In this document: positions 1 to 64,000 of the stretch, piece by piece | Position numbering within the stretch: the first letter of the stretch is position 1 | How the letters are laid out: each line of letters opens with the position of its first letter | Origin: Fervidobacterium pennivorans DSM 9078 | GTDB lineage: Bacteria; Thermotogota; Thermotogae; Thermotogales; Fervidobacteriaceae | Direction of reading: 5' to 3' | Assembly: GCF_000235405.2 (NCBI RefSeq) | Contig: NC_017095.1 | Coordinates: forward strand, 62,001 to 126,000 | DNA length: 64,000 bases | Program-made: the position numbers and the translations under genes | Notes under the pieces: generated by a model | Seen by the model: the letters and a program-made list of their open reading frames with translations, nothing else | Database searches by the model: none | Told to the model about the DNA's origin: nothing

Positions 1-881
<881 letters not shown>

Positions 882-939
882 GTGGGAAGTAGGGAATACA
901 AACAAAAAGATAAGAGTAAAAAAGGACGGGAGAATTTTG

Positions 940-2829
940 ATGCAAGAGTTCAACGCAATTTTCGGCGAGGATAAAACCTTGATAGAAAAGATTAGAAAAA
1001 TGGATTACGAAGAGCTTCGTTCTTTTGCTCAGGAGATTAGAAAATACATGATTGATGTGACCTCCGTCAACGGAGGTCACTTGGCTTCCAATTTAGGAAC
1101 TGTCGAATTAACCCTCGCACTATATCGAGTCTTTGACCCATACGAGGACTACGTTATTTGGGACACGGGACATCAAACGTACACTCACAAACTATTGACA
1201 GGTAGATGGGATGCGTTTAAAACACTTCGGACCTTTGGCGGGATATCAGGGTTTACGAACGTGTTTGAAGCGAAGGTGGATAGATTCGGTGCAGGGCATG
1301 TTGGAACCTCGATAGCAGCCGCATTAGGTGTGGAAAAAGCATTAAAGTTGCAAAACAAAAAGGCTAACGTTGTGGTGGTCATAGGTGATGGTGCGCTGAC
1401 AAGTGGACAAGCTCTAGAAGCACTCAACCAAGTTAAAGCGCAGGATTCAAAGATAAAGATAATACTTAACAGCAATGGAATGAGCATTTCCAAAAATGTT
1501 GGTGGGCTGTCCCAAGTACTTGAGGCTCTCAGAACGAGCAAGATTTATATAACAATCAAAGAGAAGCTGAAAAAAGGGTTCAACGAAGCTGTTGAGTTTG
1601 AATTGAAAAAGATTAGAGAGGTTTTAAAAGTTGCACTCATTGGTGAGGACTTCTTTGAATCCATAGGTTTAAAACATTTTGGACCTGTTGACGGGCATGA
1701 CGTGAGGTCTTTAGAAGAAGCTCTAAGACAAGTTAAAGACTATCCATATCCGACGATACTCACAGTATTTACAATAAAGGGTAAAGGCTATTATTTCTCC
1801 GAGCAAAATCCTACAAAATTCCATGGTGTGGATAAATTTGATCCAGATTCTGGCATTTTTGAAAAGCCTGAGGGAACTTACTCCTACAGTGAAGTCTTTG
1901 GAACGACATTGACAAAAATTGCTTCCCAGGATGATAAAGTTGTTGCATTGACTGCTGCAATGCCTGATGGAACAGGGCTCAGTCAATTTTCAAAACAATT
2001 TCCAGAAAGGGTTGTTGACTTGGGTATAACCGAACAATCTGTGGTTACCTATGCTGGTGGCTTAGCGACTATGGGGTTCAAACCTGTGGTAGCAATATAT
2101 TCTACATTCTTGCAAAGAGCCTATGATCAGATAATTCACGATATCGCACTCCAAAATCTGGATGTTCTATTCGCCATTGACAGAGCGGGCTTAGTGGGAA
2201 CAGATGGTCCAACGCACCACGGAGTGTTTGATATAGCTTATCTCAAACTAATTCCAAATATGAAGATACTAACACCGCTTGATGGCCAAGATCTTGCCAA
2301 TATGTTGTGGACGGTCCTAAAAGAAAGGGATAAGTACAAAGGTCCCATTGCCATAAGATACCCACGTGATGTGGAATTTGGCAATTTAGAGGAAATTTGT
2401 GGTAAAATAGAAATCGCTGACCCCTTTAAATGGCAGTTACTTGCGGAAGGGAAGGAAGTAGCTTTACTAGCTGTTGGTGTGCTTGCAAAGAAATATTTGG
2501 ATATAGCAAGAGCAAATGGGTGGAGTTTGATTGGAGTGAGAAGTGTAAAACCGTTAGATGAAGATATGCTCGAAAAAATTTTCGAAACGCACAAATACGT
2601 TTTTACTATAGAAGAGGGAGCAGAACTTGGTGGATTTGGGGAGAGTGTTGCTAGGAAATACCTAAGGGATTATGCAGACAATTACGAATGCAAAGTACAA
2701 GTCATTGGTATACGAGATGAATTTATACCGCATGGCGCAAGGGATGAACTTATAAGGTACGTTGGACTTGACAGCACCAATATTGAACAATTAATAAAAA
2801 AATACATGATGAAAGGAGTGAGATTATGA
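940..2829 (+). CDS. dxs: 1-deoxy-D-xylulose-5-phosphate synthase
   Basis: Thiamine-diphosphate enzyme joining pyruvate and glyceraldehyde 3-phosphate, the first step of the MEP isoprenoid pathway. About 629 residues, the normal length. The ThDP site GDGALTSGQ is near residue 149, HFGPVDGHD marks the end of the first domain, and GITEQ near residue 361 holds the catalytic Glu of the pyrimidine-binding domain. The start could be TTG at 937 or ATG at 940; I chose the ATG, which follows GGACGGGAG at good spacing. The N-terminal motifs differ from the E. coli type (VIWDTGHQTYTHK for VWDxGHQxYPHK). The 3' end overlaps the next gene by four bases. ispF and uppS further on belong to the same pathway. 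Confidence 0.95.
   Translation: MQEFNAIFGEDKTLIEKIRKMDYEELRSFAQEIRKYMIDVTSVNGGHLASNLGTVELTLALYRVFDPYEDYVIWDTGHQTYTHKLLTGRWDAFKTLRTFGGISGFTNVFEAKVDRFGAGHVGTSIAAALGVEKALKLQNKKANVVVVIGDGALTSGQALEALNQVKAQDSKIKIILNSNGMSISKNVGGLSQVLEALRTSKIYITIKEKLKKGFNEAVEFELKKIREVLKVALIGEDFFESIGLKHFGPVDGHDVRSLEEALRQVKDYPYPTILTVFTIKGKGYYFSEQNPTKFHGVDKFDPDSGIFEKPEGTYSYSEVFGTTLTKIASQDDKVVALTAAMPDGTGLSQFSKQFPERVVDLGITEQSVVTYAGGLATMGFKPVVAIYSTFLQRAYDQIIHDIALQNLDVLFAIDRAGLVGTDGPTHHGVFDIAYLKLIPNMKILTPLDGQDLANMLWTVLKERDKYKGPIAIRYPRDVEFGNLEEICGKIEIADPFKWQLLAEGKEVALLAVGVLAKKYLDIARANGWSLIGVRSVKPLDEDMLEKIFETHKYVFTIEEGAELGGFGESVARKYLRDYADNYECKVQVIGIRDEFIPHGARDELIRYVGLDSTNIEQLIKKYMMKGVRL
1057..1080. repeat. Perfect 10-bp inverted repeat inside dxs
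   Basis: GTGACCTCCG at 1057-1066 is followed by TCAA and its exact reverse complement CGGAGGTCAC at 1071-1080. It lies in the codons for the conserved VNGGH stretch of Dxs. Transcribed on either strand it would form a strong tetraloop hairpin. It is not followed by a T run, so it does not look like a terminator. Confidence 0.6.
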
Positions 2830-3155
2830 AGTTCCAAACAGAATACGGTGAGGTTGAAATTACCGTTAACGCTATAAGGAGACTAGTTTATCTCGCAGTC
2901 CTTGAAACTTATGGACCTATAAGCATAGGTTCCGACAATTGGTTTTCAAGATGGTTTTCCTCCGAGGAGGGTAAGATAAAGGTTGAAGAAGACGAATACG
3001 GACACTTAAAAATTGATATATTTGTTGAAGTAGAATTCGGTACAAAGGTCACAGAGGTTGGTAAGAACATAGAAGAAAATGTCATTCACAAACTCCGTGC
3101 ATTCGCGAACTGTGAAAATCCAGAAGTGAACGTGCACATCATCGGCGTGCGATGA
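2826..3155 (+). CDS. Asp23/Gls24 family envelope-stress protein
   Basis: A 109-residue protein of the Asp23/Gls24 (DUF322) family. It shows the usual pattern: an opening strand (YGEVEITVNAIRRLVYLAV), an acidic middle, then a segment (VEVEFGTKVTEVGKNIEENV) matching the family core. Members are cytoplasmic or membrane-associated and linked to envelope homeostasis or alkaline stress; the biochemical role is not settled. It starts with ATG in an ATGA overlap with dxs. The FakA-like gene follows 14 bases downstream; an Asp23 gene next to a DAK2-domain gene is a common arrangement in Firmicutes, supporting both calls. Confidence 0.85.
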   Translation: MKFQTEYGEVEITVNAIRRLVYLAVLETYGPISIGSDNWFSRWFSSEEGKIKVEEDEYGHLKIDIFVEVEFGTKVTEVGKNIEENVIHKLRAFANCENPEVNVHIIGVR

Positions 3156-3169
3156 AATGAGGTGATAGC

Positions 3170-4786
3170 TTGCTCACTACAATAAATGGTTCAGAAATGA
3201 AAGGCATCTTCATGAAAGGTGCCGAAAATTTGCTTGCTCATAGGGATGAAATAAATGCACTGAATGTTTTTCCCGTTCCAGACGGGGATACAGGTTCGAA
3301 TATGAGTTCTACAATGCTCGAAGCGTGTAAATATCTTGAAAACGTTACCGACGAAAAGCTGAGCAATGTCCTAGATGCTATAAAGCGAGGTACCTTGATG
3401 GGGGCAAGGGGGAATTCTGGAGTAATCCTCTCCCAGATATTCAGAGGTTTTTGTGAGACACTCTCGAAAAAAAGCAAACTCACGGTTGCAGATTTTGTAA
3501 AGGGCATAAAAGGTGCTAAAGAGACTGCTTATAAGGCAGTTCTAAGACCTGTAGAAGGTACTATCCTTACAGTAGTACGAGTACTTGACGAACATTCGAA
3601 AGAACTTGCAAACCTCGAAAGTTTTGAAGCGCTTTTTGAGAAGATGGAAGAGCTTGCACTTGATACAGTGAAAAAAACCCCATCATTGTTGCCAAAACTA
3701 AGAGAGGCGAATGTTGTCGATGCGGGTGCAAAAGGTTTGTATTACATCATCCAGGGGTTCAAAATGTACGCCTTGGGTGATACATCAATAAACCTGGAAG
3801 GTGTTGAAACAAGACCTTCAGAAGAAATAACCATAGCATATGAAGAACTAACGTATCAATATTGTACGGAACTCATCGTCAGAACCAAGAAGCCGATAAC
3901 TAATGGTACACAAAAGCTGTTGGAAAATTATTTAAATTCAATAGGCGATTCCGTCGTCTTCTTTGTCCAGGATGATATTATCAAACTCCATGTTCATACG
4001 AACAATCCAGGACAAGTCATTGAAGAGTTCCTAAAACATGGAGAACTATTAAAGGTTAAAATCGACAACATGAAAGAACAACATGAACACGTTGTTGGAG
4101 AAGCGTATGCAAAGAAGGAGAGAAAGAAAATAGCCTATGTTGCTGTTTCGCCCGGCGAAGGGATTTCCAAAGTGCTCAAAGACCTTGGTGTTGATGAAAT
4201 CATCTCCGGTGGTCAATCGATGAATCCAAGTATGGCTGATATACTTGACGCTATAAGACGCGCCAATGCGGAAAACGTTATCGTCTTTCCAAACAACTCG
4301 AACATAATACTGGCGGCAGAACAAGCAGCGAAGACTGCAGAACAAGAAGGAATAAAGGTCTACGTTGTAAAAACAACCAACGTTCAACAAAGCATTTCAG
4401 CGATGATTTACAGGGTGGGAGAAGAAATTGAAGAAATAATAACCAGTATAGAAGAGGCGGTAAAAAAGACAATAGCGATATCAATTACAATTGCTGTAAG
4501 AGATTCCAAATACGCAGGTGAAAAGATTAAGAAAGATGAATACCTAGGTTTCTTGAACAAAGAACTTGTTGCACACCACAAGAATTTGGTTGATGTGCTT
4601 GATAAGATTTACCAAAAATGCAAACTTGAGGAACACGAGATTCTTACCGTATTCGTCGGCTCAAGTGCGACCCCTATTGAGCAAAGTATTGTCGAAAAAT
4701 ACACCAAGAAGAAATATCCAAACATACAGATAGAATTTATCGAAGGAGGTCAGCCACACTATCCGTTCCTTATGATGGTTGAGTAG
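3170..4786 (+). CDS. FakA-like fatty acid kinase / DAK2-DegV domain protein (YloV family)
   Basis: A 538-residue protein with an N-terminal DhaL/DAK2 kinase domain (about residues 1-200) and a C-terminal DegV-like region. The metal and ATP-binding signature DGDTGSNM is near residue 41, and GARGNSGVILSQIFRGF follows near residue 80. In Firmicutes FakA phosphorylates fatty acids held by the partner FakB for phospholipid synthesis. No FakB gene is seen in this window, so the partner must lie elsewhere. The start is TTG after GAGGTGATAGC; ATG at 3197 is less likely because the conserved N-terminus would be lost. The length matches the family. Confidence 0.88.
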   Translation: MLTTINGSEMKGIFMKGAENLLAHRDEINALNVFPVPDGDTGSNMSSTMLEACKYLENVTDEKLSNVLDAIKRGTLMGARGNSGVILSQIFRGFCETLSKKSKLTVADFVKGIKGAKETAYKAVLRPVEGTILTVVRVLDEHSKELANLESFEALFEKMEELALDTVKKTPSLLPKLREANVVDAGAKGLYYIIQGFKMYALGDTSINLEGVETRPSEEITIAYEELTYQYCTELIVRTKKPITNGTQKLLENYLNSIGDSVVFFVQDDIIKLHVHTNNPGQVIEEFLKHGELLKVKIDNMKEQHEHVVGEAYAKKERKKIAYVAVSPGEGISKVLKDLGVDEIISGGQSMNPSMADILDAIRRANAENVIVFPNNSNIILAAEQAAKTAEQEGIKVYVVKTTNVQQSISAMIYRVGEEIEEIITSIEEAVKKTIAISITIAVRDSKYAGEKIKKDEYLGFLNKELVAHHKNLVDVLDKIYQKCKLEEHEILTVFVGSSATPIEQSIVEKYTKKKYPNIQIEFIEGGQPHYPFLMMVE

Positions 4787-4826
4787 AAATTGAGATGCCT
4801 ACAGCTTTTGCGTTAGAGGTGAATAT

Positions 4827-5285
4827 ATGAGGGAATTAATGACAGTTAAAAATGTCGATGAGCGTTACGTATATCTTTCTTTAAACGTTGACAAAGTAGC
4901 ATGCGCTTCATGTGCGTTATCAGGTTCTTGTTCAATTCAAAACGAGAGCTCCAAAAAGGGAATTTTCAAGATTGATAAAAGAAATGTAAATCAAGATTTA
5001 CTTCCTCTCATGCCAGGTGATTTGGTAGTTGTTGATTTCAAATACAACCCGGCGATACTATCGCTAATTGTTTATGGTATACCTTTGGCAGGCTTTATCC
5101 TTGGCACGCTTATTGGTTACTTACTAAAACTTTCCGACATTGTCTCTTTCATACTTGCGTTGGTTTTTACCGGAGTTGGAGCGTTGCTAACGAGAATTTA
5201 CGACAGGAAATATAAAATAGAGATAATAGACGTTAGAAGAAACACGGTGACAATAAGTACGGAAACTACGGAACAACTTTCCTAA
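4827..5285 (+). CDS. RseC/MucC-like redox-regulator membrane protein
   Basis: A 152-residue protein resembling RseC of the SoxR-reducing system. It has an N-terminal small domain with a cysteine cluster (CASCALSGSC), a beta-rich segment ending in MPGDLVVVDF, then two transmembrane helices (about residues 76-98 and 101-117) and a short cytoplasmic tail. RseC proteins work with Rnf-type electron-transport complexes or anti-sigma systems; neither is in the window, so the role here is open. The start ATG follows GAGGTGAATAT. It is probably part of the dxs-to-hydrolase transcript, with 40 bases between it and the upstream gene. Confidence 0.8.
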   Translation: MRELMTVKNVDERYVYLSLNVDKVACASCALSGSCSIQNESSKKGIFKIDKRNVNQDLLPLMPGDLVVVDFKYNPAILSLIVYGIPLAGFILGTLIGYLLKLSDIVSFILALVFTGVGALLTRIYDRKYKIEIIDVRRNTVTISTETTEQLS

Positions 5286-5339
5286 CAACAACGATAACGT
5301 AGCTTCTGGAACTTTTTTGGAATTTTAGGGGGGAAAGGT

Positions 5340-6122
5340 ATGGTGTACCATTTCAAAAAAGGAACGGGTAATAAGGGTTGGGTTGTTATTGTACACGGTC
5401 TTGGTGAGCATATAGGTAGATATGAGAAGCTCATTAACATGCTTGTGGAAAACGATTTCGGTGTTATTGGATTCGATTTACCTGGTCATGGTAAAAGCTC
5501 CGGTAAACGTGGACATACCTCTATTGAAGAAGTTATAGATTTAATCGATGAAATCACAAAAACAGTTAATTCCTTTATCCTTTTCGGACACAGTCTGGGA
5601 GGGCTCATCGCTGTACGCTACACAGAAGAAAGACCGAATAAAGTTTCCAAACTTATTGTGTCTTCTCCCGCACTCCAACTAGAACCGAAACCAAGTCAGA
5701 TAGCGATGTTGAAAATATTCTCAGTTTTGGCACCTTCACTAACTGTGAAAAATGGTATAAACCCTGACCTTTTATCGAGGAATAAAGACGCGGTCCATAG
5801 ATATGTTACGGATCCCCTTGTTCACGACAAAATCTCGATTAAGCTTGGCAAGAGTATGTTGCACAACGTCCAATTAGCACATGAGAGGGCTTCAAGAATC
5901 AAATGTCCTGTAGTTGTCCTAATAGGCACAGAAGATAAAGTAACACCTCCGCAAGGAGCACGTAAGTTTTACGAAGAACTTGATACACAAAAGATAATTG
6001 AAGAATTTGAAGGTGGTTACCATGAACTCTTTGAAGACCCAGAACATGGCGAAGAATTTCACAACAAAATCTTACATTATATAAAAGATTGGGCTATAGA
6101 TAAGGTGGCTGAAGAGCGATAA
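5340..6122 (+). CDS. Alpha/beta hydrolase, monoacylglycerol lipase/esterase type
   Basis: A 260-residue single-domain alpha/beta hydrolase. The oxyanion-region HGLGEH is near residue 19, the nucleophile elbow GHSLGG places Ser near residue 85, the acid is in GTEDKVTPP near residue 199, and the catalytic His is in GYHELFEDPE near residue 228. The HGLGEH and DLPGHGKSSGKRGH motifs are those of the monoglyceride lipase/lysophospholipase group, so a lipid ester is the likely substrate. There is no signal peptide, so it is cytoplasmic. ATG follows GGGGGGAAAGGT. Substrate is inferred, not shown. Confidence 0.85.
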   Translation: MVYHFKKGTGNKGWVVIVHGLGEHIGRYEKLINMLVENDFGVIGFDLPGHGKSSGKRGHTSIEEVIDLIDEITKTVNSFILFGHSLGGLIAVRYTEERPNKVSKLIVSSPALQLEPKPSQIAMLKIFSVLAPSLTVKNGINPDLLSRNKDAVHRYVTDPLVHDKISIKLGKSMLHNVQLAHERASRIKCPVVVLIGTEDKVTPPQGARKFYEELDTQKIIEEFEGGYHELFEDPEHGEEFHNKILHYIKDWAIDKVAEER

Positions 6123-6159
6123 AAAAAAGAAAAAATGCTATTTGGAAGGATGAGCAAAA

Positions 6160-6636
6160 ATGGGAGTTCACAAAACAAGGTTTGGTGAGCTGGAGATAAA
6201 CGATAATGAAATTATAACCTTTCCAAATGGAATACCGGGTTTTGAAGAACTCAGAAAATTTGCAATTTTGAACATCCCAGAAACGCAACCAATTCAATGG
6301 CTTGTCAGTTTAGAAGATGAAAACATATCTTTTCCTCTCATAGACCCTTGGCTGATTTTGGAAAACTATGAGGTAGATTTATCAAAACAAGACTTAGATA
6401 TTTTGCAAGTTGATGACCCTTCAGACTTGGTTGTTTGGAGTATTGTTACTATCCCTGTTGGGAAACCTGAACTGGCAACGGTAAACCTAAAGGCTCCAGT
6501 TGTGGTAAACATAAAAAAGGGAATAGGCATTCAAGTTATACTTGAAAAGTATGAACTAAAGCATCCCATAGTTTCTGCAAAAGAACCAGAGAGTCAATCT
6601 GATGATAGAAATGGCAAAGAAGAGAGTGGTGTTTGA
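6160..6636 (+). CDS. fliW: Flagellar assembly factor FliW
   Basis: A 158-residue FliW protein. Key segments are [30 protein letters not shown] at the start, then [17 protein letters not shown] and [10 protein letters not shown]. FliW binds flagellin and, when flagellin is scarce, binds CsrA and relieves its repression of flagellin translation. The csrA gene begins one base after the fliW stop, the classic arrangement for this partner switch. No flagellar structural gene is in the window. The start ATG follows GGAAGGATGAGCAAAA. Both the family and the functional pairing are well supported by sequence and order. Confidence 0.95.
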
Positions 6637-6637
6637 T

Positions 6638-6883
6638 ATGCTTGTACTGTCAAGAAGAGTTGGAGAGAGCATAATAATTGGTGATAACATAGAAGTGAAA
6701 GTGCTGAAAATCGACGGTAATGCTGTTAAAATAGGCATAATCGCACCGGCTGACGTAAGAATTTACCGTGAAGAGGTCTACAAAACTATAGCTCAAAGCA
6801 ACAAAATGGCCACCGGTGCTGCATCACAAATAGAGACGGTAATGAAATTGAAGGAGGTTATTGACGGTGATAAAGATAGATGA
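6638..6883 (+). CDS. csrA: Translational regulator CsrA
   Basis: An RNA-binding dimer that blocks ribosome access to target messages such as flagellin mRNA. The protein begins [20 protein letters not shown], the textbook CsrA N-terminus, and runs 81 residues, longer than the 61-residue E. coli form because of a C-terminal helical extension ([20 protein letters not shown]). Such extensions are typical of CsrA that is controlled by FliW, which precedes it. The reading frame is open further upstream to 6602, but those codons overlap fliW and lie before the conserved start, so ATG 6638 is chosen. Confidence 0.96.
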
Positions 6884-7151
6884 CAAACTTATTGACCATC
6901 TTTCCAAGCTCGCACGTTTAACTTTTGAGGAATCGGAGAAATTAAAATCCGACTTGCAGAAAATCATTGACTATTTTGAAATACTTTCCGAGGTTGATAT
7001 CGAAAGTCTCGAACCGATGTACACACCTATAGAGGAACCATGCAAGCTTAGAGTGTCGGAGCCAAAGTCATATGATAATGTTGAGAGCATTATTGAAAAC
7101 TTTCCTGAAAAGGAAGGCCGATTCATCAAAGTTCCAAGTATCTACGGTTGA
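6867..7151 (+). CDS. gatC: Asp-tRNA(Asn)/Glu-tRNA(Gln) amidotransferase subunit C
   Basis: Small subunit of the GatCAB complex that converts misacylated Glu-tRNA(Gln) or Asp-tRNA(Asn) to the amide form. It shows the family pattern: [19 protein letters not shown] near the start, [17 protein letters not shown] in the middle, and a [17 protein letters not shown] segment. About 94 residues. A TTG at 6861 is also open, but GGAGG at 6853-6857 is only three bases away; GTG at 6867 has nine-base spacing and is preferred. It overlaps the csrA 3' end by 17 bases. gatA and gatB are not in the window. Confidence 0.93.
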
Positions 7152-7497
7152 TGTAACAATCAACTGGAAAAAGGCGGAAGAACTCGCTGCAGAATTCTTA
7201 AAACGCAACGGCTATAAAATACTTGAAAGAAACTATCGCACGCCATTTGGTGAGATAGATATAATTGCAAAGCGCGGTGAAACTTACGTGTTTGTCGAAG
7301 TAAAATCCGGCACAGGTGTTCAAATTAATCCTTCCGAGCGTGTTGATATGAAGAAGTACGAAAGAATAAACCGCAGTGCGGAATATTATTTGAGGGGTAA
7401 GCGGTATTCAAAAGCCCAAATTGATGTTATTGAAATTATAAACAACGAGAAATTAGAAATAAGACACTACAAGAACGTAGGGTGGGATTTTGTATGA
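7072..7497 (+). CDS. YraN/UPF0102 family putative endonuclease
   Basis: A protein of up to 141 residues with the YraN fold. The conserved segment AEELAAEFLKRNGYKILERNYR is followed by FGEIDIIAKRGETYVFVEVKSG, which carries the D and ExK residues of a PD-(D/E)xK nuclease core. Biochemical function of the family is not established. The start is uncertain: ATG at 7072 or 7078, or TTG at 7081 or 7093 are the only options, all inside gatC, because no start codon lies between there and the conserved region. The stop overlaps the smpB start by four bases. Confidence 0.85.
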   Translation: MIMLRALLKTFLKRKADSSKFQVSTVDVTINWKKAEELAAEFLKRNGYKILERNYRTPFGEIDIIAKRGETYVFVEVKSGTGVQINPSERVDMKKYERINRSAEYYLRGKRYSKAQIDVIEIINNEKLEIRHYKNVGWDFV

Positions 7498-7937
7498 AGA
7501 TAATAGCAACCAATAAGAAGGCGTACACTGATTACATTATAGATGAGACATATGAAGCTGGCATCGTCCTCGTTGGCACAGAAGTAAAGTCTTTGAGGGA
7601 ACACGGTGCAAGCTTCAAAGATTCATTTTGTCGAATAAAAGACGGGGAGATATATTTGCTGAATTTGCACATACCACCATACCGGTTTGGAAATATCTAC
7701 AACCACGACCCTGAAAGGCCTAGAAAATTACTATTACATAGAAAGCAGATAGACAGAATATGGGGCAAAATTAGACAAGAGGGATATACTGTGATTCCGA
7801 CAAAAATCTATTTCAATGACCGAGGAATAGTCAAGGTAGAAATTGCAGTTGCAAAAGGTAAAAAGAGTCACGACAAACGTGAGGAAATCAAAAAGAAGGA
7901 AATCGATAAGAGAATAAAAGAGTACTTGAAAAGATAA
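7494..7937 (+). CDS. smpB: SsrA-binding protein SmpB
   Basis: Binds tmRNA and brings it to stalled ribosomes for trans-translation. The protein is 147 residues and starts MKIIATNKKAYTDYIIDETY. Conserved segments are GIVLVGTEVKSLREHGASFKDSF, then RPRKLLLHRKQID, and a basic tail (KKSHDKREEIKKKEIDKRIKEYLKR-like) that enters the mRNA channel. The start is ATG 7494 in an ATGA overlap with the YraN gene; the frame is open 12 bases upstream but the family starts here. The ssrA RNA gene itself was not found in the window. Confidence 0.97.
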   Translation: MKIIATNKKAYTDYIIDETYEAGIVLVGTEVKSLREHGASFKDSFCRIKDGEIYLLNLHIPPYRFGNIYNHDPERPRKLLLHRKQIDRIWGKIRQEGYTVIPTKIYFNDRGIVKVEIAVAKGKKSHDKREEIKKKEIDKRIKEYLKR

Positions 7938-7961
7938 AAACCTTCAAAGGGAGTGGTAAGG

Positions 7962-8711
7962 ATGGATGTAAAAAAGGTTGTGCTGGAGAAATTGGAAGAA
8001 TTCAAAGAAAATTACAAGCCAGAAATCGTTGAGATAAATTTAAAGAACACATCACTCAACGAATATATCGACCATACAAATCTCAAACCTACTGCCACAA
8101 CAGCAGAGATAGAAACGCTTTGCAAGGAAGCTCTTGACTACAAATTCAAAGGTGTTTGTGTTAACCCTTCGTTTGTTCCTATGGTAGCACAAAGACTGAA
8201 AGGTAGCCAAGTTCTCACAGTTACGGTTATCGGTTTCCCGCTGGGAGCCACCAGTACTTACGCTAAGGTAGAGGAGACAAAATGGGCTGTTGAAAATGGG
8301 GCTCAAGAAGTAGATATGGTAATCCACATAGGCAAATTGAAAGAGGGAGATTACGAATACGTCTACAACGATATAAAATCTGTTGTTGAGGTTGCGAAAG
8401 TTCCTGTCAAAGTTATTATCGAAACATGTTTCTTAACGGACGAAGAGAAAATTGCAGCATGTGTACTTTCAAGACTTGCCGGTGCCGCTTTCGTGAAGAC
8501 ATCTACAGGTTTCGGAACAGGTGGCGCAAAGTTTGAGGATGTCCAACTCATGCGATGGGCAGTTGAGGGTAAGATAGAAGTTAAAGCATCTGGTGGTGTA
8601 CGAACCTACGAAGATGCGATAAAAATGCTTACGGCAGGGGCTACGAGAATCGGAACGAGCTCAGGTGTTGCGATAGTTACAAATAAAGCTCCTGTACAGG
8701 GTGGATATTGA
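7962..8711 (+). CDS. deoC: Deoxyribose-phosphate aldolase
   Basis: Cleaves 2-deoxyribose 5-phosphate to glyceraldehyde 3-phosphate and acetaldehyde in deoxynucleoside breakdown. About 249 residues, TIM barrel. The Schiff-base lysine is in [13 protein letters not shown] (Lys near residue 179), the second key lysine is in VKASGGVRT, and the substrate pocket includes [11 protein letters not shown]. Starts at GTG 7953 and ATG 7962 are both possible; the ATG follows GGTAAGG. The pyrimidine-nucleoside phosphorylase that would feed this pathway is encoded separately at 29.1 kb. Confidence 0.96.
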
Positions 8712-8752
8712 TGCTTTGATTTACCTGTTTATTAAACATTGGGGGTGGTCCA

Positions 8753-9868
8753 ATGAAAGTGCTAGGCTTGATTTTGGCTGGTGGTAAAAGTGATGCTCTG
8801 GGTAAGCTCGTGTATAAAAGGGCAAGTGCCGCAGTTCCAGTATTTGGAAAATACAGAGCAATAGATTTCACACTAAGTAACATGGTGAATTCCGGGATAT
8901 ACAAAGTAGGCGTTCTAACACAATACAATCCAAGAAGTCTGATGGACCACCTCGGCTCTGGGAAAGAATGGGACCTCGATAGAAAGCACGGGGGACTTTA
9001 CATACTGCAGCCTTACATTGGTATGACTGGTGAATACTGGTACCGAGGGACTGCGGACGCTATCTTTCAAAACACAACAATGCTTCGTAGGGGCGATGAG
9101 GATTACGTCTTAATAGGCTCAGGTGACCATATATACAAAATGCTTTACGACGACTTGTTCAGATACCATTTTGCGAAAAGTGCAGACATTACGTTGCTTG
9201 TTAAAGAACTGGATGACACATACGATATAACCCAGTATGGAACAGTTGTTACGGAATCTGATGGAAGGATTGTAGAAATAAAAGAAAAAGTCCAAAACCC
9301 ACCGACTCGAAAAGCCTTCTTAGGAGTTTACTTTATCAACAAATATCTGCTACTCGAGCTTCTGTATGACACAGTTCCAGCAGGTAAATACGATTTACTT
9401 CTGGATGTTGTTATACCAAATCTTTCGAAACTCCGCGTATACGCGTACGAATTCAAAGGATATTGGAGAAATGTCAAAAAAGGTATCAACGAATATTACA
9501 AGATGAATATGGAAGTTTTAAACAGTCAAGCGCTTCGTGAGGAACTTTTCATCAAATACGGTAAAGTTTACACTAAGCTAAAAGACTATCCACCTGCTAA
9601 ATATACCAATACTGCGAAAGTGAGCAATTCAATAATAGCGGATGGTTGTATAATCTCAGGTAACGTTAAGAATTCTGTATTGTTCAGAGGTGTTGTTGTA
9701 AAAGCAGGTGCAAGAGTTGAAAACTCCATTGTAATGCAGGACACGGTAATTGAAGAAGGTGCAATCGTTAAAAATGCGATAATAGATAAAAACTGTGTAA
9801 TTAGGGCTGAACAGATGCTTGTCGGAGACTTTGAGCCCGTTGTACTCGAAAAGTGGATGGTAGTCTGA
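8753..9868 (+). CDS. glgD: GlgD, regulatory-type ADP-glucose pyrophosphorylase subunit
   Basis: A 371-residue nucleotidyltransferase with an N-terminal Rossmann-like domain and a C-terminal left-handed beta-helix (hexapeptide-like repeats such as [16 protein letters not shown]). It resembles GlgC but the nucleotide loop reads [14 protein letters not shown], lacking the GGxGxRL signature and the following lysine. GlgD subunits of Firmicutes have the same change and act as a poorly active partner of GlgC. The glgC gene follows 79 bases later. It is probably one transcript for glycogen synthesis. The start ATG follows GGGGGTGGTCC. Lack of activity is inferred from the missing residues. Confidence 0.9.
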
Positions 9869-9947
9869 TGTTGTCATTTGTGTGAGTTTTCGCACTTTCG
9901 TGATGTTTGTTTCTCTTTTTTCATGTTTAATCTTGGGGGTGTTTATA

Positions 9948-11195
9948 ATGACAAATGTAGTTGCGCTGATACTTGCTGGTGGACAAGGTACACGATTAGG
10001 TGTATTGACTGAGAAGATTCCCAAACCTGCTGTTCAATTTGGAGGGAAGTACAGGATAATAGACTTCACACTGAGCAACTGTGTTAACTCAGGTATCTAC
10101 AGGGTGGGGGTTCTTGCACAGTACAGACCTCACTTACTAAACAAACATATTGGAATTGGTAAGCCTTGGGACTTAGATAGAAAAGGCGGAGGAGTGACGA
10201 TACTCCAACCTTATTCTACGTTGACGGAGAGTGTTTGGTACAAAGGTACCGCGGATGCTGTTTATCAGAACATAGAATTTGTAGATGAATACAATCCTGA
10301 ATATGTTGTAGTTCTATCAGGTGATCACATATACTCGATGGATTACAGCGAGTTTGTTTATTACCACGTGTCAAAGGGCGCATTGGCGACGATAGCTTGT
10401 ATGGAAGTCCCAATTTCCGAAGCGTATAGGTTTGGTATCATGGTAACCGATATCGATTACAAGATTGTCGACTTCCAAGAAAAGCCAAAACAACCAAAAT
10501 CGAATCTTGCCTCACTTGGTATCTATGTTTTCAACTGGGATTTCATAAAGCAGGTGCTTATCGAAGATGCAAAAGATGAGACAAGTGAGCACGATTTCGG
10601 AAAGAACGTAATTCCAAAGATTTTATCTACAGAAAGGGTTTACGCATTCCCATTTGAAGGTTACTGGCAAGATGTGGGAACAATTATGTCTTACTGGGAG
10701 ACGAATTTAGAACTTGTCAGACCCATTCCGCCATTCAATATACATGACCCGAACTGGAGAATATATACAAGGTCCGAAGAGATGCAACCAGCGTATATAT
10801 CTCCAAGTGGTGAGGTAAGAAATTCAATCATTAGCGAAGGTTGTGAAATATACGGCTTAGTTGAAAACAGTATCATTTCACAAGGTGTAATTATCGGACA
10901 AAACACCGTTGTCAGAAACAGTGTGATAATGACAAAGGTAGAAATTGGTGATAATGTGATAATTGAAGATGCAATTATTGCGGAAAACACAATTATCAAA
11001 AACGGGTGTAAAATAGGATTAGGAGAATACGCTGAAAGCAAATATGATAAAAAGGTATACAATTCACACATAACTGTCATTGGAATGGATTCAATAGTTG
11101 AGGACGATTGTGAGTTTGGTAAAAACGTAGTCATCGGTAACGATAAAGTTATTCCAAAGGGTACCAAGATAGAAAGTGGTGGTTATTTCATGTGA
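9948..11195 (+). CDS. glgC: Glucose-1-phosphate adenylyltransferase
   Basis: Makes ADP-glucose from ATP and glucose 1-phosphate for glycogen synthesis. 415 residues. The intact nucleotide loop [16 protein letters not shown] is followed by [37 protein letters not shown] and [11 protein letters not shown] are further active-site segments; the C-terminal domain is a beta-helix of isoleucine-rich repeats. The frame is open from 9882, but ATG 9948 follows GGGGGTG and matches the family start, so the upstream part, rich in Phe and Val, is not coding. Partner of the GlgD subunit just upstream. Confidence 0.95.
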
Positions 11196-11243
11196 TGTCT
11201 CAACACAAAAAAATGGCTTTAGCAACCAGAAGGAGGAATTACA

Positions 11244-12230
11244 GTGGACCTTTACTTCATAAAAGTGAGGGCACGCAGTAAGGGAACAGCGGAAGAAATA
11301 GTTGGGTATTTCTTTGGAAAGACCAATGGAGCACCAGATTTTGACTTTCTGGTAGTTCCTTTTCGTTATTCTGAGATTATAGATAACATTACTTTGGATG
11401 AAGACATTAGAGAATTTAAGGAGAAAATTGAAGAAGCGAAACAAAAAGTAAAGGAATTACCGGGTGTTTACGACGTTACTATAGCATTCCTTGCGTATCT
11501 TAACAACATGATGAATCGCCGTGGGAAGATACCTTTGGGTATAGAATTTTCTACCGCATTAAAAGAAAATGACACCGAGATACTTAAAGTTATCATTGGC
11601 GATTTATTCGAAGAATGGAGCCCGAAGATGGAAATCTTTGTGAAAGCTGAAGGAATGCTTTTAGAAGAATACTCAGCTTACACTTTCCTTTCCATGCAGG
11701 AAGATGTTTCCGATGAAAACGTAACAAAGGCTTACACACGACCTGACGTGGCAGATTTACCGGAGGTCTTCCCCGTTATCGACCCTATCAACGGTGCTCC
11801 GATTATACAATTTGATGTTGGAGACAAAATCCCAGTTGTAATTCTTAATCCTGGCAAATACGAAAAACAAATCCGTGAGAAATTTCCAAATTTTGACAAA
11901 GATAAGCTTTCCATAGAAGCAATACTTTTGAGCAAAGAGCTTATTCGAGTAAAAGGTGGCGATCTTTATCTGATAAAAGTTGAGTTGGACGAGGGATTAG
12001 TAGCAAAATCACTTGTGAGTCCGGCTCTGAAAATTCTTAGTGATGAAACATACTTTGCTAAAAAGAAAAGACAGCGTGAATATGAACCGAAGGAAAAACA
12101 TGAAAAATACCTAAAAACCATCAAAGTTGAAATACCTTCCACAACAGGCACTGAGCTGCTTATCTCGCTCATGACTACTCTTTTAATCACGGGTGCTTTG
12201 CTTATTATCGTCTATCTATTTACTAAGTAG
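11244..12230 (+). CDS. Uncharacterised tail-anchored protein of Thermotogales type
   Basis: I do not recognise a characterised family. The 328-residue protein has a long mixed alpha/beta cytoplasmic part, a charged segment of about 30 residues rich in Lys and Glu near residue 275 (AKKKRQREYEPKEKHEKY-like), and one C-terminal transmembrane helix (about residues 302-325, LLISLMTTLLITGALLIIVYLF). There is no signal peptide, so the topology should be cytoplasmic with a C-terminal anchor. The start is GTG after AAGGAGGAATTACA. It sits between the glycogen genes and ispF with 48-49-base gaps, so it may share their transcript. No catalytic motif was seen. Confidence 0.75.
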   Translation: MDLYFIKVRARSKGTAEEIVGYFFGKTNGAPDFDFLVVPFRYSEIIDNITLDEDIREFKEKIEEAKQKVKELPGVYDVTIAFLAYLNNMMNRRGKIPLGIEFSTALKENDTEILKVIIGDLFEEWSPKMEIFVKAEGMLLEEYSAYTFLSMQEDVSDENVTKAYTRPDVADLPEVFPVIDPINGAPIIQFDVGDKIPVVILNPGKYEKQIREKFPNFDKDKLSIEAILLSKELIRVKGGDLYLIKVELDEGLVAKSLVSPALKILSDETYFAKKKRQREYEPKEKHEKYLKTIKVEIPSTTGTELLISLMTTLLITGALLIIVYLFTK

Positions 12231-12279
12231 TCTTGGACAATACTAACCCTCAAATAAGTTCAAAACCAGAGGTGGTATT

Positions 12280-13260
12280 TTGCAAACGACGGTTGTAAAT
12301 AAAGACAATATCGACAAGGTAGTAGGTTTAATATACGAAGAAAAGAAGGCGTTCTACGATGAACTTTTCGGGGGAAATGCACCTAAATACTTGAAAAAGG
12401 CTTTCGAATCTGATATACCACCTTTTTTAAAGAAGAATTGTATCGTGCTCCAAGATGGAGAGAACGTAAAAGCAGTTCTATTGTATGCAACCAAGGCAGA
12501 ATTTCGTCACGGATACCAAAGGTGGTTTCGTGTACTTGGATTAAAGATAGTACCTGTAGGAGCAAAGATGATTTACATTATAGAAAGGATATTGCTTGAT
12601 TTCTCAACTGATGATTTGTATATCGTATCGTTGGCTGGAGAACATAAAGAACTGCTTTTGTATAGGTTTATCAAATCCAGTAGGTACAAGAAAGTAATAG
12701 TCGATACAATAGAGTCTGACCTATACGAACGTTTCAATTTTACCGAGAAGTCACAGATTCACCCAAAATTAAAGCGCTTTTCCAAATTTTGCGATTACCA
12801 CACATTAACAGGTCTGGGATGGGATACTCATCCACTTGTTCAGGGAAGGAAATTAATACTCGGTGGAGTTCAGATACAATCTCAGCTGGGTCTTCATGGC
12901 CATTCCGATGCGGATGTCCTCTGCCATGCGCTTATCGATAGTCTACTTGGAGTATCTTTGAAAAAAGACATAGGAGTGCTCTTTCCAGAAGATGACGAAA
13001 ACAAAGGACGGAGTAGCTTGGAGATGCTTGAAATAGTTGTTCAAACTGTTAACAAGAGCGGTTTCTTCCCATCATCCGCAGATTGTGTTATAATTTCACC
13101 GATTAAGCTGAAAGATTATCGGGAAAAGATATCGGAAAAGCTCGAAAGTGTTTTAGGTTGCCCGGTTTCGATAAAGTTCAAATCCGGCAACGGAGTGTAC
13201 CCTGAGTCTGAAATGAAGGGAATAACCGCAATATGTGTAACCAATGTTGATAAGATTTGA
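12280..13260 (+). CDS. ispF: GNAT-like domain fused to 2-C-methyl-D-erythritol 2,4-cyclodiphosphate synthase
   Basis: 326 residues in two parts. Residues about 172-326 form a complete IspF: GLGWDTHPL gives the metal-binding Asp and His, HGHSDADVLCHALIDSLLG gives the third metal His, and DIGVLFPEDDENKGRSS and FKSGNGVYPESE complete the site. IspF closes the ring of the MEP pathway intermediate. Residues 1-170 look like a divergent GNAT acetyltransferase: VKAVLLYATKAEF and YIVSLAG strands and a C-terminal LYERFNFTEK, the usual end of the fold. The acetyl-CoA loop (Q/RxxGxG/A) is not visible. The start is TTG after AGAGGTGG. The fusion is open for 981 bases with no break. GNAT is inferred from pattern only. 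Confidence 0.85.
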   Translation: MQTTVVNKDNIDKVVGLIYEEKKAFYDELFGGNAPKYLKKAFESDIPPFLKKNCIVLQDGENVKAVLLYATKAEFRHGYQRWFRVLGLKIVPVGAKMIYIIERILLDFSTDDLYIVSLAGEHKELLLYRFIKSSRYKKVIVDTIESDLYERFNFTEKSQIHPKLKRFSKFCDYHTLTGLGWDTHPLVQGRKLILGGVQIQSQLGLHGHSDADVLCHALIDSLLGVSLKKDIGVLFPEDDENKGRSSLEMLEIVVQTVNKSGFFPSSADCVIISPIKLKDYREKISEKLESVLGCPVSIKFKSGNGVYPESEMKGITAICVTNVDKI

Positions 13261-13308
13261 AGCTTGAAAATCTAAAGATTGAAAAATAGAAAGATGGAGG
13301 TGTGAGAG

Positions 13309-13863
13309 ATGGTGAATTCCTTCCTGAAACAAACAGAAGAAAAGATGAAAAAATCTGTCGAAAAGATTGCAGAAGAACTTAAACACCTAAGAACAGGAAG
13401 GGCAACGCCCGCTGTTCTTGAGGAGATTAAAGTAGATTACTACGGTGTCCCAACTCCCGTTCTTCAACTCGCCCAAGTGACAACGGAAGAAAGGCAACTC
13501 ATAGTCAAACCTTGGGAAAGGAACCTACTGTCTGCGATAGAAAAGGCGATTCTTGCAAGTGATTTGGGACTTACACCTGTAAACGATGGAACCGTTGTGA
13601 GAATTAACTTTCCAACACCAACAACAGAACAAAGGCAAAAATGGGTCAAAAAGGCTAAGGAAATTGTGGAAGAAGGAAAAATAGCCGTTAGAAATATCAG
13701 AAGAGATGTGCTGAAAGATATCAAAGATGCTAAGAAAGAAGGAAAGATGTCCGAAGATGATGAAAAAAGGCTTGAAAAAGAAATACAAAACCTCACAGAC
13801 AAATATATAGCCGAGTTGGATAAATTATTCGAAAAGAAAGAAAAGGAGATAATGGAATTCTGA
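13309..13863 (+). CDS. frr: Ribosome recycling factor
   Basis: With EF-G it splits the post-termination ribosome. The 184-residue protein has the family marks [23 protein letters not shown] near residue 25, [14 protein letters not shown], and a long C-terminal helix of alternating charges ([20 protein letters not shown]-type). The start ATG follows TGGAGGTGTGAG. The TGA stop overlaps the uppS ATG by one base (TGATG), so the two are likely translationally coupled. The order frr-uppS-cdsA is widely conserved in bacteria. Confidence 0.97.
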
Positions 13864-14567
13864 TGCCCGGAGAACAGCAACCACTAACGCATATCGCATT
13901 CATAATGGACGGAAATGGTCGATGGGCTAAGCGTCAAGGAAAGCCTCGAACATACGGTCATTACGTTGGAGCATACAAAATAGAAGACGTTGTTCGATGG
14001 TGCGCTGAACGTGGCGTGAAGTACGCCACGTTCTATGCGTTTTCAACAGAGAACTGGAAACGACCACCTGAGGAAGTTAATTTTATATTAGGCTTACTCG
14101 TTGAAAAAATAGGTGAATTCTACGAACGCATGGCAAAAGAGCATGTAAGATTACGATTCATTGGAAGGATTCACGAACTTCCCGAGCCTGTTAAACAAAA
14201 GTGTTACGAGTACGAGGAAAAGACAAAGGAGTTTGATAGAATACAAGCGATACTCGCTTTAAACTACGGTGGTAGAGCGGAAATCATAGATGCGGTGAAG
14301 AAAGTCTTGGAATCAAGGGTTCATCCTCAAGATCTGAACGATGAAATCTTTAGAAATTATCTCTACGCACCGGATATTCCAGATCCGGATCTAATAATAA
14401 GAACCTCCGGTGAAATGAGAATTAGCAACTTTTTGATATGGCAAGGTGCGTACAGTGAACTGTATTTCAGTGAACTTCTTTGGCCCGATTTTAATGAAGA
14501 AGAGCTCGACAGGGCGATAGAATCTTACAAACGGCGGGAGCGACGCTTCGGGGGGATAAACGGTTAA
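13863..14567 (+). CDS. uppS: Isoprenyl transferase (undecaprenyl diphosphate synthase type)
   Basis: Adds isopentenyl units in cis to make the polyprenyl carrier of wall and polysaccharide synthesis. 234 residues. FIMDGNGRWAKRQGKPRTYGH holds the catalytic Asp, TFYAFSTENWKRPPEEV follows, and the C-terminal PDLIIRTSGEMRISNFLIWQGAYSE signature is intact. Product length cannot be told from sequence. It begins in a TGATG overlap with frr and ends one base before cdsA. Functionally it supplies the carrier for murA-dependent wall synthesis and for the polysaccharide locus at 48-63 kb. Confidence 0.96.
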   Translation: MPGEQQPLTHIAFIMDGNGRWAKRQGKPRTYGHYVGAYKIEDVVRWCAERGVKYATFYAFSTENWKRPPEEVNFILGLLVEKIGEFYERMAKEHVRLRFIGRIHELPEPVKQKCYEYEEKTKEFDRIQAILALNYGGRAEIIDAVKKVLESRVHPQDLNDEIFRNYLYAPDIPDPDLIIRTSGEMRISNFLIWQGAYSELYFSELLWPDFNEEELDRAIESYKRRERRFGGING

Positions 14568-14568
14568 A

Positions 14569-15432
14569 ATGCAGGGGCAAAACAACACTAATAAGAGTAT
14601 GGAAAAGAACAATTCGTTGAAAAAAGAGACTATAAAAAGAGTTATAAGCGCTTTCATAGTTGCACCATTTGTCGTATTTTGTTTTGTATCATATCCAAGC
14701 TTGGTTGGGCTTGTTGCAACCATTGTAATGATATCTTCTGGGGAATTTTTCTTTGTCACGTTGAAAAAACATGATCCCTGGCTTTCTATAATTTACACAG
14801 CTTTGGTAACAACTTATCCAGTCCTTTATGGTATTGCGTTCCGCAGCAATCCAATGGAGTTGTTAGCTGTCGTTTTTATGGTTGGAGCAATCTTCGCACT
14901 AAGCAGAGTTAAGAATAAAGAGATAATAACGGAAGTTTACTTTGCGTATTCTGTAGCTTTGATTTACATAAGCTTTTTGCTTTCGTTTTTCATCCCGTTG
15001 TATGATAAACATGGGGCAGCAATTGCGCTACTCACACTAACACTTTCTTGGTCTTACGACAGTTTTGCCTACGCATTTGGTATGACTATGGGCAAGCACA
15101 AATTCGGAAGCTATTACAGTCCGAACAAAAGTTGGGAAGGATTCTATGGTGGAGTATTTGGAACGTTTGTTTACATCTTGATTTACCAATTTGTTGCGAA
15201 CAGTGTTTTTAAATCTCATATGCACATAGATCTTTTGTTGGCACTCATACTTGCTTTCGTGACCGGAATCTTCGATACATTTGGAGACATATTTGAATCT
15301 TCTATAAAAAGACATTACGGTGTTAAACACATGGGCAACCTTATGCCAGGACATGGAGGAATGCTCGATAGAATCGATGGACTGTTGTTCATGACTCCCG
15401 TTGTTTACACGGTTTTGAATCTGTTCTATTAA
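14569..15432 (+). CDS. cdsA: Phosphatidate cytidylyltransferase
   Basis: Integral membrane enzyme making CDP-diacylglycerol from phosphatidic acid and CTP. 287 residues with about eight hydrophobic helices. The C-terminal signature is clear: SPNKSWEGFYGG near residue 183 and the segment FGDIFESSIKRHYGVKHMGNLMPGHGGMLDRIDGL, which carries the conserved S-x(2)-KR-x(2)-K-D/G and GHGGxxDRxD residues. The first about 20 residues are polar and Asn/Lys-rich, probably a cytoplasmic tail. It follows uppS by one base, so it is surely in the same operon. Confidence 0.95.
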   Translation: MQGQNNTNKSMEKNNSLKKETIKRVISAFIVAPFVVFCFVSYPSLVGLVATIVMISSGEFFFVTLKKHDPWLSIIYTALVTTYPVLYGIAFRSNPMELLAVVFMVGAIFALSRVKNKEIITEVYFAYSVALIYISFLLSFFIPLYDKHGAAIALLTLTLSWSYDSFAYAFGMTMGKHKFGSYYSPNKSWEGFYGGVFGTFVYILIYQFVANSVFKSHMHIDLLLALILAFVTGIFDTFGDIFESSIKRHYGVKHMGNLMPGHGGMLDRIDGLLFMTPVVYTVLNLFY

Positions 15433-15490
15433 TACGCAAGATAATGTGAAAAAATAATCCAAAACGTTTGAGTCGGAGGTGCAAAGATTA

Positions 15491-18094
15491 ATGAAATACA
15501 TGACCAGTGACGAGATACGAGAAGCGTTTCTTTCTTTCTTTGAGAGCAAAGGACACAAACGGTTACCGAGTGCATCGCTCATACCGGATGACCCACAACT
15601 CATGTTCACCGTTGCTGGTATGGTTCCGTTCAAACCTATCTTCTGGGGAAAGGTTGAACCTGTTTACACTAGGGTTACAACCTGTCAAAAATGTGTTCGA
15701 ACAAATGATATAGAGAACGTCGGAAGGACTCCTAGACACCACACATTCTTCGAAATGCTTGGTAACTTTTCTTTTGGTGATTACTTCAAAAAAGAAGCAA
15801 TTGAATGGGCATGGGAATTTGTGACGAAAGTTCTTGAGATGCCAGAGGAAAAACTCTGGGTAACAATTTACGAATACGACGATGAAGCTTTCGAGATTTG
15901 GAAGAGTATAGGTGTTCCAGAACACAAAATAATCAGAATGGGAAAAGAGGACAACTTCTGGGGACCAGCAGGTCCTACAGGTCCATGTGGACCATGTTCT
16001 GAAATTCATTACGATACAGGTCTTGAAGTGCCTGTCAAAGATGGAGGTATACCAACACCGGCCAATACCGACGGAAGGTTTATTGAAATCTGGAACCTAG
16101 TTTTCACAGAATTCTACCAAGACGAGGAGGGCAACCTCCATCCGCTTCCGAGGAAAAACATAGACACAGGTGCAGGGCTTGAAAGAATCTCTGCGATGAT
16201 GCAAGGAGTGCTTTGGAATTTCGATACAGACCTGTTTGCACCAATCATCGAAAGAATACAAAATGTCCTGAACGTTAAATACAAGGAAGATCCGAAAAAA
16301 GATGTTTCCATAAGGGTTATTGCTGACCATGTTAGAGCGGTCACATTCATGATAGCTGATGGTGTCCTTCCATCGAACGAAGGAAGAGGTTACGTACTAA
16401 GAAGGGTTCTCAGAAGGGCTTTAAGACACGGGGTTCTTCTTGGTGCAAAAGAGCCGTTCCTTTACAAGATAGTTGAAAGCGTTGTTCAAAAAATGGGACA
16501 TGTGTACCCCGAAATAGTGGAAAAACGCAGTTTTGTTGAAAACATAGTCAAAGGCGAAGAACTCAAATTCATTATGAATCTTTCAAGAGGTCTTGAACTT
16601 GTTCAAAAAATTATCGAGACAAAGGGAAAAATAACTGCAGAAGATGCATTCAAGCTGTATGATACATACGGCTTCCCAATAGATATCCTGCGTGATATTG
16701 CACAAGAAAACAACTATGAACTCGATGAAAAAGGCTTTGAAGCATACTTACAACAGCAACGCGAAAGGTCAAGAAAAGCACAGGGGGAGGTCGAATTTGC
16801 ACAAAAGACAGGTTACGAAACGCTCGAGATAGAGACCGTTTTCGTGGGTTACGAAACAATGGAGTCCGAAGGAACAGTTGTAAAAATCAGAAAAGATAAT
16901 GAATTTGTCGATAATATAGAATCTCCCGAACCAGTCCAGTGCGAGCTGGTCTTGGATGTCACACCATTCTATGCCGAAAAAGGTGGACAGGTGTCAGACA
17001 AGGGAACTATCACCTGGGAAGGTGGCAAATTCGAAGTTGAATATGTCTATAACCCAGTGGAAGGTATTATTGTCCACAGAGGAAAATTAACAGGAAAACT
17101 CAGTGTAGGTCAGAAGGTCTTCTCCAAAGTTGACCCTATCAGAAAATGGACGATGAGAAACCACACTGCCACACACTTACTCCACGCAGCACTAAGAAAA
17201 GTTTTGGGAACTCACGTACGTCAAGCAGGTTCGCTCGTTGAACCTGAAAGATTGAGATTTGACTTCACACACTACCAAGCACTAACGAAAGAGCAGATAA
17301 CAGCGATAGAAGACCTGGTGAATGAGGTAATACTTAGTGCTATTCCAGTTGTTACGGAAGTGAAGAGCTACGATGAGGCTGTTAAAGAAGGTGCTATGGC
17401 GCTCTTTGAAGAAAAATACGGAGATTACGTAAGGGTTGTAAAAGTGGGCAATTTCAGTGAGGAACTCTGTGGTGGAACGCACGTCAAGAACACAGGTGAA
17501 ATTGGGCTATTTAAAATAGTATCGGAGAGTGCAGTAAGTGCGGGCGTTAGAAGGATAGAAGCAATTACTGGATTCAATTCGCTTGCATACGTGCGCAAGC
17601 AAGACGAGATATTAGAAAACCTAAAAGACAAACTTGAAGCACCGATTAACGAATTAGTAATGAAAGTGGAAAAACTCATAGAAGAAAGGAAGTCATTGGA
17701 GCGCGAACTTGCAAACCTTAAGAAAAAGCTTGTCAATCCAGAGAGCGTAGCAAGTAATGTGAAAAGTTGGAACAACGTAAATTACGTATCCGCTGTGTTT
17801 GAAGAGATTGACCCAGAGGTTCTAAAAGAACTGACAGACGAGGTTTCTGAAAGAATCAAAGGGGTTGTCTTACTCATTTCCAGACTTGGGGAAAAAGTTG
17901 TCTTCACGGTGAAAGTGCCAAAAGAATTGACCAACGAATACCATGCTGGGAACATTGCCAAAGCTGTAGCAAAAATCCTTGGTGGTGGCGGTGGCGGAAG
18001 TCCAACGTTTGCACAAGCTGGAGGGAAGTTACCACAAAGTATACCAGAGGCATTGGAAATGTTTGAAAAGATAATAAGAAAGGAAGTGCAGTGA
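15491..18094 (+). CDS. alaS: Alanyl-tRNA synthetase
   Basis: Charges tRNA-Ala and edits misacylated Ser or Gly. About 867 residues with all parts: the class II core ([16 protein letters not shown] at the start, [21 protein letters not shown] as motif 2 region, [17 protein letters not shown]), the editing domain with zinc motifs [11 protein letters not shown] and [13 protein letters not shown], and the C-Ala domain with the glycine run [15 protein letters not shown]. The frame is open from GTG 15479, but ATG 15491 has a usable distance from GGAGG at 15475. The stop overlaps mreB (GTGATG). Confidence 0.97.
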
Positions 18095-19107
18095 TGTTTG
18101 GCAGGTCTGATTTAGGAATAGATCTTGGAACGGCGAATACGCTGGTTTACGTGCGAGGTAAGGGCATAGTTATCAATGAACCGTCCGTCATAGCAATTAA
18201 CGTTGAAACGAACGAAATAATAAAAGTTGGAGCAGAAGCTAAGAAGATGCTTGGCAAAACACCTTCATACATTCGGGCTGTCAGACCTCTGAAAGACGGG
18301 GTTATAGCTGATTATGACATTGCACTCGCCATGCTTACATATTTCATAAACAAAGCGCAAGAAAAATTTTCGTTCTTTCGTCCAAGGGTTGTCATAGGAG
18401 TTCCTCACGGCGTGACAGAGGTTGAGAGCCGAGCGTTGCTCACTGCTGGAAAAGAAGCGGGTGCTAAAAAAGTGTTCTTGATTGAAGAGCCCATGGCTTC
18501 TGCTTTGGGTGCGGGACTTCCCATTGAAGAACCCCAAGGTAACATGATAATAGATATCGGTGGGGGAACAACGGAAGCAGCCGTTATTTCACTTGGTTCC
18601 ATAGTTACAGCAACATCAATCAGAATAGGAGGGGACGAATTCGATGAAGCGATAATGCAATACGTTCGAGAGATATACAGGGTCACAATAGGTGTGAGGA
18701 CCGCAGAACGAGTTAAGATAGAGATAGGGAACGTTTACCCACTCAAAGAGTTTGACGAACTGCAAACCGAGGTTGTCGGAATAGAACTATCTTCAGGTCT
18801 ACCAAAAAGATTGATACTAACCGGTGGTGAAATCAGAGAAGCGATTCGACCAACAGCTATGCAAATTGTTGAAGCTGCTAAGGTAACGCTTGAGAAAACA
18901 CCTCCGGAACTTGTAGCAGATATCACTGAGCGTGGAATAGTTATTGCAGGTGGTGGTTCATTACTACGCGGTATTGCTGAATTGTTGTCGAAAGAAACGG
19001 GCATAAAGGTTTACCAAGCTGAAGACCCGCTCAGTTGTGTGGCGAAAGGTGCAGGTCTGGTCCTTGATAAGATCGACATACTGGCGAGGTTGAAGAGTGT
19101 AGAATGA
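18094..19107 (+). CDS. mreB: Rod-shape determining actin homologue MreB
   Basis: Bacterial actin that organises lateral wall synthesis. 337 residues. The phosphate-1 loop is in [19 protein letters not shown], the second loop region in [19 protein letters not shown], and the adenosine motif in [16 protein letters not shown]. Starts at GTG 18091 and ATG 18094 are both possible; the ATG forms a TGATG junction with alaS. The MreC-like gene overlaps its 3' end by four bases. The N-terminus lacks a clear amphipathic extension beyond a short MFGRSD segment. Confidence 0.97.
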
Positions 19108-19739
19108 GGCTTAACTATGTGTCTTTAATGTTTATCATTTTGTTAACAATCTTCTTTCTCGATGTGTTTACGAACAATAGCATATCACGAACTATCCATT
19201 CGGTATTTTCAACGGCTGCGTCGCCACTTTTCAACGCAAAGATATTTCTTGAAGATTATTTCGAAAAAAACATAACAGTCCAGAATATAAGAATTTTTGC
19301 CAACGAAAAACCGGATGAGTTATTGGTTCTCAGTGAAGATTTGAAAGGTTACTATGTACGAAATGTGAAGAAACCGGGTATAATCTTAAACGAGAAAGGT
19401 CAACTCGTTGGATTTGTTGAAAAAACTGGAAGTGTGGGGTACGTTTTAAAATGGTGGGAGTCTGAATTTCCCGTAACTTTAGAAGCAACCAATGTTACCG
19501 TTACCGGTTATTACAAGGGTTATAGAATTACTATTCCGGATCCAAACATATCGTTAGAAAAACTTCAAGCGAAGGTCTACATGTCTGAATACCTACCGTA
19601 TGGAAAGCTTCTAAAAAACTACGATATGCACTTGGGATATTACGAGAATGGTATTCTCAAAATTAACATCCCAAAAGTCTCAAAAAAAGTTATTTTGCTT
19701 GAAAGCTATGCTAATGATAATGGAAAAAGGCAACAATAG
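19104..19739 (+). CDS. Short MreC-like membrane-anchored protein
   Basis: A 211-residue protein in the position expected for mreC, overlapping mreB by four bases (ATGA). It has one N-terminal transmembrane helix (about residues 7-24), a short linker, and a beta-rich outer part. Only the segment [24 protein letters not shown] resembles the MreC core (V/I-x-N-x-x-G-L-VG-V). Normal MreC is about 280-300 residues with a coiled coil; that coiled coil is missing or very short here. The call rests mostly on gene order and topology, so homology to MreC is an inference. mreD, rodA and penicillin-binding genes do not follow. Confidence 0.6.
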
Positions 19740-19794
19740 TCAGGTTAATAGTTAGGTTGAGTTAAATAAATCCTCATGACAGGGGGGAACAATT

Positions 19795-20394
19795 ATGGGA
19801 GTTACGGGTGACATGGATTACAACAGATTAACAAAAGAAGAGCTTATTCAAAAAGTGCGTGAATTGGAAGATGAAGTCTCCAGACTTAAAATGCGCGAAT
19901 CTGAGCTTGAGATGCTTCTAAGTGAATATTCTTCTATAATGAAAAAGCAGTTCGAGGTCTTTGATGATTTTATCAAAGATGTTGGAACACGTAGGATGAT
20001 AGACCCGCTCACAAGGGTTTACTCTCGCGAACATATTTTAAAACTCATCTCCTACTACCACCAAAAGGCGTTTGAGGAGAACTTTGGATACGCACTCGTA
20101 ACGATAACAATCAATAACTTCAATAAACTTGAACAAATGGAAAAAGAACACGCCTTATTAAGTATTGGAAAACTGCTCAAAGAACTTGTCAGAGTTCCAC
20201 TTGACAGCGTCGGAAGGTCAGCAGAGGATCAGTTCATAGTCTTACTAACAGAGATAACGAAAGAAAATGCATTGAAAGTTAAAGATCGAATAGAAAACGC
20301 ACTAGCTTTGCACAACATCGATGCGACAGTAAGATTTGCAGCGTATCCTGAAGATTCAACAAACCTTGAAGAACTTGTTAAGATGGTCCAATAA
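19795..20394 (+). CDS. Degenerate GGDEF-domain protein with N-terminal coiled coil
   Basis: A 199-residue protein. Residues about 10-45 form a coiled coil (LTKEELIQKVRELEDEVSRL), and the rest is a GGDEF fold, marked by the opening DPLTRVYSREHI. The active loop that is normally GGDEF or GGEEF reads SAEDQF in GRSAEDQFIVLL, so glycines needed for GTP binding are gone and cyclic-di-GMP synthesis is unlikely. There is no upstream sensor domain, no membrane segment and no EAL domain. It may serve as a binding or scaffold protein. ATG follows GGGGGGAACAATT. It sits between the mreBC-like pair and murA, which hints at a role tied to wall growth. Confidence 0.75.
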   Translation: MGVTGDMDYNRLTKEELIQKVRELEDEVSRLKMRESELEMLLSEYSSIMKKQFEVFDDFIKDVGTRRMIDPLTRVYSREHILKLISYYHQKAFEENFGYALVTITINNFNKLEQMEKEHALLSIGKLLKELVRVPLDSVGRSAEDQFIVLLTEITKENALKVKDRIENALALHNIDATVRFAAYPEDSTNLEELVKMVQ

Positions 20395-20436
20395 GTAGAG
20401 CACCGAGTATTCTGACTGCAGAAAGGAGATTTAGCA

Positions 20437-21708
20437 ATGGGGTCAATAATTGTTGAGAGATCGCAGCTAACAGGTGAAGTCGAGATTTCCGGAGCAAAAA
20501 ATTCTGCGCTTCCATTGTTGGCTGCTGCACTTCTAACAGAGGAAGAGGTAGTTCTACACAAAGTCCCCGTTTTATCTGACGTTGAAACAATGATAGATAT
20601 TTTGAGAACGACAGGCAAAAAGGTGTTATTTGAAAAAGACAAAAACACAGTCCACATATCTGGACCTATCCAGCAGACGCATGTACCGTACGATTTAGTA
20701 AGAAAGATGCGAGCATCGTTTAACGTTCTTGGACCAATAGCGGCACTCATGGGAGAAGCGAGCACACCACTTCCAGGTGGTTGTGCTATAGGTGTTCGCC
20801 CTGTCGATTTCCACATTGAAGGCCTCAAAAGGCTTGGCTTTGAAGTTACTTATGACCATGGTGAGATATTGGCCAAGCGTGGAACAAAACAAGAAGAGGT
20901 GACGGTCTATCTTCCATTTCCAAGTGTAGGCGCTACAGAGCATATAATGAGTACTGCAGCGATACTACCTGGTGTTACTATTATTGAAAACGCTGCCATG
21001 GAACCGGAGATAGTAGACCTTCAAGATTTACTAAATAAAATGGGTGCAAAAATTTCGGGTGCTGGAACAAGTAGGATAGTCGTTGAAGGTGTCAAACAAC
21101 TTCACGGTTGCGAACACACGGTTATACCTGACAGAATCGAAGCAGGTACGTACGCTATTGCATTCCTTGCAACACGTGGTGAAGGGGTTATTAAGAATGT
21201 AAATCCAACGCACCTTGATGCATTATGGTTTGTGCTCGAAAGAACAGGTGCAGTTGTTAAGAAAGGGACGGACTTTGTCGAAGTCAAATCCTGGAACCGA
21301 TGGAAAGGTTGTGATATCAATGTGCTACCTTATCCAGGATTCCCAACGGATTTACAACCACAAATAATTGTTTACCTCGCACTTGCGGATGGTTCAAGCA
21401 CGGTCACAGAAAATGTATTCAAAACACGCTTTGCACACGTTGGTGAGCTTGTTAGAATGGGGGCGGATATGAGAATAAAGGACAACACGGTTTTCATAAA
21501 CGGGGTTCCAAAGTTAGAAGGAACTACAGTAATGGGCACGGATTTAAGGGCGACTGCGGCACTGGTGATAGCAGGACTTGCTGCCGAAGGAACAACGGAA
21601 GTTACTCAGGTTGAGCACATATTTAGAGGCTATGAGAACGTCATCGAAAAATTTGAAAAAATCGGTGCAAAAATCAAATACGTGCCCGGAGGTGTTCCAG
21701 AAATTTGA
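20437..21708 (+). CDS. murA: UDP-N-acetylglucosamine 1-carboxyvinyltransferase
   Basis: First committed step of peptidoglycan synthesis: transfers enolpyruvate from PEP to UDP-GlcNAc. 423 residues, the usual size. The family start [25 protein letters not shown] gives the substrate lysine and asparagine, and the catalytic, fosfomycin-reactive cysteine is present (Cys116 in [15 protein letters not shown]). ATG follows AGAAAGGAGATTTAGC. The TGA stop overlaps the TTG start of the next gene, so the two are probably coupled. Confidence 0.97.
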
Positions 21709-23576
21709 TCGATAAGACACAAAAGAAAGAAAATTCCCAGAGAACCAGCACATTGGAATATTCAAAAATCAAACTGCTTTTAAAATCCTCAAGAAACCTT
21801 TGGCTTTTCTTCATTGATACCGCTTTACTTTTTTTGTCTGGTGCTATCGCTCTTTTCGTAAGATTTGGATTCAACTTTACAGAAATGCGCAAATACGCAC
21901 CAGGTGTTTTACTATTGATAATGTTTACAGCAATATCGAACCTATTCAACGGTACATACAAAATCGTTTGGCGTTACGCCCAGCCTGTTGAATTTCTCAA
22001 GCTTCTCAGAGGACTTTTTATAGGTTACGCTTTAACGGTGATTTTTATACATTTTACACGAATCACCGTCCTACCGAGGTCCGTGGGGATGCTCACATTC
22101 CTCGGTGGTTATTTTCTACTCTTCAGTGCTCGAACTACGTATCAATTCTTACTTGGTATTCGCAAAAGTTCTGGAAAACGTATAGGTATAGTCGGTGCTG
22201 GCGATGCAGGGGTCATATTACTCAATGAAATAAAACGCACAAATTATGGTCGTGTAGTTGCCTTCTTTGACGATGACCCTGCAAAATTGCATAGGACGAT
22301 AGCTAATGTGAAAGTCGTTGGAACAATCGACGAGATAGACAAATTCATTGATGAACTTGAGCTTGATGAAATATTAATTGCAATTCCCTCGGCATCGAAG
22401 GAACTCATCGCAAGAGTTTCAGATAAAGTCAGCGGAAAACACGTAACACTAAAAACGTTCCCCCCAATCTCTCAACTGCTCGATAGAGAACCAACAATTG
22501 CGGACCTTAGGGAGATTTCTATCCAAGATATCATCGGTAGGGAACCTGTCACGGTTGACCTAAACTCCATAAGTGGGTACATATCGGGAAAGACAGTCTT
22601 AGTTACCGGTGCGGGTGGAAGTATCGGTTCGGAAATTGCAAGACAGGTTGCGAATTTCTCACCGAAGAAACTTATCTTGCTCGGTCGTGGTGAGAATAGT
22701 ATATACGAGATATACAACGAACTTAAAGAAAAAGATACAGCTTTAGAGTTAATCCCTGTGATAGCCGATGTTACAGATGAAAAATTCATGGAACAAGTTT
22801 TTTCAGGTTATAAACCTCAGATTGTTTTCCACGCGGCTGCTCACAAGCATGTATTTTTCATGCAAACAAATCTTTACGAAGCGCTGAGGGTAAACGCTCT
22901 TGGCACGATAAACTTAGTAAAACTTTCATGTAAATACAGTGTTGAGAGATTTGTCTTCATCTCTACAGACAAGGCCGTCCATCCAACTTCTTACATGGGA
23001 CTTAGCAAACGGATTGCAGAACTTTACCTTTTAACAATCCCTGAAACGTGCAGTACACGTATCGCAATCGTGCGATTTGGAAACGTTATAGGCAGTCGAG
23101 GAAGCGTGTTGTGGAAGTTCAAAAAACAAATTGAAAAAGGTGGACCGTTGACGATAACCGATCCAAGGATGAAGCGTTACTGGATGAGCATACCGGAAGC
23201 TGTCTCTTTGGTGATACAATCTGGTGCGTTTTCCAACAAAAGAGAACTTTACGTGCTTGACATGGGTGAGCAAATTCCTGTCGAAAAGGTGGCAAAAACA
23301 CTGGCAAAGCTTATGGGAAAACCGGACATACCGGTAATTTACACAGGTGCCGTGCCTGGTGAAAAGTTAGAAGAAGAGCTCTTCTATGAATTTGAAAAAC
23401 CAGAACCGACAGACCATCCCAAAATTTCCCGTGTTAGGTATACTCAAATTACTTTAAACTCAGATGAGATAGAAAGTATAGTCAAACAATCCATGGAACT
23501 TTACATTTCGGGAAAAGAAAAAGAAGCAGTCGATTTACTGCAAAAGATTGTGAGTGCAGTAAATCCTGATGAATAA
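21705..23576 (+). CDS. Membrane-bound nucleotide-sugar epimerase/dehydratase (PglF/CapD type)
   Basis: 623 residues: four transmembrane helices (about residues 28-135), a CoA-binding-like Rossmann domain ([18 protein letters not shown]), then an extended SDR domain ([20 protein letters not shown], about residue 295). The catalytic segment is [20 protein letters not shown]; the usual tyrosine is Met, as in the membrane-bound 4,6-dehydratase group. It probably acts on UDP-GlcNAc to make a 4-keto-6-deoxy sugar for surface glycans. The start is TTG 21705 (only start available near the murA stop, after CGGAGG). It is far from the main polysaccharide locus, so it may serve a different glycan. Confidence 0.87.
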
Positions 23577-23597
23577 ACTTTAGTAACTGAAAAAATA

Positions 23598-23637
23598 ACA
23601 AATGGCAGGACGTGGAAAACTCAGCCCTGCCATTTGT
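23598..23637. terminator. Bidirectional terminator between convergent genes
   Basis: A 12-bp perfect stem, ACAAATGGCAGG at 23598-23609 and CCTGCCATTTGT at 23626-23637, with a 16-base loop. Read on the minus strand it is followed by TTATTTTTT, a good poly-U tract for hslO; on the plus strand the tail AATTTATTTGG is weaker. It sits between the convergent epimerase gene and hslO. Confidence 0.8.
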
Positions 23638-23658
23638 AATTTATTTGGTCTTCTGATT

Positions 23659-24531
23659 TCAATCCATCGATTTTTTCTTTTCCTCAATCACAACCTTAAT
23701 CTCTTCCGGTCCGAATGTATAAGTTGTCGAACACCACTTGCAAGTAACTTCTGCTTTTCCTTCTCCAAGCATCTCGTCCAAATCGCTGAGTTCTAAGACT
23801 TTCAACGATTCGAATGCTTTTTCCCTACTACACAAGCACTGGAAAATAACGTTCATCTCTTCGAACAATAATTCCTCGGTTCCAAGCACATATTTCGTGA
23901 TATCTTCTAGAGTTTTCTCCCCAAGGTGGCTAGTGATGGCAAATCCGTTTAACCTTTTCTCAATTCCTGACACAATCTCCTCAGAAATGCTCTTATCCAA
24001 TATCTGAATTGCGAGTCCACCGGCTTTTGCAACACCATCTTTGTCCATCAATACTCCAAGAGCGAAAGCAGATGGGATTTGTTCAGACTTCGTATAATAA
24101 TAAGCGATATCCTCTGCAATTTCACCGGACACAATTGGCACTTTGGACACCAGTGGTGTCTTAAGTCCTACATCCCTTACAACAGTCAACTCACCACCAA
24201 CAATGGCACCCTTAACATCGAACTTTCCAAACTCGTTCTTTTCCAGCTCGAAATTCGTATTTGTTATGTATCCTCGAACTGTTCCTTTCCACGTTGATTG
24301 TGCAACAACATTACCTGCAGGTCCCGTGCTACTGATCACAAATGTTATTGTCTCTCTTTCTCCAAGCCAAGGGATAACTAATATTGAAGCGGTAACTAAC
24401 CTTCCAAGCACAACGGTTGGCAAATACGAAAGCTTGTGCCTTTCTCTAAGTTCACGGACGACATCTTTCGAATCGGTTATTGAAAATCTAATCATGCCAC
24501 CGTAAGCAGTCCCGTAGAGTAATTTAGCCAA
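23659..24531 (-). CDS. hslO: Redox-regulated chaperone Hsp33
   Basis: Holdase chaperone activated by oxidation. About 290 residues. The N-terminal part includes HKLSYLPTVVLGRLVTAS, and VVAQSTWKGTVRGYI and SEQIPSAFALGVLMD are family core segments. The C-terminal zinc centre is complete: CLC (CxC) and CKWC (CxxC). The frame is open to 24576, but TTG at 24529-24531 has GGAGGTG five bases upstream and the protein then begins MAKLLYGTAYGG, aligned with the start of known Hsp33; the longer start is rejected. It is monocistronic, divergent from the gene at 24720. Confidence 0.95.
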   Translation of the reverse strand: MAKLLYGTAYGGMIRFSITDSKDVVRELRERHKLSYLPTVVLGRLVTASILVIPWLGERETITFVISSTGPAGNVVAQSTWKGTVRGYITNTNFELEKNEFGKFDVKGAIVGGELTVVRDVGLKTPLVSKVPIVSGEIAEDIAYYYTKSEQIPSAFALGVLMDKDGVAKAGGLAIQILDKSISEEIVSGIEKRLNGFAITSHLGEKTLEDITKYVLGTEELLFEEMNVIFQCLCSREKAFESLKVLELSDLDEMLGEGKAEVTCKWCSTTYTFGPEEIKVVIEEKKKSMD

Positions 24532-24578
24532 GATTTCACCTCCAATTATTATGATTCCCTTGCTTTCTTGCACCACTC

Positions 24579-24606
24579 ATAATAAGTTTAGCAATTTTCC
24601 AGACAA
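24579..24606 (-). promoter_or_regulatory. Likely hslO promoter
   Basis: On the minus strand, TTGTCT (24601-24606) and TATTAT (24579-24584) are 16 bases apart, a near-consensus housekeeping promoter about 50 bases upstream of the hslO TTG start. Confidence 0.55.
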
Positions 24607-24666
24607 ATAGCAAGAAGTAAATCGCATGAAAAGTTAAAAAAGTATAGCATCTTTTAGTAAAGTTTG

Positions 24667-24675
24667 TGATATAAT
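24667..24675 (+). promoter_or_regulatory. Extended -10 promoter of the 24720 operon
   Basis: TGATATAAT is an exact extended -10 element (TGn plus TATAAT at 24670-24675), about 45 bases before the ATG at 24720. No good -35 hexamer is seen at the normal distance, which fits the extended -10 type. Confidence 0.6.
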
Positions 24676-24719
24676 TCAGTTGGAATGTTTAGAATGCTAT
24701 CCCAGAATGGGGGGATACT

Positions 24720-25328
24720 ATGCCTGTTGTAGATGCCGTGAAAATTGAAGAATTAATATCGAAGGTTCCAGGTGTAAAGGCAGTCAAAGTTGTTGGCGAT
24801 GGAGCTGGACTACATGAAATCCACGTGATTACAACGAGTGACAAAAGTCCCAAACAACTTGTAAGGGATATTGAAACCGTTGTGCTTGCAAGCACGGGAA
24901 TAAGACTTGATAGAAAAATCATCTCCATTGCGCAAGTCGAATCTGATGTAAAGACTCAAAAAGTTCTTCCATATCAAATATCCAATTTGAAGGTTGAGTA
25001 TGTCGATGAAAGAAACATTCGTGTAACGGTCACGATAGAACACGGCGAAGAAGAATTCTACGGTGAATTCTTAGGTCCTAAGACATCGAGAAATATTCCT
25101 AGAGTTATTGGCAACGCTGTTTTAAACGCACTTTCGGAAATCCATGACTTCGCACTCTCTTTCGATGACGTTGCTGAGGTTTATTTTGTTGGAAAAAAAT
25201 ACGTGCTTGTGCATATAACAAAGCAATACAATAACGTAGAAGAAAGCATAATCGGAACAGCTGTTATTGAAGGTAGCTATGAAAGAGCTGTTGCGGAGGC
25301 GGTTCTCGATGCTTTCAGAAGGATTTAA
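24720..25328 (+). CDS. Conserved protein of unknown function
   Basis: 202 residues, no transmembrane helix or signal peptide. The first 75 residues have a compact pattern I recall from uncharacterised proteins in other phyla: VPGVKAVKVV, then HEIHVITTSDKSPKQLVRDIE, then IRLDRKIISIAQVE. The second half has two strand-helix repeats (VTVTIEHGEEEFYGEF and YVLVHITKQYNN) that suggest paired small alpha/beta domains. No catalytic motif was recognised. ATG follows GGGGGGATACT. Its last 20 bases overlap the next gene, an outer-membrane barrel protein, so the two are translationally linked and may act in the same process. Confidence 0.8.
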   Translation: MPVVDAVKIEELISKVPGVKAVKVVGDGAGLHEIHVITTSDKSPKQLVRDIETVVLASTGIRLDRKIISIAQVESDVKTQKVLPYQISNLKVEYVDERNIRVTVTIEHGEEEFYGEFLGPKTSRNIPRVIGNAVLNALSEIHDFALSFDDVAEVYFVGKKYVLVHITKQYNNVEESIIGTAVIEGSYERAVAEAVLDAFRRI

Positions 25329-26832
25329 AACATTGAAAGTTGCGACCATAGTTCTCGTAACTTTTCTATTCTTACCGACAGCCTTCTCACATATCCTGAT
25401 TCCCAACAATGCTCAACCCAAGTTAACAGGTGCTTATCCAGTGCCCGAGTTGTGGCTTGGAAATCCATCAACAACTGCGCAAACATGTGTGGAAATAAAC
25501 TTCTCGCTTTACACAGCCAATTGGTCGAATACCATAGTGACCAAAGACTCCAGTTGGTGGGGAGTTCCGGCAAATCCTGCCCAGAACATCTTTTACTTAC
25601 CGGAAGAGGTACCACCGTTTTTGAATCTTATCTTCGATTACTCAACGGGGAACGTGGGATATTATCTTGAGTTGCCATTGAAAAAAGAATACAGAAACAC
25701 GTTACTGACACTTTCAGATGGGAATAACTTACCATTTAACTTGCTTAACCCCCTTGATATGAGCAAGCTTTCCGTAGACCTAAATTTCCCAACTATAGGA
25801 TATATCTACTACGCCAACGAGCGACTATTCTTCGCAGTCGGGCGGTTCCCACTGAAATGGGGAGATGCAAAATTCCCGGTCCACATTTCTCCAACGACTT
25901 ACCAAGACAACGCGACGTTCGCGATAAGATTCCCAGGCATGACCTATACATTCCATGCGATAACTTCCTACCCATTACTTTCTCCTAACGAATACTACAT
26001 TCAAACACACTACTCTGACCAACACACATCAGGAAGATACTTCTACGAGTCATCAAAATGGATAATTGCCCACAGATTGGATTTTTACAACACGTATGGA
26101 GATATCAACTTGAGGTTGGGTTTTGGTGAACTGAATGTCGTTGGCGGTAAGCACCTTGATTTGATAGACTTGAACCCCATACTTATTTATCATAACACAT
26201 ACGGTGAAGGCTACAGAAACGTTACAGGTAGTGTTGATTTTACACTGAACTGGAATTCAATAACTTTGTATGGAGAATACGTTCTTGACGACATCGAAGG
26301 ACCAACGGAGATAGGTTATGGTTACAAACCCGGAGCATCCGCATATGATATCGGGGCAAGAATAGAATTCAACGGTATTACTCTGTGGTCTGAATACGCC
26401 GAAATATCTGAATGGATGTATGTGACAAATTATCTGCCATACTTGAGAATAAACGTTCGACACTTCGATTTAGAGAACAATCCCAGTGGTCGATTCATGT
26501 TTGACTACCCGCTTGGTTTTATCTACGGACCTGATGCAAAGATGTTCTCAGTTGGTTTAGAAGGTAACCTGCTTGGTGCAGATTTCCAAGTCATGTACAA
26601 CCTTTTGAGAAAAGGCCTGGTAGACGATAATGGAACGATAAGGTGGAAATGGTTCTGGGATTCCTGGCCTGGGAACGTTTCCGAGCCCGATGCAACAACT
26701 CCTCCAAAGGTTGGGGAAGAGACCTACAACATTTTCTCACTGAAATTGACATGGGAAAACTTGACAGTGTTCTACAAAACAATCGATTTTGATAAATACT
26801 TCCTCTCAGTTAATTACAAAAATACCTTCTAA
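25309..26832 (+). CDS. Outer-membrane beta-barrel protein, possibly Wzi-like
   Basis: 507 residues. A signal peptide is clear (hydrophobic VATIVLVTFLFLPTAFS, cleavage near residue 25). The mature protein has alternating hydrophobic and polar residues, many Tyr, Trp and Asn, and ends in phenylalanine (SVNYKNTF), all marks of a porin-like barrel of the outer sheath (toga). FAVGRFPLKWGDAKF near residue 170 resembles the conserved strand of capsule-assembly Wzi-type barrels; this is tentative. The frame is open from 25267, but ATG 25309 has GCGGAGG six bases upstream and exposes the signal peptide. A strong terminator follows. Confidence 0.78.
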   Translation: MLSEGFKTLKVATIVLVTFLFLPTAFSHILIPNNAQPKLTGAYPVPELWLGNPSTTAQTCVEINFSLYTANWSNTIVTKDSSWWGVPANPAQNIFYLPEEVPPFLNLIFDYSTGNVGYYLELPLKKEYRNTLLTLSDGNNLPFNLLNPLDMSKLSVDLNFPTIGYIYYANERLFFAVGRFPLKWGDAKFPVHISPTTYQDNATFAIRFPGMTYTFHAITSYPLLSPNEYYIQTHYSDQHTSGRYFYESSKWIIAHRLDFYNTYGDINLRLGFGELNVVGGKHLDLIDLNPILIYHNTYGEGYRNVTGSVDFTLNWNSITLYGEYVLDDIEGPTEIGYGYKPGASAYDIGARIEFNGITLWSEYAEISEWMYVTNYLPYLRINVRHFDLENNPSGRFMFDYPLGFIYGPDAKMFSVGLEGNLLGADFQVMYNLLRKGLVDDNGTIRWKWFWDSWPGNVSEPDATTPPKVGEETYNIFSLKLTWENLTVFYKTIDFDKYFLSVNYKNTF

Positions 26833-26883
26833 GTTTACCGAATTTAAGCTGAATTTTTCCTGCTCATCCAAACCTTATAATTT

Positions 26884-26911
26884 GCCCTGCACTTTAACGC
26901 AGGGCTTTTTT
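26884..26911 (+). terminator. Rho-independent terminator after the barrel gene
   Basis: A 7-bp GC-rich stem, GCCCTGC (26884-26890) and GCAGGGC (26899-26905), with an 8-base loop, followed by six T (26906-26911). Confidence 0.92.
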
Positions 26912-26924
26912 AATTATTAACCCT

Positions 26925-26938
26925 TGTAACAATGTAAC
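26925..26938. promoter_or_regulatory. Direct repeat upstream of the response-regulator promoter
   Basis: TGTAAC occurs at 26925-26930 and 26933-26938, an 8-base period, about 35 bases upstream of the -35 box. Tandem hexamers of this kind can bind OmpR/PhoB-type regulators, such as the one encoded next. The link is inferred. Confidence 0.35.
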
Positions 26939-26971
26939 ATTTAAACTTAGCTCAACGGTATAAAAAAACTC

Positions 26972-27001
26972 TTTACAAAAGGTAAACGTTTGTGGTATAA
27001 T
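26972..27001 (+). promoter_or_regulatory. Promoter of the two-component operon
   Basis: TTTACA (26972-26977) and TATAAT (26996-27001) are 18 bases apart, about 40 bases before the response-regulator ATG. Confidence 0.75.
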
Positions 27002-27039
27002 CTTAAAGAAATTCAATATCATTTTAAGGAGGGAAAAGT

Positions 27040-27762
27040 ATGGCAAAAAAGACGATTATGGTTATCGACGACCAGCCTGAGATTCTCGAATTGGTTAGCT
27101 TTACTTTACAAAAAGAGGGGTACGAGGTCATCCCAGTGGAGGATGCTGAAAAAGCGTTACAAGAGCTGAAAGATAAAGACGTTGACATGTTTATTGTTGA
27201 CATTATGCTTCCAAACATGGATGGTTTCGAATTCGTAAGACACATTCGTGCAACGGAAAAACACAAACTAACTCCTGTAATATTCCTCAGCGCAAAGGGA
27301 GAAGAATTTGACAAAGTGCTCGGTTTAGAACTCGGTGCGGACGATTACATAGTTAAACCGTTCAGCATCAGGGAACTCCTTGCAAGGATTAGAGCAGTCT
27401 TCAGAAGGATGCAACTTGGAAACGTTGTAAAAGAGGAGAAGCCAAAGAAGATAGTTGCAAAAGACCTCGAAATCGATATCGACAAATACGAAGTTAGGGT
27501 AAAGGGTAAGAAAGTTAGCCTTACACCACTTGAATTTGACTTACTCAGATTCCTTGCCGAAAACGAAGGAAAGGTCTTTTCAAGAGATGTACTTCTTGAC
27601 AAACTTTGGGGTTACGATTACTTCGGTGATACAAGAACCGTCGACGTACACATCAGAAGGTTGAGAACAAAAATTGAGGAAGATCCTTCAAATCCAAGGT
27701 ATGTCGTAACTGTGCGTGGAAAAGGATACAAATTTAGAGATCCTGGAAAGGAAGAACAATAA
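27040..27762 (+). CDS. OmpR/PhoB-family response regulator
   Basis: 240 residues. The receiver domain (1-120) has the acidic pair Asp10-Asp11, the phospho-acceptor Asp54 (IVDIMLPNMDGF), the switch Ser/Thr in VIFLSAKGEE and the lysine in DDYIVKPFS. The C-terminal winged helix (about 140-235) has the PhoB-type recognition region DYFGDTRTVDVHIRRLRTKIE. ATG follows AAGGAGGGAAAAGT. The partner kinase starts four bases after its stop. The regulon cannot be told; phosphate control is the best-known role of close relatives but no pho genes are nearby. Confidence 0.93.
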   Translation: MAKKTIMVIDDQPEILELVSFTLQKEGYEVIPVEDAEKALQELKDKDVDMFIVDIMLPNMDGFEFVRHIRATEKHKLTPVIFLSAKGEEFDKVLGLELGADDYIVKPFSIRELLARIRAVFRRMQLGNVVKEEKPKKIVAKDLEIDIDKYEVRVKGKKVSLTPLEFDLLRFLAENEGKVFSRDVLLDKLWGYDYFGDTRTVDVHIRRLRTKIEEDPSNPRYVVTVRGKGYKFRDPGKEEQ

Positions 27763-27766
27763 GTAG

Positions 27767-29056
27767 ATGGTAATTGCCACGATTGTTAGTATCATCCTTG
27801 CCGTTACTTTTGCAATTCTTTACAGCTTAGCAAGAAGGAACGAAAGAACATACGCGAAATACTTGGATAAAATAGCTTTAAGTATAGGAGAGGAGGCGGG
27901 TACTCCTCCCCTATACGTTTATGAGCGCTTGAGGAAAAAATTAGAAGAATTGGAAAAGAGAATTACCGAGACTGAGCGTGAAAGACGCAATATATTTACA
28001 ATCCTAAATAACATCACTGACCCAATAATAATAGTGCGAGGCGATGGTGTTGTAACATTCGCCAACATTGCCGCACGAGATATCACACGCCCCGGTATCG
28101 AGGGTAGAAGGGTCTATGATATCATCGAGAACTACCATCTACTTGAATTATTCGAGAGGGCACTTGAGACAGGAGAAATACAGAGTGCGGATGTGTCTTT
28201 AGTTGTAGATGCCGAACCCCGTTATTACGATGCAAAGGTTGTGCCGATAAAATTCGACGAAGAAAGCGAACGTTACATTATAGTCTTGCACGACACAACG
28301 AAAGAGAAACAACTTGATAAATTAAGGAGAGAATTCATCTCAAATGTTTCCCACGAGCTCAGAACACCACTAACTTCTATCCACGGGTATGCCGAAGCGC
28401 TCCTTGAAGACGACCTTTCGAACAAAGAACTCGTCAGGAAGTTCCTTAATGTAATAGAGAGCGAATCTGCCCGAATGACAAGATTAATCAACGACTTACT
28501 TGATTTAGAAAAGCTCGAATCTGGCGATACTAAATTCAACTTTGCGCCTGTTGAAATGTGTCAGGTAATGGATAGGGTTTACAGCATCGTTGAGCCACTC
28601 GCTCATGATTATGGAGTGGAGCTTGACATGGAGTGCGATGAGCCAAAAGTCGTCTGGGGAGATTTTGACAGACTTGTCCAAATGGTTCTAAACCTTGTCG
28701 ATAACGCTGTGAAATATACATCTACCAAAGAGTCTGGTGAAAAGAGAGTTATCGCAAGGTGTTATGAAAAAGAAGGAAAAATCGTCTTTGAGGTAAAAGA
28801 TACAGGTCCTGGTATCCCAGAAGATGCACAAAAGAGATTGTTTGAAAGGTTCTACCGTGTCGACAAAGCAAGAAGCAGAAAAGTTGGAGGAACAGGGCTT
28901 GGACTTTCAATTGTAAAAACGATTGCTGAACGCCACAATGCAATCATTACGTTTGAAAGTAAAGTTGGTGAGGGCACCACTTTCAGGGTGTTTTTCGATA
29001 AATACAGAGAAAAACAACCATCCAAAACAACCAGTGAACAAAAATTAGGCAATTGA
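27767..29056 (+). CDS. Sensor histidine kinase with one transmembrane helix and a PAS domain
   Basis: 429 residues: one N-terminal helix (about 2-22, IATIVSIILAVTFAILYSLA), a coiled linker, a PAS domain (about 80-180, ITDPIIIVRGDGVVTFANIAARD), HisKA with His196 in FISNVSHELRTPLTSIHG, and an ATPase domain with N box LVDNAVKYTS and G boxes DTGPGIPE and GGTGLGLSI. With a single helix and no outer loop, the signal is probably sensed in the cytoplasm or membrane, through PAS. It is the obvious partner of the regulator just upstream. The start ATG follows GGAAAGGAAGAACAATAAGTAG. Confidence 0.92.
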   Translation: MVIATIVSIILAVTFAILYSLARRNERTYAKYLDKIALSIGEEAGTPPLYVYERLRKKLEELEKRITETERERRNIFTILNNITDPIIIVRGDGVVTFANIAARDITRPGIEGRRVYDIIENYHLLELFERALETGEIQSADVSLVVDAEPRYYDAKVVPIKFDEESERYIIVLHDTTKEKQLDKLRREFISNVSHELRTPLTSIHGYAEALLEDDLSNKELVRKFLNVIESESARMTRLINDLLDLEKLESGDTKFNFAPVEMCQVMDRVYSIVEPLAHDYGVELDMECDEPKVVWGDFDRLVQMVLNLVDNAVKYTSTKESGEKRVIARCYEKEGKIVFEVKDTGPGIPEDAQKRLFERFYRVDKARSRKVGGTGLGLSIVKTIAERHNAIITFESKVGEGTTFRVFFDKYREKQPSKTTSEQKLGN

Positions 29057-29079
29057 TAGACATATGGAGGCGGTAGCAA

Positions 29080-30384
29080 ATGAGAGCTTACGATATAATC
29101 CTCAAAAAGAGAAACGGAGGAAAACTTTCAAAAGAAGAAATAGAGTTCATGGTTAATGGTTACGTAAAAGGTGAAGTTCCTGATTATCAAATGGCTGCAT
29201 TCCTCATGGCGATTTACTTCCGTCACATGGACCCAGAAGAACGCGCTATTTTAACCGAAGTTATGGCAAATTCAGGTGATAGGATAGACCTATCTTCCAT
29301 CCCCGGGATAAAGATAGACAAACACTCAACTGGTGGTGTTGGAGATAAAACAACGCTTGTTGTTGGCCCCATTGTTGCTTCACTCGGTGTTCCCGTCGCG
29401 AAGATGTCTGGTAGAGCACTTGGTCACACCGGAGGCACGATAGACAAACTTGAATCGATACCGGGTTTTCGCACATCACTATCGGAGGAAGAATTTTTCG
29501 AAAATGTCAGAAAAATTGGCATTGCAATAGTTGGGCAAACAGCGAACCTTGTTCCAGCTGATAAGAAGATATACGCTCTTCGTGATGCAACGGCAACTGT
29601 TGATGAAGTATCGCTCATTGCTTCGAGTATCATGAGCAAAAAACTCGCAGGTGGGGCAGATGGTTACGTACTCGATGTCAAAGTAGGTAGCGGTGCATTT
29701 ATGAAAACAATAGAGCAAGCAACCGAACTTGCAGAAGCAATGGTTGGAATTGCAAAAGCACATGGTAAAAAAGCGGTAGCTGTCCTGACAAACATGGACG
29801 TGCCACTTGGAAAGATGGTCGGAAATTCACTCGAAGTGCTTGAAGCGATAGAAACATTGAAAGGAAGAGGTCCCGAAGATTTCACGGAACTGTGTTTGAA
29901 CTTAGCTGCTTGGATGTGTCATCTTGCCGAGAAAGGAACGTTTGAAGAATGCCTTGCTATGGCTAAAGAATCTTTAGAAAGTGGGAAAGCCCTTGAGAAG
30001 TTCAGACAACTTGTCGAATACCAAGGTGGCAATCCAGAGGTTGTCGACAGACCAACAGAGATACTGCCCCTGACCGATAAAACAGTAGATTTCATCGCAC
30101 CACAGAACGGATACATCACCGCTATAGATACTGAAAAAATAGGCATTGCTTCGAACTACCTTGGTGCAGGAAGAAAGACGAAAGAAGACACAATCGATTA
30201 CCGCGTTGGTATCGAAATACTCAAAAAACTCGGCGATTGTGTGAAAAAAGGCGAACCTATTGCAAAATTGTATATCTCTGACAAAAGCGATGTAGAATCC
30301 GCACTAAAACTGCTGTCGGAAAGCTACAAATTCAGTGACCAAAAGCCTGAGCACAAACCAATAATTTTAGGAATCGTGAAATAA
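29080..30384 (+). CDS. pdp: Pyrimidine-nucleoside (thymidine-type) phosphorylase
   Basis: Splits thymidine, deoxyuridine or uridine with phosphate to give the base and (deoxy)ribose 1-phosphate. 434 residues. The family signature is intact: KHSTGGVGDKTTL near residue 84 (phosphate site), SGRALGHTGGTIDKLESIPGF near residue 113, and YALRDATATVDEVSLIASSIMSKKLAGG (base site). The C-terminal domain carries QNGYITAIDTEKIG. ATG follows GGAGGCGGTAGCA. Its product enters the pathway of DeoC, encoded at 8 kb. It probably shares the two-component transcript, then a terminator follows. Confidence 0.95.
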   Translation: MRAYDIILKKRNGGKLSKEEIEFMVNGYVKGEVPDYQMAAFLMAIYFRHMDPEERAILTEVMANSGDRIDLSSIPGIKIDKHSTGGVGDKTTLVVGPIVASLGVPVAKMSGRALGHTGGTIDKLESIPGFRTSLSEEEFFENVRKIGIAIVGQTANLVPADKKIYALRDATATVDEVSLIASSIMSKKLAGGADGYVLDVKVGSGAFMKTIEQATELAEAMVGIAKAHGKKAVAVLTNMDVPLGKMVGNSLEVLEAIETLKGRGPEDFTELCLNLAAWMCHLAEKGTFEECLAMAKESLESGKALEKFRQLVEYQGGNPEVVDRPTEILPLTDKTVDFIAPQNGYITAIDTEKIGIASNYLGAGRKTKEDTIDYRVGIEILKKLGDCVKKGEPIAKLYISDKSDVESALKLLSESYKFSDQKPEHKPIILGIVK

Positions 30385-30416
30385 AGTTTTCAAAGAGTAA
30401 ATAAGCAAGACACACC

Positions 30417-30466
30417 AAGGGAGGGCTAGGAACAATACGACAATACAACAATACCCTCCCTTTTTT
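30417..30466 (+). terminator. Terminator after the phosphorylase gene
   Basis: AAGGGAGGG (30417-30425) pairs with CCCTCCCTT (30454-30462), loop 28 bases, with a run of six T ending at 30466. It separates this operon from the next promoter. Confidence 0.8.
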
Positions 30467-30483
30467 GTTTCTTTTAGATATTC

Positions 30484-30512
30484 TTGATTGCAGAGCCTAA
30501 ACATGGTATAAT
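30484..30512 (+). promoter_or_regulatory. Promoter of the NAGPA-type gene
   Basis: TTGATT (30484-30489) and TATAAT (30507-30512) are separated by 17 bases. The TTG that could open the longest reading frame at 30484 is the -35 box itself, so translation must start further down. Confidence 0.8.
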
Positions 30513-30561
30513 TCTCATTGGAAGGAAAATAAAAAATCTAAACCAAGGGGTGTTCTCTTTC

Positions 30562-32139
30562 GTGAACGCAAAAAACTCGGCACTACTGAAAACACTTTCT
30601 TTGTTTTTCTTGACCTTGGCAACCTTTCTAGCTGCCCAGGTTTTTTTAATTAATAACAAAGTCTTCGAACCAAGCAATGGTTATTTCACAGAATCCCAGC
30701 TCAGAGATATGGGGTTTAGCGTTGTCAAGAATGAGAGGGTTTACCTCATACACAACAAAAAGCTTATTATCGGTTCAGGTGGTGACTTTCTTGTCGATTT
30801 TGAATCGTATGTCCCGAAAGCCTACACTATTATCAACGATGTCTTATATGTAAAAGTGGATTTCATATCAAGCTTTTTGAAATTATCAAAGATGAACGAC
30901 GTATACTACGATAAACCGTTTTCAATAACATCGATTGATTATACAGATGATGTACTTACTATCGCTACCTCAGTTCCTGCCAAAAAAGAGTTTTTTAGTG
31001 TATCACTTTCCAAGAACACGCTTTCACTCAAAATTTCACCAACTCAAGGTGATTTAAAAACTCCTGCGGGTGTATCGATTTCAAGAACGAATCACACTAC
31101 AATAATAACCGTTGAAAAAGCTGTATCAAATTACAAAATCACGTATTTGGAGAACAAGATAGTTGTACAGCTGGAACCCGTGATTAGAAAAATAGAATAC
31201 ACAAGGCGTACAGAAACATTTGTTGGAAGAACTTTCACTGTTAATTACATCATAGTGGACCCGAGACATACTAATATCACCCCCTTGTTGCCAGCGAAAG
31301 GCATAGGTTCAATGGCAACATTGGCAAATATCCTTTCCCATCATGGGTATTCTAACGGTGTTAATGCAAACTACTTTGATCCAGCAACAGGGTTACCAAT
31401 AGATATCGTCATATCGAATGGGAAAGTGCTCTCTCATAGGTATGGATTGAGGCCCATGTTCATCCAAACAACCGATGGTAGAGTGTTTATTAAAAAAGCG
31501 TACGTTGATATTACGGTGAGAATTGGAGATGTTTTACTCTTAGTCAAAGGTGTGAACACAACATCTCTGGGAGAAGTGAACTTATACACTTCCGAATTTG
31601 CTCTCAAGATACCAAACGACAGAACAAGAACGTATGTAGTTGTAAAGAATGGGAAAGTTGCATCGATTGGCTACGTTTCAGCAGTCCCATCAAATTCGGA
31701 GGTTATAATGATTAGCAACGATATAAGAAACAAATTCTTACCTGATCTCAGAGTTGGTCAAACTGTCACGGTCGAGCTTTACACGGACGATGGATATCAG
31801 ATCAAAAACGCTGTTGGCGCAGGTCCATTGTTGTTACAAGATGGCAACGTCATTCCAGACGCAGCCGAAGAAAAACTCAGATACGGTGGAGGTATACCAA
31901 CAACGCGTGCGAACAGGACAATAATAGCGATAAAGGATGGGAAAGTTCACCTCATAACGATAGAGGGCACCAATGGGGTTGGTATGAATTTCGATGAAGC
32001 AGCCCAGTTCTTGAAATCCAAAGGTTACGAATCAGCGATGATGCTTGACGGTGGAAGCTCGACGTCGATGGTCTACGCAGGAAAGTATGTAACAAGCGGT
32101 TCTCCAAGAAGTATACCTGTTGCGTTGGGAGTAAAATAA
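30562..32139 (+). CDS. Secreted phosphodiester glycosidase (NAGPA-domain) protein
   Basis: About 525 residues. A signal peptide or anchor follows the start (LLKTLSLFFLTLATFLAAQVF). The middle is a beta-rich, copper-amine-oxidase-N/AMIN-like region (about 30-230). The C-terminal domain (about 260-525) is the NAGPA fold: GVNANYFDPATGLPID, PTTRANRTIIAIKDGK and the signature AMMLDGGSSTSMVYAG. In animals this domain uncovers mannose 6-phosphate; bacterial members act on cell-surface glycans, substrate unknown. The start is GTG 30562 after AAGGGG, chosen because the promoter at 30484-30512 lies inside the longer frame. Confidence 0.85.
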   Translation: MNAKNSALLKTLSLFFLTLATFLAAQVFLINNKVFEPSNGYFTESQLRDMGFSVVKNERVYLIHNKKLIIGSGGDFLVDFESYVPKAYTIINDVLYVKVDFISSFLKLSKMNDVYYDKPFSITSIDYTDDVLTIATSVPAKKEFFSVSLSKNTLSLKISPTQGDLKTPAGVSISRTNHTTIITVEKAVSNYKITYLENKIVVQLEPVIRKIEYTRRTETFVGRTFTVNYIIVDPRHTNITPLLPAKGIGSMATLANILSHHGYSNGVNANYFDPATGLPIDIVISNGKVLSHRYGLRPMFIQTTDGRVFIKKAYVDITVRIGDVLLLVKGVNTTSLGEVNLYTSEFALKIPNDRTRTYVVVKNGKVASIGYVSAVPSNSEVIMISNDIRNKFLPDLRVGQTVTVELYTDDGYQIKNAVGAGPLLLQDGNVIPDAAEEKLRYGGGIPTTRANRTIIAIKDGKVHLITIEGTNGVGMNFDEAAQFLKSKGYESAMMLDGGSSTSMVYAGKYVTSGSPRSIPVALGVK

Positions 32140-32155
32140 CAAATGAACACCAATC

Positions 32156-32185
32156 AAAACTGCCCCGATGTGACGGGGCAGTTTT
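32156..32185. terminator. Bidirectional terminator
   Basis: Perfect stem AAAACTGCCCCG (32156-32167) and CGGGGCAGTTTT (32174-32185) with a 6-base loop, with A and T runs on both sides so that it can stop transcription from both strands. It lies between the NAGPA-type gene and the convergent RNase H gene and touches the latter's stop codon. Confidence 0.9.
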
Positions 32186-32673
32186 CATTTAAATATCTCA
32201 AGCTGAGCTAAAAAGTCCTCAAAGTAAGGTGCGTGGAACTTACCTTCAAGAGATTGCTTAGCCAATTTATCTGCCAAATTGTTCAATTGGTTACCTCTAT
32301 GCGCTTGCACCTTTACAAATTCGATATCAACGTAACTCATGTAGTATTTCACAAACGCCTTATACAACTTTGTCAGCTCAGTTTTTGTTTTCCATTCACC
32401 ATTAACCCAGTGCGCAAGCCCTGAGTAATCATGGAAAATGCGTAGTTTACTGATTCCTTTCTTTGAAGCGTAAAAAACAGCGTACATCACCGCGTAAATC
32501 TCTCCTGAAACATTTCTATGAGCAGAAAGTGTTTCAGATTGCATACTAAACGCGATTTCTTCTATCGTTTCATCACACTTAATTACAACACCACTTCCCA
32601 CGATACCATCTCTGAAACTACCATCTGTGTAAACATCGCATATTTTATAGTTTGAAGTATCTTTCATCTGCAT
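32185..32673 (-). CDS. RNase H type 1-like protein
   Basis: 162 residues with the four acidic residues of the RNase H fold: D in YTDGSF, E in SGEIYAVMYA, D in FHDYSGLAHWVNGEW, and D in NNLADKLAKQS. The HRGNQ segment gives the extra catalytic His. It resembles the viroplasmin-RNase H family C-terminal domain, without the N-terminal hybrid-binding domain. It should degrade RNA in RNA-DNA hybrids. Two close starts exist, ATG 32673 and ATG 32667; the second has the better spacing to AGGTG. Five bases separate it from the upstream transporter gene, so they share a transcript. Confidence 0.85.
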   Translation of the reverse strand: MQMKDTSNYKICDVYTDGSFRDGIVGSGVVIKCDETIEEIAFSMQSETLSAHRNVSGEIYAVMYAVFYASKKGISKLRIFHDYSGLAHWVNGEWKTKTELTKLYKAFVKYYMSYVDIEFVKVQAHRGNQLNNLADKLAKQSLEGKFHAPYFEDFLAQLEIFK

Positions 32674-32678
32674 ATCAC

Positions 32679-33707
32679 CTATTTTTCACTTCTTAGTCTA
32701 AGCACATAGAAATTCCAATAATCACGTACGAATATCAAAATTGGTAAAGCGAGTAGCACGCCAGCTAGTCCAAGGACGCTACCTAAAATGAATATCGAAA
32801 GCAATATCACGAACCAGTGAATTTTTAAATTATTACCCTGAATTCTTGGGCCATAGAACCAAGATTCTGTTTGATTAACAGCAACAAGCACGACGGTCAG
32901 CCAAACCATGCCCTTTACCCCTTGAGAAGTAAACGCCAGAAGGTACATAGGAACAGCGGTGAACAGCAGTCCTACGAACGGGAAGAATCCGCCGATGAAA
33001 GACAAAATACCCAATGTTAGCGCCGAAGGTACACCGATGATGTAAAGTCCAATCGTTGTAAGTGCTGCACTGATAAACGAAACCAAAACCTGCCCTCTTA
33101 TGTATCGCTTTACATTACTAAAAAAGTGAGCAATAAACTGTTCACCGTATTTTGGATCATCAATAAACAATAAATGGACTTTTTCTTTGAAATAAAACCT
33201 GATACTCTCTATACCAGCCATCGTAACTATAAGTAAAACAACCATTGTGAAAAGCGATGGCAATATGTTGGCAACGTATTTTATCAACTGCGCAAGGAAA
33301 GAAGAGATATTACTTTTGAATTCGTCAAGATATTTCAAAGCCCAAGACGGTAAATCCAGATTGAGCTGTGCCGACTGTGCACTTTGTATAACCGAGTTTA
33401 TTTGATTGATAACTATTGGGAAAAAAGAGGCGATTGCATAGACAAATATTGCGATTACAAAGACGTAAGATGCGATAGCAAGAAACTGCTTTCCAGTTTT
33501 CTTCAAAACATAATCGTAAGGGACGCTCAGAATAACGGAAAAATAATAACCCAATATGAGCGCACCGATAACAAAAGGCACTTTCCATGCAAAGAATATG
33601 AAAAGTAGAAAATAAACCAAAACTAACCACATATCTCTGTATGGTATTCTTTCAGCCTTGATATTCTTACTATCATTGTTGACAACAGTTTTTTTACTCT
33701 CCTTCAT
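32679..33707 (-). CDS. AI-2E/PerM-family membrane transporter
   Basis: About 342 residues, seven or eight hydrophobic helices. Family traits seen are the loop after the early helices ([20 protein letters not shown]), the [17 protein letters not shown] region and [15 protein letters not shown] near the end. Members have been linked to autoinducer-2 export, sodium-proton exchange and envelope functions, so substrate is open. The frame extends to 33770, but ATG 33707 follows AAGGAGACAAAAGAAA and the upstream residues are an arginine-rich run inside mgsA. It overlaps mgsA by 14 bases. Confidence 0.88.
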
Positions 33708-34104
33708 TTTCTTTTGTCTCCTTAATGATTTTCTTTTCAATCTCAAGCACAAGGGCTTCTGCAGTTGCAAGATTCGTTGCTAATGGTACGTTATGCACAT
33801 CGCACACTCTCAAAAGTGCACTCACATCAGGTTCATGAGGCTGAGCGGTGAGTGGGTCTCGTAAAAATATCACGAAATCGATTTCTTTATTGACTATCAG
33901 TGCACCGATTTGCAAATCTCCTCCGTACGGTCCAGATTGGAACTTATTCACCTTCAGCCCTATCTTTTCCTCTATCACCTTCCCTGTAGTGCTTGTTGCA
34001 TACAACTCGCATTTGGAAAATACATGCATCCACTCCTTGACGAACATTGCTAAGTCCAATTTTTTCTTATCATGTGCGATAAGTGCAACTCGGATTCTCT
34101 CCAT
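33694..34104 (-). CDS. mgsA: Methylglyoxal synthase
   Basis: Converts dihydroxyacetone phosphate to methylglyoxal and phosphate, a glycolytic overflow bypass. About 136 residues, starting [15 protein letters not shown]. Key motifs are the phosphate-binding [25 protein letters not shown] with the catalytic Asp, and [23 protein letters not shown]. The frame also has ATG 34110; the ATG at 34104 has better spacing from GGGAG. Genes for methylglyoxal detoxification are not nearby. Confidence 0.95.
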
Positions 34105-34124
34105 ACACATCGCTCCCGTATATT

Positions 34125-35099
34125 CTACTCTTTCCTAACAAAGACATACGAATTTTCCAATTTTCGTTGTGCTGCCAGATGCCTTTGGACGTACTGACCA
34201 CAGTTACTTCCGATTTTATTTTCTTCCAGCTCTCCAACACTGATTATAACCTCATACCCACTTTTCTCAAGTTCTTCGACGAACTTTCTGTGTTTAAGCA
34301 CAAGTCCACGCTCGTCAACATCCGAATTCAACCTATTCTCAACCGCCCTGTACGTAGGATTAACTGGCGTAATTTTGATTAAGAATTTCTCAGGGTCAAA
34401 GTACTCCATGATTACCGATGCATCTACTTCATTTTCCTGCGCGAGTGCGAAATTCAGTGTCACTTTTCTATCACCTTTTTGAACAAACCGTTCTCCGTAC
34501 TTTGTAATTTCTTCAAAACCCCATTTCTTTACAGGAATAATCCTATCTCTTTGCTCTTTCGACGTACTGTGAATTGAAAATTGCATTTGGAACCTACCTA
34601 TATAGTATTTGTTCTTTATCTCAAGCAATCTTTCGAACCATCCTTCTCTCCCAACTGGTGCAACGGTACTTATTGAAGGCATCAATCCTGGTGCATCGAG
34701 CATGTGTGGGAGTTTTTCAAGCACGCCAAGCACATTATCATTCAAAGCCGGTTCCCCAACACGTGCAAATTGGATTTTAAACTTCTCTACAGGGATACTC
34801 CTACCATATCTTTTATTGGTTAAAAACAAAATTTGAGCCAATATCTCTTCTTCCGTCAGTTTTCTTTTGTAATACCCTCCTGCATCGCACATCATACAGC
34901 CAACAGGACAACCGTCCATAGTCGACACAATCAAAACCCATTTCTTCTCTCTCGGAATCGGGGGTTGGATTGATTCAACGAATTCTATCAACGCACCGTT
35001 TTTAATCTCGGCAAGATAAACCATGGCGATATCTTCCTTGCCATAGCTCGCAATGATTTTCAAATCGTTAAGCAAACTCTTAACTTCGGAAAATTCCAT
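34125..35099 (-). CDS. RlmN/Cfr-like radical SAM protein
   Basis: About 324 residues. The iron-sulfur site is [14 protein letters not shown] (CxxxCxxC), near residue 70, followed by [16 protein letters not shown] and a C-terminal [12 protein letters not shown]. The last resembles the CGQL segment of RlmN, whose cysteine forms the methyl-adduct intermediate, so methylation of RNA is possible. The overall sequence is too divergent from RlmN to say it modifies 23S rRNA A2503. The start is ATG 35099 after GGAGG with a long 12-base spacer; the TTG at 35120 would put the RBS inside the gene. Neighbour genes are a flavoprotein upstream and mgsA downstream. Confidence 0.8.
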
Positions 35100-35127
35100 A
35101 AGTTTACCACACCTCCACAAATACTTT

Positions 35128-35931
35128 CTATCTATTCAATTGCTCAGCAATTTTCACAATCTCCATCGCACACTTAATTCCATCACCTATTGCTATGGAA
35201 GATTGCCGAAAATCGGGATGAGCAACATCTCCAATTTTAAATACTTTCATGAAGCTCGCGTTTATTTGAGGTTCATTCGGTGCTCTACCAATTGCGATTA
35301 GAAGAGCATCGAAGATATACGACCCGTTGTTTGTATAAACGTAGACTCTCTCACCATTTTGTTCAACATAAGCGATAGCTTCTCCAAATCTGATGGGAAC
35401 TCCTCTTTCTTTTGCGTACTCAACCAATCTGCTAACAGCCTTAAGCTTGTTGTTTCTTACAAAGACGGTAGGTTCTCTCCCATCTTCCTTTGCATGGATA
35501 GCGTAATCTAAAGCTACATCACCCCCACCGTAGATGCCAACTGTTTGAACATTTTGAGGTAGATGGAGATATTCATAGAACGTTCTTGGACCTTCTAATT
35601 CTACCAGCCGTTTTGGAACAGTGCCGGTGGCAACAACTGCAACATCGCATTGATATCTTCCAGTTCTACCTGTAAGTTCAAAGTCGCCTATAGTTAAAAT
35701 CTCTTCCTGCACAACCTCTATATTATACTCTTTAATATACCACCTTAACTTATCTGCAAATTCCTTTCCAGAGATAAACCCAACTGGTGGGAAATTTTCA
35801 ACGCGCCAAGCATTCCTTATCAACCCACCAACTTCATCTTTCTCATAAATTGTAACATTCATACCGTATCTCTTCAACAACACCGCGCACGATATCCCGG
35901 CAGGTCCACCACCTGCAATCGCTACCTTCAA
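35128..35931 (-). CDS. Small FAD/NAD(P)H-dependent oxidoreductase, thioredoxin-reductase-like
   Basis: 267 residues, shorter than thioredoxin reductase (about 310). The FAD site is GGGPAGISCAVLLKRYG near the start, the nucleotide site is GIYGGGDVALDYA near residue 132, and the C-terminal FAD motif is VFKIGDVAHP. The redox-active CxxC of thioredoxin reductase, normally before the second domain, is absent, so disulfide reduction is unlikely. It probably is an electron-transfer or ferredoxin-NADP-type enzyme. The start is TTG after GGGGAGGAATGGT. It lies 28 bases upstream of the radical SAM gene and could supply electrons to it, an inference. Confidence 0.85.
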   Translation of the reverse strand: MKVAIAGGGPAGISCAVLLKRYGMNVTIYEKDEVGGLIRNAWRVENFPPVGFISGKEFADKLRWYIKEYNIEVVQEEILTIGDFELTGRTGRYQCDVAVVATGTVPKRLVELEGPRTFYEYLHLPQNVQTVGIYGGGDVALDYAIHAKEDGREPTVFVRNNKLKAVSRLVEYAKERGVPIRFGEAIAYVEQNGERVYVYTNNGSYIFDALLIAIGRAPNEPQINASFMKVFKIGDVAHPDFRQSSIAIGDGIKCAMEIVKIAEQLNR

Positions 35932-35957
35932 ACCATTCCTCCCCTTATTTCAAAAAA

Positions 35958-35996
35958 CTTCAAAAAATTTCAAAAAGCCGTGGCATTTGCCACGGC
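35958..35996 (-). terminator. Terminator of the FN3 lipoprotein gene
   Basis: GCCGTGGCA (35977-35985) pairs with TGCCACGGC (35988-35996). On the minus strand it is followed by a T-rich stretch (TTTTTGAAATTTTTTG). It lies 24 bases beyond the stop of the lipoprotein gene. Confidence 0.85.
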
Positions 35997-36019
35997 ATGG
36001 TAATTCGGTTTTAAAATAT

Positions 36020-38221
36020 TTATTGAGCTTTCAATTCAAATTTCCAAACCTTTCCTTCTGCCACTCCACCATGCGAGTCTTTTGCAACAACCCGCCAGTA
36101 ATATACACCTGGTTCGTTTAATGTAACCTGGGCCGATTTCTGAGAAGTTCTTATTGGGTCCACGCCGTTAAAATCATTCGTTTTTGCGATGTAAATTTCG
36201 TAAGTCAGACTATCTCCATCTGGGTCAGAACATCCCCAACTAAGAGTTATGGTTGTTGGCGTGCTTGGCGAAGAAATTACACTTTCATCTGCTGGATTTG
36301 GATTTGATGGGAAGTCGGGAGCTTCGTTTGGTTTCGTCGTAAAGTTCCAAGTGGTACTGTAAGCGTAGTTTCCAAATGTATCCTTGATCTCGACTCTCCA
36401 GTAGTATGTCTTAATTGGTGAAAGCCCGGTTACAACCTGAGAGATTTCAGGACCAGTTTGACCGGTTATCGTTGCGTACAGCGTCATCTGGTCAGGTTGA
36501 CCTATGTAAAGATAATATACCAGAAGTGCTGGGTCTGTAGTTTCTCTATCCGTACTTGCTCTCCATCGTAACGTAACGTTGTTAAAATTCGTATTCTTTG
36601 AGTTGTTTGGGGGTGACAAGAGCTCAGGTGCTGTAGGTGGATAGTCCTGGTCAGTTATTTTGAAACTCCATATTGGTCCTTCTACTGGTGGATTGTATCC
36701 GTCTGAAACTACAACCTTCCAGTAGTATGTCTTTCCAAACTCAAAAAGCCTTCGAGTTTCAAAGACATTGGTTGTTAGTCCACTTGCCAGAAGTTGCAGA
36801 TTATCACGATTTTCACCCAAATAGATATCATATGTCAACGGATCCCCGTCAGGGTCTTCTGAAACCCATGAGAACTTTGGAATCCTGTTTGGAAGGTTTT
36901 CAGCCTTATCCGACGGATATGGTGATTTAGGAACCGTTGGTGGATTGTTCCTGTAAGTGGTAAACGTGAACTCATCGCTCTTTGTGCTTCCACCATGTGG
37001 GTCTTTTGCTAAGACATACCAAGTGTAACTCTTTCCAACTTCAAGCACACCAGAGATATTTAAATTTATGTTATTGCCAAGCACAGGACTTTTTCTCAGC
37101 ACAACCTTGTTTTCGGAAAGCAGCACAAACTCGTAGCTAACTGTATCTTCATCAGGATCACTCACTGAGCTCCATTGGAAATTAACACTAGAAGTCTTCG
37201 CGAAATTCAACTTTACTTTGTTTTCTGGAGCAAATAGCGTAGGTTTATCAGGCGATGTATTTGCTCTTGTTGTAAAGTAGAAACTTTGCGTTTTTGTTTC
37301 ACCATACTTATCTATCGCCGTTATAGTTAATTTATATGTAACACTTGGCTTTAGTCCAGTGACCGTAAATTCCGTGTAGGTAGAATTACTGAGCAGATTT
37401 TGACTATCGTTGAGCGAGATACTATATTTCAAATCTTCATAGTCTCTATCGTATCCTTGCCATTTGAGTGTTAAATTATTGAACTTCACATCTCTTTCCC
37501 CATCGCGCGGATTAAGTAGTTCTACTCTGTCCGGCGCCTCGTTTTGCTTTGTTGTGAACGTTGCGCTTAACAGAGAACTCTTCCCACCCCATGGGTCAAC
37601 CGCTTGGACGGTCCACTTATAGCTTGTGAGTTGTTTCAGGTCCTTCACAACTGCAGAATTTGTGGCTACCGTTGTTTCAAAAACAGGTGTCGTTTCTTTG
37701 CCTAACTCGTAGACTTTCACATAGAAGGTCAAATCGTCATTATCGGAATCGCTGGCATCCCATGTTAGTGCAAGTGCTCCGAACGGATGACCAGATGTAT
37801 TATCTGGTTTCAGATTGCCTATCGTTGGCAACGAATTTTCTTTAGTTGTAAAGTTCCAGTACTCACTTGCAATCGAATCATTTTCCTTGAGCCTAACATA
37901 CCAACGGTAGGTAGTATTTGGTTTTAATCTACCTTTAGGAACATCTACCTGGATACCTTGACCACCACTAACAACTTGGGTAAAGACTGTGACTCCCGTG
38001 CCATTTTCTCTGACTATTACTTCATATTCACCACTTGTTGGGGTATTAAAGATTAGCTTCACACTGTTGAAGTTTAAATTATTCTCATTGTTTCTGGGCG
38101 ATAAAAGTTCTGGTTTCTTGGAAGTTGAAGGATTTACGCATGAACTGAGGATAACCCATAAAACGAAAGTAACGAAGAAAAATTTGGTTGCTTTCCAAGA
38201 AAAGATTTTCGTATATACCAT
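36020..38221 (-). CDS. Large lipoprotein with seven FN3-like domains
   Basis: About 733 residues. The lipobox is VILSSC at about residues 17-22, after a hydrophobic stretch, so it should be lipid-anchored. The rest is seven repeats of about 95-100 residues, each beginning near a P-x-x-L-x-x-P segment (for example ELLSPRNNE, ELLNPRDGE, ELLSPPNNS), with a central W and ending in a Y-W-x-V strand followed by FTT. They resemble fibronectin type III domains with DPDGD/DSDND-type calcium-like loops. No catalytic domain is seen. It is probably a surface adhesion or sheath-linking protein. The frame extends to 38338, but ATG 38221 follows AAGGGGGATACAA and makes a good signal peptide. Confidence 0.85.
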   Translation of the reverse strand: MVYTKIFSWKATKFFFVTFVLWVILSSCVNPSTSKKPELLSPRNNENNLNFNSVKLIFNTPTSGEYEVIVRENGTGVTVFTQVVSGGQGIQVDVPKGRLKPNTTYRWYVRLKENDSIASEYWNFTTKENSLPTIGNLKPDNTSGHPFGALALTWDASDSDNDDLTFYVKVYELGKETTPVFETTVATNSAVVKDLKQLTSYKWTVQAVDPWGGKSSLLSATFTTKQNEAPDRVELLNPRDGERDVKFNNLTLKWQGYDRDYEDLKYSISLNDSQNLLSNSTYTEFTVTGLKPSVTYKLTITAIDKYGETKTQSFYFTTRANTSPDKPTLFAPENKVKLNFAKTSSVNFQWSSVSDPDEDTVSYEFVLLSENKVVLRKSPVLGNNINLNISGVLEVGKSYTWYVLAKDPHGGSTKSDEFTFTTYRNNPPTVPKSPYPSDKAENLPNRIPKFSWVSEDPDGDPLTYDIYLGENRDNLQLLASGLTTNVFETRRLFEFGKTYYWKVVVSDGYNPPVEGPIWSFKITDQDYPPTAPELLSPPNNSKNTNFNNVTLRWRASTDRETTDPALLVYYLYIGQPDQMTLYATITGQTGPEISQVVTGLSPIKTYYWRVEIKDTFGNYAYSTTWNFTTKPNEAPDFPSNPNPADESVISSPSTPTTITLSWGCSDPDGDSLTYEIYIAKTNDFNGVDPIRTSQKSAQVTLNEPGVYYWRVVAKDSHGGVAEGKVWKFELKAQ

Positions 38222-38269
38222 TTGTATCCCCCTTCCATAAAACTGCTTGCGATACTTTTCATCTACTAA

Positions 38270-38298
38270 ATTATACCACAAACCAAAAAAACAACACA
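38270..38298 (-). promoter_or_regulatory. Candidate promoter of the FN3 lipoprotein gene
   Basis: TATAAT on the minus strand (38270-38275), preceded by GG, with TGTGTT at 38293-38298 at 17-base spacing. The -35 box is poor and overlaps the terminator stem of the upstream gene, so the call is based mostly on the perfect -10. Confidence 0.45.
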
Positions 38299-38320
38299 CC
38301 CTCAAAAGTGAGGGTGTGTT
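38281..38320 (-). terminator. Terminator of the nucleotide-sugar dehydrogenase gene
   Basis: A perfect 12-bp stem, AACACACCCTCA (38293-38304) and TGAGGGTGTGTT (38309-38320), with a 4-base loop. On the minus strand it is followed by TGTTTTTTTGG. It is 28 bases beyond the stop of the gene. Confidence 0.9.
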
Positions 38321-38348
38321 GCCTAAAATTGTATTCAAGTCAGTTATA

Positions 38349-39647
38349 TCAAAGCAATATCACATTTTCATACTTTCCTTTGGTCACGTTCTTTGTGTCA
38401 AACAGAAACGGCACGTTCTTTGCAACAAACTCATAATCGATACCTATTGTATGTCCTGATGTCACAATAGCCCCATCCATCTTTCTTAGATTTTCTTCTG
38501 TCAGCTCAATGCGTTTGTAATGTTTTCCATTGTGCGTAAATTCAGGAACGAATGGGTCATAGTAGAATACGTTTGCCTTTTTCTTTTCGAGTATTTCAAT
38601 TACCTTCAACGCGGGACTTTCTCTCAAATCATCTATATTCCCCTTGTAGGCAACTCCAAGAAGCAAGATATTCCTTCCGTTCAAACACTGTTTCCTTTCG
38701 TTTAGTATGTCGGTAAGCCTTTCAACAACGTAATACGGCATACTATTGGAAATTTCTCCGGCCACTTCCACAAGCATCATGTGAAGGTCGTATTCCTTCG
38801 CCTTGTAGACAAGATAGAACGGGTCAATCGGGATACAATGCCCTCCGATGCCAGGTCCAGGATAGAACGGCATGTAACCAAAGGGTTTTGTTGCCGCTGC
38901 GTCGATAACCTCCCAAATGTTTATCTTCATCTTCTCCGCAACTTTTGTCATTTCTTGAACAAGCGCGATATTCACAAGCCTGAATGTGTTTTCCAATATC
39001 TTTGTCATCTCTGCCGCCCTTGGTGAAGAAACGGGGAAAACACCTGCTTCAAGCACGTTTTCATACAATGCAACGGCATGCTTTGTGCATTCTGGGGTAA
39101 CTCCACCGACAACTTTCGGTGTATTCCTCGTCTTGTACCTTGGGTTACCTGGGTCAACACGTTCTGGACTGAACGCAAGATAAAAATCCTTTCCAACCTT
39201 TAGTCCTGTCTCTTGCAAAATTGGTAGGACAACCTCTTCCGTTGTGCCTGGATACGTCGTGCTTTCAAGGACAACGAGCTGATCTTTTCTCAGTCTTTTC
39301 TTTATTTCATTCGCACTGTTGATTATGTAACTCAAATCCGGTTGCTTGAACTTATCAAGTGGTGTAGGCACGCATATACTTATCACATCGCAGTTCTTCA
39401 ATTCATCAAAATCCGTGGTTGCTCTGAGTCTTTTTGCTTGGACCAGTTCTCTTAATTCATTATCATCAACATCGCCAATGTAGTTTTCCCCTCTGTTAAT
39501 CATATCAACGCGTTTTTCTTGTATATCAAACCCAACGACCTTGTAGCCAGCTCTTGCTTTCTCAACTGCCAGAGGTAGTCCTACATAGCCCATCCCAATT
39601 ACACCAACAACCGCTTCTTTGTTTAGAATCTTTTCGTACAAACTCAT
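38349..39647 (-). CDS. Nucleotide-sugar 6-dehydrogenase (UDP-GlcNAc/ManNAc type)
   Basis: 432 residues. Oxidises the C6 hydroxyl of a UDP-sugar to a uronic acid with NAD. VVGVIGMGYVGLPLAVEKARAG is the NAD site, ESTTYPGTTEE and FSPERVDPGNPRY are substrate-binding segments, and GGHCIPIDPFYL carries the catalytic Cys. The pattern is closest to the WbpA/WecC group, so UDP-GlcNAc or UDP-ManNAc is a better guess than UDP-glucose. Two ATGs at 39653 and 39647 are close; GGAGGG touches the first, so the second is chosen. It stands alone, with its own promoter, operator-like palindrome and terminator, nine kilobases from the polysaccharide locus. Confidence 0.9.
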   Translation of the reverse strand: MSLYEKILNKEAVVGVIGMGYVGLPLAVEKARAGYKVVGFDIQEKRVDMINRGENYIGDVDDNELRELVQAKRLRATTDFDELKNCDVISICVPTPLDKFKQPDLSYIINSANEIKKRLRKDQLVVLESTTYPGTTEEVVLPILQETGLKVGKDFYLAFSPERVDPGNPRYKTRNTPKVVGGVTPECTKHAVALYENVLEAGVFPVSSPRAAEMTKILENTFRLVNIALVQEMTKVAEKMKINIWEVIDAAATKPFGYMPFYPGPGIGGHCIPIDPFYLVYKAKEYDLHMMLVEVAGEISNSMPYYVVERLTDILNERKQCLNGRNILLLGVAYKGNIDDLRESPALKVIEILEKKKANVFYYDPFVPEFTHNGKHYKRIELTEENLRKMDGAIVTSGHTIGIDYEFVAKNVPFLFDTKNVTKGKYENVILL

Positions 39648-39701
39648 CTTCATCCCTCCAGCCAGCTTTATTATCCCACACTCGCTCAAGAATTTTAAAA
39701 T

Positions 39702-39720
39702 ATTCATTCACTGAATGAAT
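39702..39720. promoter_or_regulatory. Perfect 19-bp palindrome, candidate operator
   Basis: ATTCATTCA (39702-39710), C (39711), TGAATGAAT (39712-39720). It overlaps the -10 box of the dehydrogenase promoter on the minus strand and spans the expected transcription start. The size and position are those of an operator for a dimeric repressor. No regulator gene is next to it. Confidence 0.55.
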
Positions 39721-39747
39721 TTTACCATACAAATTATCGTCCGTCAA
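39719..39747 (-). promoter_or_regulatory. Promoter of the nucleotide-sugar dehydrogenase gene
   Basis: On the minus strand TTGACG (39742-39747) and TAAAAT (39719-39724) are 17 bases apart. The gene start is about 72 bases further on. The rest of the 324-base interval to rplU holds the palindrome, the rplU promoter and its leader. Confidence 0.7.
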
Positions 39748-39819
39748 TTAAGAAACTTTAATTATCCCGCCTGATTGGTTAGCAACATCTCTGTAAGCAT
39801 ATATTAACGAAAATTTTTC

Positions 39820-39849
39820 TTGAAAAACTTTCCTCAATGGTAAAATAAT
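39820..39849 (+). promoter_or_regulatory. Promoter of the rplU operon
   Basis: TTGAAA (39820-39825) followed by TAAAATAAT (39841-39849), giving either TAAAAT at 15 bases or AATAAT at 18 bases. It lies about 130 bases before rplU, leaving room for a leader RNA. Confidence 0.55.
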
Positions 39850-39880
39850 ACACGTATGCAAGTTTCATATGCAAAAAACG

Positions 39881-39949
39881 GGTACTTAAAACGCGTCTTA
39901 AACGGTTGGGGATTCCCCGCACGTCTCCAACCTACGTTGTTTTAGTACC
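39881..39949 (+). ncRNA. Structured 5' leader of rplU (possible L21-type autoregulatory RNA)
   Basis: Outer stem GGTACTTAAAAC (39881-39892) with GTTTTAGTACC (39939-39949), one bulged base. Inside it, AACGGTTGG (39901-39909) pairs with CCAAC (39927-39931) and CGTT (39935-39938) around a three-base bulge. A short GGGG/CCCC helix (39908-39911 with 39915-39918) competes with part of that stem. The two stems sit between the promoter and the RBS of an r-protein operon, as r-protein leaders do. Pairing was found by eye; no covariation is available. Confidence 0.45.
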
Positions 39950-39976
39950 TGTAAAACACTCAGGGAGGTGAACTTT

Positions 39977-40294
39977 GTGTACGCGATAGTGGAAAGTGGT
40001 GGAAAACAGTACAAAGTCGAGGCTGGACAACTACTACACACAGAAAAGCTCAACGTGGCTCCAGGTGAAACCATCGAGCTTGACAAAGTTGTCATGGTCA
40101 AAACAGACGATGGTAAAGTCCTTGTTGGACAACCATACCTCACAAACGTAAAGGTTACAGGAACTGTTGTCGAACACGCAAGGGCAAGAAAAGTGCTCGT
40201 TGGGCAGTTCATTCCAAGAAAAGGCCACAAGACAATCAAAGGGCACAGACAGTGGTACACCACTATCAAGATTGAAAAGATAGAAGTGAAATAA
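39977..40294 (+). CDS. rplU: 50S ribosomal protein L21
   Basis: 105 residues. Typical L21 features are [24 protein letters not shown] at the start and [24 protein letters not shown] at the basic end. The start is GTG 39977, seven bases after GGGAGGTG; an earlier in-frame GTG at 39968 is part of that ribosome-binding site. It heads the operon that includes prp, rpmA, ribU, rplM, rpsI. Confidence 0.96.
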
Positions 40295-40303
40295 TCACAT
40301 AAG

Positions 40304-40615
40304 ATGATTGTGTGCAAGTTTAAGGTATTAAAAGGCTTCTATGAAGCATTTGAAATCTCAGGACATGCGTTGTATGCAAAGAAGGGAAAAGACATAGTCT
40401 GCGCGGCGGTAAGTACGGTTTCTCAGCATACGGCGAGGGCGTTGAGTGAAGACGGAGCGCAGTTAGAAATTGAAGAAGGATACCTGAAAGTTGAAAAGAT
40501 TCCGAAAGACAATATCTCGCAAAGATTCGTAGAAGAACTTAGAAAAACACTGGAAGATATCGCAAGTCAGTATCCAAGATACGTCAGAGTGGAGGTGAAC
40601 GATGATGCGCATTAA
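40304..40615 (+). CDS. prp: Ribosomal-processing cysteine protease Prp
   Basis: 103 residues. The catalytic His and Cys are in [20 protein letters not shown] (GHA and VCAAVS). In Staphylococcus Prp cuts the N-terminal extension of L27 before it joins the ribosome. The L27 encoded next does have such an extension, so the pair is functional by inference. The RBS is weak; it follows rplU by nine bases. Its 3' end overlaps rpmA by 14 bases. Confidence 0.93.
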
Positions 40616-40874
40616 TATACAACTCTTTGCAAAAGCCAGTGGCGCAGGCAGAAACGGAAGAGACAGCAATCCAAAATACTTGGGTTTCAAGAAATACGAT
40701 GGTGAAAGAGTCATCGCAGGGAACATCATACTCAGACAGAGAGGCACAAAATTCTGGCCCGGTCAGAACGTTGGAATGGGTAGAGACTTCACACTCTTCG
40801 CACTCAAAGACGGTATTGTGAAGATTGTCGAAAAGAACAACAGAAGATACGTAACGGTTGTCGAAGAACAATAA
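40602..40874 (+). CDS. rpmA: 50S ribosomal protein L27 with Prp-cleavable N-terminus
   Basis: 90 residues. It starts [19 protein letters not shown]; the segment INIQLFA matches the conserved pre-sequence (LNLQFFA) cut by Prp, so the mature protein should start near AKASG and present a flexible basic tail to the peptidyl transferase centre. The core [19 protein letters not shown] and [18 protein letters not shown] is typical. ATG at 40602 or 40605 after GGAGGTGAACG. Confidence 0.95.
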
Positions 40875-40911
40875 GAACCCCAACTTCTTCCCATCGAAGG
40901 GGGAACACAGT

Positions 40912-41436
40912 ATGAAGAACAGTTCTGCGGTAAGAATTGCAACAATTGGAATAATGTCTGCACTAGCAACCGGACTCATGTTCTTAGAACTTCCCATATT
41001 TCCATCGGTGAATTTCTTAAAATTCGACCCAAGCGATATACTTCCATTGCTTGCAGGATTTATTTTTGGACCCATCGACGGAATTTTGGTGTTATTAATC
41101 AAAGATATACTCTTTTATTTACTGAAATCCGGAGATATTGTAGGCATCATGATGAACTTTGCAGCAGGTGTTTCGTTCCTGTTACCGGTTATCTACATCT
41201 ACCGAATTAGGGAAAATAGGGTATTCGAGATAATTGGTTACGTAGTTGGTGTGCTCGTAGTTTCAGGTGTAATGACCGTTCTCAATATGGTAGTTGTTCC
41301 GTTCTACTGGAAAATCCCACTCAAAGAGACACTGAAATATTTACCGTACATAGCAGGTTTTAACGCGATAAAATTCTCAATAGATGCGGTTGTAACTGCC
41401 TTAATTAGAGAGCGAATTGAGAAAATATTTGAATAA
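40912..41436 (+). CDS. ribU: ECF transporter substrate-binding subunit, riboflavin type (RibU)
   Basis: 174 residues with about six helices. ALATGLMFLELPIFPSVNFLKFDPSDILPLL carries the S-component AxxxA-like helix and the RibU motif around the riboflavin pocket; FIFGPIDGILVLLIKDILFYLLKSGD follows. The energising EcfA/A'/T genes are not in the window, so it would use a shared module. It sits inside the r-protein operon as I recall in T. maritima. The start is ATG 40912 after AAGGGGGAACACAGT; the longer frame overlaps rpmA. Riboflavin specificity is inferred from similarity. Confidence 0.87.
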   Translation: MKNSSAVRIATIGIMSALATGLMFLELPIFPSVNFLKFDPSDILPLLAGFIFGPIDGILVLLIKDILFYLLKSGDIVGIMMNFAAGVSFLLPVIYIYRIRENRVFEIIGYVVGVLVVSGVMTVLNMVVVPFYWKIPLKETLKYLPYIAGFNAIKFSIDAVVTALIRERIEKIFE

Positions 41437-41482
41437 TGACAGTCGAAACGAAGAAAGTGAAAAGTGAAGGGAGGAAAACAAA

Positions 41483-41929
41483 ATGGCAAGGCCATTACCA
41501 ATACAGAAAACCACATTCCCGAAAAAAGTAGAAAGAAAATGGTATCTTGTCGATGCAGCAGGCAAGCCACTTGGAAGGCTTGCGACAAGAATAGCGCTCT
41601 TGCTCCAAGGCAAGAACGAACCGACATGGTCTCCACACTATGACAACGGCAATTTTGTTGTTGTAATAAACGCAGAAAAAGTAAAACTCACAGGTAAGAA
41701 AATCAAGCAGAAAGTCTATTACCACCACTCAGGATACCCTGGTGGACTTAAATCACAAACCGCAGAACAAATTCTCCAAAAACACCCTGAAAGACTCATC
41801 GAACTTGCGGTCAAAAGAATGCTTCCAAAGACAACACTCGGCAGACACCAATTCAAGAGATTGAAGGTCTACGCTGGTGAAACACACCCACATGAAGCGC
41901 AAAAACCTGAGAAGGTAGAACTTCTCTGA
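41483..41929 (+). CDS. rplM: 50S ribosomal protein L13
   Basis: 148 residues. Family marks are [44 protein letters not shown], and [21 protein letters not shown] near the end. ATG follows GAAGGGAGGAAAACAAA. The rplM-rpsI order is near-universal in bacteria, and rpsI follows after 15 bases. Confidence 0.97.
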
Positions 41930-41944
41930 TAGGGAGGGAAATAA

Positions 41945-42343
41945 ATGGCTGAAATCTACATGGGCACAGGTAGGAGGAAAACTTCAACTGCCAGAGTTTA
42001 CCTCAGACCAGGGACAGGGAAGATAGAGATAAACGACAAAGTCTACAACGATTTCAATGAATACTTTGAAAATAAAGTCTGGACAATGCACGCGATTGAA
42101 CCACTCAAGGTAACAGGTCTTGAGGGTACATTCGACATCCAAATCAGGGTCGAAGGTGGCGGTAAGAACGGACAAGCCGGAGCTGTCAGACTCGGTTTGG
42201 CAAGGGCACTTGTTGCATTCAACCCAGACCTTAGAAAGACACTCAGAGACAAAGGATTCCTCACAAGAGACCCAAGAATGGTCGAAAGAAAGAAATACGG
42301 TCTCAAAAAAGCAAGAAGAGCTCCACAGTTCTCCAAGCGTTAA
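41945..42343 (+). CDS. rpsI: 30S ribosomal protein S9
   Basis: 132 residues. It contains [20 protein letters not shown] near the start, [19 protein letters not shown] in the middle and the C-terminal [19 protein letters not shown] that reaches the P-site tRNA. ATG follows GGGAGGGAAATAA. It is the last r-protein gene; a terminator follows before dnaG. Confidence 0.97.
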
Positions 42344-42402
42344 TTTGGAAATCTCAAATCTTACTTACATTTCGCAATTAACGACCTACAAGATTACAAA
42401 TC

Positions 42403-42442
42403 AGGTGGCGGATGGTACGTTCCATCTGCTACCTTTATTTTC
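42403..42442 (+). terminator. Terminator between rpsI and dnaG
   Basis: AGGTGGCGGATGG (42403-42415) pairs with CCATCTGCTACCT (42422-42434), including two G-T pairs, with a 6-base loop and TTTATTTT after it. It may allow partial read-through to dnaG, since no strong promoter was seen in the 158-base gap. Confidence 0.8.
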
Positions 42443-42500
42443 ATGATTTTTGTATTTCCACTTTTTCTTTCCCCGCTTCAAGAAAGGGGCGGTGAGTGGT

Positions 42501-44219
42501 ATGATACCAAGAGACATAATTGAAAGAATTAGGGAGAAGAACGACATTGTTGAAGTTATTTCGGAATATGTAAACCTTCAAAAAGTGGGTTCAAATTACC
42601 GAGGGCTTTGTCCATTTCATCTTGAGACCACCCCTTCGTTTTACGTAAGCCCACAAAAAAAGATATTCCACTGTTTCGGTTGCGGTGCCTCAGGTGATGT
42701 TATCAAGTTCGTCCAAGAGATTGAAAACATTTCGTATGTTGAAGCGGTTCGAAAGCTTGGTGAACGTGTAGGTATAACTGTTTCGTATACGGAAGAAGAC
42801 GAGGTCAGAACCAAATACTACACATTCTACAAAGAACTCCACCAGCTTTACAAATCCAAATTGAATCAGAATCAAATTGCAATTGAATATCTAAAAAAAC
42901 GTGGTTACGATGCACGGGAGATTTCCTTGTATGAATTCGGCTTTTCTCCTGTCGATTCAAAATTTCCACAGCAGGTTGCACAAAGATTAGGACTGAGCAA
43001 AGATGAGCTTGAAAAATTCGGTTTTTCAAACTCAGACCCATTTGCCGGCAGACTCATCATACCTATCGCCGATGATTTTGGTCGGGTCATCGCATTCGGT
43101 GGTAGACTCATAGGGGAAGGCGTTCCAAAATACCTAAATTCACAAGACACGTTAGTTTTCAAAAAATCTTCCACACTCTTTTTGTTCAGCTTTGCGAAAG
43201 AATACATAAAGCAAGTAGATTACGTGATTATCTGTGAAGGATACTTTGATGCTTTGGCATTTCACAGAGCCGGTATAAAGAACGCGGTTGCAACACTCGG
43301 AACAGCGCTGACAAAATCGCATATTTATAAACTCAAAAAACTTACACCAAACATTGTTCTTGCTTTCGATTCAGATAGCGCTGGGATTAAAGCAGCGTTG
43401 AGAAGCTTAGAGATGCTCATACCTGAAGGATTCAACGTTGCCATTGCAAAATTTGAACAAGCAAAAGATGCCGATGAAACATACTCGAAACTTGGAGTGG
43501 AAGGTCTTGTCAAAGTCCTTGACAACAGCATCGGTGCCGAGCAATTCGTTGTTGAAAGCTTGGCAAAACAATACGATTTATCCAACCCAAGTGGGTTCAA
43601 TACTTTCATAAAAATTCTCAGAAACTGGGAACGTTTGTTTTCTTCCAATCCCAAAAGCTTGGAAAAATTCTACGAGCATGCGAGTACAACGGCGGGTGTG
43701 ATGAAGGAAGAATTGAAAAACTTACTCGCATCTCAACAATTGCAAAATCAAGGTGATAAGTACAGTCAGTACAATCAACCATCTAGAAGCTATCAGCACC
43801 AAAACATCCAACTTCCCAAAACACCTGTCAAAAAAGTCCCAACAACGGAAGATTACCTTGTTTACATGTATTTCAACTACCCAGAATTATTCAAACAAAT
43901 TGAATTCACCCCAGATTTGCTCGAGGGAAAGGCAAGAGAATTCTTTTTAATCGCAAAAGATTTGAACGTTTCGTTAGATTCGTTGTCTAAACATATGGGC
44001 GAGTATGTTAAAGAGGTGTTTGACAAAATTGATTTCGAAGTCGATGATAAAATAGTGGAATACATTAAGAAAGACCTCGAGCTAAGGCGTATTGACAAAC
44101 GCATTGCGGAAATCGACTCCCTCGTTTTAAAAGTTACATCCGATGAAGAAAAGCGCATACTTTTGAAAGCTAGGACAGAACTGGTCCGGCAGAAGATGAA
44201 AATAAAAAATCAAAAATGA
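42501..44219 (+). CDS. dnaG: DNA primase
   Basis: About 572 residues. The N-terminal zinc finger is [16 protein letters not shown] and [10 protein letters not shown] (CHC2 type, near residues 37-60). The TOPRIM catalytic core has [15 protein letters not shown] and [14 protein letters not shown]. The region [20 protein letters not shown] is also typical. The C-terminal helicase-binding part is divergent and Gln-rich (about residues 410-440). The frame is open from 42450, but ATG 42501 after GGGGCGGTGAGTGGT matches the family start. The stop lies just before rpoD, as in the macromolecular synthesis operon. Confidence 0.95.
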
Positions 44220-44257
44220 AAATAAAGTTCCTCAAAATGGTGAGGAGGTGTTTTTGT

Positions 44258-45373
44258 ATGTCAAAAACAGCGGTAAAAGAGAACACCGAACTACAGAAAA
44301 AGCTCGAGAAGCTCATCGAACTCGGTAAAAGGAAAGGATACATCACATACGACGACATTGACCGCACATTCCCACCAGGGGAAAGTGAGGAAGTCGATGG
44401 TAATTTGGATCTTGTTTACGAAACACTTGAAAAGAACAAAATAGAAATTAGAGATACAACTGATTTTGCCAACATGGAAGAAGAATTGAAAAGTTACCTA
44501 AGCGAAGGTCCTGAGGTATTCGACAGCACAGAACCCAAGGATTTAATAAAAATGTACCTACGTGATATTGGAAAAATCAGATTGCTTACACCATCTGAAG
44601 AACGCAGGCTTGCTCAGAGAGCCCAGATGGGCGACAAAAAAGCAAAAGAAGAACTCATCATCTCAAACCTTAGACTTGTTGTCAGTATGGCAAAAAGATA
44701 CCTCGGTAAGGGACTTTCTTTCCTCGACCTTATCCAAGAAGGTAGCTTGGGATTGATAAAAGCAGTTGAAAAATTCGACTGGTCAAAAGGTTACAAATTT
44801 TCCACATACGCAACCTGGTGGATTAGACAGGCGATAACAAGGGCTATAGCTGACCAAGCAAGAACAATCAGGGTACCCGTCCACATGGTTGAAACAATAA
44901 ACAAAATACAAAAAATAAAAAGAGAATACATGCAAGAGCATGGAGAAGAACCACCTCTAGAATACATCGCCGAACAGGTTGGAAAACCGGTTGAAAAAAT
45001 AGAGGAAATCTTGCAATCAACTCCTGAAACACTCTCTTTGGAAACACCTGTAGGCGAAGAAGAAGACTCTTCTATGGCTGATTTTGTTGCCGACGAATCC
45101 GTTGGTTCACCTAAGAAAGAAGCAATAAGAACGCTCATGAAAGAAGAAATCGATAAATTATTGGAAACACTCAACGACAGAGAAAAGATGGTTTTAAAGA
45201 TGAGGTACGGTATACTCGATGGGAAGCCCAAAACACTTGAAGAAGTCGGTCAGTACTTCGGTGTCACTCGTGAAAGGATAAGGCAGATAGAAGTCAAAGC
45301 GCTAAGAAAACTCAGACATCCTTCACGTAGCAGATACTTAAGGTTACTCCAGAAACTCGCCGAAGAAGACTAA
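44258..45373 (+). CDS. rpoD: Primary sigma factor (RpoD/SigA)
   Basis: 371 residues. Region 1.2 is [21 protein letters not shown], region 2 has [25 protein letters not shown] and [17 protein letters not shown] (the -10 recognition helix), region 3 has [14 protein letters not shown], and region 4 ends with the helix-turn-helix [20 protein letters not shown] (-35 recognition). Region 1.1 is short. The frame is open from 44216, but ATG 44258 follows GAGGAGGTG and gives the normal start. The promoter hexamers seen in the window fit a SigA of this type. Confidence 0.96.
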
Positions 45374-45393
45374 AAATATTAAGGAATGAGACC

Positions 45394-48039
45394 ATGATAA
45401 GACAAATTTACGACACGATATTAAAAATCTCCTTCAGAAACTTCATCAAACACTGGAAAGTAGGCTTACTTGCAATCCTTGGCACGATGGTGGCCACCAT
45501 GCTCCTTGTTGGTGGCCTTTCTCTTAATGATTCTGTTTCTGCTTATCTGCATCAAAAGCTCACGAAAAACTTTGGAGATGTGGATTTAATAATCAAAGAT
45601 AAAGCGGACACGATATTCCTTCCAAAAGCTGTTAACGCAGAATCTGTCGAGTTGTTGCTTAAGCAATACCCCCAAGTAACAAAATACGTTCCTGTCAAAA
45701 TCGCCCAAGTAACTGCCAAAATAAAAGGAAAATACGTTGACCTATTTGCAATAGCGATTAACGAGAACTTCGAAAAATTTCTTGGGCAGAATGTTCAACC
45801 GTTCACCATCAGTGAAGATACAGCAAGAGCATTTGGAACTAACATCGGTGATGAGATAGAGATAATCACGGCGAAAACATCTTTCAACATCAAAATTGGA
45901 GCCTTTGGTAGAGGTACACTCAATTTCAGAGGAGAAACAGCATCAGCAAATGGGACAATCTTTTTACCCGAAAGTTATTTTGAAGAATACAGTGTTTACC
46001 CATTGAAAGACCCGAACGTCTATTTTGTCTCTACGAATTTGCCTGTCGAACAACACGAAACATTTGCTAAAGAATTGGAAGAAAAAGAAGGTTCAATCCG
46101 CGTCATCGCTGGCAAATACAGATTATCAACTTCCCCGTTGAATAAAATTATCGGCTATCTCTTCATTGGATTTTCCGGGTTCACAGTTATCTCAAGCTTT
46201 CTTTTCGTCTCCTCGTTTTTTGGCATCATTGTTGAAGAGCGCAAACGCTCACTCGGTGTGCTAAGGGCGTTAGGTTACACAAGCCTTCGAATGTTCTCGG
46301 TGCTTTTTGTTGAGGGATTGCTTTACCTGATATCTTCGGAAATCGTCGGTGCAGTCGCTGGAATATTCTTTGGTAGATACCTACTTGACAAAATCAACTC
46401 ATTTGGAAGAGAAGACCAGCTCTTCGCATTTGTCCAGGATAGAATACCTTTCAACATATCATTCTCAACCATTGTCCTTGGTATTCTCATCGCTATGATT
46501 GTCCCGGTTATAATCCTCATCTACCGTAGCATGGAATTTTCCCAAATCACCCCATCCGAACTGTATGGTGATAGACCCATTGAAAAAAAGAAAAAGAAAG
46601 GGAAAGTAAAGAGAGTTTTCGTAGCAATTGTAGGAATTCTCCTTTTCCTCTTCCTTTTGCGCACATCGTATATCTATGCGCTTTTGGGATTACTTTCCAT
46701 CGTTCCTCTTTTTTACCGCAATTCCTTAGTTACTTTCGTATACGGACTTTCCATCCTTGCTTCGGCCTACCCTCTTGTAGGCTCTGGTGGAGCGAAAGAT
46801 TTACTTATCCGCTCAGGTTTTGCGCTTGTTGGAAGTATATACTCTATCTTTGCTTTCATCCCATATGCCAAAGCATTTTTCGAACGCTTCAAAAATGTGT
46901 CCGTTGTTTTGGCGTTATCTTACATCGACAAACACAAAATGCGCAACTTTGCGATGTTTGTAATATACGCCGTCACACTTATTTTAATTCTTGTGAGTGC
47001 AATAGTTCCAACGAGCATTTCTGAATACATAAAAGAAAAGAAGGAAGAAGGCGCGTTTGGTTACAACTTCATCATCGTTGAAAACCCCATTAAAACATTC
47101 TTCGGTTCCTACAAATACCTCAACGATGAACAATTCGTCTCAAAATTCCAAGCACTTGTTCCTATCCAACTTGTCCAAGCATCGTTCCCAAATGACAAAA
47201 AGAAGTACACAATAATCGTTTCAGACGAGAGAATATTCCAACACCTAAAGCTCCCGAGTGAAAAGTTAATGAACGATATCCGAAAAGAAAACTGGTCAAA
47301 AGTACCAGATAAAACATTGTACCTGTCAAACAAAATCCTAAAAACTCCTGGCGTAGAAGTCACAATGGTTTTAAAAGGTGTTTTGCCTGGCATCTCACCA
47401 AAAATTGTTGAAACGCTTTACATAAAAGGTGTCTACGACCCCCAGGAAACTTTGCTGCCCTTGGACGGTGTTCTCATTTGGAGAAACAAAAAATTCTTCG
47501 GTGCCATAAGTGGCTATGCAGGTGTTATTAAAGATCCACAAAAGGCACTTGAAGCCCAAGAATTTGTCGCAAGAAAACTCGATGGTGCATTTTATATAAC
47601 CGGTGAAATCGAAAAACTGTACGCTTCAACAAACAACCTTGTTGACTTATCCTTGCAACTTTTCCAACTCGGGTTTATCGCCGGTTTTGCCGGTCTGGCG
47701 ATAATTACCTTTAGAAACGTTTATGCGCGTAAAAAAGAGATCGGTATGCTCAGAGCCATAGGGGCAGACAGCAAAGTGGTTTATCGAATGTTCATCTACG
47801 AAGCACTGGCTATAGTACTCATTGCAACAATCGTTGCGATACTCGCAAGCATATTCGTTGTCAAAGACCTCGTTGCCTTTGTCCAACCTTTGCTCAGTTC
47901 ATTCAAGGTAGTGATACCGTTTTGGAAAGTATTTGTAACCTTAGCTGGCGTTTTTGGAATTACAATAATATTTGTCTCACTTCCTGCGAGTATATCGCAG
48001 AAGATTCCACCTTCAGAGGCGTTAAGGGTGTTTGATTGA
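45394..48039 (+). CDS. Large FtsX/MacB-type ABC transporter permease
   Basis: 881 residues with two copies of the FtsX permease core, each with four-helix segments. An N-terminal helix (about 20-45) is followed by an outer domain (about 50-240), then three helices (VEERKRSLGVLRALGYTS is the cytoplasmic coupling segment). A second outer domain (about 545-745) precedes the last three helices (KKEIGMLRAIGADSKVVYRM). This is the LolCE/MacB-like layout for export of lipoproteins, peptides or lipids. No ATPase gene is next to it, so its partner is encoded elsewhere. It follows rpoD by 20 bases with a weak RBS and is likely on the same transcript. Substrate unknown. Confidence 0.88.
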   Translation: MIRQIYDTILKISFRNFIKHWKVGLLAILGTMVATMLLVGGLSLNDSVSAYLHQKLTKNFGDVDLIIKDKADTIFLPKAVNAESVELLLKQYPQVTKYVPVKIAQVTAKIKGKYVDLFAIAINENFEKFLGQNVQPFTISEDTARAFGTNIGDEIEIITAKTSFNIKIGAFGRGTLNFRGETASANGTIFLPESYFEEYSVYPLKDPNVYFVSTNLPVEQHETFAKELEEKEGSIRVIAGKYRLSTSPLNKIIGYLFIGFSGFTVISSFLFVSSFFGIIVEERKRSLGVLRALGYTSLRMFSVLFVEGLLYLISSEIVGAVAGIFFGRYLLDKINSFGREDQLFAFVQDRIPFNISFSTIVLGILIAMIVPVIILIYRSMEFSQITPSELYGDRPIEKKKKKGKVKRVFVAIVGILLFLFLLRTSYIYALLGLLSIVPLFYRNSLVTFVYGLSILASAYPLVGSGGAKDLLIRSGFALVGSIYSIFAFIPYAKAFFERFKNVSVVLALSYIDKHKMRNFAMFVIYAVTLILILVSAIVPTSISEYIKEKKEEGAFGYNFIIVENPIKTFFGSYKYLNDEQFVSKFQALVPIQLVQASFPNDKKKYTIIVSDERIFQHLKLPSEKLMNDIRKENWSKVPDKTLYLSNKILKTPGVEVTMVLKGVLPGISPKIVETLYIKGVYDPQETLLPLDGVLIWRNKKFFGAISGYAGVIKDPQKALEAQEFVARKLDGAFYITGEIEKLYASTNNLVDLSLQLFQLGFIAGFAGLAIITFRNVYARKKEIGMLRAIGADSKVVYRMFIYEALAIVLIATIVAILASIFVVKDLVAFVQPLLSSFKVVIPFWKVFVTLAGVFGITIIFVSLPASISQKIPPSEALRVFD

Positions 48040-48046
48040 AAAATTC

Positions 48047-48075
48047 TTTGGAAGTTTGTTTGGACATGGTATAAT
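48047..48075 (+). promoter_or_regulatory. Promoter of the polysaccharide locus
   Basis: TTTGGA (48047-48052) and TATAAT (48070-48075) are 17 bases apart, about 50 bases before the export-protein ATG. It is the clearest promoter found for the locus. Confidence 0.7.
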
Positions 48076-48126
48076 CTAATGGTATAGTAGTTTAAAATTA
48101 AACATAAAAAGGGGTGTACACAAGGC

Positions 48127-51100
48127 ATGAAAAAAGTCTTCATTGGTACAATCTTACTGCTCACACTAACTACTATTTTTGCCTACGCCGTTCGGGTAGG
48201 AGATACTATTGCCATCGAAGTTTTTGGTCAGCCTCAGTTCAGTAGGACGGTTAAGGTAGCTTTTGATGGAACGATCCCTTATCCATACGCCGGGAATGTG
48301 AAAGTTGTGGGATTCACTACAGACCAAATCAAATCGATAATCGAACAGACAGTGCGCAGGTTTATAAAAGACCCCGTTGTTACCGTTTACGTTGTCGACT
48401 ACGGACCTATGTACGTATACCTCCAAGGAGCTATCAACCGTATATTTGATATTTCGAACTACAAAGAAGTCACTCTAACCCAGCTGTTCGCACTCTTGGG
48501 GCTATCCCCGTCGTCTGAGATAGACTTTGAAACAATTCAACTGAGACGAGCAGGAAAAACGCAAACGCTGAATATGCTTTCGTATTTTTACGATGGGACC
48601 ATCACAGACGACCCGAAGCTCCAAGAAGGTGACGTAATTTACTTCCCGCCTTTGAAATATAGCCAAACAATCCAAGTCAGCGGTGCTTACACTTACATTG
48701 GCAGATACGAGCCTGGCATGACTTTAAAAACATTAATTTTACGCCTCGGAACACTTGATAAAGAAAAAGCGGTCCTCGAAAGTTCATACCTTACGGTTTC
48801 AGGAAAGACAATAGTTGTAAACCTCGAGGATGTTATTAGTGGAAAAATCGATTACCCAATTTTGTCTGGTTCATCACTATACATCCCAAAGCGTGAAGAA
48901 CGATTCATTTACGTTGTTGGCTTTGTGCCTTCTCCTGGTCCAAAAACTTTCCTTTCAACAGAACCTCTAACTCTTGCATACGCACTTGCCAAATCTGGTG
49001 GCATCTCTCCAGATAACGAAAAATGGATAGAAAAAATCACAATAACAACCCCTGATGGGAAAACACGAGAATACAAACCAGATATCATTAAATCATCAGA
49101 AAATCTCCTGTTGCAAACGGGTTCTATCGTGAACGTTGTAAAGTACCCAGAATTTAAAGTATACCTAACAGGAGATTTCTCTACAGGTGTGATTGTCTTT
49201 GAACCAACTGAACCAAAGACACTTAAAACATTACTTACGAAAGTAGGTGGCTTAAAGACAGACCAGCTCAAATGGATAGAATGGATAAAGATAAATAACA
49301 AACTTGTGGACCTGGCAAAGCTCGATGATTACACACTTTCAAACAACGACAGTGTCGAAATCAAGAAATACCCAGAATTCAGAGTGTATGTCACAGGTGA
49401 TTACAAACCGGGCATAGTATCATTCGAACCAGATGAACCAAAGACACTCGAAGGGCTGTTGACAAAACTTGGTGGAATACCAGTAAATGAACAAAAATGG
49501 ATAGAGAGTGTAACGATAAATGGACAACCAGCTGACATATCGAAAGCTGCAAGCTATATGTTGAACAATGGTGATAAGGTAGAGATAAGAAGGTATGCGG
49601 AATTTAAAATCTACCTCAGTGGAGACTTTGAAACTGGAGTAATCAACTTCGAACCACAAGAGCCAAAGACATTGAAGACATTACTTACAAAGATAGGTGG
49701 CCTAAAAACAGACCAGCTCAAATGGATAGAGAGTATAAAGATAAACGATAAGGCGATAGAATTAAGCAAACTTGAAACCTACACGTTGAGAAATGGAGAT
49801 AGTGTAGAGATAAAGAAATACCCGGAATTTTACGCTTACGTCCAAGGTTATGCAAATGCAAAAGGAAAAATTGTATTTGAACCACAGGAACCAAAGACAC
49901 TAAAAACCCTTATTAACAAAATCGGACTCACATCGCCAGATGTAGAAAATGAAGGTCAAGCAATAATTAATAACGCCACGGCTGTTGCACTCAAAGATGT
50001 TGTTTACTCTAATAAAGATGTTCCGCTTTCACTCGGTGATACCGTTCTTATTTCATACGAGCCGTTCTTAGTTTACGTAACAGGTTCTGGCATGCCCGGT
50101 GTTGTTCAATTGTCTTACTATGAGCCAAAAACTCTTAGCTACATCTTCAAAAAGCTTGTTAACACGCCCGAAAACATCGAACAGGTTACACTTGTACGCA
50201 ATGGAAAAGAAACCGTCTATTCACCAAACGACTTACTCTACGGACTCAAAGACTCAGTAATTGAAAGAAACGACACTGTTGTCTTCAAACAAGCACACGT
50301 CAACGCCGTCTACCTTATTGGCGATGTCTCTTCATATGTCTCGTTTGCACTCAACGAACCGATAACAATCCAAAGAATTCTTGCTAAGGTTGGCTTGAGT
50401 GATTTTAGAAGAATCGAAAGCATAACCCTTGATGGGACAAATGTGAACTTCACATCCGATATATCAATACCAAAAGGTGCAATTCTTAACGTCCAACTCA
50501 AGAAGCCAGTCTTTGTAACGGCAATGGGATATATCAGAAACACCGGCAGAGTGCAATTTGATTACTACGAAACACCTGATTTAAAAACACTCTTTGCCAA
50601 ACTCGGTGGACTCATAGTTGGACCGGAAAATTACTACGCATCTGACAAAGTACTCGTAATACGTGAAGGAAAATTAATAGGACAGTTCGATGCGGAAAAT
50701 ATCTTCAAAGGCATAGAAAACGCGGAACTTAAAGATGGCGACTTCGTCTATGTAACCCAAAAAGACCCGAACCAAGTCTATGTCTTTGGTAAAGGCGTTC
50801 CAAACGGATTATTCAAATTCACACAAGGTGAAGAATTCGACCTTAGAACGCTTATCGGCAAGCTGGGCGGAATTAAAGAAGGCGTTAGCAGAAAACTGAC
50901 AATCGTCACTGGTGATAAGGTCGAAAGCATCAAATGGGACGAATATACAAACTTCAAACTTACAAGCAATAGTATCATTCTCTTCGATGTAGACAAAGAA
51001 AACTATGTCTACATCATCCGTCAAGACGGAAGACCAGATATGATATACACAGACAAACCAACAACCCTTTACGAAATACTCACCAAAGTAGGAATCGACA

Positions 51101-51573
51101 AAAATTACAGAAAAATTGAACTCACACGCGGAACAGAGAAACAAACACTTGAACTCAAAGACCTTGCTCAAGCAAGAGGATATAATGTTTATCCAGGAGA
51201 TATTGTCAGAGTGCTCGACGTTTTGCAGAACTACGCCTTCGTGTTTGGCGAAGTTAATCAGCCTGGTATAATTAAGCTGACTGAAGGAATGACCGTACTA
51301 CAAGCAATACTCCTATCAGGTTCATTTACTCAAAAAGCGGCACCATCGAGCGTGTGGCTTTACAAAGGTGGAGTTGAAGGTAAACCGATACAAGTAGACC
51401 TCTCCGCCACAGTTTCTGGAGGAGTAATCAAGTTTAACCCTGTTGTTGAGAATGGGGATATCATATTTGTACCGTCTGATCCTTGGAGAAGTGCTCTCGA
51501 TTGGTTGCCTGTTATTACGAGCTTATTGGGATTTTACACGTACACAACTAATTTGTTCGGCGGCAGCAAGTGA
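48127..51573 (+). CDS. Giant multi-SLBB polysaccharide export protein (Wza-like)
   Basis: 1148 residues; normal Wza-type exporters have about 360-400. A signal peptide (LLLTLTTIFAYA) is followed by the polysaccharide-export domain (VRVGDTIAIEVFGQPQFSRTV, about 22-95) and then about 13 SLBB-like units of 72-85 residues. Each unit has a strand (VYVTGD-like), an EPKTL or similar turn, and a helix ending in LLTKxGG. Units four to six are exactly 75 residues long. The C-terminus is hydrophobic (WLPVITSLLGFYTYTTNLF), perhaps an outer-membrane helix. Start ATG after AAAGGGGTGTACACAAGGC. It should span the periplasm and outer sheath as the export channel. No lipobox is seen, unlike many Wza proteins. 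Confidence 0.87.
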   Translation: MKKVFIGTILLLTLTTIFAYAVRVGDTIAIEVFGQPQFSRTVKVAFDGTIPYPYAGNVKVVGFTTDQIKSIIEQTVRRFIKDPVVTVYVVDYGPMYVYLQGAINRIFDISNYKEVTLTQLFALLGLSPSSEIDFETIQLRRAGKTQTLNMLSYFYDGTITDDPKLQEGDVIYFPPLKYSQTIQVSGAYTYIGRYEPGMTLKTLILRLGTLDKEKAVLESSYLTVSGKTIVVNLEDVISGKIDYPILSGSSLYIPKREERFIYVVGFVPSPGPKTFLSTEPLTLAYALAKSGGISPDNEKWIEKITITTPDGKTREYKPDIIKSSENLLLQTGSIVNVVKYPEFKVYLTGDFSTGVIVFEPTEPKTLKTLLTKVGGLKTDQLKWIEWIKINNKLVDLAKLDDYTLSNNDSVEIKKYPEFRVYVTGDYKPGIVSFEPDEPKTLEGLLTKLGGIPVNEQKWIESVTINGQPADISKAASYMLNNGDKVEIRRYAEFKIYLSGDFETGVINFEPQEPKTLKTLLTKIGGLKTDQLKWIESIKINDKAIELSKLETYTLRNGDSVEIKKYPEFYAYVQGYANAKGKIVFEPQEPKTLKTLINKIGLTSPDVENEGQAIINNATAVALKDVVYSNKDVPLSLGDTVLISYEPFLVYVTGSGMPGVVQLSYYEPKTLSYIFKKLVNTPENIEQVTLVRNGKETVYSPNDLLYGLKDSVIERNDTVVFKQAHVNAVYLIGDVSSYVSFALNEPITIQRILAKVGLSDFRRIESITLDGTNVNFTSDISIPKGAILNVQLKKPVFVTAMGYIRNTGRVQFDYYETPDLKTLFAKLGGLIVGPENYYASDKVLVIREGKLIGQFDAENIFKGIENAELKDGDFVYVTQKDPNQVYVFGKGVPNGLFKFTQGEEFDLRTLIGKLGGIKEGVSRKLTIVTGDKVESIKWDEYTNFKLTSNSIILFDVDKENYVYIIRQDGRPDMIYTDKPTTLYEILTKVGIDKNYRKIELTRGTEKQTLELKDLAQARGYNVYPGDIVRVLDVLQNYAFVFGEVNQPGIIKLTEGMTVLQAILLSGSFTQKAAPSSVWLYKGGVEGKPIQVDLSATVSGGVIKFNPVVENGDIIFVPSDPWRSALDWLPVITSLLGFYTYTTNLFGGSK
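49150..49824 (+). repeat. Tandem 225-bp repeats (75-residue SLBB units)
   Basis: Three units start at 49150, 49375 and 49600, each opening with the codons GAATTT or GAATTC, and a diverged fourth begins at 49825. The period is exactly 225 bp. Units one and three encode proteins alike at about 59 of 75 positions by eye (both have KTLKTLLTK and GGLKTDQLKWIE), and the DNA of this part is very similar, pointing to a fairly recent duplication in a two-unit step of 450 bp. Confidence 0.9.
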
Positions 51574-51618
51574 TGAAAAACCAAATGATTTATAAATGGA
51601 CAAAGGAGGAAACCTAAT

Positions 51619-53640
51619 ATGGAAGCAAGAGAGCTGCAACAAGATGTCGTTAACGATGAAATAACACTGAGCGATATAATCCAAATACTCAAAAGACGAA
51701 AATGGCTTTTAATTGCAACATTTGTTATCACGGTTGCACTAACTCTTGTCTACTTATTTTTCATTGCAGCACCTACATACGAAATAACTGCAACGATAAA
51801 GCTTCCAAAATCTTCGGGAATGAGCCTTTCTGGTGCGGCAGCACTCGTGCTGGGAGGTTCAACAACCTCTCCAGCTGTTGATGAGCAGATAGAAATAATC
51901 AAGAGCAGAAAAGTTCTTGGGAATGTTGTAAAAGAGCTAAACTTACTGGATTACTTCAAAAACAAGGCAAAGAATCCTGAAAAAGTTGAATTAACAGAAA
52001 ACCAGGTTATTAATATGCTCGCTAAAGACATAGTAACTGCAACATCTAAGAAGAATACATCACTTATCAGTCTTACAGTCGCCCTTGACGACAAAGAACT
52101 TGGTTACAAAATCGCACAATCGGTTATAAAGAACTACATCGAAGTTGCAAAAGAACTCAACAAGGATGAAAATTCGTACCTGTATGATTTTGTAAGGCAG
52201 CAACTACCTATAGTTGAAAAAGAACTTGCCGAAGTAGAAGCCAAGCTTCAGGAATTCCAAAAGACAAAATCGCTCATGCCAACGAAAGAAATAGAACAGT
52301 TGATCCAAAGCTATAGTGACATAACAAAACAAATTGTTGACACACAGCTTGCAATTCAATCGGCAGAGGCTCAAATAGCGGAGCTAAACAAAAGGATTTC
52401 GGAAGTAAAAGGACTGGCAAAAGCACAGTCATACACACCAACCAGTGACCAACTTGAAGAATTAAAAAAGGAACTATCTCAACTTGAAATTCAACGCAGT
52501 TCTTTACTTTTGAAATACACAGAAGAAGCAGAACCTGTGAAAGATGTTGAAAAACAAATAGAAGTTATTAAGAAGATGATAAATGACGAGCTAAACAGAA
52601 TAACATCAGCAAAAGTTGAAGCTCAAGACCCTGTGCTCAGTGAACTTTACGCTTCGCTTTCAAAAGCAATCACAGAAAAAGAAAGCCTAAAAGCTGCGCT
52701 CCAAGGACTTCAAAAGACAAAAAATGACCTTGACAACCAACTTTCAAAGTACCCAGAAATCCAACGTGAATATGTTGCCTTGCAAAGAGATTTCACTGTC
52801 AAACAACAGACATATACAGCTCTTAAAGCCAAGGAGGAAGAACTCCGCCTTTCAACTGCTGGAATGAACTTCAACGTACCTGTTGTTATCGATGAACCAT
52901 ACATTCCAGAAAAACCCGCCAAGCCAAATAAAAAACTAATGCTTGCTGTTAGCGGGGTTCTTGGTATTTTTCTTGGTATTCTTGTTGCCTTTTTACGAGA
53001 AGCAACAGACCAAAGAATTCTCGATAAATACCAACTTACCGCCATCACTGGAGTTATACCAACCGAATTCAAACTACCATTTGATAGTGCAAAGAACACT
53101 GAAGCAATGAAAGAGTTGTACGTAAAACTCTTTGGCAATAACTTTTCACATGAAGAATCAAATAAAACTGCCAAAATGATCCATATCACATCGGTAGGAA
53201 GAATAACTGAGAAAAACAGCATCAGCTACGAGCTTTCAAAATTTTTCTCCGCACTCGGTAAGAGAACCTTAATTATAGATACCACCGGTGATTTTAGTGA
53301 TCTCATCGATAAATCAAAAGCACTATCTTTTGCTCAATTCATTTCACAAAGCGACTTAGCTCAGTACAAGGACACGCTGTCTTTTGTTATCAAGAGCAAA
53401 GATGACGAACCTTATGCATTTTTCAATGAAACCTTCTTAGAGAAGGTCAATTTACTTAAGGATACAATGGATGCAATAATGATAATTACACCAGACTCTG
53501 ATTCTGCTGAAGCAAAGTATTTCGAAGATATCGCAAACAGTTCTGTTGTTGTTATAAAACCAAGCATTTCAGAAAAACCAAAGTTGCTCTTTGGTAGTTT
53601 ATTCAAAAACGTCCACTTCGTTTGGATTGACAAGAAATAG
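51619..53640 (+). CDS. Wzc-like chain-length protein with degenerate kinase domain
   Basis: 673 residues. The N-terminal Wzz domain has two transmembrane helices (about 31-52 and 441-461), with a long periplasmic coiled coil between (about 180-420) and the usual proline segment before helix two (PYIPEKPAKPNKK). The cytoplasmic part (about 470-673) has the BY-kinase fold order, but the Walker A region reads TSVGRITEKNSISYELSKFF, with no GxxGKS/T, and the A-prime region reads LIIDTTGDF instead of LLIDxDxR. There is no tyrosine-rich tail. So chain-length control is likely, kinase activity unlikely. ATG follows AAAGGAGGAAACCTAAT. It follows the export gene by 45 bases. Confidence 0.87.
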   Translation: MEARELQQDVVNDEITLSDIIQILKRRKWLLIATFVITVALTLVYLFFIAAPTYEITATIKLPKSSGMSLSGAAALVLGGSTTSPAVDEQIEIIKSRKVLGNVVKELNLLDYFKNKAKNPEKVELTENQVINMLAKDIVTATSKKNTSLISLTVALDDKELGYKIAQSVIKNYIEVAKELNKDENSYLYDFVRQQLPIVEKELAEVEAKLQEFQKTKSLMPTKEIEQLIQSYSDITKQIVDTQLAIQSAEAQIAELNKRISEVKGLAKAQSYTPTSDQLEELKKELSQLEIQRSSLLLKYTEEAEPVKDVEKQIEVIKKMINDELNRITSAKVEAQDPVLSELYASLSKAITEKESLKAALQGLQKTKNDLDNQLSKYPEIQREYVALQRDFTVKQQTYTALKAKEEELRLSTAGMNFNVPVVIDEPYIPEKPAKPNKKLMLAVSGVLGIFLGILVAFLREATDQRILDKYQLTAITGVIPTEFKLPFDSAKNTEAMKELYVKLFGNNFSHEESNKTAKMIHITSVGRITEKNSISYELSKFFSALGKRTLIIDTTGDFSDLIDKSKALSFAQFISQSDLAQYKDTLSFVIKSKDDEPYAFFNETFLEKVNLLKDTMDAIMIITPDSDSAEAKYFEDIANSSVVVIKPSISEKPKLLFGSLFKNVHFVWIDKK

Positions 53641-53772
53641 AAAAATTTTTGAAATTCGGGAGAAAAATTAATGATTAAAAATGGTAGTAAAATATAACTG
53701 ATGAACGGAATATCATCAAAGAAAGTCTAAATTAATGAAAAGAGTTAAATCATTGGAATTGGGGGGGCTTTC

Positions 53773-55008
53773 TTGAGCCTGCAGTTTATAGCAAATTACG
53801 TCATTTTAGCAACATCTGGGTTACTTGTGACCAAAAACTACTATATGTCCCTTTTATACCCATTTTTAATTATCACAACTTTGTATGCTTTTAAATTCTA
53901 TGAATACTCAGACGACTTAAACGAGGCGCTCTCAAGAAGTATTTTTGGAATTACTATTGGTTCGCTCTTTCTTTTCGCATTCTGTAAGCTCTTTGATATA
54001 CAATTTTTCACAAAAAAACTTATGCTTATATTACTTATCTTCATTTTCATCCTCCCATTTCTCAATTACATATTATCAAAAATATCATCGAAGACAATTA
54101 AGCCAATTCGCTATCTTGTGGTTGGAAGAAAATCAGAAATTTATAGCATTCTTAAGGAAATCGAAGAAAAATCAAAGGGAAAGTATCAATTTGTAGAATA
54201 CATTAACCCATCACCGGTGACATTCAAAGAGAAAATAGCACAATACGATAATGTTCTCATAACAGACCCGCAACTTGAAAAAGAAATCGGAAACGAACTG
54301 GAGCAAATTAGGCAAACTCACAAAATCGAATATCTTCCAAACTTAGCAGAAATGGTTTTAAAACGCATCCCTCTTGAAGTTATGCAAAAATTCGAAGAAT
54401 ACTACAAAGTTTACTTTGACAACATCAAAGAATCTCCGGCAAAAAGAGTAATGGACATATTCTTTTCACTCATCGGGCTGGTTGTGTATTCGCCAGTGAT
54501 ATTGATATCGGCGATATGGATATTCCTCGAAGATGGAAAACCAATTTTATTCAAGCAACAAAGGGTTGGCAAGAACGAGAAAATATTCGAAATAGTCAAA
54601 CTTCGTTCATTAAGAAATACTAAGATAGATGTAAGCAATCCAAATAAGGATATTGAACAGAGAGCTCTAAAAATAGGTAAGTTCATAAGAAAAACAAGAA
54701 TAGACGAATCAATACAGTTCTGGCTTATTCTAAAAGGTGACATGAGTCTTGTGGGGCCAAGACCAGAAATGGTTGAATATCACGAAATGATGAAACCACA
54801 CATACCGTATTATACATATCGTCTCTTGGTAAAGCCGGGTCTAACTGGCTGGGCACAGATTAATTACAAGCATTCGTCGACATTGGAAGAATACAAAATA
54901 AAGACGGAGTATGATTTGTACTACGTCAAGAATCGAAGTATCTTTCTGGATTTGAGAATAATTCTGCAAACTTTGGAAAGATTGGTGTTCAAAGATGGAG
55001 CTAGATAA
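53773..55008 (+). CDS. Initiating phosphoglycosyltransferase (polyprenyl phosphate sugar transferase)
   Basis: 411 residues. About four N-terminal helices, a middle domain (about 110-200), then a C-terminal WbaP/ExoY-type domain: AKRVMDIFFSLIGL re-entrant membrane helix, KQQRVGKNEKIFEIVKLRSL, and DMSLVGPRPEMVEYHE with KPGLTGWAQINYKHS. It transfers a sugar phosphate to undecaprenyl phosphate and so starts the repeat unit. The start is TTG after GGGGGGGCTTTC. A 132-base gap precedes it; no convincing promoter is seen there. The sugar is unknown; the neighbouring pathway suggests an amino-deoxy sugar. Confidence 0.92.
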   Translation: MSLQFIANYVILATSGLLVTKNYYMSLLYPFLIITTLYAFKFYEYSDDLNEALSRSIFGITIGSLFLFAFCKLFDIQFFTKKLMLILLIFIFILPFLNYILSKISSKTIKPIRYLVVGRKSEIYSILKEIEEKSKGKYQFVEYINPSPVTFKEKIAQYDNVLITDPQLEKEIGNELEQIRQTHKIEYLPNLAEMVLKRIPLEVMQKFEEYYKVYFDNIKESPAKRVMDIFFSLIGLVVYSPVILISAIWIFLEDGKPILFKQQRVGKNEKIFEIVKLRSLRNTKIDVSNPNKDIEQRALKIGKFIRKTRIDESIQFWLILKGDMSLVGPRPEMVEYHEMMKPHIPYYTYRLLVKPGLTGWAQINYKHSSTLEEYKIKTEYDLYYVKNRSIFLDLRIILQTLERLVFKDGAR

Positions 55009-55057
55009 CAGACTAAGGTTTATTTTACCCTACATAGCTTGGTGAGGTGGCTTTGTT

Positions 55058-56287
55058 TTGGCAAAGCACATACTTATAATTGCTCAAGTTTTCTACCCAG
55101 AGCAGTACAGAGTTAATGACTTAGTGGCTGAGTGGACAAAAAGGGGTTACAAAGTTTCAGTTCTTACCGGCATCCCAAATTATCCAGAAGGCAAGTTCTA
55201 TAAAGGATACGGTTTTTTTAAAAGGCGTCATGAATATTACAAAGGAGCAGAGATTTACAGAATTCCAATAATCCCCAGGGGAAGAAATTTTTTTACATTA
55301 TCGCTTAATTACCTTTCTTTTGCATTATCTGGAATTATTTGGTCTCTGTTTGCAAGATTAAGAGCAGATATAGTTTTCGTGTATGCTGGTTCACCGATAA
55401 CTCAAGCCTTGCCAGGAATAGTATATGCCAAAAGGCGGAAGATTCCGTGTTTTTTATATGTTTTGGATCTATGGCCCGAAAACGTAGTCGCTGTCACAGG
55501 TGTCAAAAATCGGGTTTTTGTGGGAGTGATTAAGAAGCTGGTGAGTTATATATACAAAAACTGCACAAAAATCTTTGTCCCATCAAAGGCTTTTATTGAA
55601 AGCATATTAGAAAACGGTGGAACAAAGGAAAAATTAGTTTATTGGCCACAATATGCAGAGGATTTCTATAGACCGCTAAGTGAATGTAGTTACGGCTCTT
55701 ACATACCTCAAGACCGTTTCAATATTGTATACGCTGGCAACATTGGATACGCCCAAGGATTGGATATTTTAGTAGAAGCCGCAAAAAATCTGAAAAGAAT
55801 AGGTGCACCGGTTAGATTTAACATGGTTGGAGATGGAAGTTATAAGGAAGAGCTCATAAGGAAAATTCAGGAAGAACAAGTCGAGGATTTTTTCAACTTT
55901 CTTGGAAAGCAACCAGCCGAAAAAGTCCCGGAAATGATAGCATGTTGTGATGCGACATTGTTAGTTTTACGTGACAACCCAGTTTATGAAAAATACATTC
56001 CGGCTAAACTCCAAACATATTTGGCATGTGGAAAGCCAGTAATCGTATCAGCAAATGGTGAAGCGATGAACATAGTGCGAGACGCACAGGCTGGAGTTGT
56101 CTGTCCCGCCGGAGATGTGGAATGCTTGACGCAGGCAATACTATACTTGGCAAGTACTCAAAAAGGGACTTTGGAAAAAATGGGGGAAAACGCCCTTAGA
56201 TATTCCAAAAAACATTTTGACAAAAATAAGTTGCTGTATTTAATGGATGAATATATCAAGGATGCGATTGCGGAGGTGAGGAAATGA
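55058..56287 (+). CDS. Glycosyltransferase family 4, WbuB-like
   Basis: 409 residues, GT-B fold without membrane helices. Family marks are FYPEQYRVNDLVAEWTKRGY near the start and IPNYPEGKFYKGY, then LDLWPEN, and in the C-terminal half VYAGNIGYAQGLDILVEAA and ETYLACGKPV-like KLQTYLACGKPVIVSANGEA. It resembles WbuB, a fucosamine transferase. That fits the adjacent genes for UDP-L-FucNAc. The start is TTG after GAGGTGGCTTTGTT; ATG is not available nearby. The stop overlaps capE by four bases. Confidence 0.88.
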   Translation: MAKHILIIAQVFYPEQYRVNDLVAEWTKRGYKVSVLTGIPNYPEGKFYKGYGFFKRRHEYYKGAEIYRIPIIPRGRNFFTLSLNYLSFALSGIIWSLFARLRADIVFVYAGSPITQALPGIVYAKRRKIPCFLYVLDLWPENVVAVTGVKNRVFVGVIKKLVSYIYKNCTKIFVPSKAFIESILENGGTKEKLVYWPQYAEDFYRPLSECSYGSYIPQDRFNIVYAGNIGYAQGLDILVEAAKNLKRIGAPVRFNMVGDGSYKEELIRKIQEEQVEDFFNFLGKQPAEKVPEMIACCDATLLVLRDNPVYEKYIPAKLQTYLACGKPVIVSANGEAMNIVRDAQAGVVCPAGDVECLTQAILYLASTQKGTLEKMGENALRYSKKHFDKNKLLYLMDEYIKDAIAEVRK

Positions 56288-57345
56288 GTATCTTTACTGG
56301 GAAGACCCTTCTCATCACAGGGGGAACTGGAACTTTTGGAAATGCTGTACTTAGAAGATTTCTCAATACTGATATAGGAGAGATAAGAATATTCTCACGC
56401 GATGAAAAGAAACAGGATGATATGCGAAAGCTTTACAAAAATGACAAGATCAAGTTTTACATAGGGGACGTTCGAGATTTACAGAGTGTTCGTAATGTAA
56501 TGCCTGGGGTAGATTTTGTGTTCCATGCAGCAGCTTTAAAACAGGTACCCAGCTGTGAGTTTTTTCCACTTGAAGCAGTAAAAACAAATGTAATTGGCAC
56601 GGATAACGTTCTCACCGCTGCAATAGAATTTGGTGTAAAGAAAGTTGTATGTCTTTCGACTGATAAAGCACCTTATCCTGTCAATGCGATGGGCATGACA
56701 AAGGCTCTTATGGAAAAAGTGGTACAAGCAAAATCGAGAACGGTGCCCCCCGATAAAACCACGATGTGTATTACACGTTATGGAAACGTTATGGCCTCAA
56801 GAGGGTCTGTTATTCCTTTGTTTGTTCACCAAATTAAAACAGGTCAACCCTTAACAGTAACACACCCTGAGATGACAAGATTTCTCATGAGCATAGACGA
56901 AGCGGTAGACCTTGTTTTGTACGCAATGGAGAATGGAAAAAGTGGAGACATCTTAGTCCAAAAGGCTCCAGCTGCACGCGTAGGAGATTTAGCTCAGGCT
57001 ATAAAAGAATTGTTTGAAGCAGACAACGAAATCAAAATAATTGGCATTCGGCATGGGGAAAGAATGCATGAAATTCTTCTCACCAAGGAAGAACGCACAA
57101 TTGCAGAGGACCTTGGCAATTTCTTCAGAGTACCAACTGATACAAGAGACCTAAACTATGACAAATACTTCGTTGAAGGCGATCTTAGGGTAGAAAATGT
57201 TCAACCTTATGCTTCAAACAATACAACAATCTTAAACATAGACCAAATCAAAGAAAAGCTCTTGTCTCTTGAATACATACAAGAAGAACTGGCTGAGTAC
57301 AAGAAAGAAAAAACAAGAATTTTTCAAATAGAAAAATTCGTATAG
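56284..57345 (+). CDS. capE: UDP-GlcNAc 4,6-dehydratase/5-epimerase (CapE/FnlA/WbjB)
   Basis: 353 residues. First enzyme of UDP-L-FucNAc synthesis. The NAD site is TLLITGGTGTFGNAVLRRF, the catalytic segment STDKAPYPVNAMGMTKALME has Met where other SDRs have Tyr (normal for this family), and YGNVMASRGSVIPLF and HPEMTRFLMSIDEAVDLVLYA are typical. The C-terminal part has ITKEE-like LTKEERTIAEDLGNFFRVP. Followed by capF and the wecB-type gene, the usual order of the pathway. The start ATG overlaps the previous gene (ATGA). Confidence 0.94.
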   Translation: MSIFTGKTLLITGGTGTFGNAVLRRFLNTDIGEIRIFSRDEKKQDDMRKLYKNDKIKFYIGDVRDLQSVRNVMPGVDFVFHAAALKQVPSCEFFPLEAVKTNVIGTDNVLTAAIEFGVKKVVCLSTDKAPYPVNAMGMTKALMEKVVQAKSRTVPPDKTTMCITRYGNVMASRGSVIPLFVHQIKTGQPLTVTHPEMTRFLMSIDEAVDLVLYAMENGKSGDILVQKAPAARVGDLAQAIKELFEADNEIKIIGIRHGERMHEILLTKEERTIAEDLGNFFRVPTDTRDLNYDKYFVEGDLRVENVQPYASNNTTILNIDQIKEKLLSLEYIQEELAEYKKEKTRIFQIEKFV

Positions 57346-57360
57346 TGAGGGTTGATTGGA

Positions 57361-58470
57361 ATGAAAATCCTCGTGACCGGTGCCAAGGGGTTTGTTGGGA
57401 AAAATCTTGTTGCACAACTTAAAAACCTTGGTTATAACGAAATTTATGAGTATGACAGGGAAGCTGAAGAAAAACTTCTATATGACTATACTAAAGAATG
57501 TGATTTCGTTTATCATTTAGCAGGTGTGAACAGACCTCAATCTGAGGAAGAATACATGGAGGGGAATTACGGATTTACAAGAAAACTCATAGAAGCTCTT
57601 ATACAAAATGAGAACAGAGCTCCTATTCTCTATGCATCTTCCATTCAGGCAGAGCTCGATAATCCATACGGAAGAAGTAAGAAAGCTGCTGAAGACCTAC
57701 TTTTTGAATTCGAAAAGAATCACGGCAATAAAGTCCTAGTGTATAGACTGCCAAATTTGTTTGGAAAATGGAGCAGGCCCAACTACAACAGTGTTGTTGC
57801 AACGTTTTGCTACAACATAGCCAATGATTTACCAATAGAAATAAGAGATCCCAACGTAGTTTTGAGGCTCGTATATATAGACGATGTGGTAGACGAATTT
57901 ATCAGAGCAATGAACGGTCAAGAGACAAGAAAAGGTCAATTTTGTGAAATACCGAGGGCATATACAATAAGGCTCGGTGACTTGGCAGAGATGATTTACA
58001 GTTTTAAACAAGCTTGCGAAGACCTATCGGTTCCCAAATTATCTGATGAGTTCGTTAAAAAGCTCCATGCTACGTATTTATCGTACTTACCAAAGGATAA
58101 ATTTGGATACAAGTTAAAAATGAACGTCGACCATAGAGGCTCCTTCACAGAGTTCCTAAAAACACCAGATAGGGGACAAATTTCTATAAATATCATAAAG
58201 CCTGGTATCGTAAAAGGTAACCACTGGCATAATACAAAAAACGAAAAATTTCTCGTAGTTAGTGGTAAAGGTGTTATTAGACTAAGAAGAGTAGATTCAA
58301 GCGAAGTTATCGAATACCATGTGTCAGGTGAGGAACTTCAGGTTGTTGACATACCACCAGGTTACACTCACAACATTGAGAACACGGGCGATGCAGATAT
58401 GGTAGTTATAATCTGGGCAAATGAACCTTTTGATCCAAATAAGCCGGACACATACTACTTGGAGGTTTGA
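57361..58470 (+). CDS. capF: CapF/FnlB-type bifunctional reductase-epimerase
   Basis: 369 residues. An N-terminal SDR domain (KILVTGAKGFVGKNLV) with the PYGRSKKAAEDLLF tyrosine-lysine pair, then a C-terminal cupin domain (FTEFLKTPDRGQISINIIKPGIVKGNHWHNTKNEKFLVVSGKG) with the metal histidines HWH. The cupin epimerises C3 and the SDR reduces C4. Second enzyme of the UDP-FucNAc route. The frame is open from TTG 57352, but ATG 57361 is nine bases later and has GTGAGGG upstream. Gap to wecB is six bases. Confidence 0.94.
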   Translation: MKILVTGAKGFVGKNLVAQLKNLGYNEIYEYDREAEEKLLYDYTKECDFVYHLAGVNRPQSEEEYMEGNYGFTRKLIEALIQNENRAPILYASSIQAELDNPYGRSKKAAEDLLFEFEKNHGNKVLVYRLPNLFGKWSRPNYNSVVATFCYNIANDLPIEIRDPNVVLRLVYIDDVVDEFIRAMNGQETRKGQFCEIPRAYTIRLGDLAEMIYSFKQACEDLSVPKLSDEFVKKLHATYLSYLPKDKFGYKLKMNVDHRGSFTEFLKTPDRGQISINIIKPGIVKGNHWHNTKNEKFLVVSGKGVIRLRRVDSSEVIEYHVSGEELQVVDIPPGYTHNIENTGDADMVVIIWANEPFDPNKPDTYYLEV

Positions 58471-58476
58471 GCGATA

Positions 58477-59604
58477 ATGAAAAAACTTAAAGTTATGACT
58501 GTTGTTGGAACTCGACCAGAAATAATTAGACTTTCCGAGGTGATTAAGAAACTTGACAGTTGCGAAGCTATAGAGCACATCTTTGTGCACACTGGTCAGA
58601 ACTACGACTATGAACTAAACCAAATATTCTTTGAAGACTTGGGTCTAAGGAAGCCTGATTACTTCCTTGATGCCGCAACCGGTTCCCCGATTGAGACTAT
58701 AGGGAACATACTTATCAAAATAGATCCCATTCTCAATGAAGTTAAGCCCGATGCTTTCCTTGTTTTAGGAGATACTAACAGCTGTCTTGCGGCAATAGCT
58801 GCTAAAAGAAGACGGATACCGATATTTCACATGGAAGCTGGAAATAGGTGTTTCGATCAAAGAGTCCCTGAGGAAACGAACAGAAGGATAGTTGATCATA
58901 TCGCTGACATAAACCTTACATACAGTACCATTGCTCGGGAATACTTAATTAGAGAAGGCTTTCCACCAGACAGGGTAATAAAAACTGGCAGTCCGATGTA
59001 CGAGGTAATACATGCCAACATGCAGAAGATACAAAATTCTGATATACTTGAACGCCTCGGACTTGAAAAAGATAAATACTTTGTAGTATCATCACATAGA
59101 GAAGAAAATGTTAACGATGAAAAAAACTTTTTTGATTTGGTAGAGAGCTTGAATGCGATCGCAGAGATTTATGGATTGCCGATTATAATGAGCACACATC
59201 CCAGAACAAGGAAAATGCTAGAAGCAAAGGGTATAACCTTTCATCCATTGATTAGAACACTTAAGCCTCTGAGTTTTAGTGATTACGTAAAGCTCCAGAT
59301 GAATGCAAAAGCAGTCCTTAGCGATAGTGGTACGATAAGTGAAGAAGCGTCTATACTTGGACTAAAGGCTCTTAACATAAGACAAGCACACGAAAGACCT
59401 GAGGCAATGGAAGAAGCAGCAGTAATGATGGTTGGACTAAAAAAAGATAGAATACTCCAAGGACTCAAGGTTCTTGAAATGCAAGGAAACCGCCGAATGA
59501 GGATAGTAGATGATTACAACGTTCCAAATGTTTCTGATAAAATTGTTAGAATAATCCTTTCATATACCGACTACGTAAGGAGAGTCGTTTGGGGAGAGTA
59601 CTGA
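58477..59604 (+). CDS. wecB: UDP-N-acetylhexosamine 2-epimerase (CapG/FnlC/WecB type)
   Basis: 375 residues. Third enzyme of the UDP-L-FucNAc route: epimerises C2 in the non-hydrolysing way. The start MTVVGTRPEIIRLSEVI is typical, as are VHTGQNYDYELNQIFFEDL, HMEAGNRCFDQRVPEETNRRIVDH, SSHREENVND and VLSDSGTISEEASILGLKALN. The Asp, Glu and His of the active site are in place. The order capE-capF-wecB suggests FucNAc rather than ManNAc as product. It ends at a TGATG overlap with the next gene. Confidence 0.94.
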   Translation: MKKLKVMTVVGTRPEIIRLSEVIKKLDSCEAIEHIFVHTGQNYDYELNQIFFEDLGLRKPDYFLDAATGSPIETIGNILIKIDPILNEVKPDAFLVLGDTNSCLAAIAAKRRRIPIFHMEAGNRCFDQRVPEETNRRIVDHIADINLTYSTIAREYLIREGFPPDRVIKTGSPMYEVIHANMQKIQNSDILERLGLEKDKYFVVSSHREENVNDEKNFFDLVESLNAIAEIYGLPIIMSTHPRTRKMLEAKGITFHPLIRTLKPLSFSDYVKLQMNAKAVLSDSGTISEEASILGLKALNIRQAHERPEAMEEAAVMMVGLKKDRILQGLKVLEMQGNRRMRIVDDYNVPNVSDKIVRIILSYTDYVRRVVWGEY

Positions 59605-60833
59605 TGAGAGTCTTACAAATTAACTCGGTTTGTGGTGTTGGAAGCACTGGAAGAATAATGTTGCAGATTCATAACACTTTGAAAGAAAAGGGGCACGAAA
59701 GTTACATTGCATACGGACGTAAGCCAGTGAGAAATTGCGAAGAAGCTATAAGAATAGGCAATGACCTTGACGTGTACTTTCATGTTTTACTCACTCGAAT
59801 GTTTGATTTGCATGGATTTGGTTCAAAGAAAGCAACAAAGGAATTTGTAAAAACTGTGGAGAAAATTAACCCAGACATAATACATCTGCATAACATACAC
59901 GGGTACTACTTGCACATAGAGGTACTCTTTGACTTTCTAAAACGATATGATAAGCCCGTTGTTTGGACCTTGCATGACTGCTGGGCTTTCACAGGTCACT
60001 GTGCTTATTTTCTCTATGCAAGGTGTGATAAATGGAAGACAGGCTGTTATTCATGTCCAGAAAAGAAGGCATATCCCAAAAGTGTTTTTTTGGACAATTC
60101 TAAATCAAATTATCAACGAAAAAGAAAAATCTTTACTGGTGTTAGAAACATGACATTGGTAACACCATCTCAGTGGTTAGCAGGACTGGTCAAGGAATCC
60201 TTTTTGGCAGAGTACCCAGTAAAAGTAATTCCAAATGGTGTTGACGTGTCTATCTTCAAACCAACTCCGAGCGATTTCAGAAAGAGGTTTGGGTTGGCCA
60301 ATAAGTTTGTGATACTCGGAGTTGCTAATGTATGGGATAGGAGAAAGGGTTTCGACTATTTCTTAGAATTGTCTAAATATCTATCCGATGACGAAGTTAT
60401 CGTACTTGTTGGGGTATCAGATAAACAAATTAAAATGCTACCAAGAAACGTAATAGGTATAAAGAGAACCAGCTTAGCAAAAGAGCTTGCCGAAATTTAT
60501 ACAGCAGCAGATGTGTTTTTTAATCCCACGTTAGAAGACAATTATCCAACCGTAAATCTTGAAGCACAGGCGTGTGGAACATATGTAATAACCTTTGACT
60601 CTGGCGGTTCTAGTGAAACTATCGTTTCAGAGAAATCAGGGATGGCTATAAAACCTTGCAGCGCCAAATACATCTTGGATTTGGTAAAAAGCCTGAAGTC
60701 AATTGGTACAAAAGGTGTAATTATAGAGAGTTCGATGAGAAGTGTTATTTCTCACCAGTTTATGGTAAACTCATATATTGGCTTGTACGAAGAGTTATAT
60801 TGTGAAGGGAATGAAAAAGTTGTTGGCGTCTAA
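59604..60833 (+). CDS. Glycosyltransferase family 4 protein
   Basis: 409 residues, GT-B fold. The start is RVLQINSVCGVGSTGRIMLQIH, the nucleotide-sugar end is VFFNPTLEDNYPTVNLEAQACGTYVITFDSGGSSETIV, a typical E-x7-E. A Cys- and Trp-rich segment HDCWAFTGHCAYFLYARCDKW with CPEKKAYPK may bind a metal or stabilise the fold; it is seen in the WcaC-like group. Starts at TGATG on the wecB stop (ATG 59604). It probably adds one sugar of the repeat; substrate unknown. Its 3' end overlaps the polymerase gene. Confidence 0.87.
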   Translation: MRVLQINSVCGVGSTGRIMLQIHNTLKEKGHESYIAYGRKPVRNCEEAIRIGNDLDVYFHVLLTRMFDLHGFGSKKATKEFVKTVEKINPDIIHLHNIHGYYLHIEVLFDFLKRYDKPVVWTLHDCWAFTGHCAYFLYARCDKWKTGCYSCPEKKAYPKSVFLDNSKSNYQRKRKIFTGVRNMTLVTPSQWLAGLVKESFLAEYPVKVIPNGVDVSIFKPTPSDFRKRFGLANKFVILGVANVWDRRKGFDYFLELSKYLSDDEVIVLVGVSDKQIKMLPRNVIGIKRTSLAKELAEIYTAADVFFNPTLEDNYPTVNLEAQACGTYVITFDSGGSSETIVSEKSGMAIKPCSAKYILDLVKSLKSIGTKGVIIESSMRSVISHQFMVNSYIGLYEELYCEGNEKVVGV

Positions 60834-62244
60834 TTCTAGATGTACAAGAAGCGCACAGATTTATGACTCTAAAGTGTTATTTATAATTATTGCAATAATC
60901 GTTTCTTATACCGCTTACCTAACATTATTAACTCCCAAGCTCAATCCTGGGCTACACTGGGTAGCTATTCTTACCTTTTTGCTCAACGGCTCATTCTTTT
61001 TAATACAGTTAGCAACTATATCCCCGCTCGGATTTAGTCTCAAAGAGATATATTATTTGTTTATGGTAATTTTCATGTTCGTAGCACCGCTTATCCAATA
61101 CATTTCTGGACAGTTTCCTTGGTGGGATACATACTTGTTAACAAATGAAAGAATTATTTATGCTAACATTCTCATTTTGCTCTTCACGGTGCTATTTGAG
61201 CTAACATATATAAAAACGAATGAACGTGCCAAAACATTTCTGGGAAAGATTTTCCAGAAGGAAATTAAACACCACAGGCTTTACATCTCTTGGTTGTTGA
61301 TTGTCTCAGCTTTTTACTTTGCTTACCTGCTTCGGGAAGCTTCAACTATTGTTCTTTTGTTTTCCAGAGGTACCTATGGCGAAGTCTTCACAGATGTATC
61401 TCAGCCTGTTATGCTGATTTTGAACATTACCTTTGGCGGAATTTCGGTACATCTCTTAGCTTATGTTATTGCTACGGCAAGAAAGCGTGCGTCTATTAAT
61501 CGCATACTTCTGGCTTTGGCGTCGTTACTGGTTATACTGGAAAATTTTCCAACAGGAAGAGCAAGATTTTGGACGGGGGCAGTTTACTTGGGAATTTTTA
61601 TAGTTTGGAAAAGAACCTTTAAAAAGAAAAATTTGTTTAAAGTAATTTTTATAGTAAGTTTCATAATACTATTTCCACTTTTGAACCTTTTTAGAGCACA
61701 AGCCATTAACGAAGCACTTGGTTCGAACATCAAACCACCAACCATTCTTGAAACTATAACTACCGGTGATTTCGACGCCTATTCAATGTTTGTAAGAACC
61801 ATAGCGGTAGTTCACGAGGAAGGACCAACAAATGGGAGACAACTCCTCGGCAATCTGCTTTTTTTCGTTCCCAGGTCTGTATGGCAGAATAAACCTGTGG
61901 GAAGTGGTCATGAAATAGCTCAAAGACTTGGGTGGAGCTTTACAAATGTGTCATGTCCGCTCGTGGGAGAGGCATACATTAACTTCGGGATTTTGGGAAT
62001 ACCATTGTTTGCGATTGCACTTGGCTATGTGACGAAAAAGTTAGATTCCTTATATTATGGCTCTATAGTTCGTTTTAGTAATAATGTGCTGGTGATAGAA
62101 TTACTTTACCCTTTTTACATAGGATTCCTGTTTTTCATCCTTAGAGGGGATTTGCTCAGCTCATTAAGTTATACTATAGGTTTTTCGATACCAGTCTTTA
62201 TTGAGGTTTTGTTGGAGCACATGCTATTCAAGTCCGTCTTGTAG
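60811..62244 (+). CDS. Wzy-like O-antigen/repeat-unit polymerase
   Basis: About 477 residues with 11-12 hydrophobic helices and a large loop after the eighth helix, as in Wzy polymerases. Motifs such as GRARFWTGAVYLGIFIVW and GEAYINFGILGIPLFAIALG (the last is common in the family) support the call. Membrane-bound; it should join lipid-linked repeat units on the outer face. The start is uncertain: ATG 60811 (no spacing to GAAGGG), or TTG at 60817 or 60820 with better spacing. It overlaps the upstream transferase gene. Confidence 0.82.
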   Translation: MKKLLASNSRCTRSAQIYDSKVLFIIIAIIVSYTAYLTLLTPKLNPGLHWVAILTFLLNGSFFLIQLATISPLGFSLKEIYYLFMVIFMFVAPLIQYISGQFPWWDTYLLTNERIIYANILILLFTVLFELTYIKTNERAKTFLGKIFQKEIKHHRLYISWLLIVSAFYFAYLLREASTIVLLFSRGTYGEVFTDVSQPVMLILNITFGGISVHLLAYVIATARKRASINRILLALASLLVILENFPTGRARFWTGAVYLGIFIVWKRTFKKKNLFKVIFIVSFIILFPLLNLFRAQAINEALGSNIKPPTILETITTGDFDAYSMFVRTIAVVHEEGPTNGRQLLGNLLFFVPRSVWQNKPVGSGHEIAQRLGWSFTNVSCPLVGEAYINFGILGIPLFAIALGYVTKKLDSLYYGSIVRFSNNVLVIELLYPFYIGFLFFILRGDLLSSLSYTIGFSIPVFIEVLLEHMLFKSVL

Positions 62245-62259
62245 AAGGAGGGAGAAAAC

Positions 62260-63465
62260 GTGAGAATCGTACACGTGTGCCTTACAGGTCCGTACACCGA
62301 TGGGCTCGGGTACCAAGAAAATCTTTTGACAAAATACCACAAGAAACTCGGACACGAAGTCATTATAATAGCCAATGATTGCAGGTGGTCAAAATCGGGA
62401 AAAATCGAATGTTCTAGTCTTGAAGAGACTTACATAAACGAGAATGGAATCCCAGTCTACAGATTGACGCCAGTGTTCGGAGCTTTTGGAAGGAGATTAG
62501 GACTCTATCATGGCTTTCTTAAGCTTCTTAGAGAGCTTGATCCCGATGTGGTATTTTTTCACGGTCCTCAGTCTCTCGCCCTGTTAAAGGTCGTAAAGTA
62601 CAAGAAGAGACATAAATCAGAAGTGGTTCTTCTGGTTGATAGCCATGCGGACTTCTGGAACAGTGCTAGGAATTTCATTTCTAAAAACATCCTGCACAAA
62701 GGTCTGTGGCGAATAGTTGTCAAAACAGTGGAACCTTATGTCGAAAAGTTCTATTGTGTCGCTCCACAATGTTGCGATTTCTTAAGACAGGTGTATAGGA
62801 TAGCCGACTCAAGGATCGAACTTTTGGTAATGGGCGCAGACGACGAAAAAATAATCTTGGACCAGGATAAGCGCGGAAAAATCAGAAAGCAAATTCGTGA
62901 AAAACTTAAAATTAAGGAATCTGAGTTTCTGATAATTACTGGTGGCAAGATCGACAAGCAAAGACGCCAAACGCTTTCACTAATGAAAGTGGTAAGAAAC
63001 TTTCGAGAAGCCCCCCTGAAAATGGTAATCTTTGGTACTATTGCTGAAGAGCTAAGTGAAGAATTCATGAGCCTTCTTGATGCCGACAAGATTATATATC
63101 TTGGCTGGCTGAGCCAGGAGCAAATCTATGAGTACTTAATTGCATCGGATCTTGCAGTCTACCCAGGAAGTTTTTCTGTGTTATGGCAACATACGGTCGC
63201 CTTAGGCATTCCTTCAGTCTTTAAATACTTCCCTGGTCAAGAGTACCTCGATTTGGGAGGTAACTGCTTATTTCTATACGATGACTCTGAGGAAGAGATG
63301 TATAAAGTTCTCAAAAGGGTAGTAACGGATGAAACACTCTACGGAAGAATGAAGGAAGTTGCTCTTAAAGAGGGACACAAGGTCTTCACGTACGGCGAGA
63401 TTGCTAAAAAGTCCTTGGAACCAGTCAAGGCAACCTCTGTGATTCACAGTGCTAAACAATGGTAA
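62260..63465 (+). CDS. Glycosyltransferase, GT4-like
   Basis: 401 residues. The start MRIVHVCLTGPYTDGLGYQENLLTKYHKKLGHEV is a GT4-type N-domain, and the C-domain has LIITGGKIDKQRRQTLSLM and ASDLAVYPGSFSVLWQHTVALGIPSVFKY. The usual EPxGxxxxE motif is replaced by a weakly related segment, so the fold is supported but the subfamily is not clear. The start is GTG after GGAGGGAGAAAAC, 15 bases after the polymerase. Last intact gene of the polysaccharide locus. Confidence 0.8.
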   Translation: MRIVHVCLTGPYTDGLGYQENLLTKYHKKLGHEVIIIANDCRWSKSGKIECSSLEETYINENGIPVYRLTPVFGAFGRRLGLYHGFLKLLRELDPDVVFFHGPQSLALLKVVKYKKRHKSEVVLLVDSHADFWNSARNFISKNILHKGLWRIVVKTVEPYVEKFYCVAPQCCDFLRQVYRIADSRIELLVMGADDEKIILDQDKRGKIRKQIREKLKIKESEFLIITGGKIDKQRRQTLSLMKVVRNFREAPLKMVIFGTIAEELSEEFMSLLDADKIIYLGWLSQEQIYEYLIASDLAVYPGSFSVLWQHTVALGIPSVFKYFPGQEYLDLGGNCLFLYDDSEEEMYKVLKRVVTDETLYGRMKEVALKEGHKVFTYGEIAKKSLEPVKATSVIHSAKQW

Positions 63466-63924
63466 GTAAGAAAGCAGAAAGCGGAATAGAATCATACACG
63501 ACAGTGCTGAGGGCAGTGTTGACTTGTAGTGATGAAAGAGTGTAATTGCGAGATGGTGCGATTGATATTACCGTTGTTGGTTTGCCAAAGATTCTTCACT
63601 ACACAAAGACCTTAGACTTACTACAAGAAGGACATATGGGATAAGGGAAAGGGAAGTTTTTGGGTTTGTGAGAATGGGAAAGTTTGAAAGAATGATGGCA
63701 GAGTTTGCAAAGGAATTGTTGGTTACCGTATTTGTCATGACCGTTTTTGTATAAGCTGGTGGAACCGCATTTGGGACAGGAGAGTGTTGAGTTGTTCATC
63801 ATGGGGAACCTGCTTTGTCAAGTTGTTTGGGGGGTGTCCCCTCTTTAAAGGATAATGCGGTTTTTGGAAAGTTTCAATACTTTTAGTTAACATTATCTCC
63901 TTTTATGCAGGAGGTGGCAATTCT
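63466..63924. other. Non-coding stretch with mobile-element debris
   Basis: The 459 bases after the last glycosyltransferase gene hold no intact gene. On the minus strand they contain the transposase fragment below. Past its stop codon no open continuation of a transposase was recognised in any frame. A short palindrome GGGGTGTCCCC lies near 63831-63841. This looks like the scar of an insertion followed by decay. Confidence 0.55.
63599..63802 (-). pseudogene. N-terminal fragment of an insertion-sequence transposase
   Basis: 67 residues: a zinc ribbon with CPKCGSTSLYKNGHDKYGNQQF and CKLCHHSFKLSHSHK, then FPFPYPICPSCSKSK and a stop. This is the leader of an IS transposase of the type with two Cys pairs before a DDE domain; the DDE domain is missing. 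A full protein would be several hundred residues, so this is a truncated remnant. It lies between the polysaccharide genes and the next gene, where rearrangements are common. Confidence 0.75.
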
Positions 63925-64000
63925 GTGGAAAAGTTAAAAATACTCGCACCGAGAAAGTACAAGCCTGAAATTGGATATATTTCAAGTGTTCTTTTCTTCG
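63925..64000 (+). CDS. Start of a gene running off the window
   Basis: GTG 63925 opens a frame to the window end, MEKLKILAPRKYKPEIGYI and six more codons, with GGAGG at 63910-63914. Twenty-five residues are too few to name a family. It may continue the polysaccharide locus; a Wzx flippase or further transferases would be expected nearby. Confidence 0.55.
   Translation, partial: MEKLKILAPRKYKPEIGYISSVLFF

Follow-up and report, generated by a model that had tools for sequence, protein, structure and literature searches.

Known IspF fusions and enzyme-attached GNAT domains

The fusion of IspF (MEcDP synthase) that is named in the literature consulted is IspDF (PMC10663253, PMC13001223), and IspF itself has been described as evolutionarily rigid (PMC10663253). 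In IspDF (PDB 1w55 and 8xhu; NF006899), IspF forms the C-terminal half of a two-domain layout similar to the one described here; however, the partner in IspDF is the IspD cytidylyltransferase, whereas the protein described here carries a degenerate GNAT domain and IspD is encoded separately. Our literature search found no published mention of a GNAT-IspF fusion. In E. coli IspF, Glu135 holds the second metal (PMC2151065, PMC3927217); one study of 450 IspFs found only Asp or Glu at this position (PMC2151065), and another gives 81% Glu plus 18% Asp (PMC3927217). Isoprenoid diphosphates bind the central cavity of the E. coli IspF trimer (PMC2151065).

The main CoA-binding element of GNATs is the pyrophosphate-binding P-loop, with the consensus Gln/Arg-x-x-Gly-x-Gly/Ala (PMC4964394); atypical P-loops also occur in active GNATs, e.g., MtAAC(2')-Ic (PMC4964394), and a lost consensus is thus no strict proof of lost CoA binding. 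Two described domains resemble the fused domain, as we interpret it, in being non-catalytic, enzyme-attached, impaired in the P-loop, and regulatory or structural. One is the O-GlcNAcase pseudo-HAT domain, which modulates its enzyme and is unable to bind acetyl-CoA (PMC12494797); the other is the inactive central GNAT domain of Eis (PMC4964394). Both differ from it in that their partner enzymes are unrelated, their position is C-terminal or central rather than N-terminal, and they are eukaryotic and mycobacterial.

The fused gene, its distribution and its neighbourhood

The window analysed here is a 64,000-nucleotide stretch (bases 62001-126000) of the single-contig, 2,166,381-base genome of Fervidobacterium pennivorans DSM 9078, and contains the only IspF of that genome, encoded by one uninterrupted 981-base frame of 326 codons that begins with TTG and ends with TGA (Table 1). 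Stretches similar to the Shine-Dalgarno-like sequence in front of this start (gaggtg or ggtgg) also precede the start in relatives.

Table 1. Features of the fused ispF gene and its product (positions are those of the window)
Feature	Residues	Coordinates	Strand	Basis
Shine-Dalgarno-like GAGGTGG, 5' of TTG start		12269..12275	+	Sequence read directly
Complete fused gene, putative pseudo-GNAT domain plus IspF, TTG start	1-326	12280..13260	+	Frame and family conservation
N-terminal domain, predicted GNAT fold without CoA P-loop	1-170	12280..12789	+	AlphaFold, Foldseek PDB, HHalign
Basic-hydrophobic helical insert between strands 3 and 4	72-108	12493..12603	+	Family alignment, AlphaFold
Beta-4 to alpha-3 junction, P-loop site missing	112-122	12613..12645	+	Joint alignment, HHalign
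IspF (MEcDP synthase) domain	178-326	12811..13257	+	Pfam PF02542, PDB phmmer, Foldseek
Zinc ligands D182 and H184 (E. coli Asp8 and His10)	182, 184	12823..12831	+	Alignment; roles from PMC3927217, PMC2151065
Zinc ligand H216 (E. coli His42)	216	12925..12927	+	Alignment
KFKSGN motif; N304 replaces E. coli Glu135	299-304	13174..13191	+	Alignment; role from PMC2151065, PMC3927217

The same two-part frame was found, free of stops, in 20/20 genomes of Fervidobacteriaceae, a family of heat-loving bacteria, representing five genera, at 48-92% identity. Among 103 Thermotogota genomes, all members of this family have an IspF frame of about 330-360 codons, as compared to about 155-190 codons in most other members of the phylum, where IspF is standalone; long open frames upstream of ispF in L012, L031, L093, and L095 probably represent chance read-through and were rejected as fusions. 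A profile of the N-terminal domain recovered the 20 family members at E below 1e-70 and gave weak matches only elsewhere in the phylum; across 390 genomes from 299 genera, it recovered nothing beyond the same 20 members. Outside Thermotogota, the survey comprised roughly 290 genomes and one contig scan sensitive to close relatives only; a tblastn search of plasmids with the N-terminal domain gave no match. A scan for related loci returned only one relative. As far as tested, the fusion is restricted to one bacterial family. A doubtful exception to standalone IspF outside this family is presented by two frames of 264 and 284 codons in family f11 (L091:2656-3450 and L092:2947-3801), in which extensions of about 115-125 residues precede IspF and possible internal starts exist. 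Family f11 stands beside the fused family in a tree built from IspF only (95/87 support, long branches), and its extensions look GNAT-like by eye; because their scores against GNAT profiles do not exceed those of shuffled sequences, we claim no homology for them.

The first-pass annotation had described one frame joining about 170 residues to IspF, with a partner other than IspD, had proposed a survey for the same fusion, and had named evidence of two separate proteins with an internal start as grounds for refutation. The frame proved exact, and, with regard to the partner, no match to PF01128 was found in the fused protein and IspD has its own gene (G000:C1:646736-647386). That the frame encodes two proteins, or that an internal start has led to an artefact of annotation, is extremely improbable: isolated in-frame start codons do occur upstream of the IspF motif in some relatives, but no in-frame ATG, GTG, or TTG is present in the window from 40 codons upstream to 8 codons downstream of this motif (GLGWDTH), L035 likewise has none within 40 codons, no conserved start near the junction was found among the homologues, no homologue has a Shine-Dalgarno sequence there, and the frame is unbroken throughout the family. 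The lack of an in-frame start near the junction excludes two proteins on sequence grounds. In closely related pairs, and only where dS could be estimated, dN/dS was about 0.07-0.12 for the N-terminal half, near the value for the IspF half; purifying selection acts on both halves, and the N-terminal half is thus maintained as protein. The open frame in all 20 genomes, the low dN/dS, the lack of a shared internal start, and the conserved upstream neighbours together identify the fused frames as orthologues rather than a local accident.

Since the genome encodes no other IspF and has separate genes for IspD, IspG, and Dxr, the fused protein must serve the MEP pathway. The genome also contains two ispG loci outside the window (G000:C1:731397-735000 and 1342329-1346002), each near a dxr homologue, so that part of the pathway appears to be duplicated. 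Upstream of fused ispF, glgD is present in all members, and a gene of the DUF4899 family lies between the two in Fervidobacterium and in genera g2, g3, and g5; in the window, this gene (PF16240, E 2.3e-106; 11244-12230) is directly upstream of fused ispF and encodes a C-terminal hydrophobic segment. Further upstream, positions 8753-11195 appear to hold two adjacent paralogous genes, similar to glucose-1-phosphate adenylyltransferase genes, of 371 and 437 aa. Downstream, frr-uppS-cdsA follows fused ispF in Fervidobacterium and genus g2.

The two halves of the protein

Residues 1-174 matched nothing in Pfam or NCBIfam, and a search of PDB sequences with only the N-terminal domain as query yielded no significant match; the GNAT assignment thus rests on fold and profile-profile comparison. 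AlphaFold modelled the protein, as a monomer, with a mean pLDDT of 89 (88 for the N-terminal domain), and the predicted elements follow the GNAT order (beta, two helices, beta-beta, helical insert, beta4, alpha3, beta5, alpha4, beta). All Foldseek matches in the PDB at E below 0.001 were acetyltransferases or acetyltransferase-like domains, the best being 4m85 (TM 0.71). Among the weak matches of the domain profile elsewhere in the phylum are genuine GNATs that stand alone (L073 and L079, which match Pfam Acetyltransf_1 at E 3.6e-11 and 1.5e-13), and a GNAT of the same type is encoded in the F. pennivorans genome itself (G000:C1:1657044-1657583, i.e., L116). HHalign matched the fused domain to the profile of standalone Thermotogota GNATs (L105 was left out of the underlying alignment) with a probability of 97.6% over 160 columns, as compared to 0.6% for a reversed profile and 0.2% for IspF as negative controls. 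The model and the profile comparison thus agree that the N-terminal domain is, as predicted, a GNAT fold.

The standalone GNATs (L116; L079/L103) share with the fused domain the fold, the N-terminal motif LIY..(F/Y)(F/Y)..LFG, and the helical insert between beta3 and beta4; however, they are unfused and keep both the RGxGxG P-loop and the ENxNxxAIxLY motif B. Where they have VDKxYRGxGxG, about ten residues are absent from the 18 fused sequences aligned, in which motif B (ENTNxxAIxLY) is also short of three to five residues; none of the 18 has the P-loop consensus of active GNATs between beta4 and alpha3. Because the P-loop and part of motif B are missing relative to the standalone GNATs, the N-terminal domain is, judged from these alignments, most aptly called a pseudo-GNAT, kept by purifying selection; this description argues against both catalysis and a classic CoA sensor. 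The earlier description of this region as GNAT-like and devoid of a visible acetyl-CoA loop therefore agrees with our results, the loop having been deleted. The most conserved stretch of the domain is the insert, in which K72, F75, R76, Y79, W82, L86, G87, G94, and K96 are invariant, and it has the lowest AlphaFold confidence, a combination that would fit an interface.

The C-terminal half shares with usual IspFs (PF02542, TIGR00151; PDB 5iwx, 3f0f, and 1gx1) the fold, the D/H/H zinc ligands, the HSDAD motif, and the length. The Pfam YgbB model (PF02542) covers residues 177-323 at E 1.7e-39, from profile position 3 to 154 of 155, and Foldseek aligned this half to IspF structures with a TMt of about 0.9 and an rmsd of 1.1-1.6. 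The first-pass annotation had called this IspF complete, which holds for its length; the NCBIfam ispF model (TIGR00151) gave 111.6 bits, narrowly under its cut-off of 116.45, because the domain is divergent. D182, H184, and H216 are invariant in 21 sequences, as is the HSD motif, and the catalytic zinc site is intact. As compared to usual IspFs, the fused protein has, besides the 170-residue N-terminal domain, a one-residue deletion before the CDP-binding loop, Asn304 in place of Glu135, and the substitutions W181, T183, Y307, and P308. These four residues are among those marking the fused clade and correspond, in the numbering of PMC2151065, to positions in the lining or at the edge of the central cavity of the trimer. 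Loss of the Arg142/Glu144 pair was rejected as a mark of this clade, as several unfused Thermotogota also lack the pair.

All fused members have Asn304 where an acidic second-metal ligand (Glu/Asp135) would be expected. Asn occupies this position in 53/53 sequences from six Thermotogota families (KxK[ST]xN; loci L016-L031 and L081-L098), and Glu in 14/14 from three others. Because the enzymes concerned are the sole IspFs of genomes with the MEP pathway, we read Asn304 as a lineage variant of Thermotogota that is neither tied to the fusion nor a loss of function. The KSGN motif, being common to most Thermotogota, was rejected as a mark of a dead fused IspF.

Possible roles of the N-terminal domain

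We consider it probable that the fused protein is the sole MEcDP synthase of its host and a single polypeptide in which an N-terminal, non-catalytic pseudo-GNAT module is carried on the trimer. The IspF half would form the usual trimer and make MEcDP. The pseudo-GNAT would neither bind nor transfer acetyl groups and would sit on the trimer, where it may aid assembly or thermal stability; alternatively, it may modulate the enzyme through protein contacts or through some ligand, in a role that we liken to that of the O-GlcNAcase pseudo-HAT domain. Its most likely function would accordingly be a structural or an allosteric one, exerted on the IspF trimer. Asn304 counts against this explanation, the second-metal site of the fused IspF being putative.

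Other roles for the N-terminal domain have to be weighed against this one. The suggestion of the first-pass annotation that the domain senses CoA or acyl-CoA, which would place the ligand in the old GNAT cleft and let it tune IspF, could draw on the beta4/beta5 arrangement retained in the model, on the linkage to a metabolic enzyme, and on the conserved K72, R76, K89, and K96. However, the pyrophosphate loop is deleted, the conserved basic residues sit in the insert, away from the former P-loop, and O-GlcNAcase pseudo-HAT domains whose P-loop is altered fail to bind acetyl-CoA (PMC12494797); with the P-loop gone and nothing else pointing to CoA, a tie between isoprenoid flux and acyl-CoA status found no support, and we regard such a sensor as quite improbable. 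If the domain were instead an acetyltransferase that is active through an atypical cofactor loop, the enzyme would be bifunctional. Such a domain has a precedent in those active GNATs whose P-loops depart from the consensus (PMC4964394), but it would have to function without the loop and motif-B residues that all aligned members lack, and no Pfam GNAT model recognises the domain in the window; this reading is very improbable.

The insert itself suggests a further reading, i.e., that the module binds a ligand other than CoA via helix 72-108 and thereby controls flux or brings the enzyme close to the membrane; the ligand could be an isoprenoid diphosphate, a lipid, or another protein, for example IspD, IspE, or UppS. 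The high conservation and low model confidence of the insert are what one would expect of an interface, the same clade has changes in residues that line the IspF cavity, and fused ispF is closely followed by uppS and cdsA in Fervidobacterium and genus g2. This linkage to uppS and cdsA was not seen in the other genera, however, and a comparable insert in standalone GNATs of the same type implies that the insert was inherited; the ligand is putative, and we consider this role unlikely.

A bolder form of the favoured reading, in which a non-catalytic module is carried on the trimer, concerns its origin. We put forward only tentatively, as a doubtful possibility, that a single recruitment, in the ancestor of Fervidobacteriaceae and perhaps also of f11, made the pseudo-GNAT an allosteric or assembly subunit of IspF, and that it replaced, together with the remodelled cavity, the usual control point for isoprenoid diphosphates. 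If true, the recruited pseudo-GNAT and the remodelled cavity would represent a regulatory architecture of the MEP pathway that has not been described before. With Asn at the second-metal position in most Thermotogota, the view that this position always needs an acidic residue would have to be revised. Only a few pseudo-GNAT modules are known, and the fusion contributes one from bacterial metabolism; because it occurs throughout the family, Fervidobacteriaceae offer a natural setting in which to ask whether the trimer is a route by which IspF is regulated.
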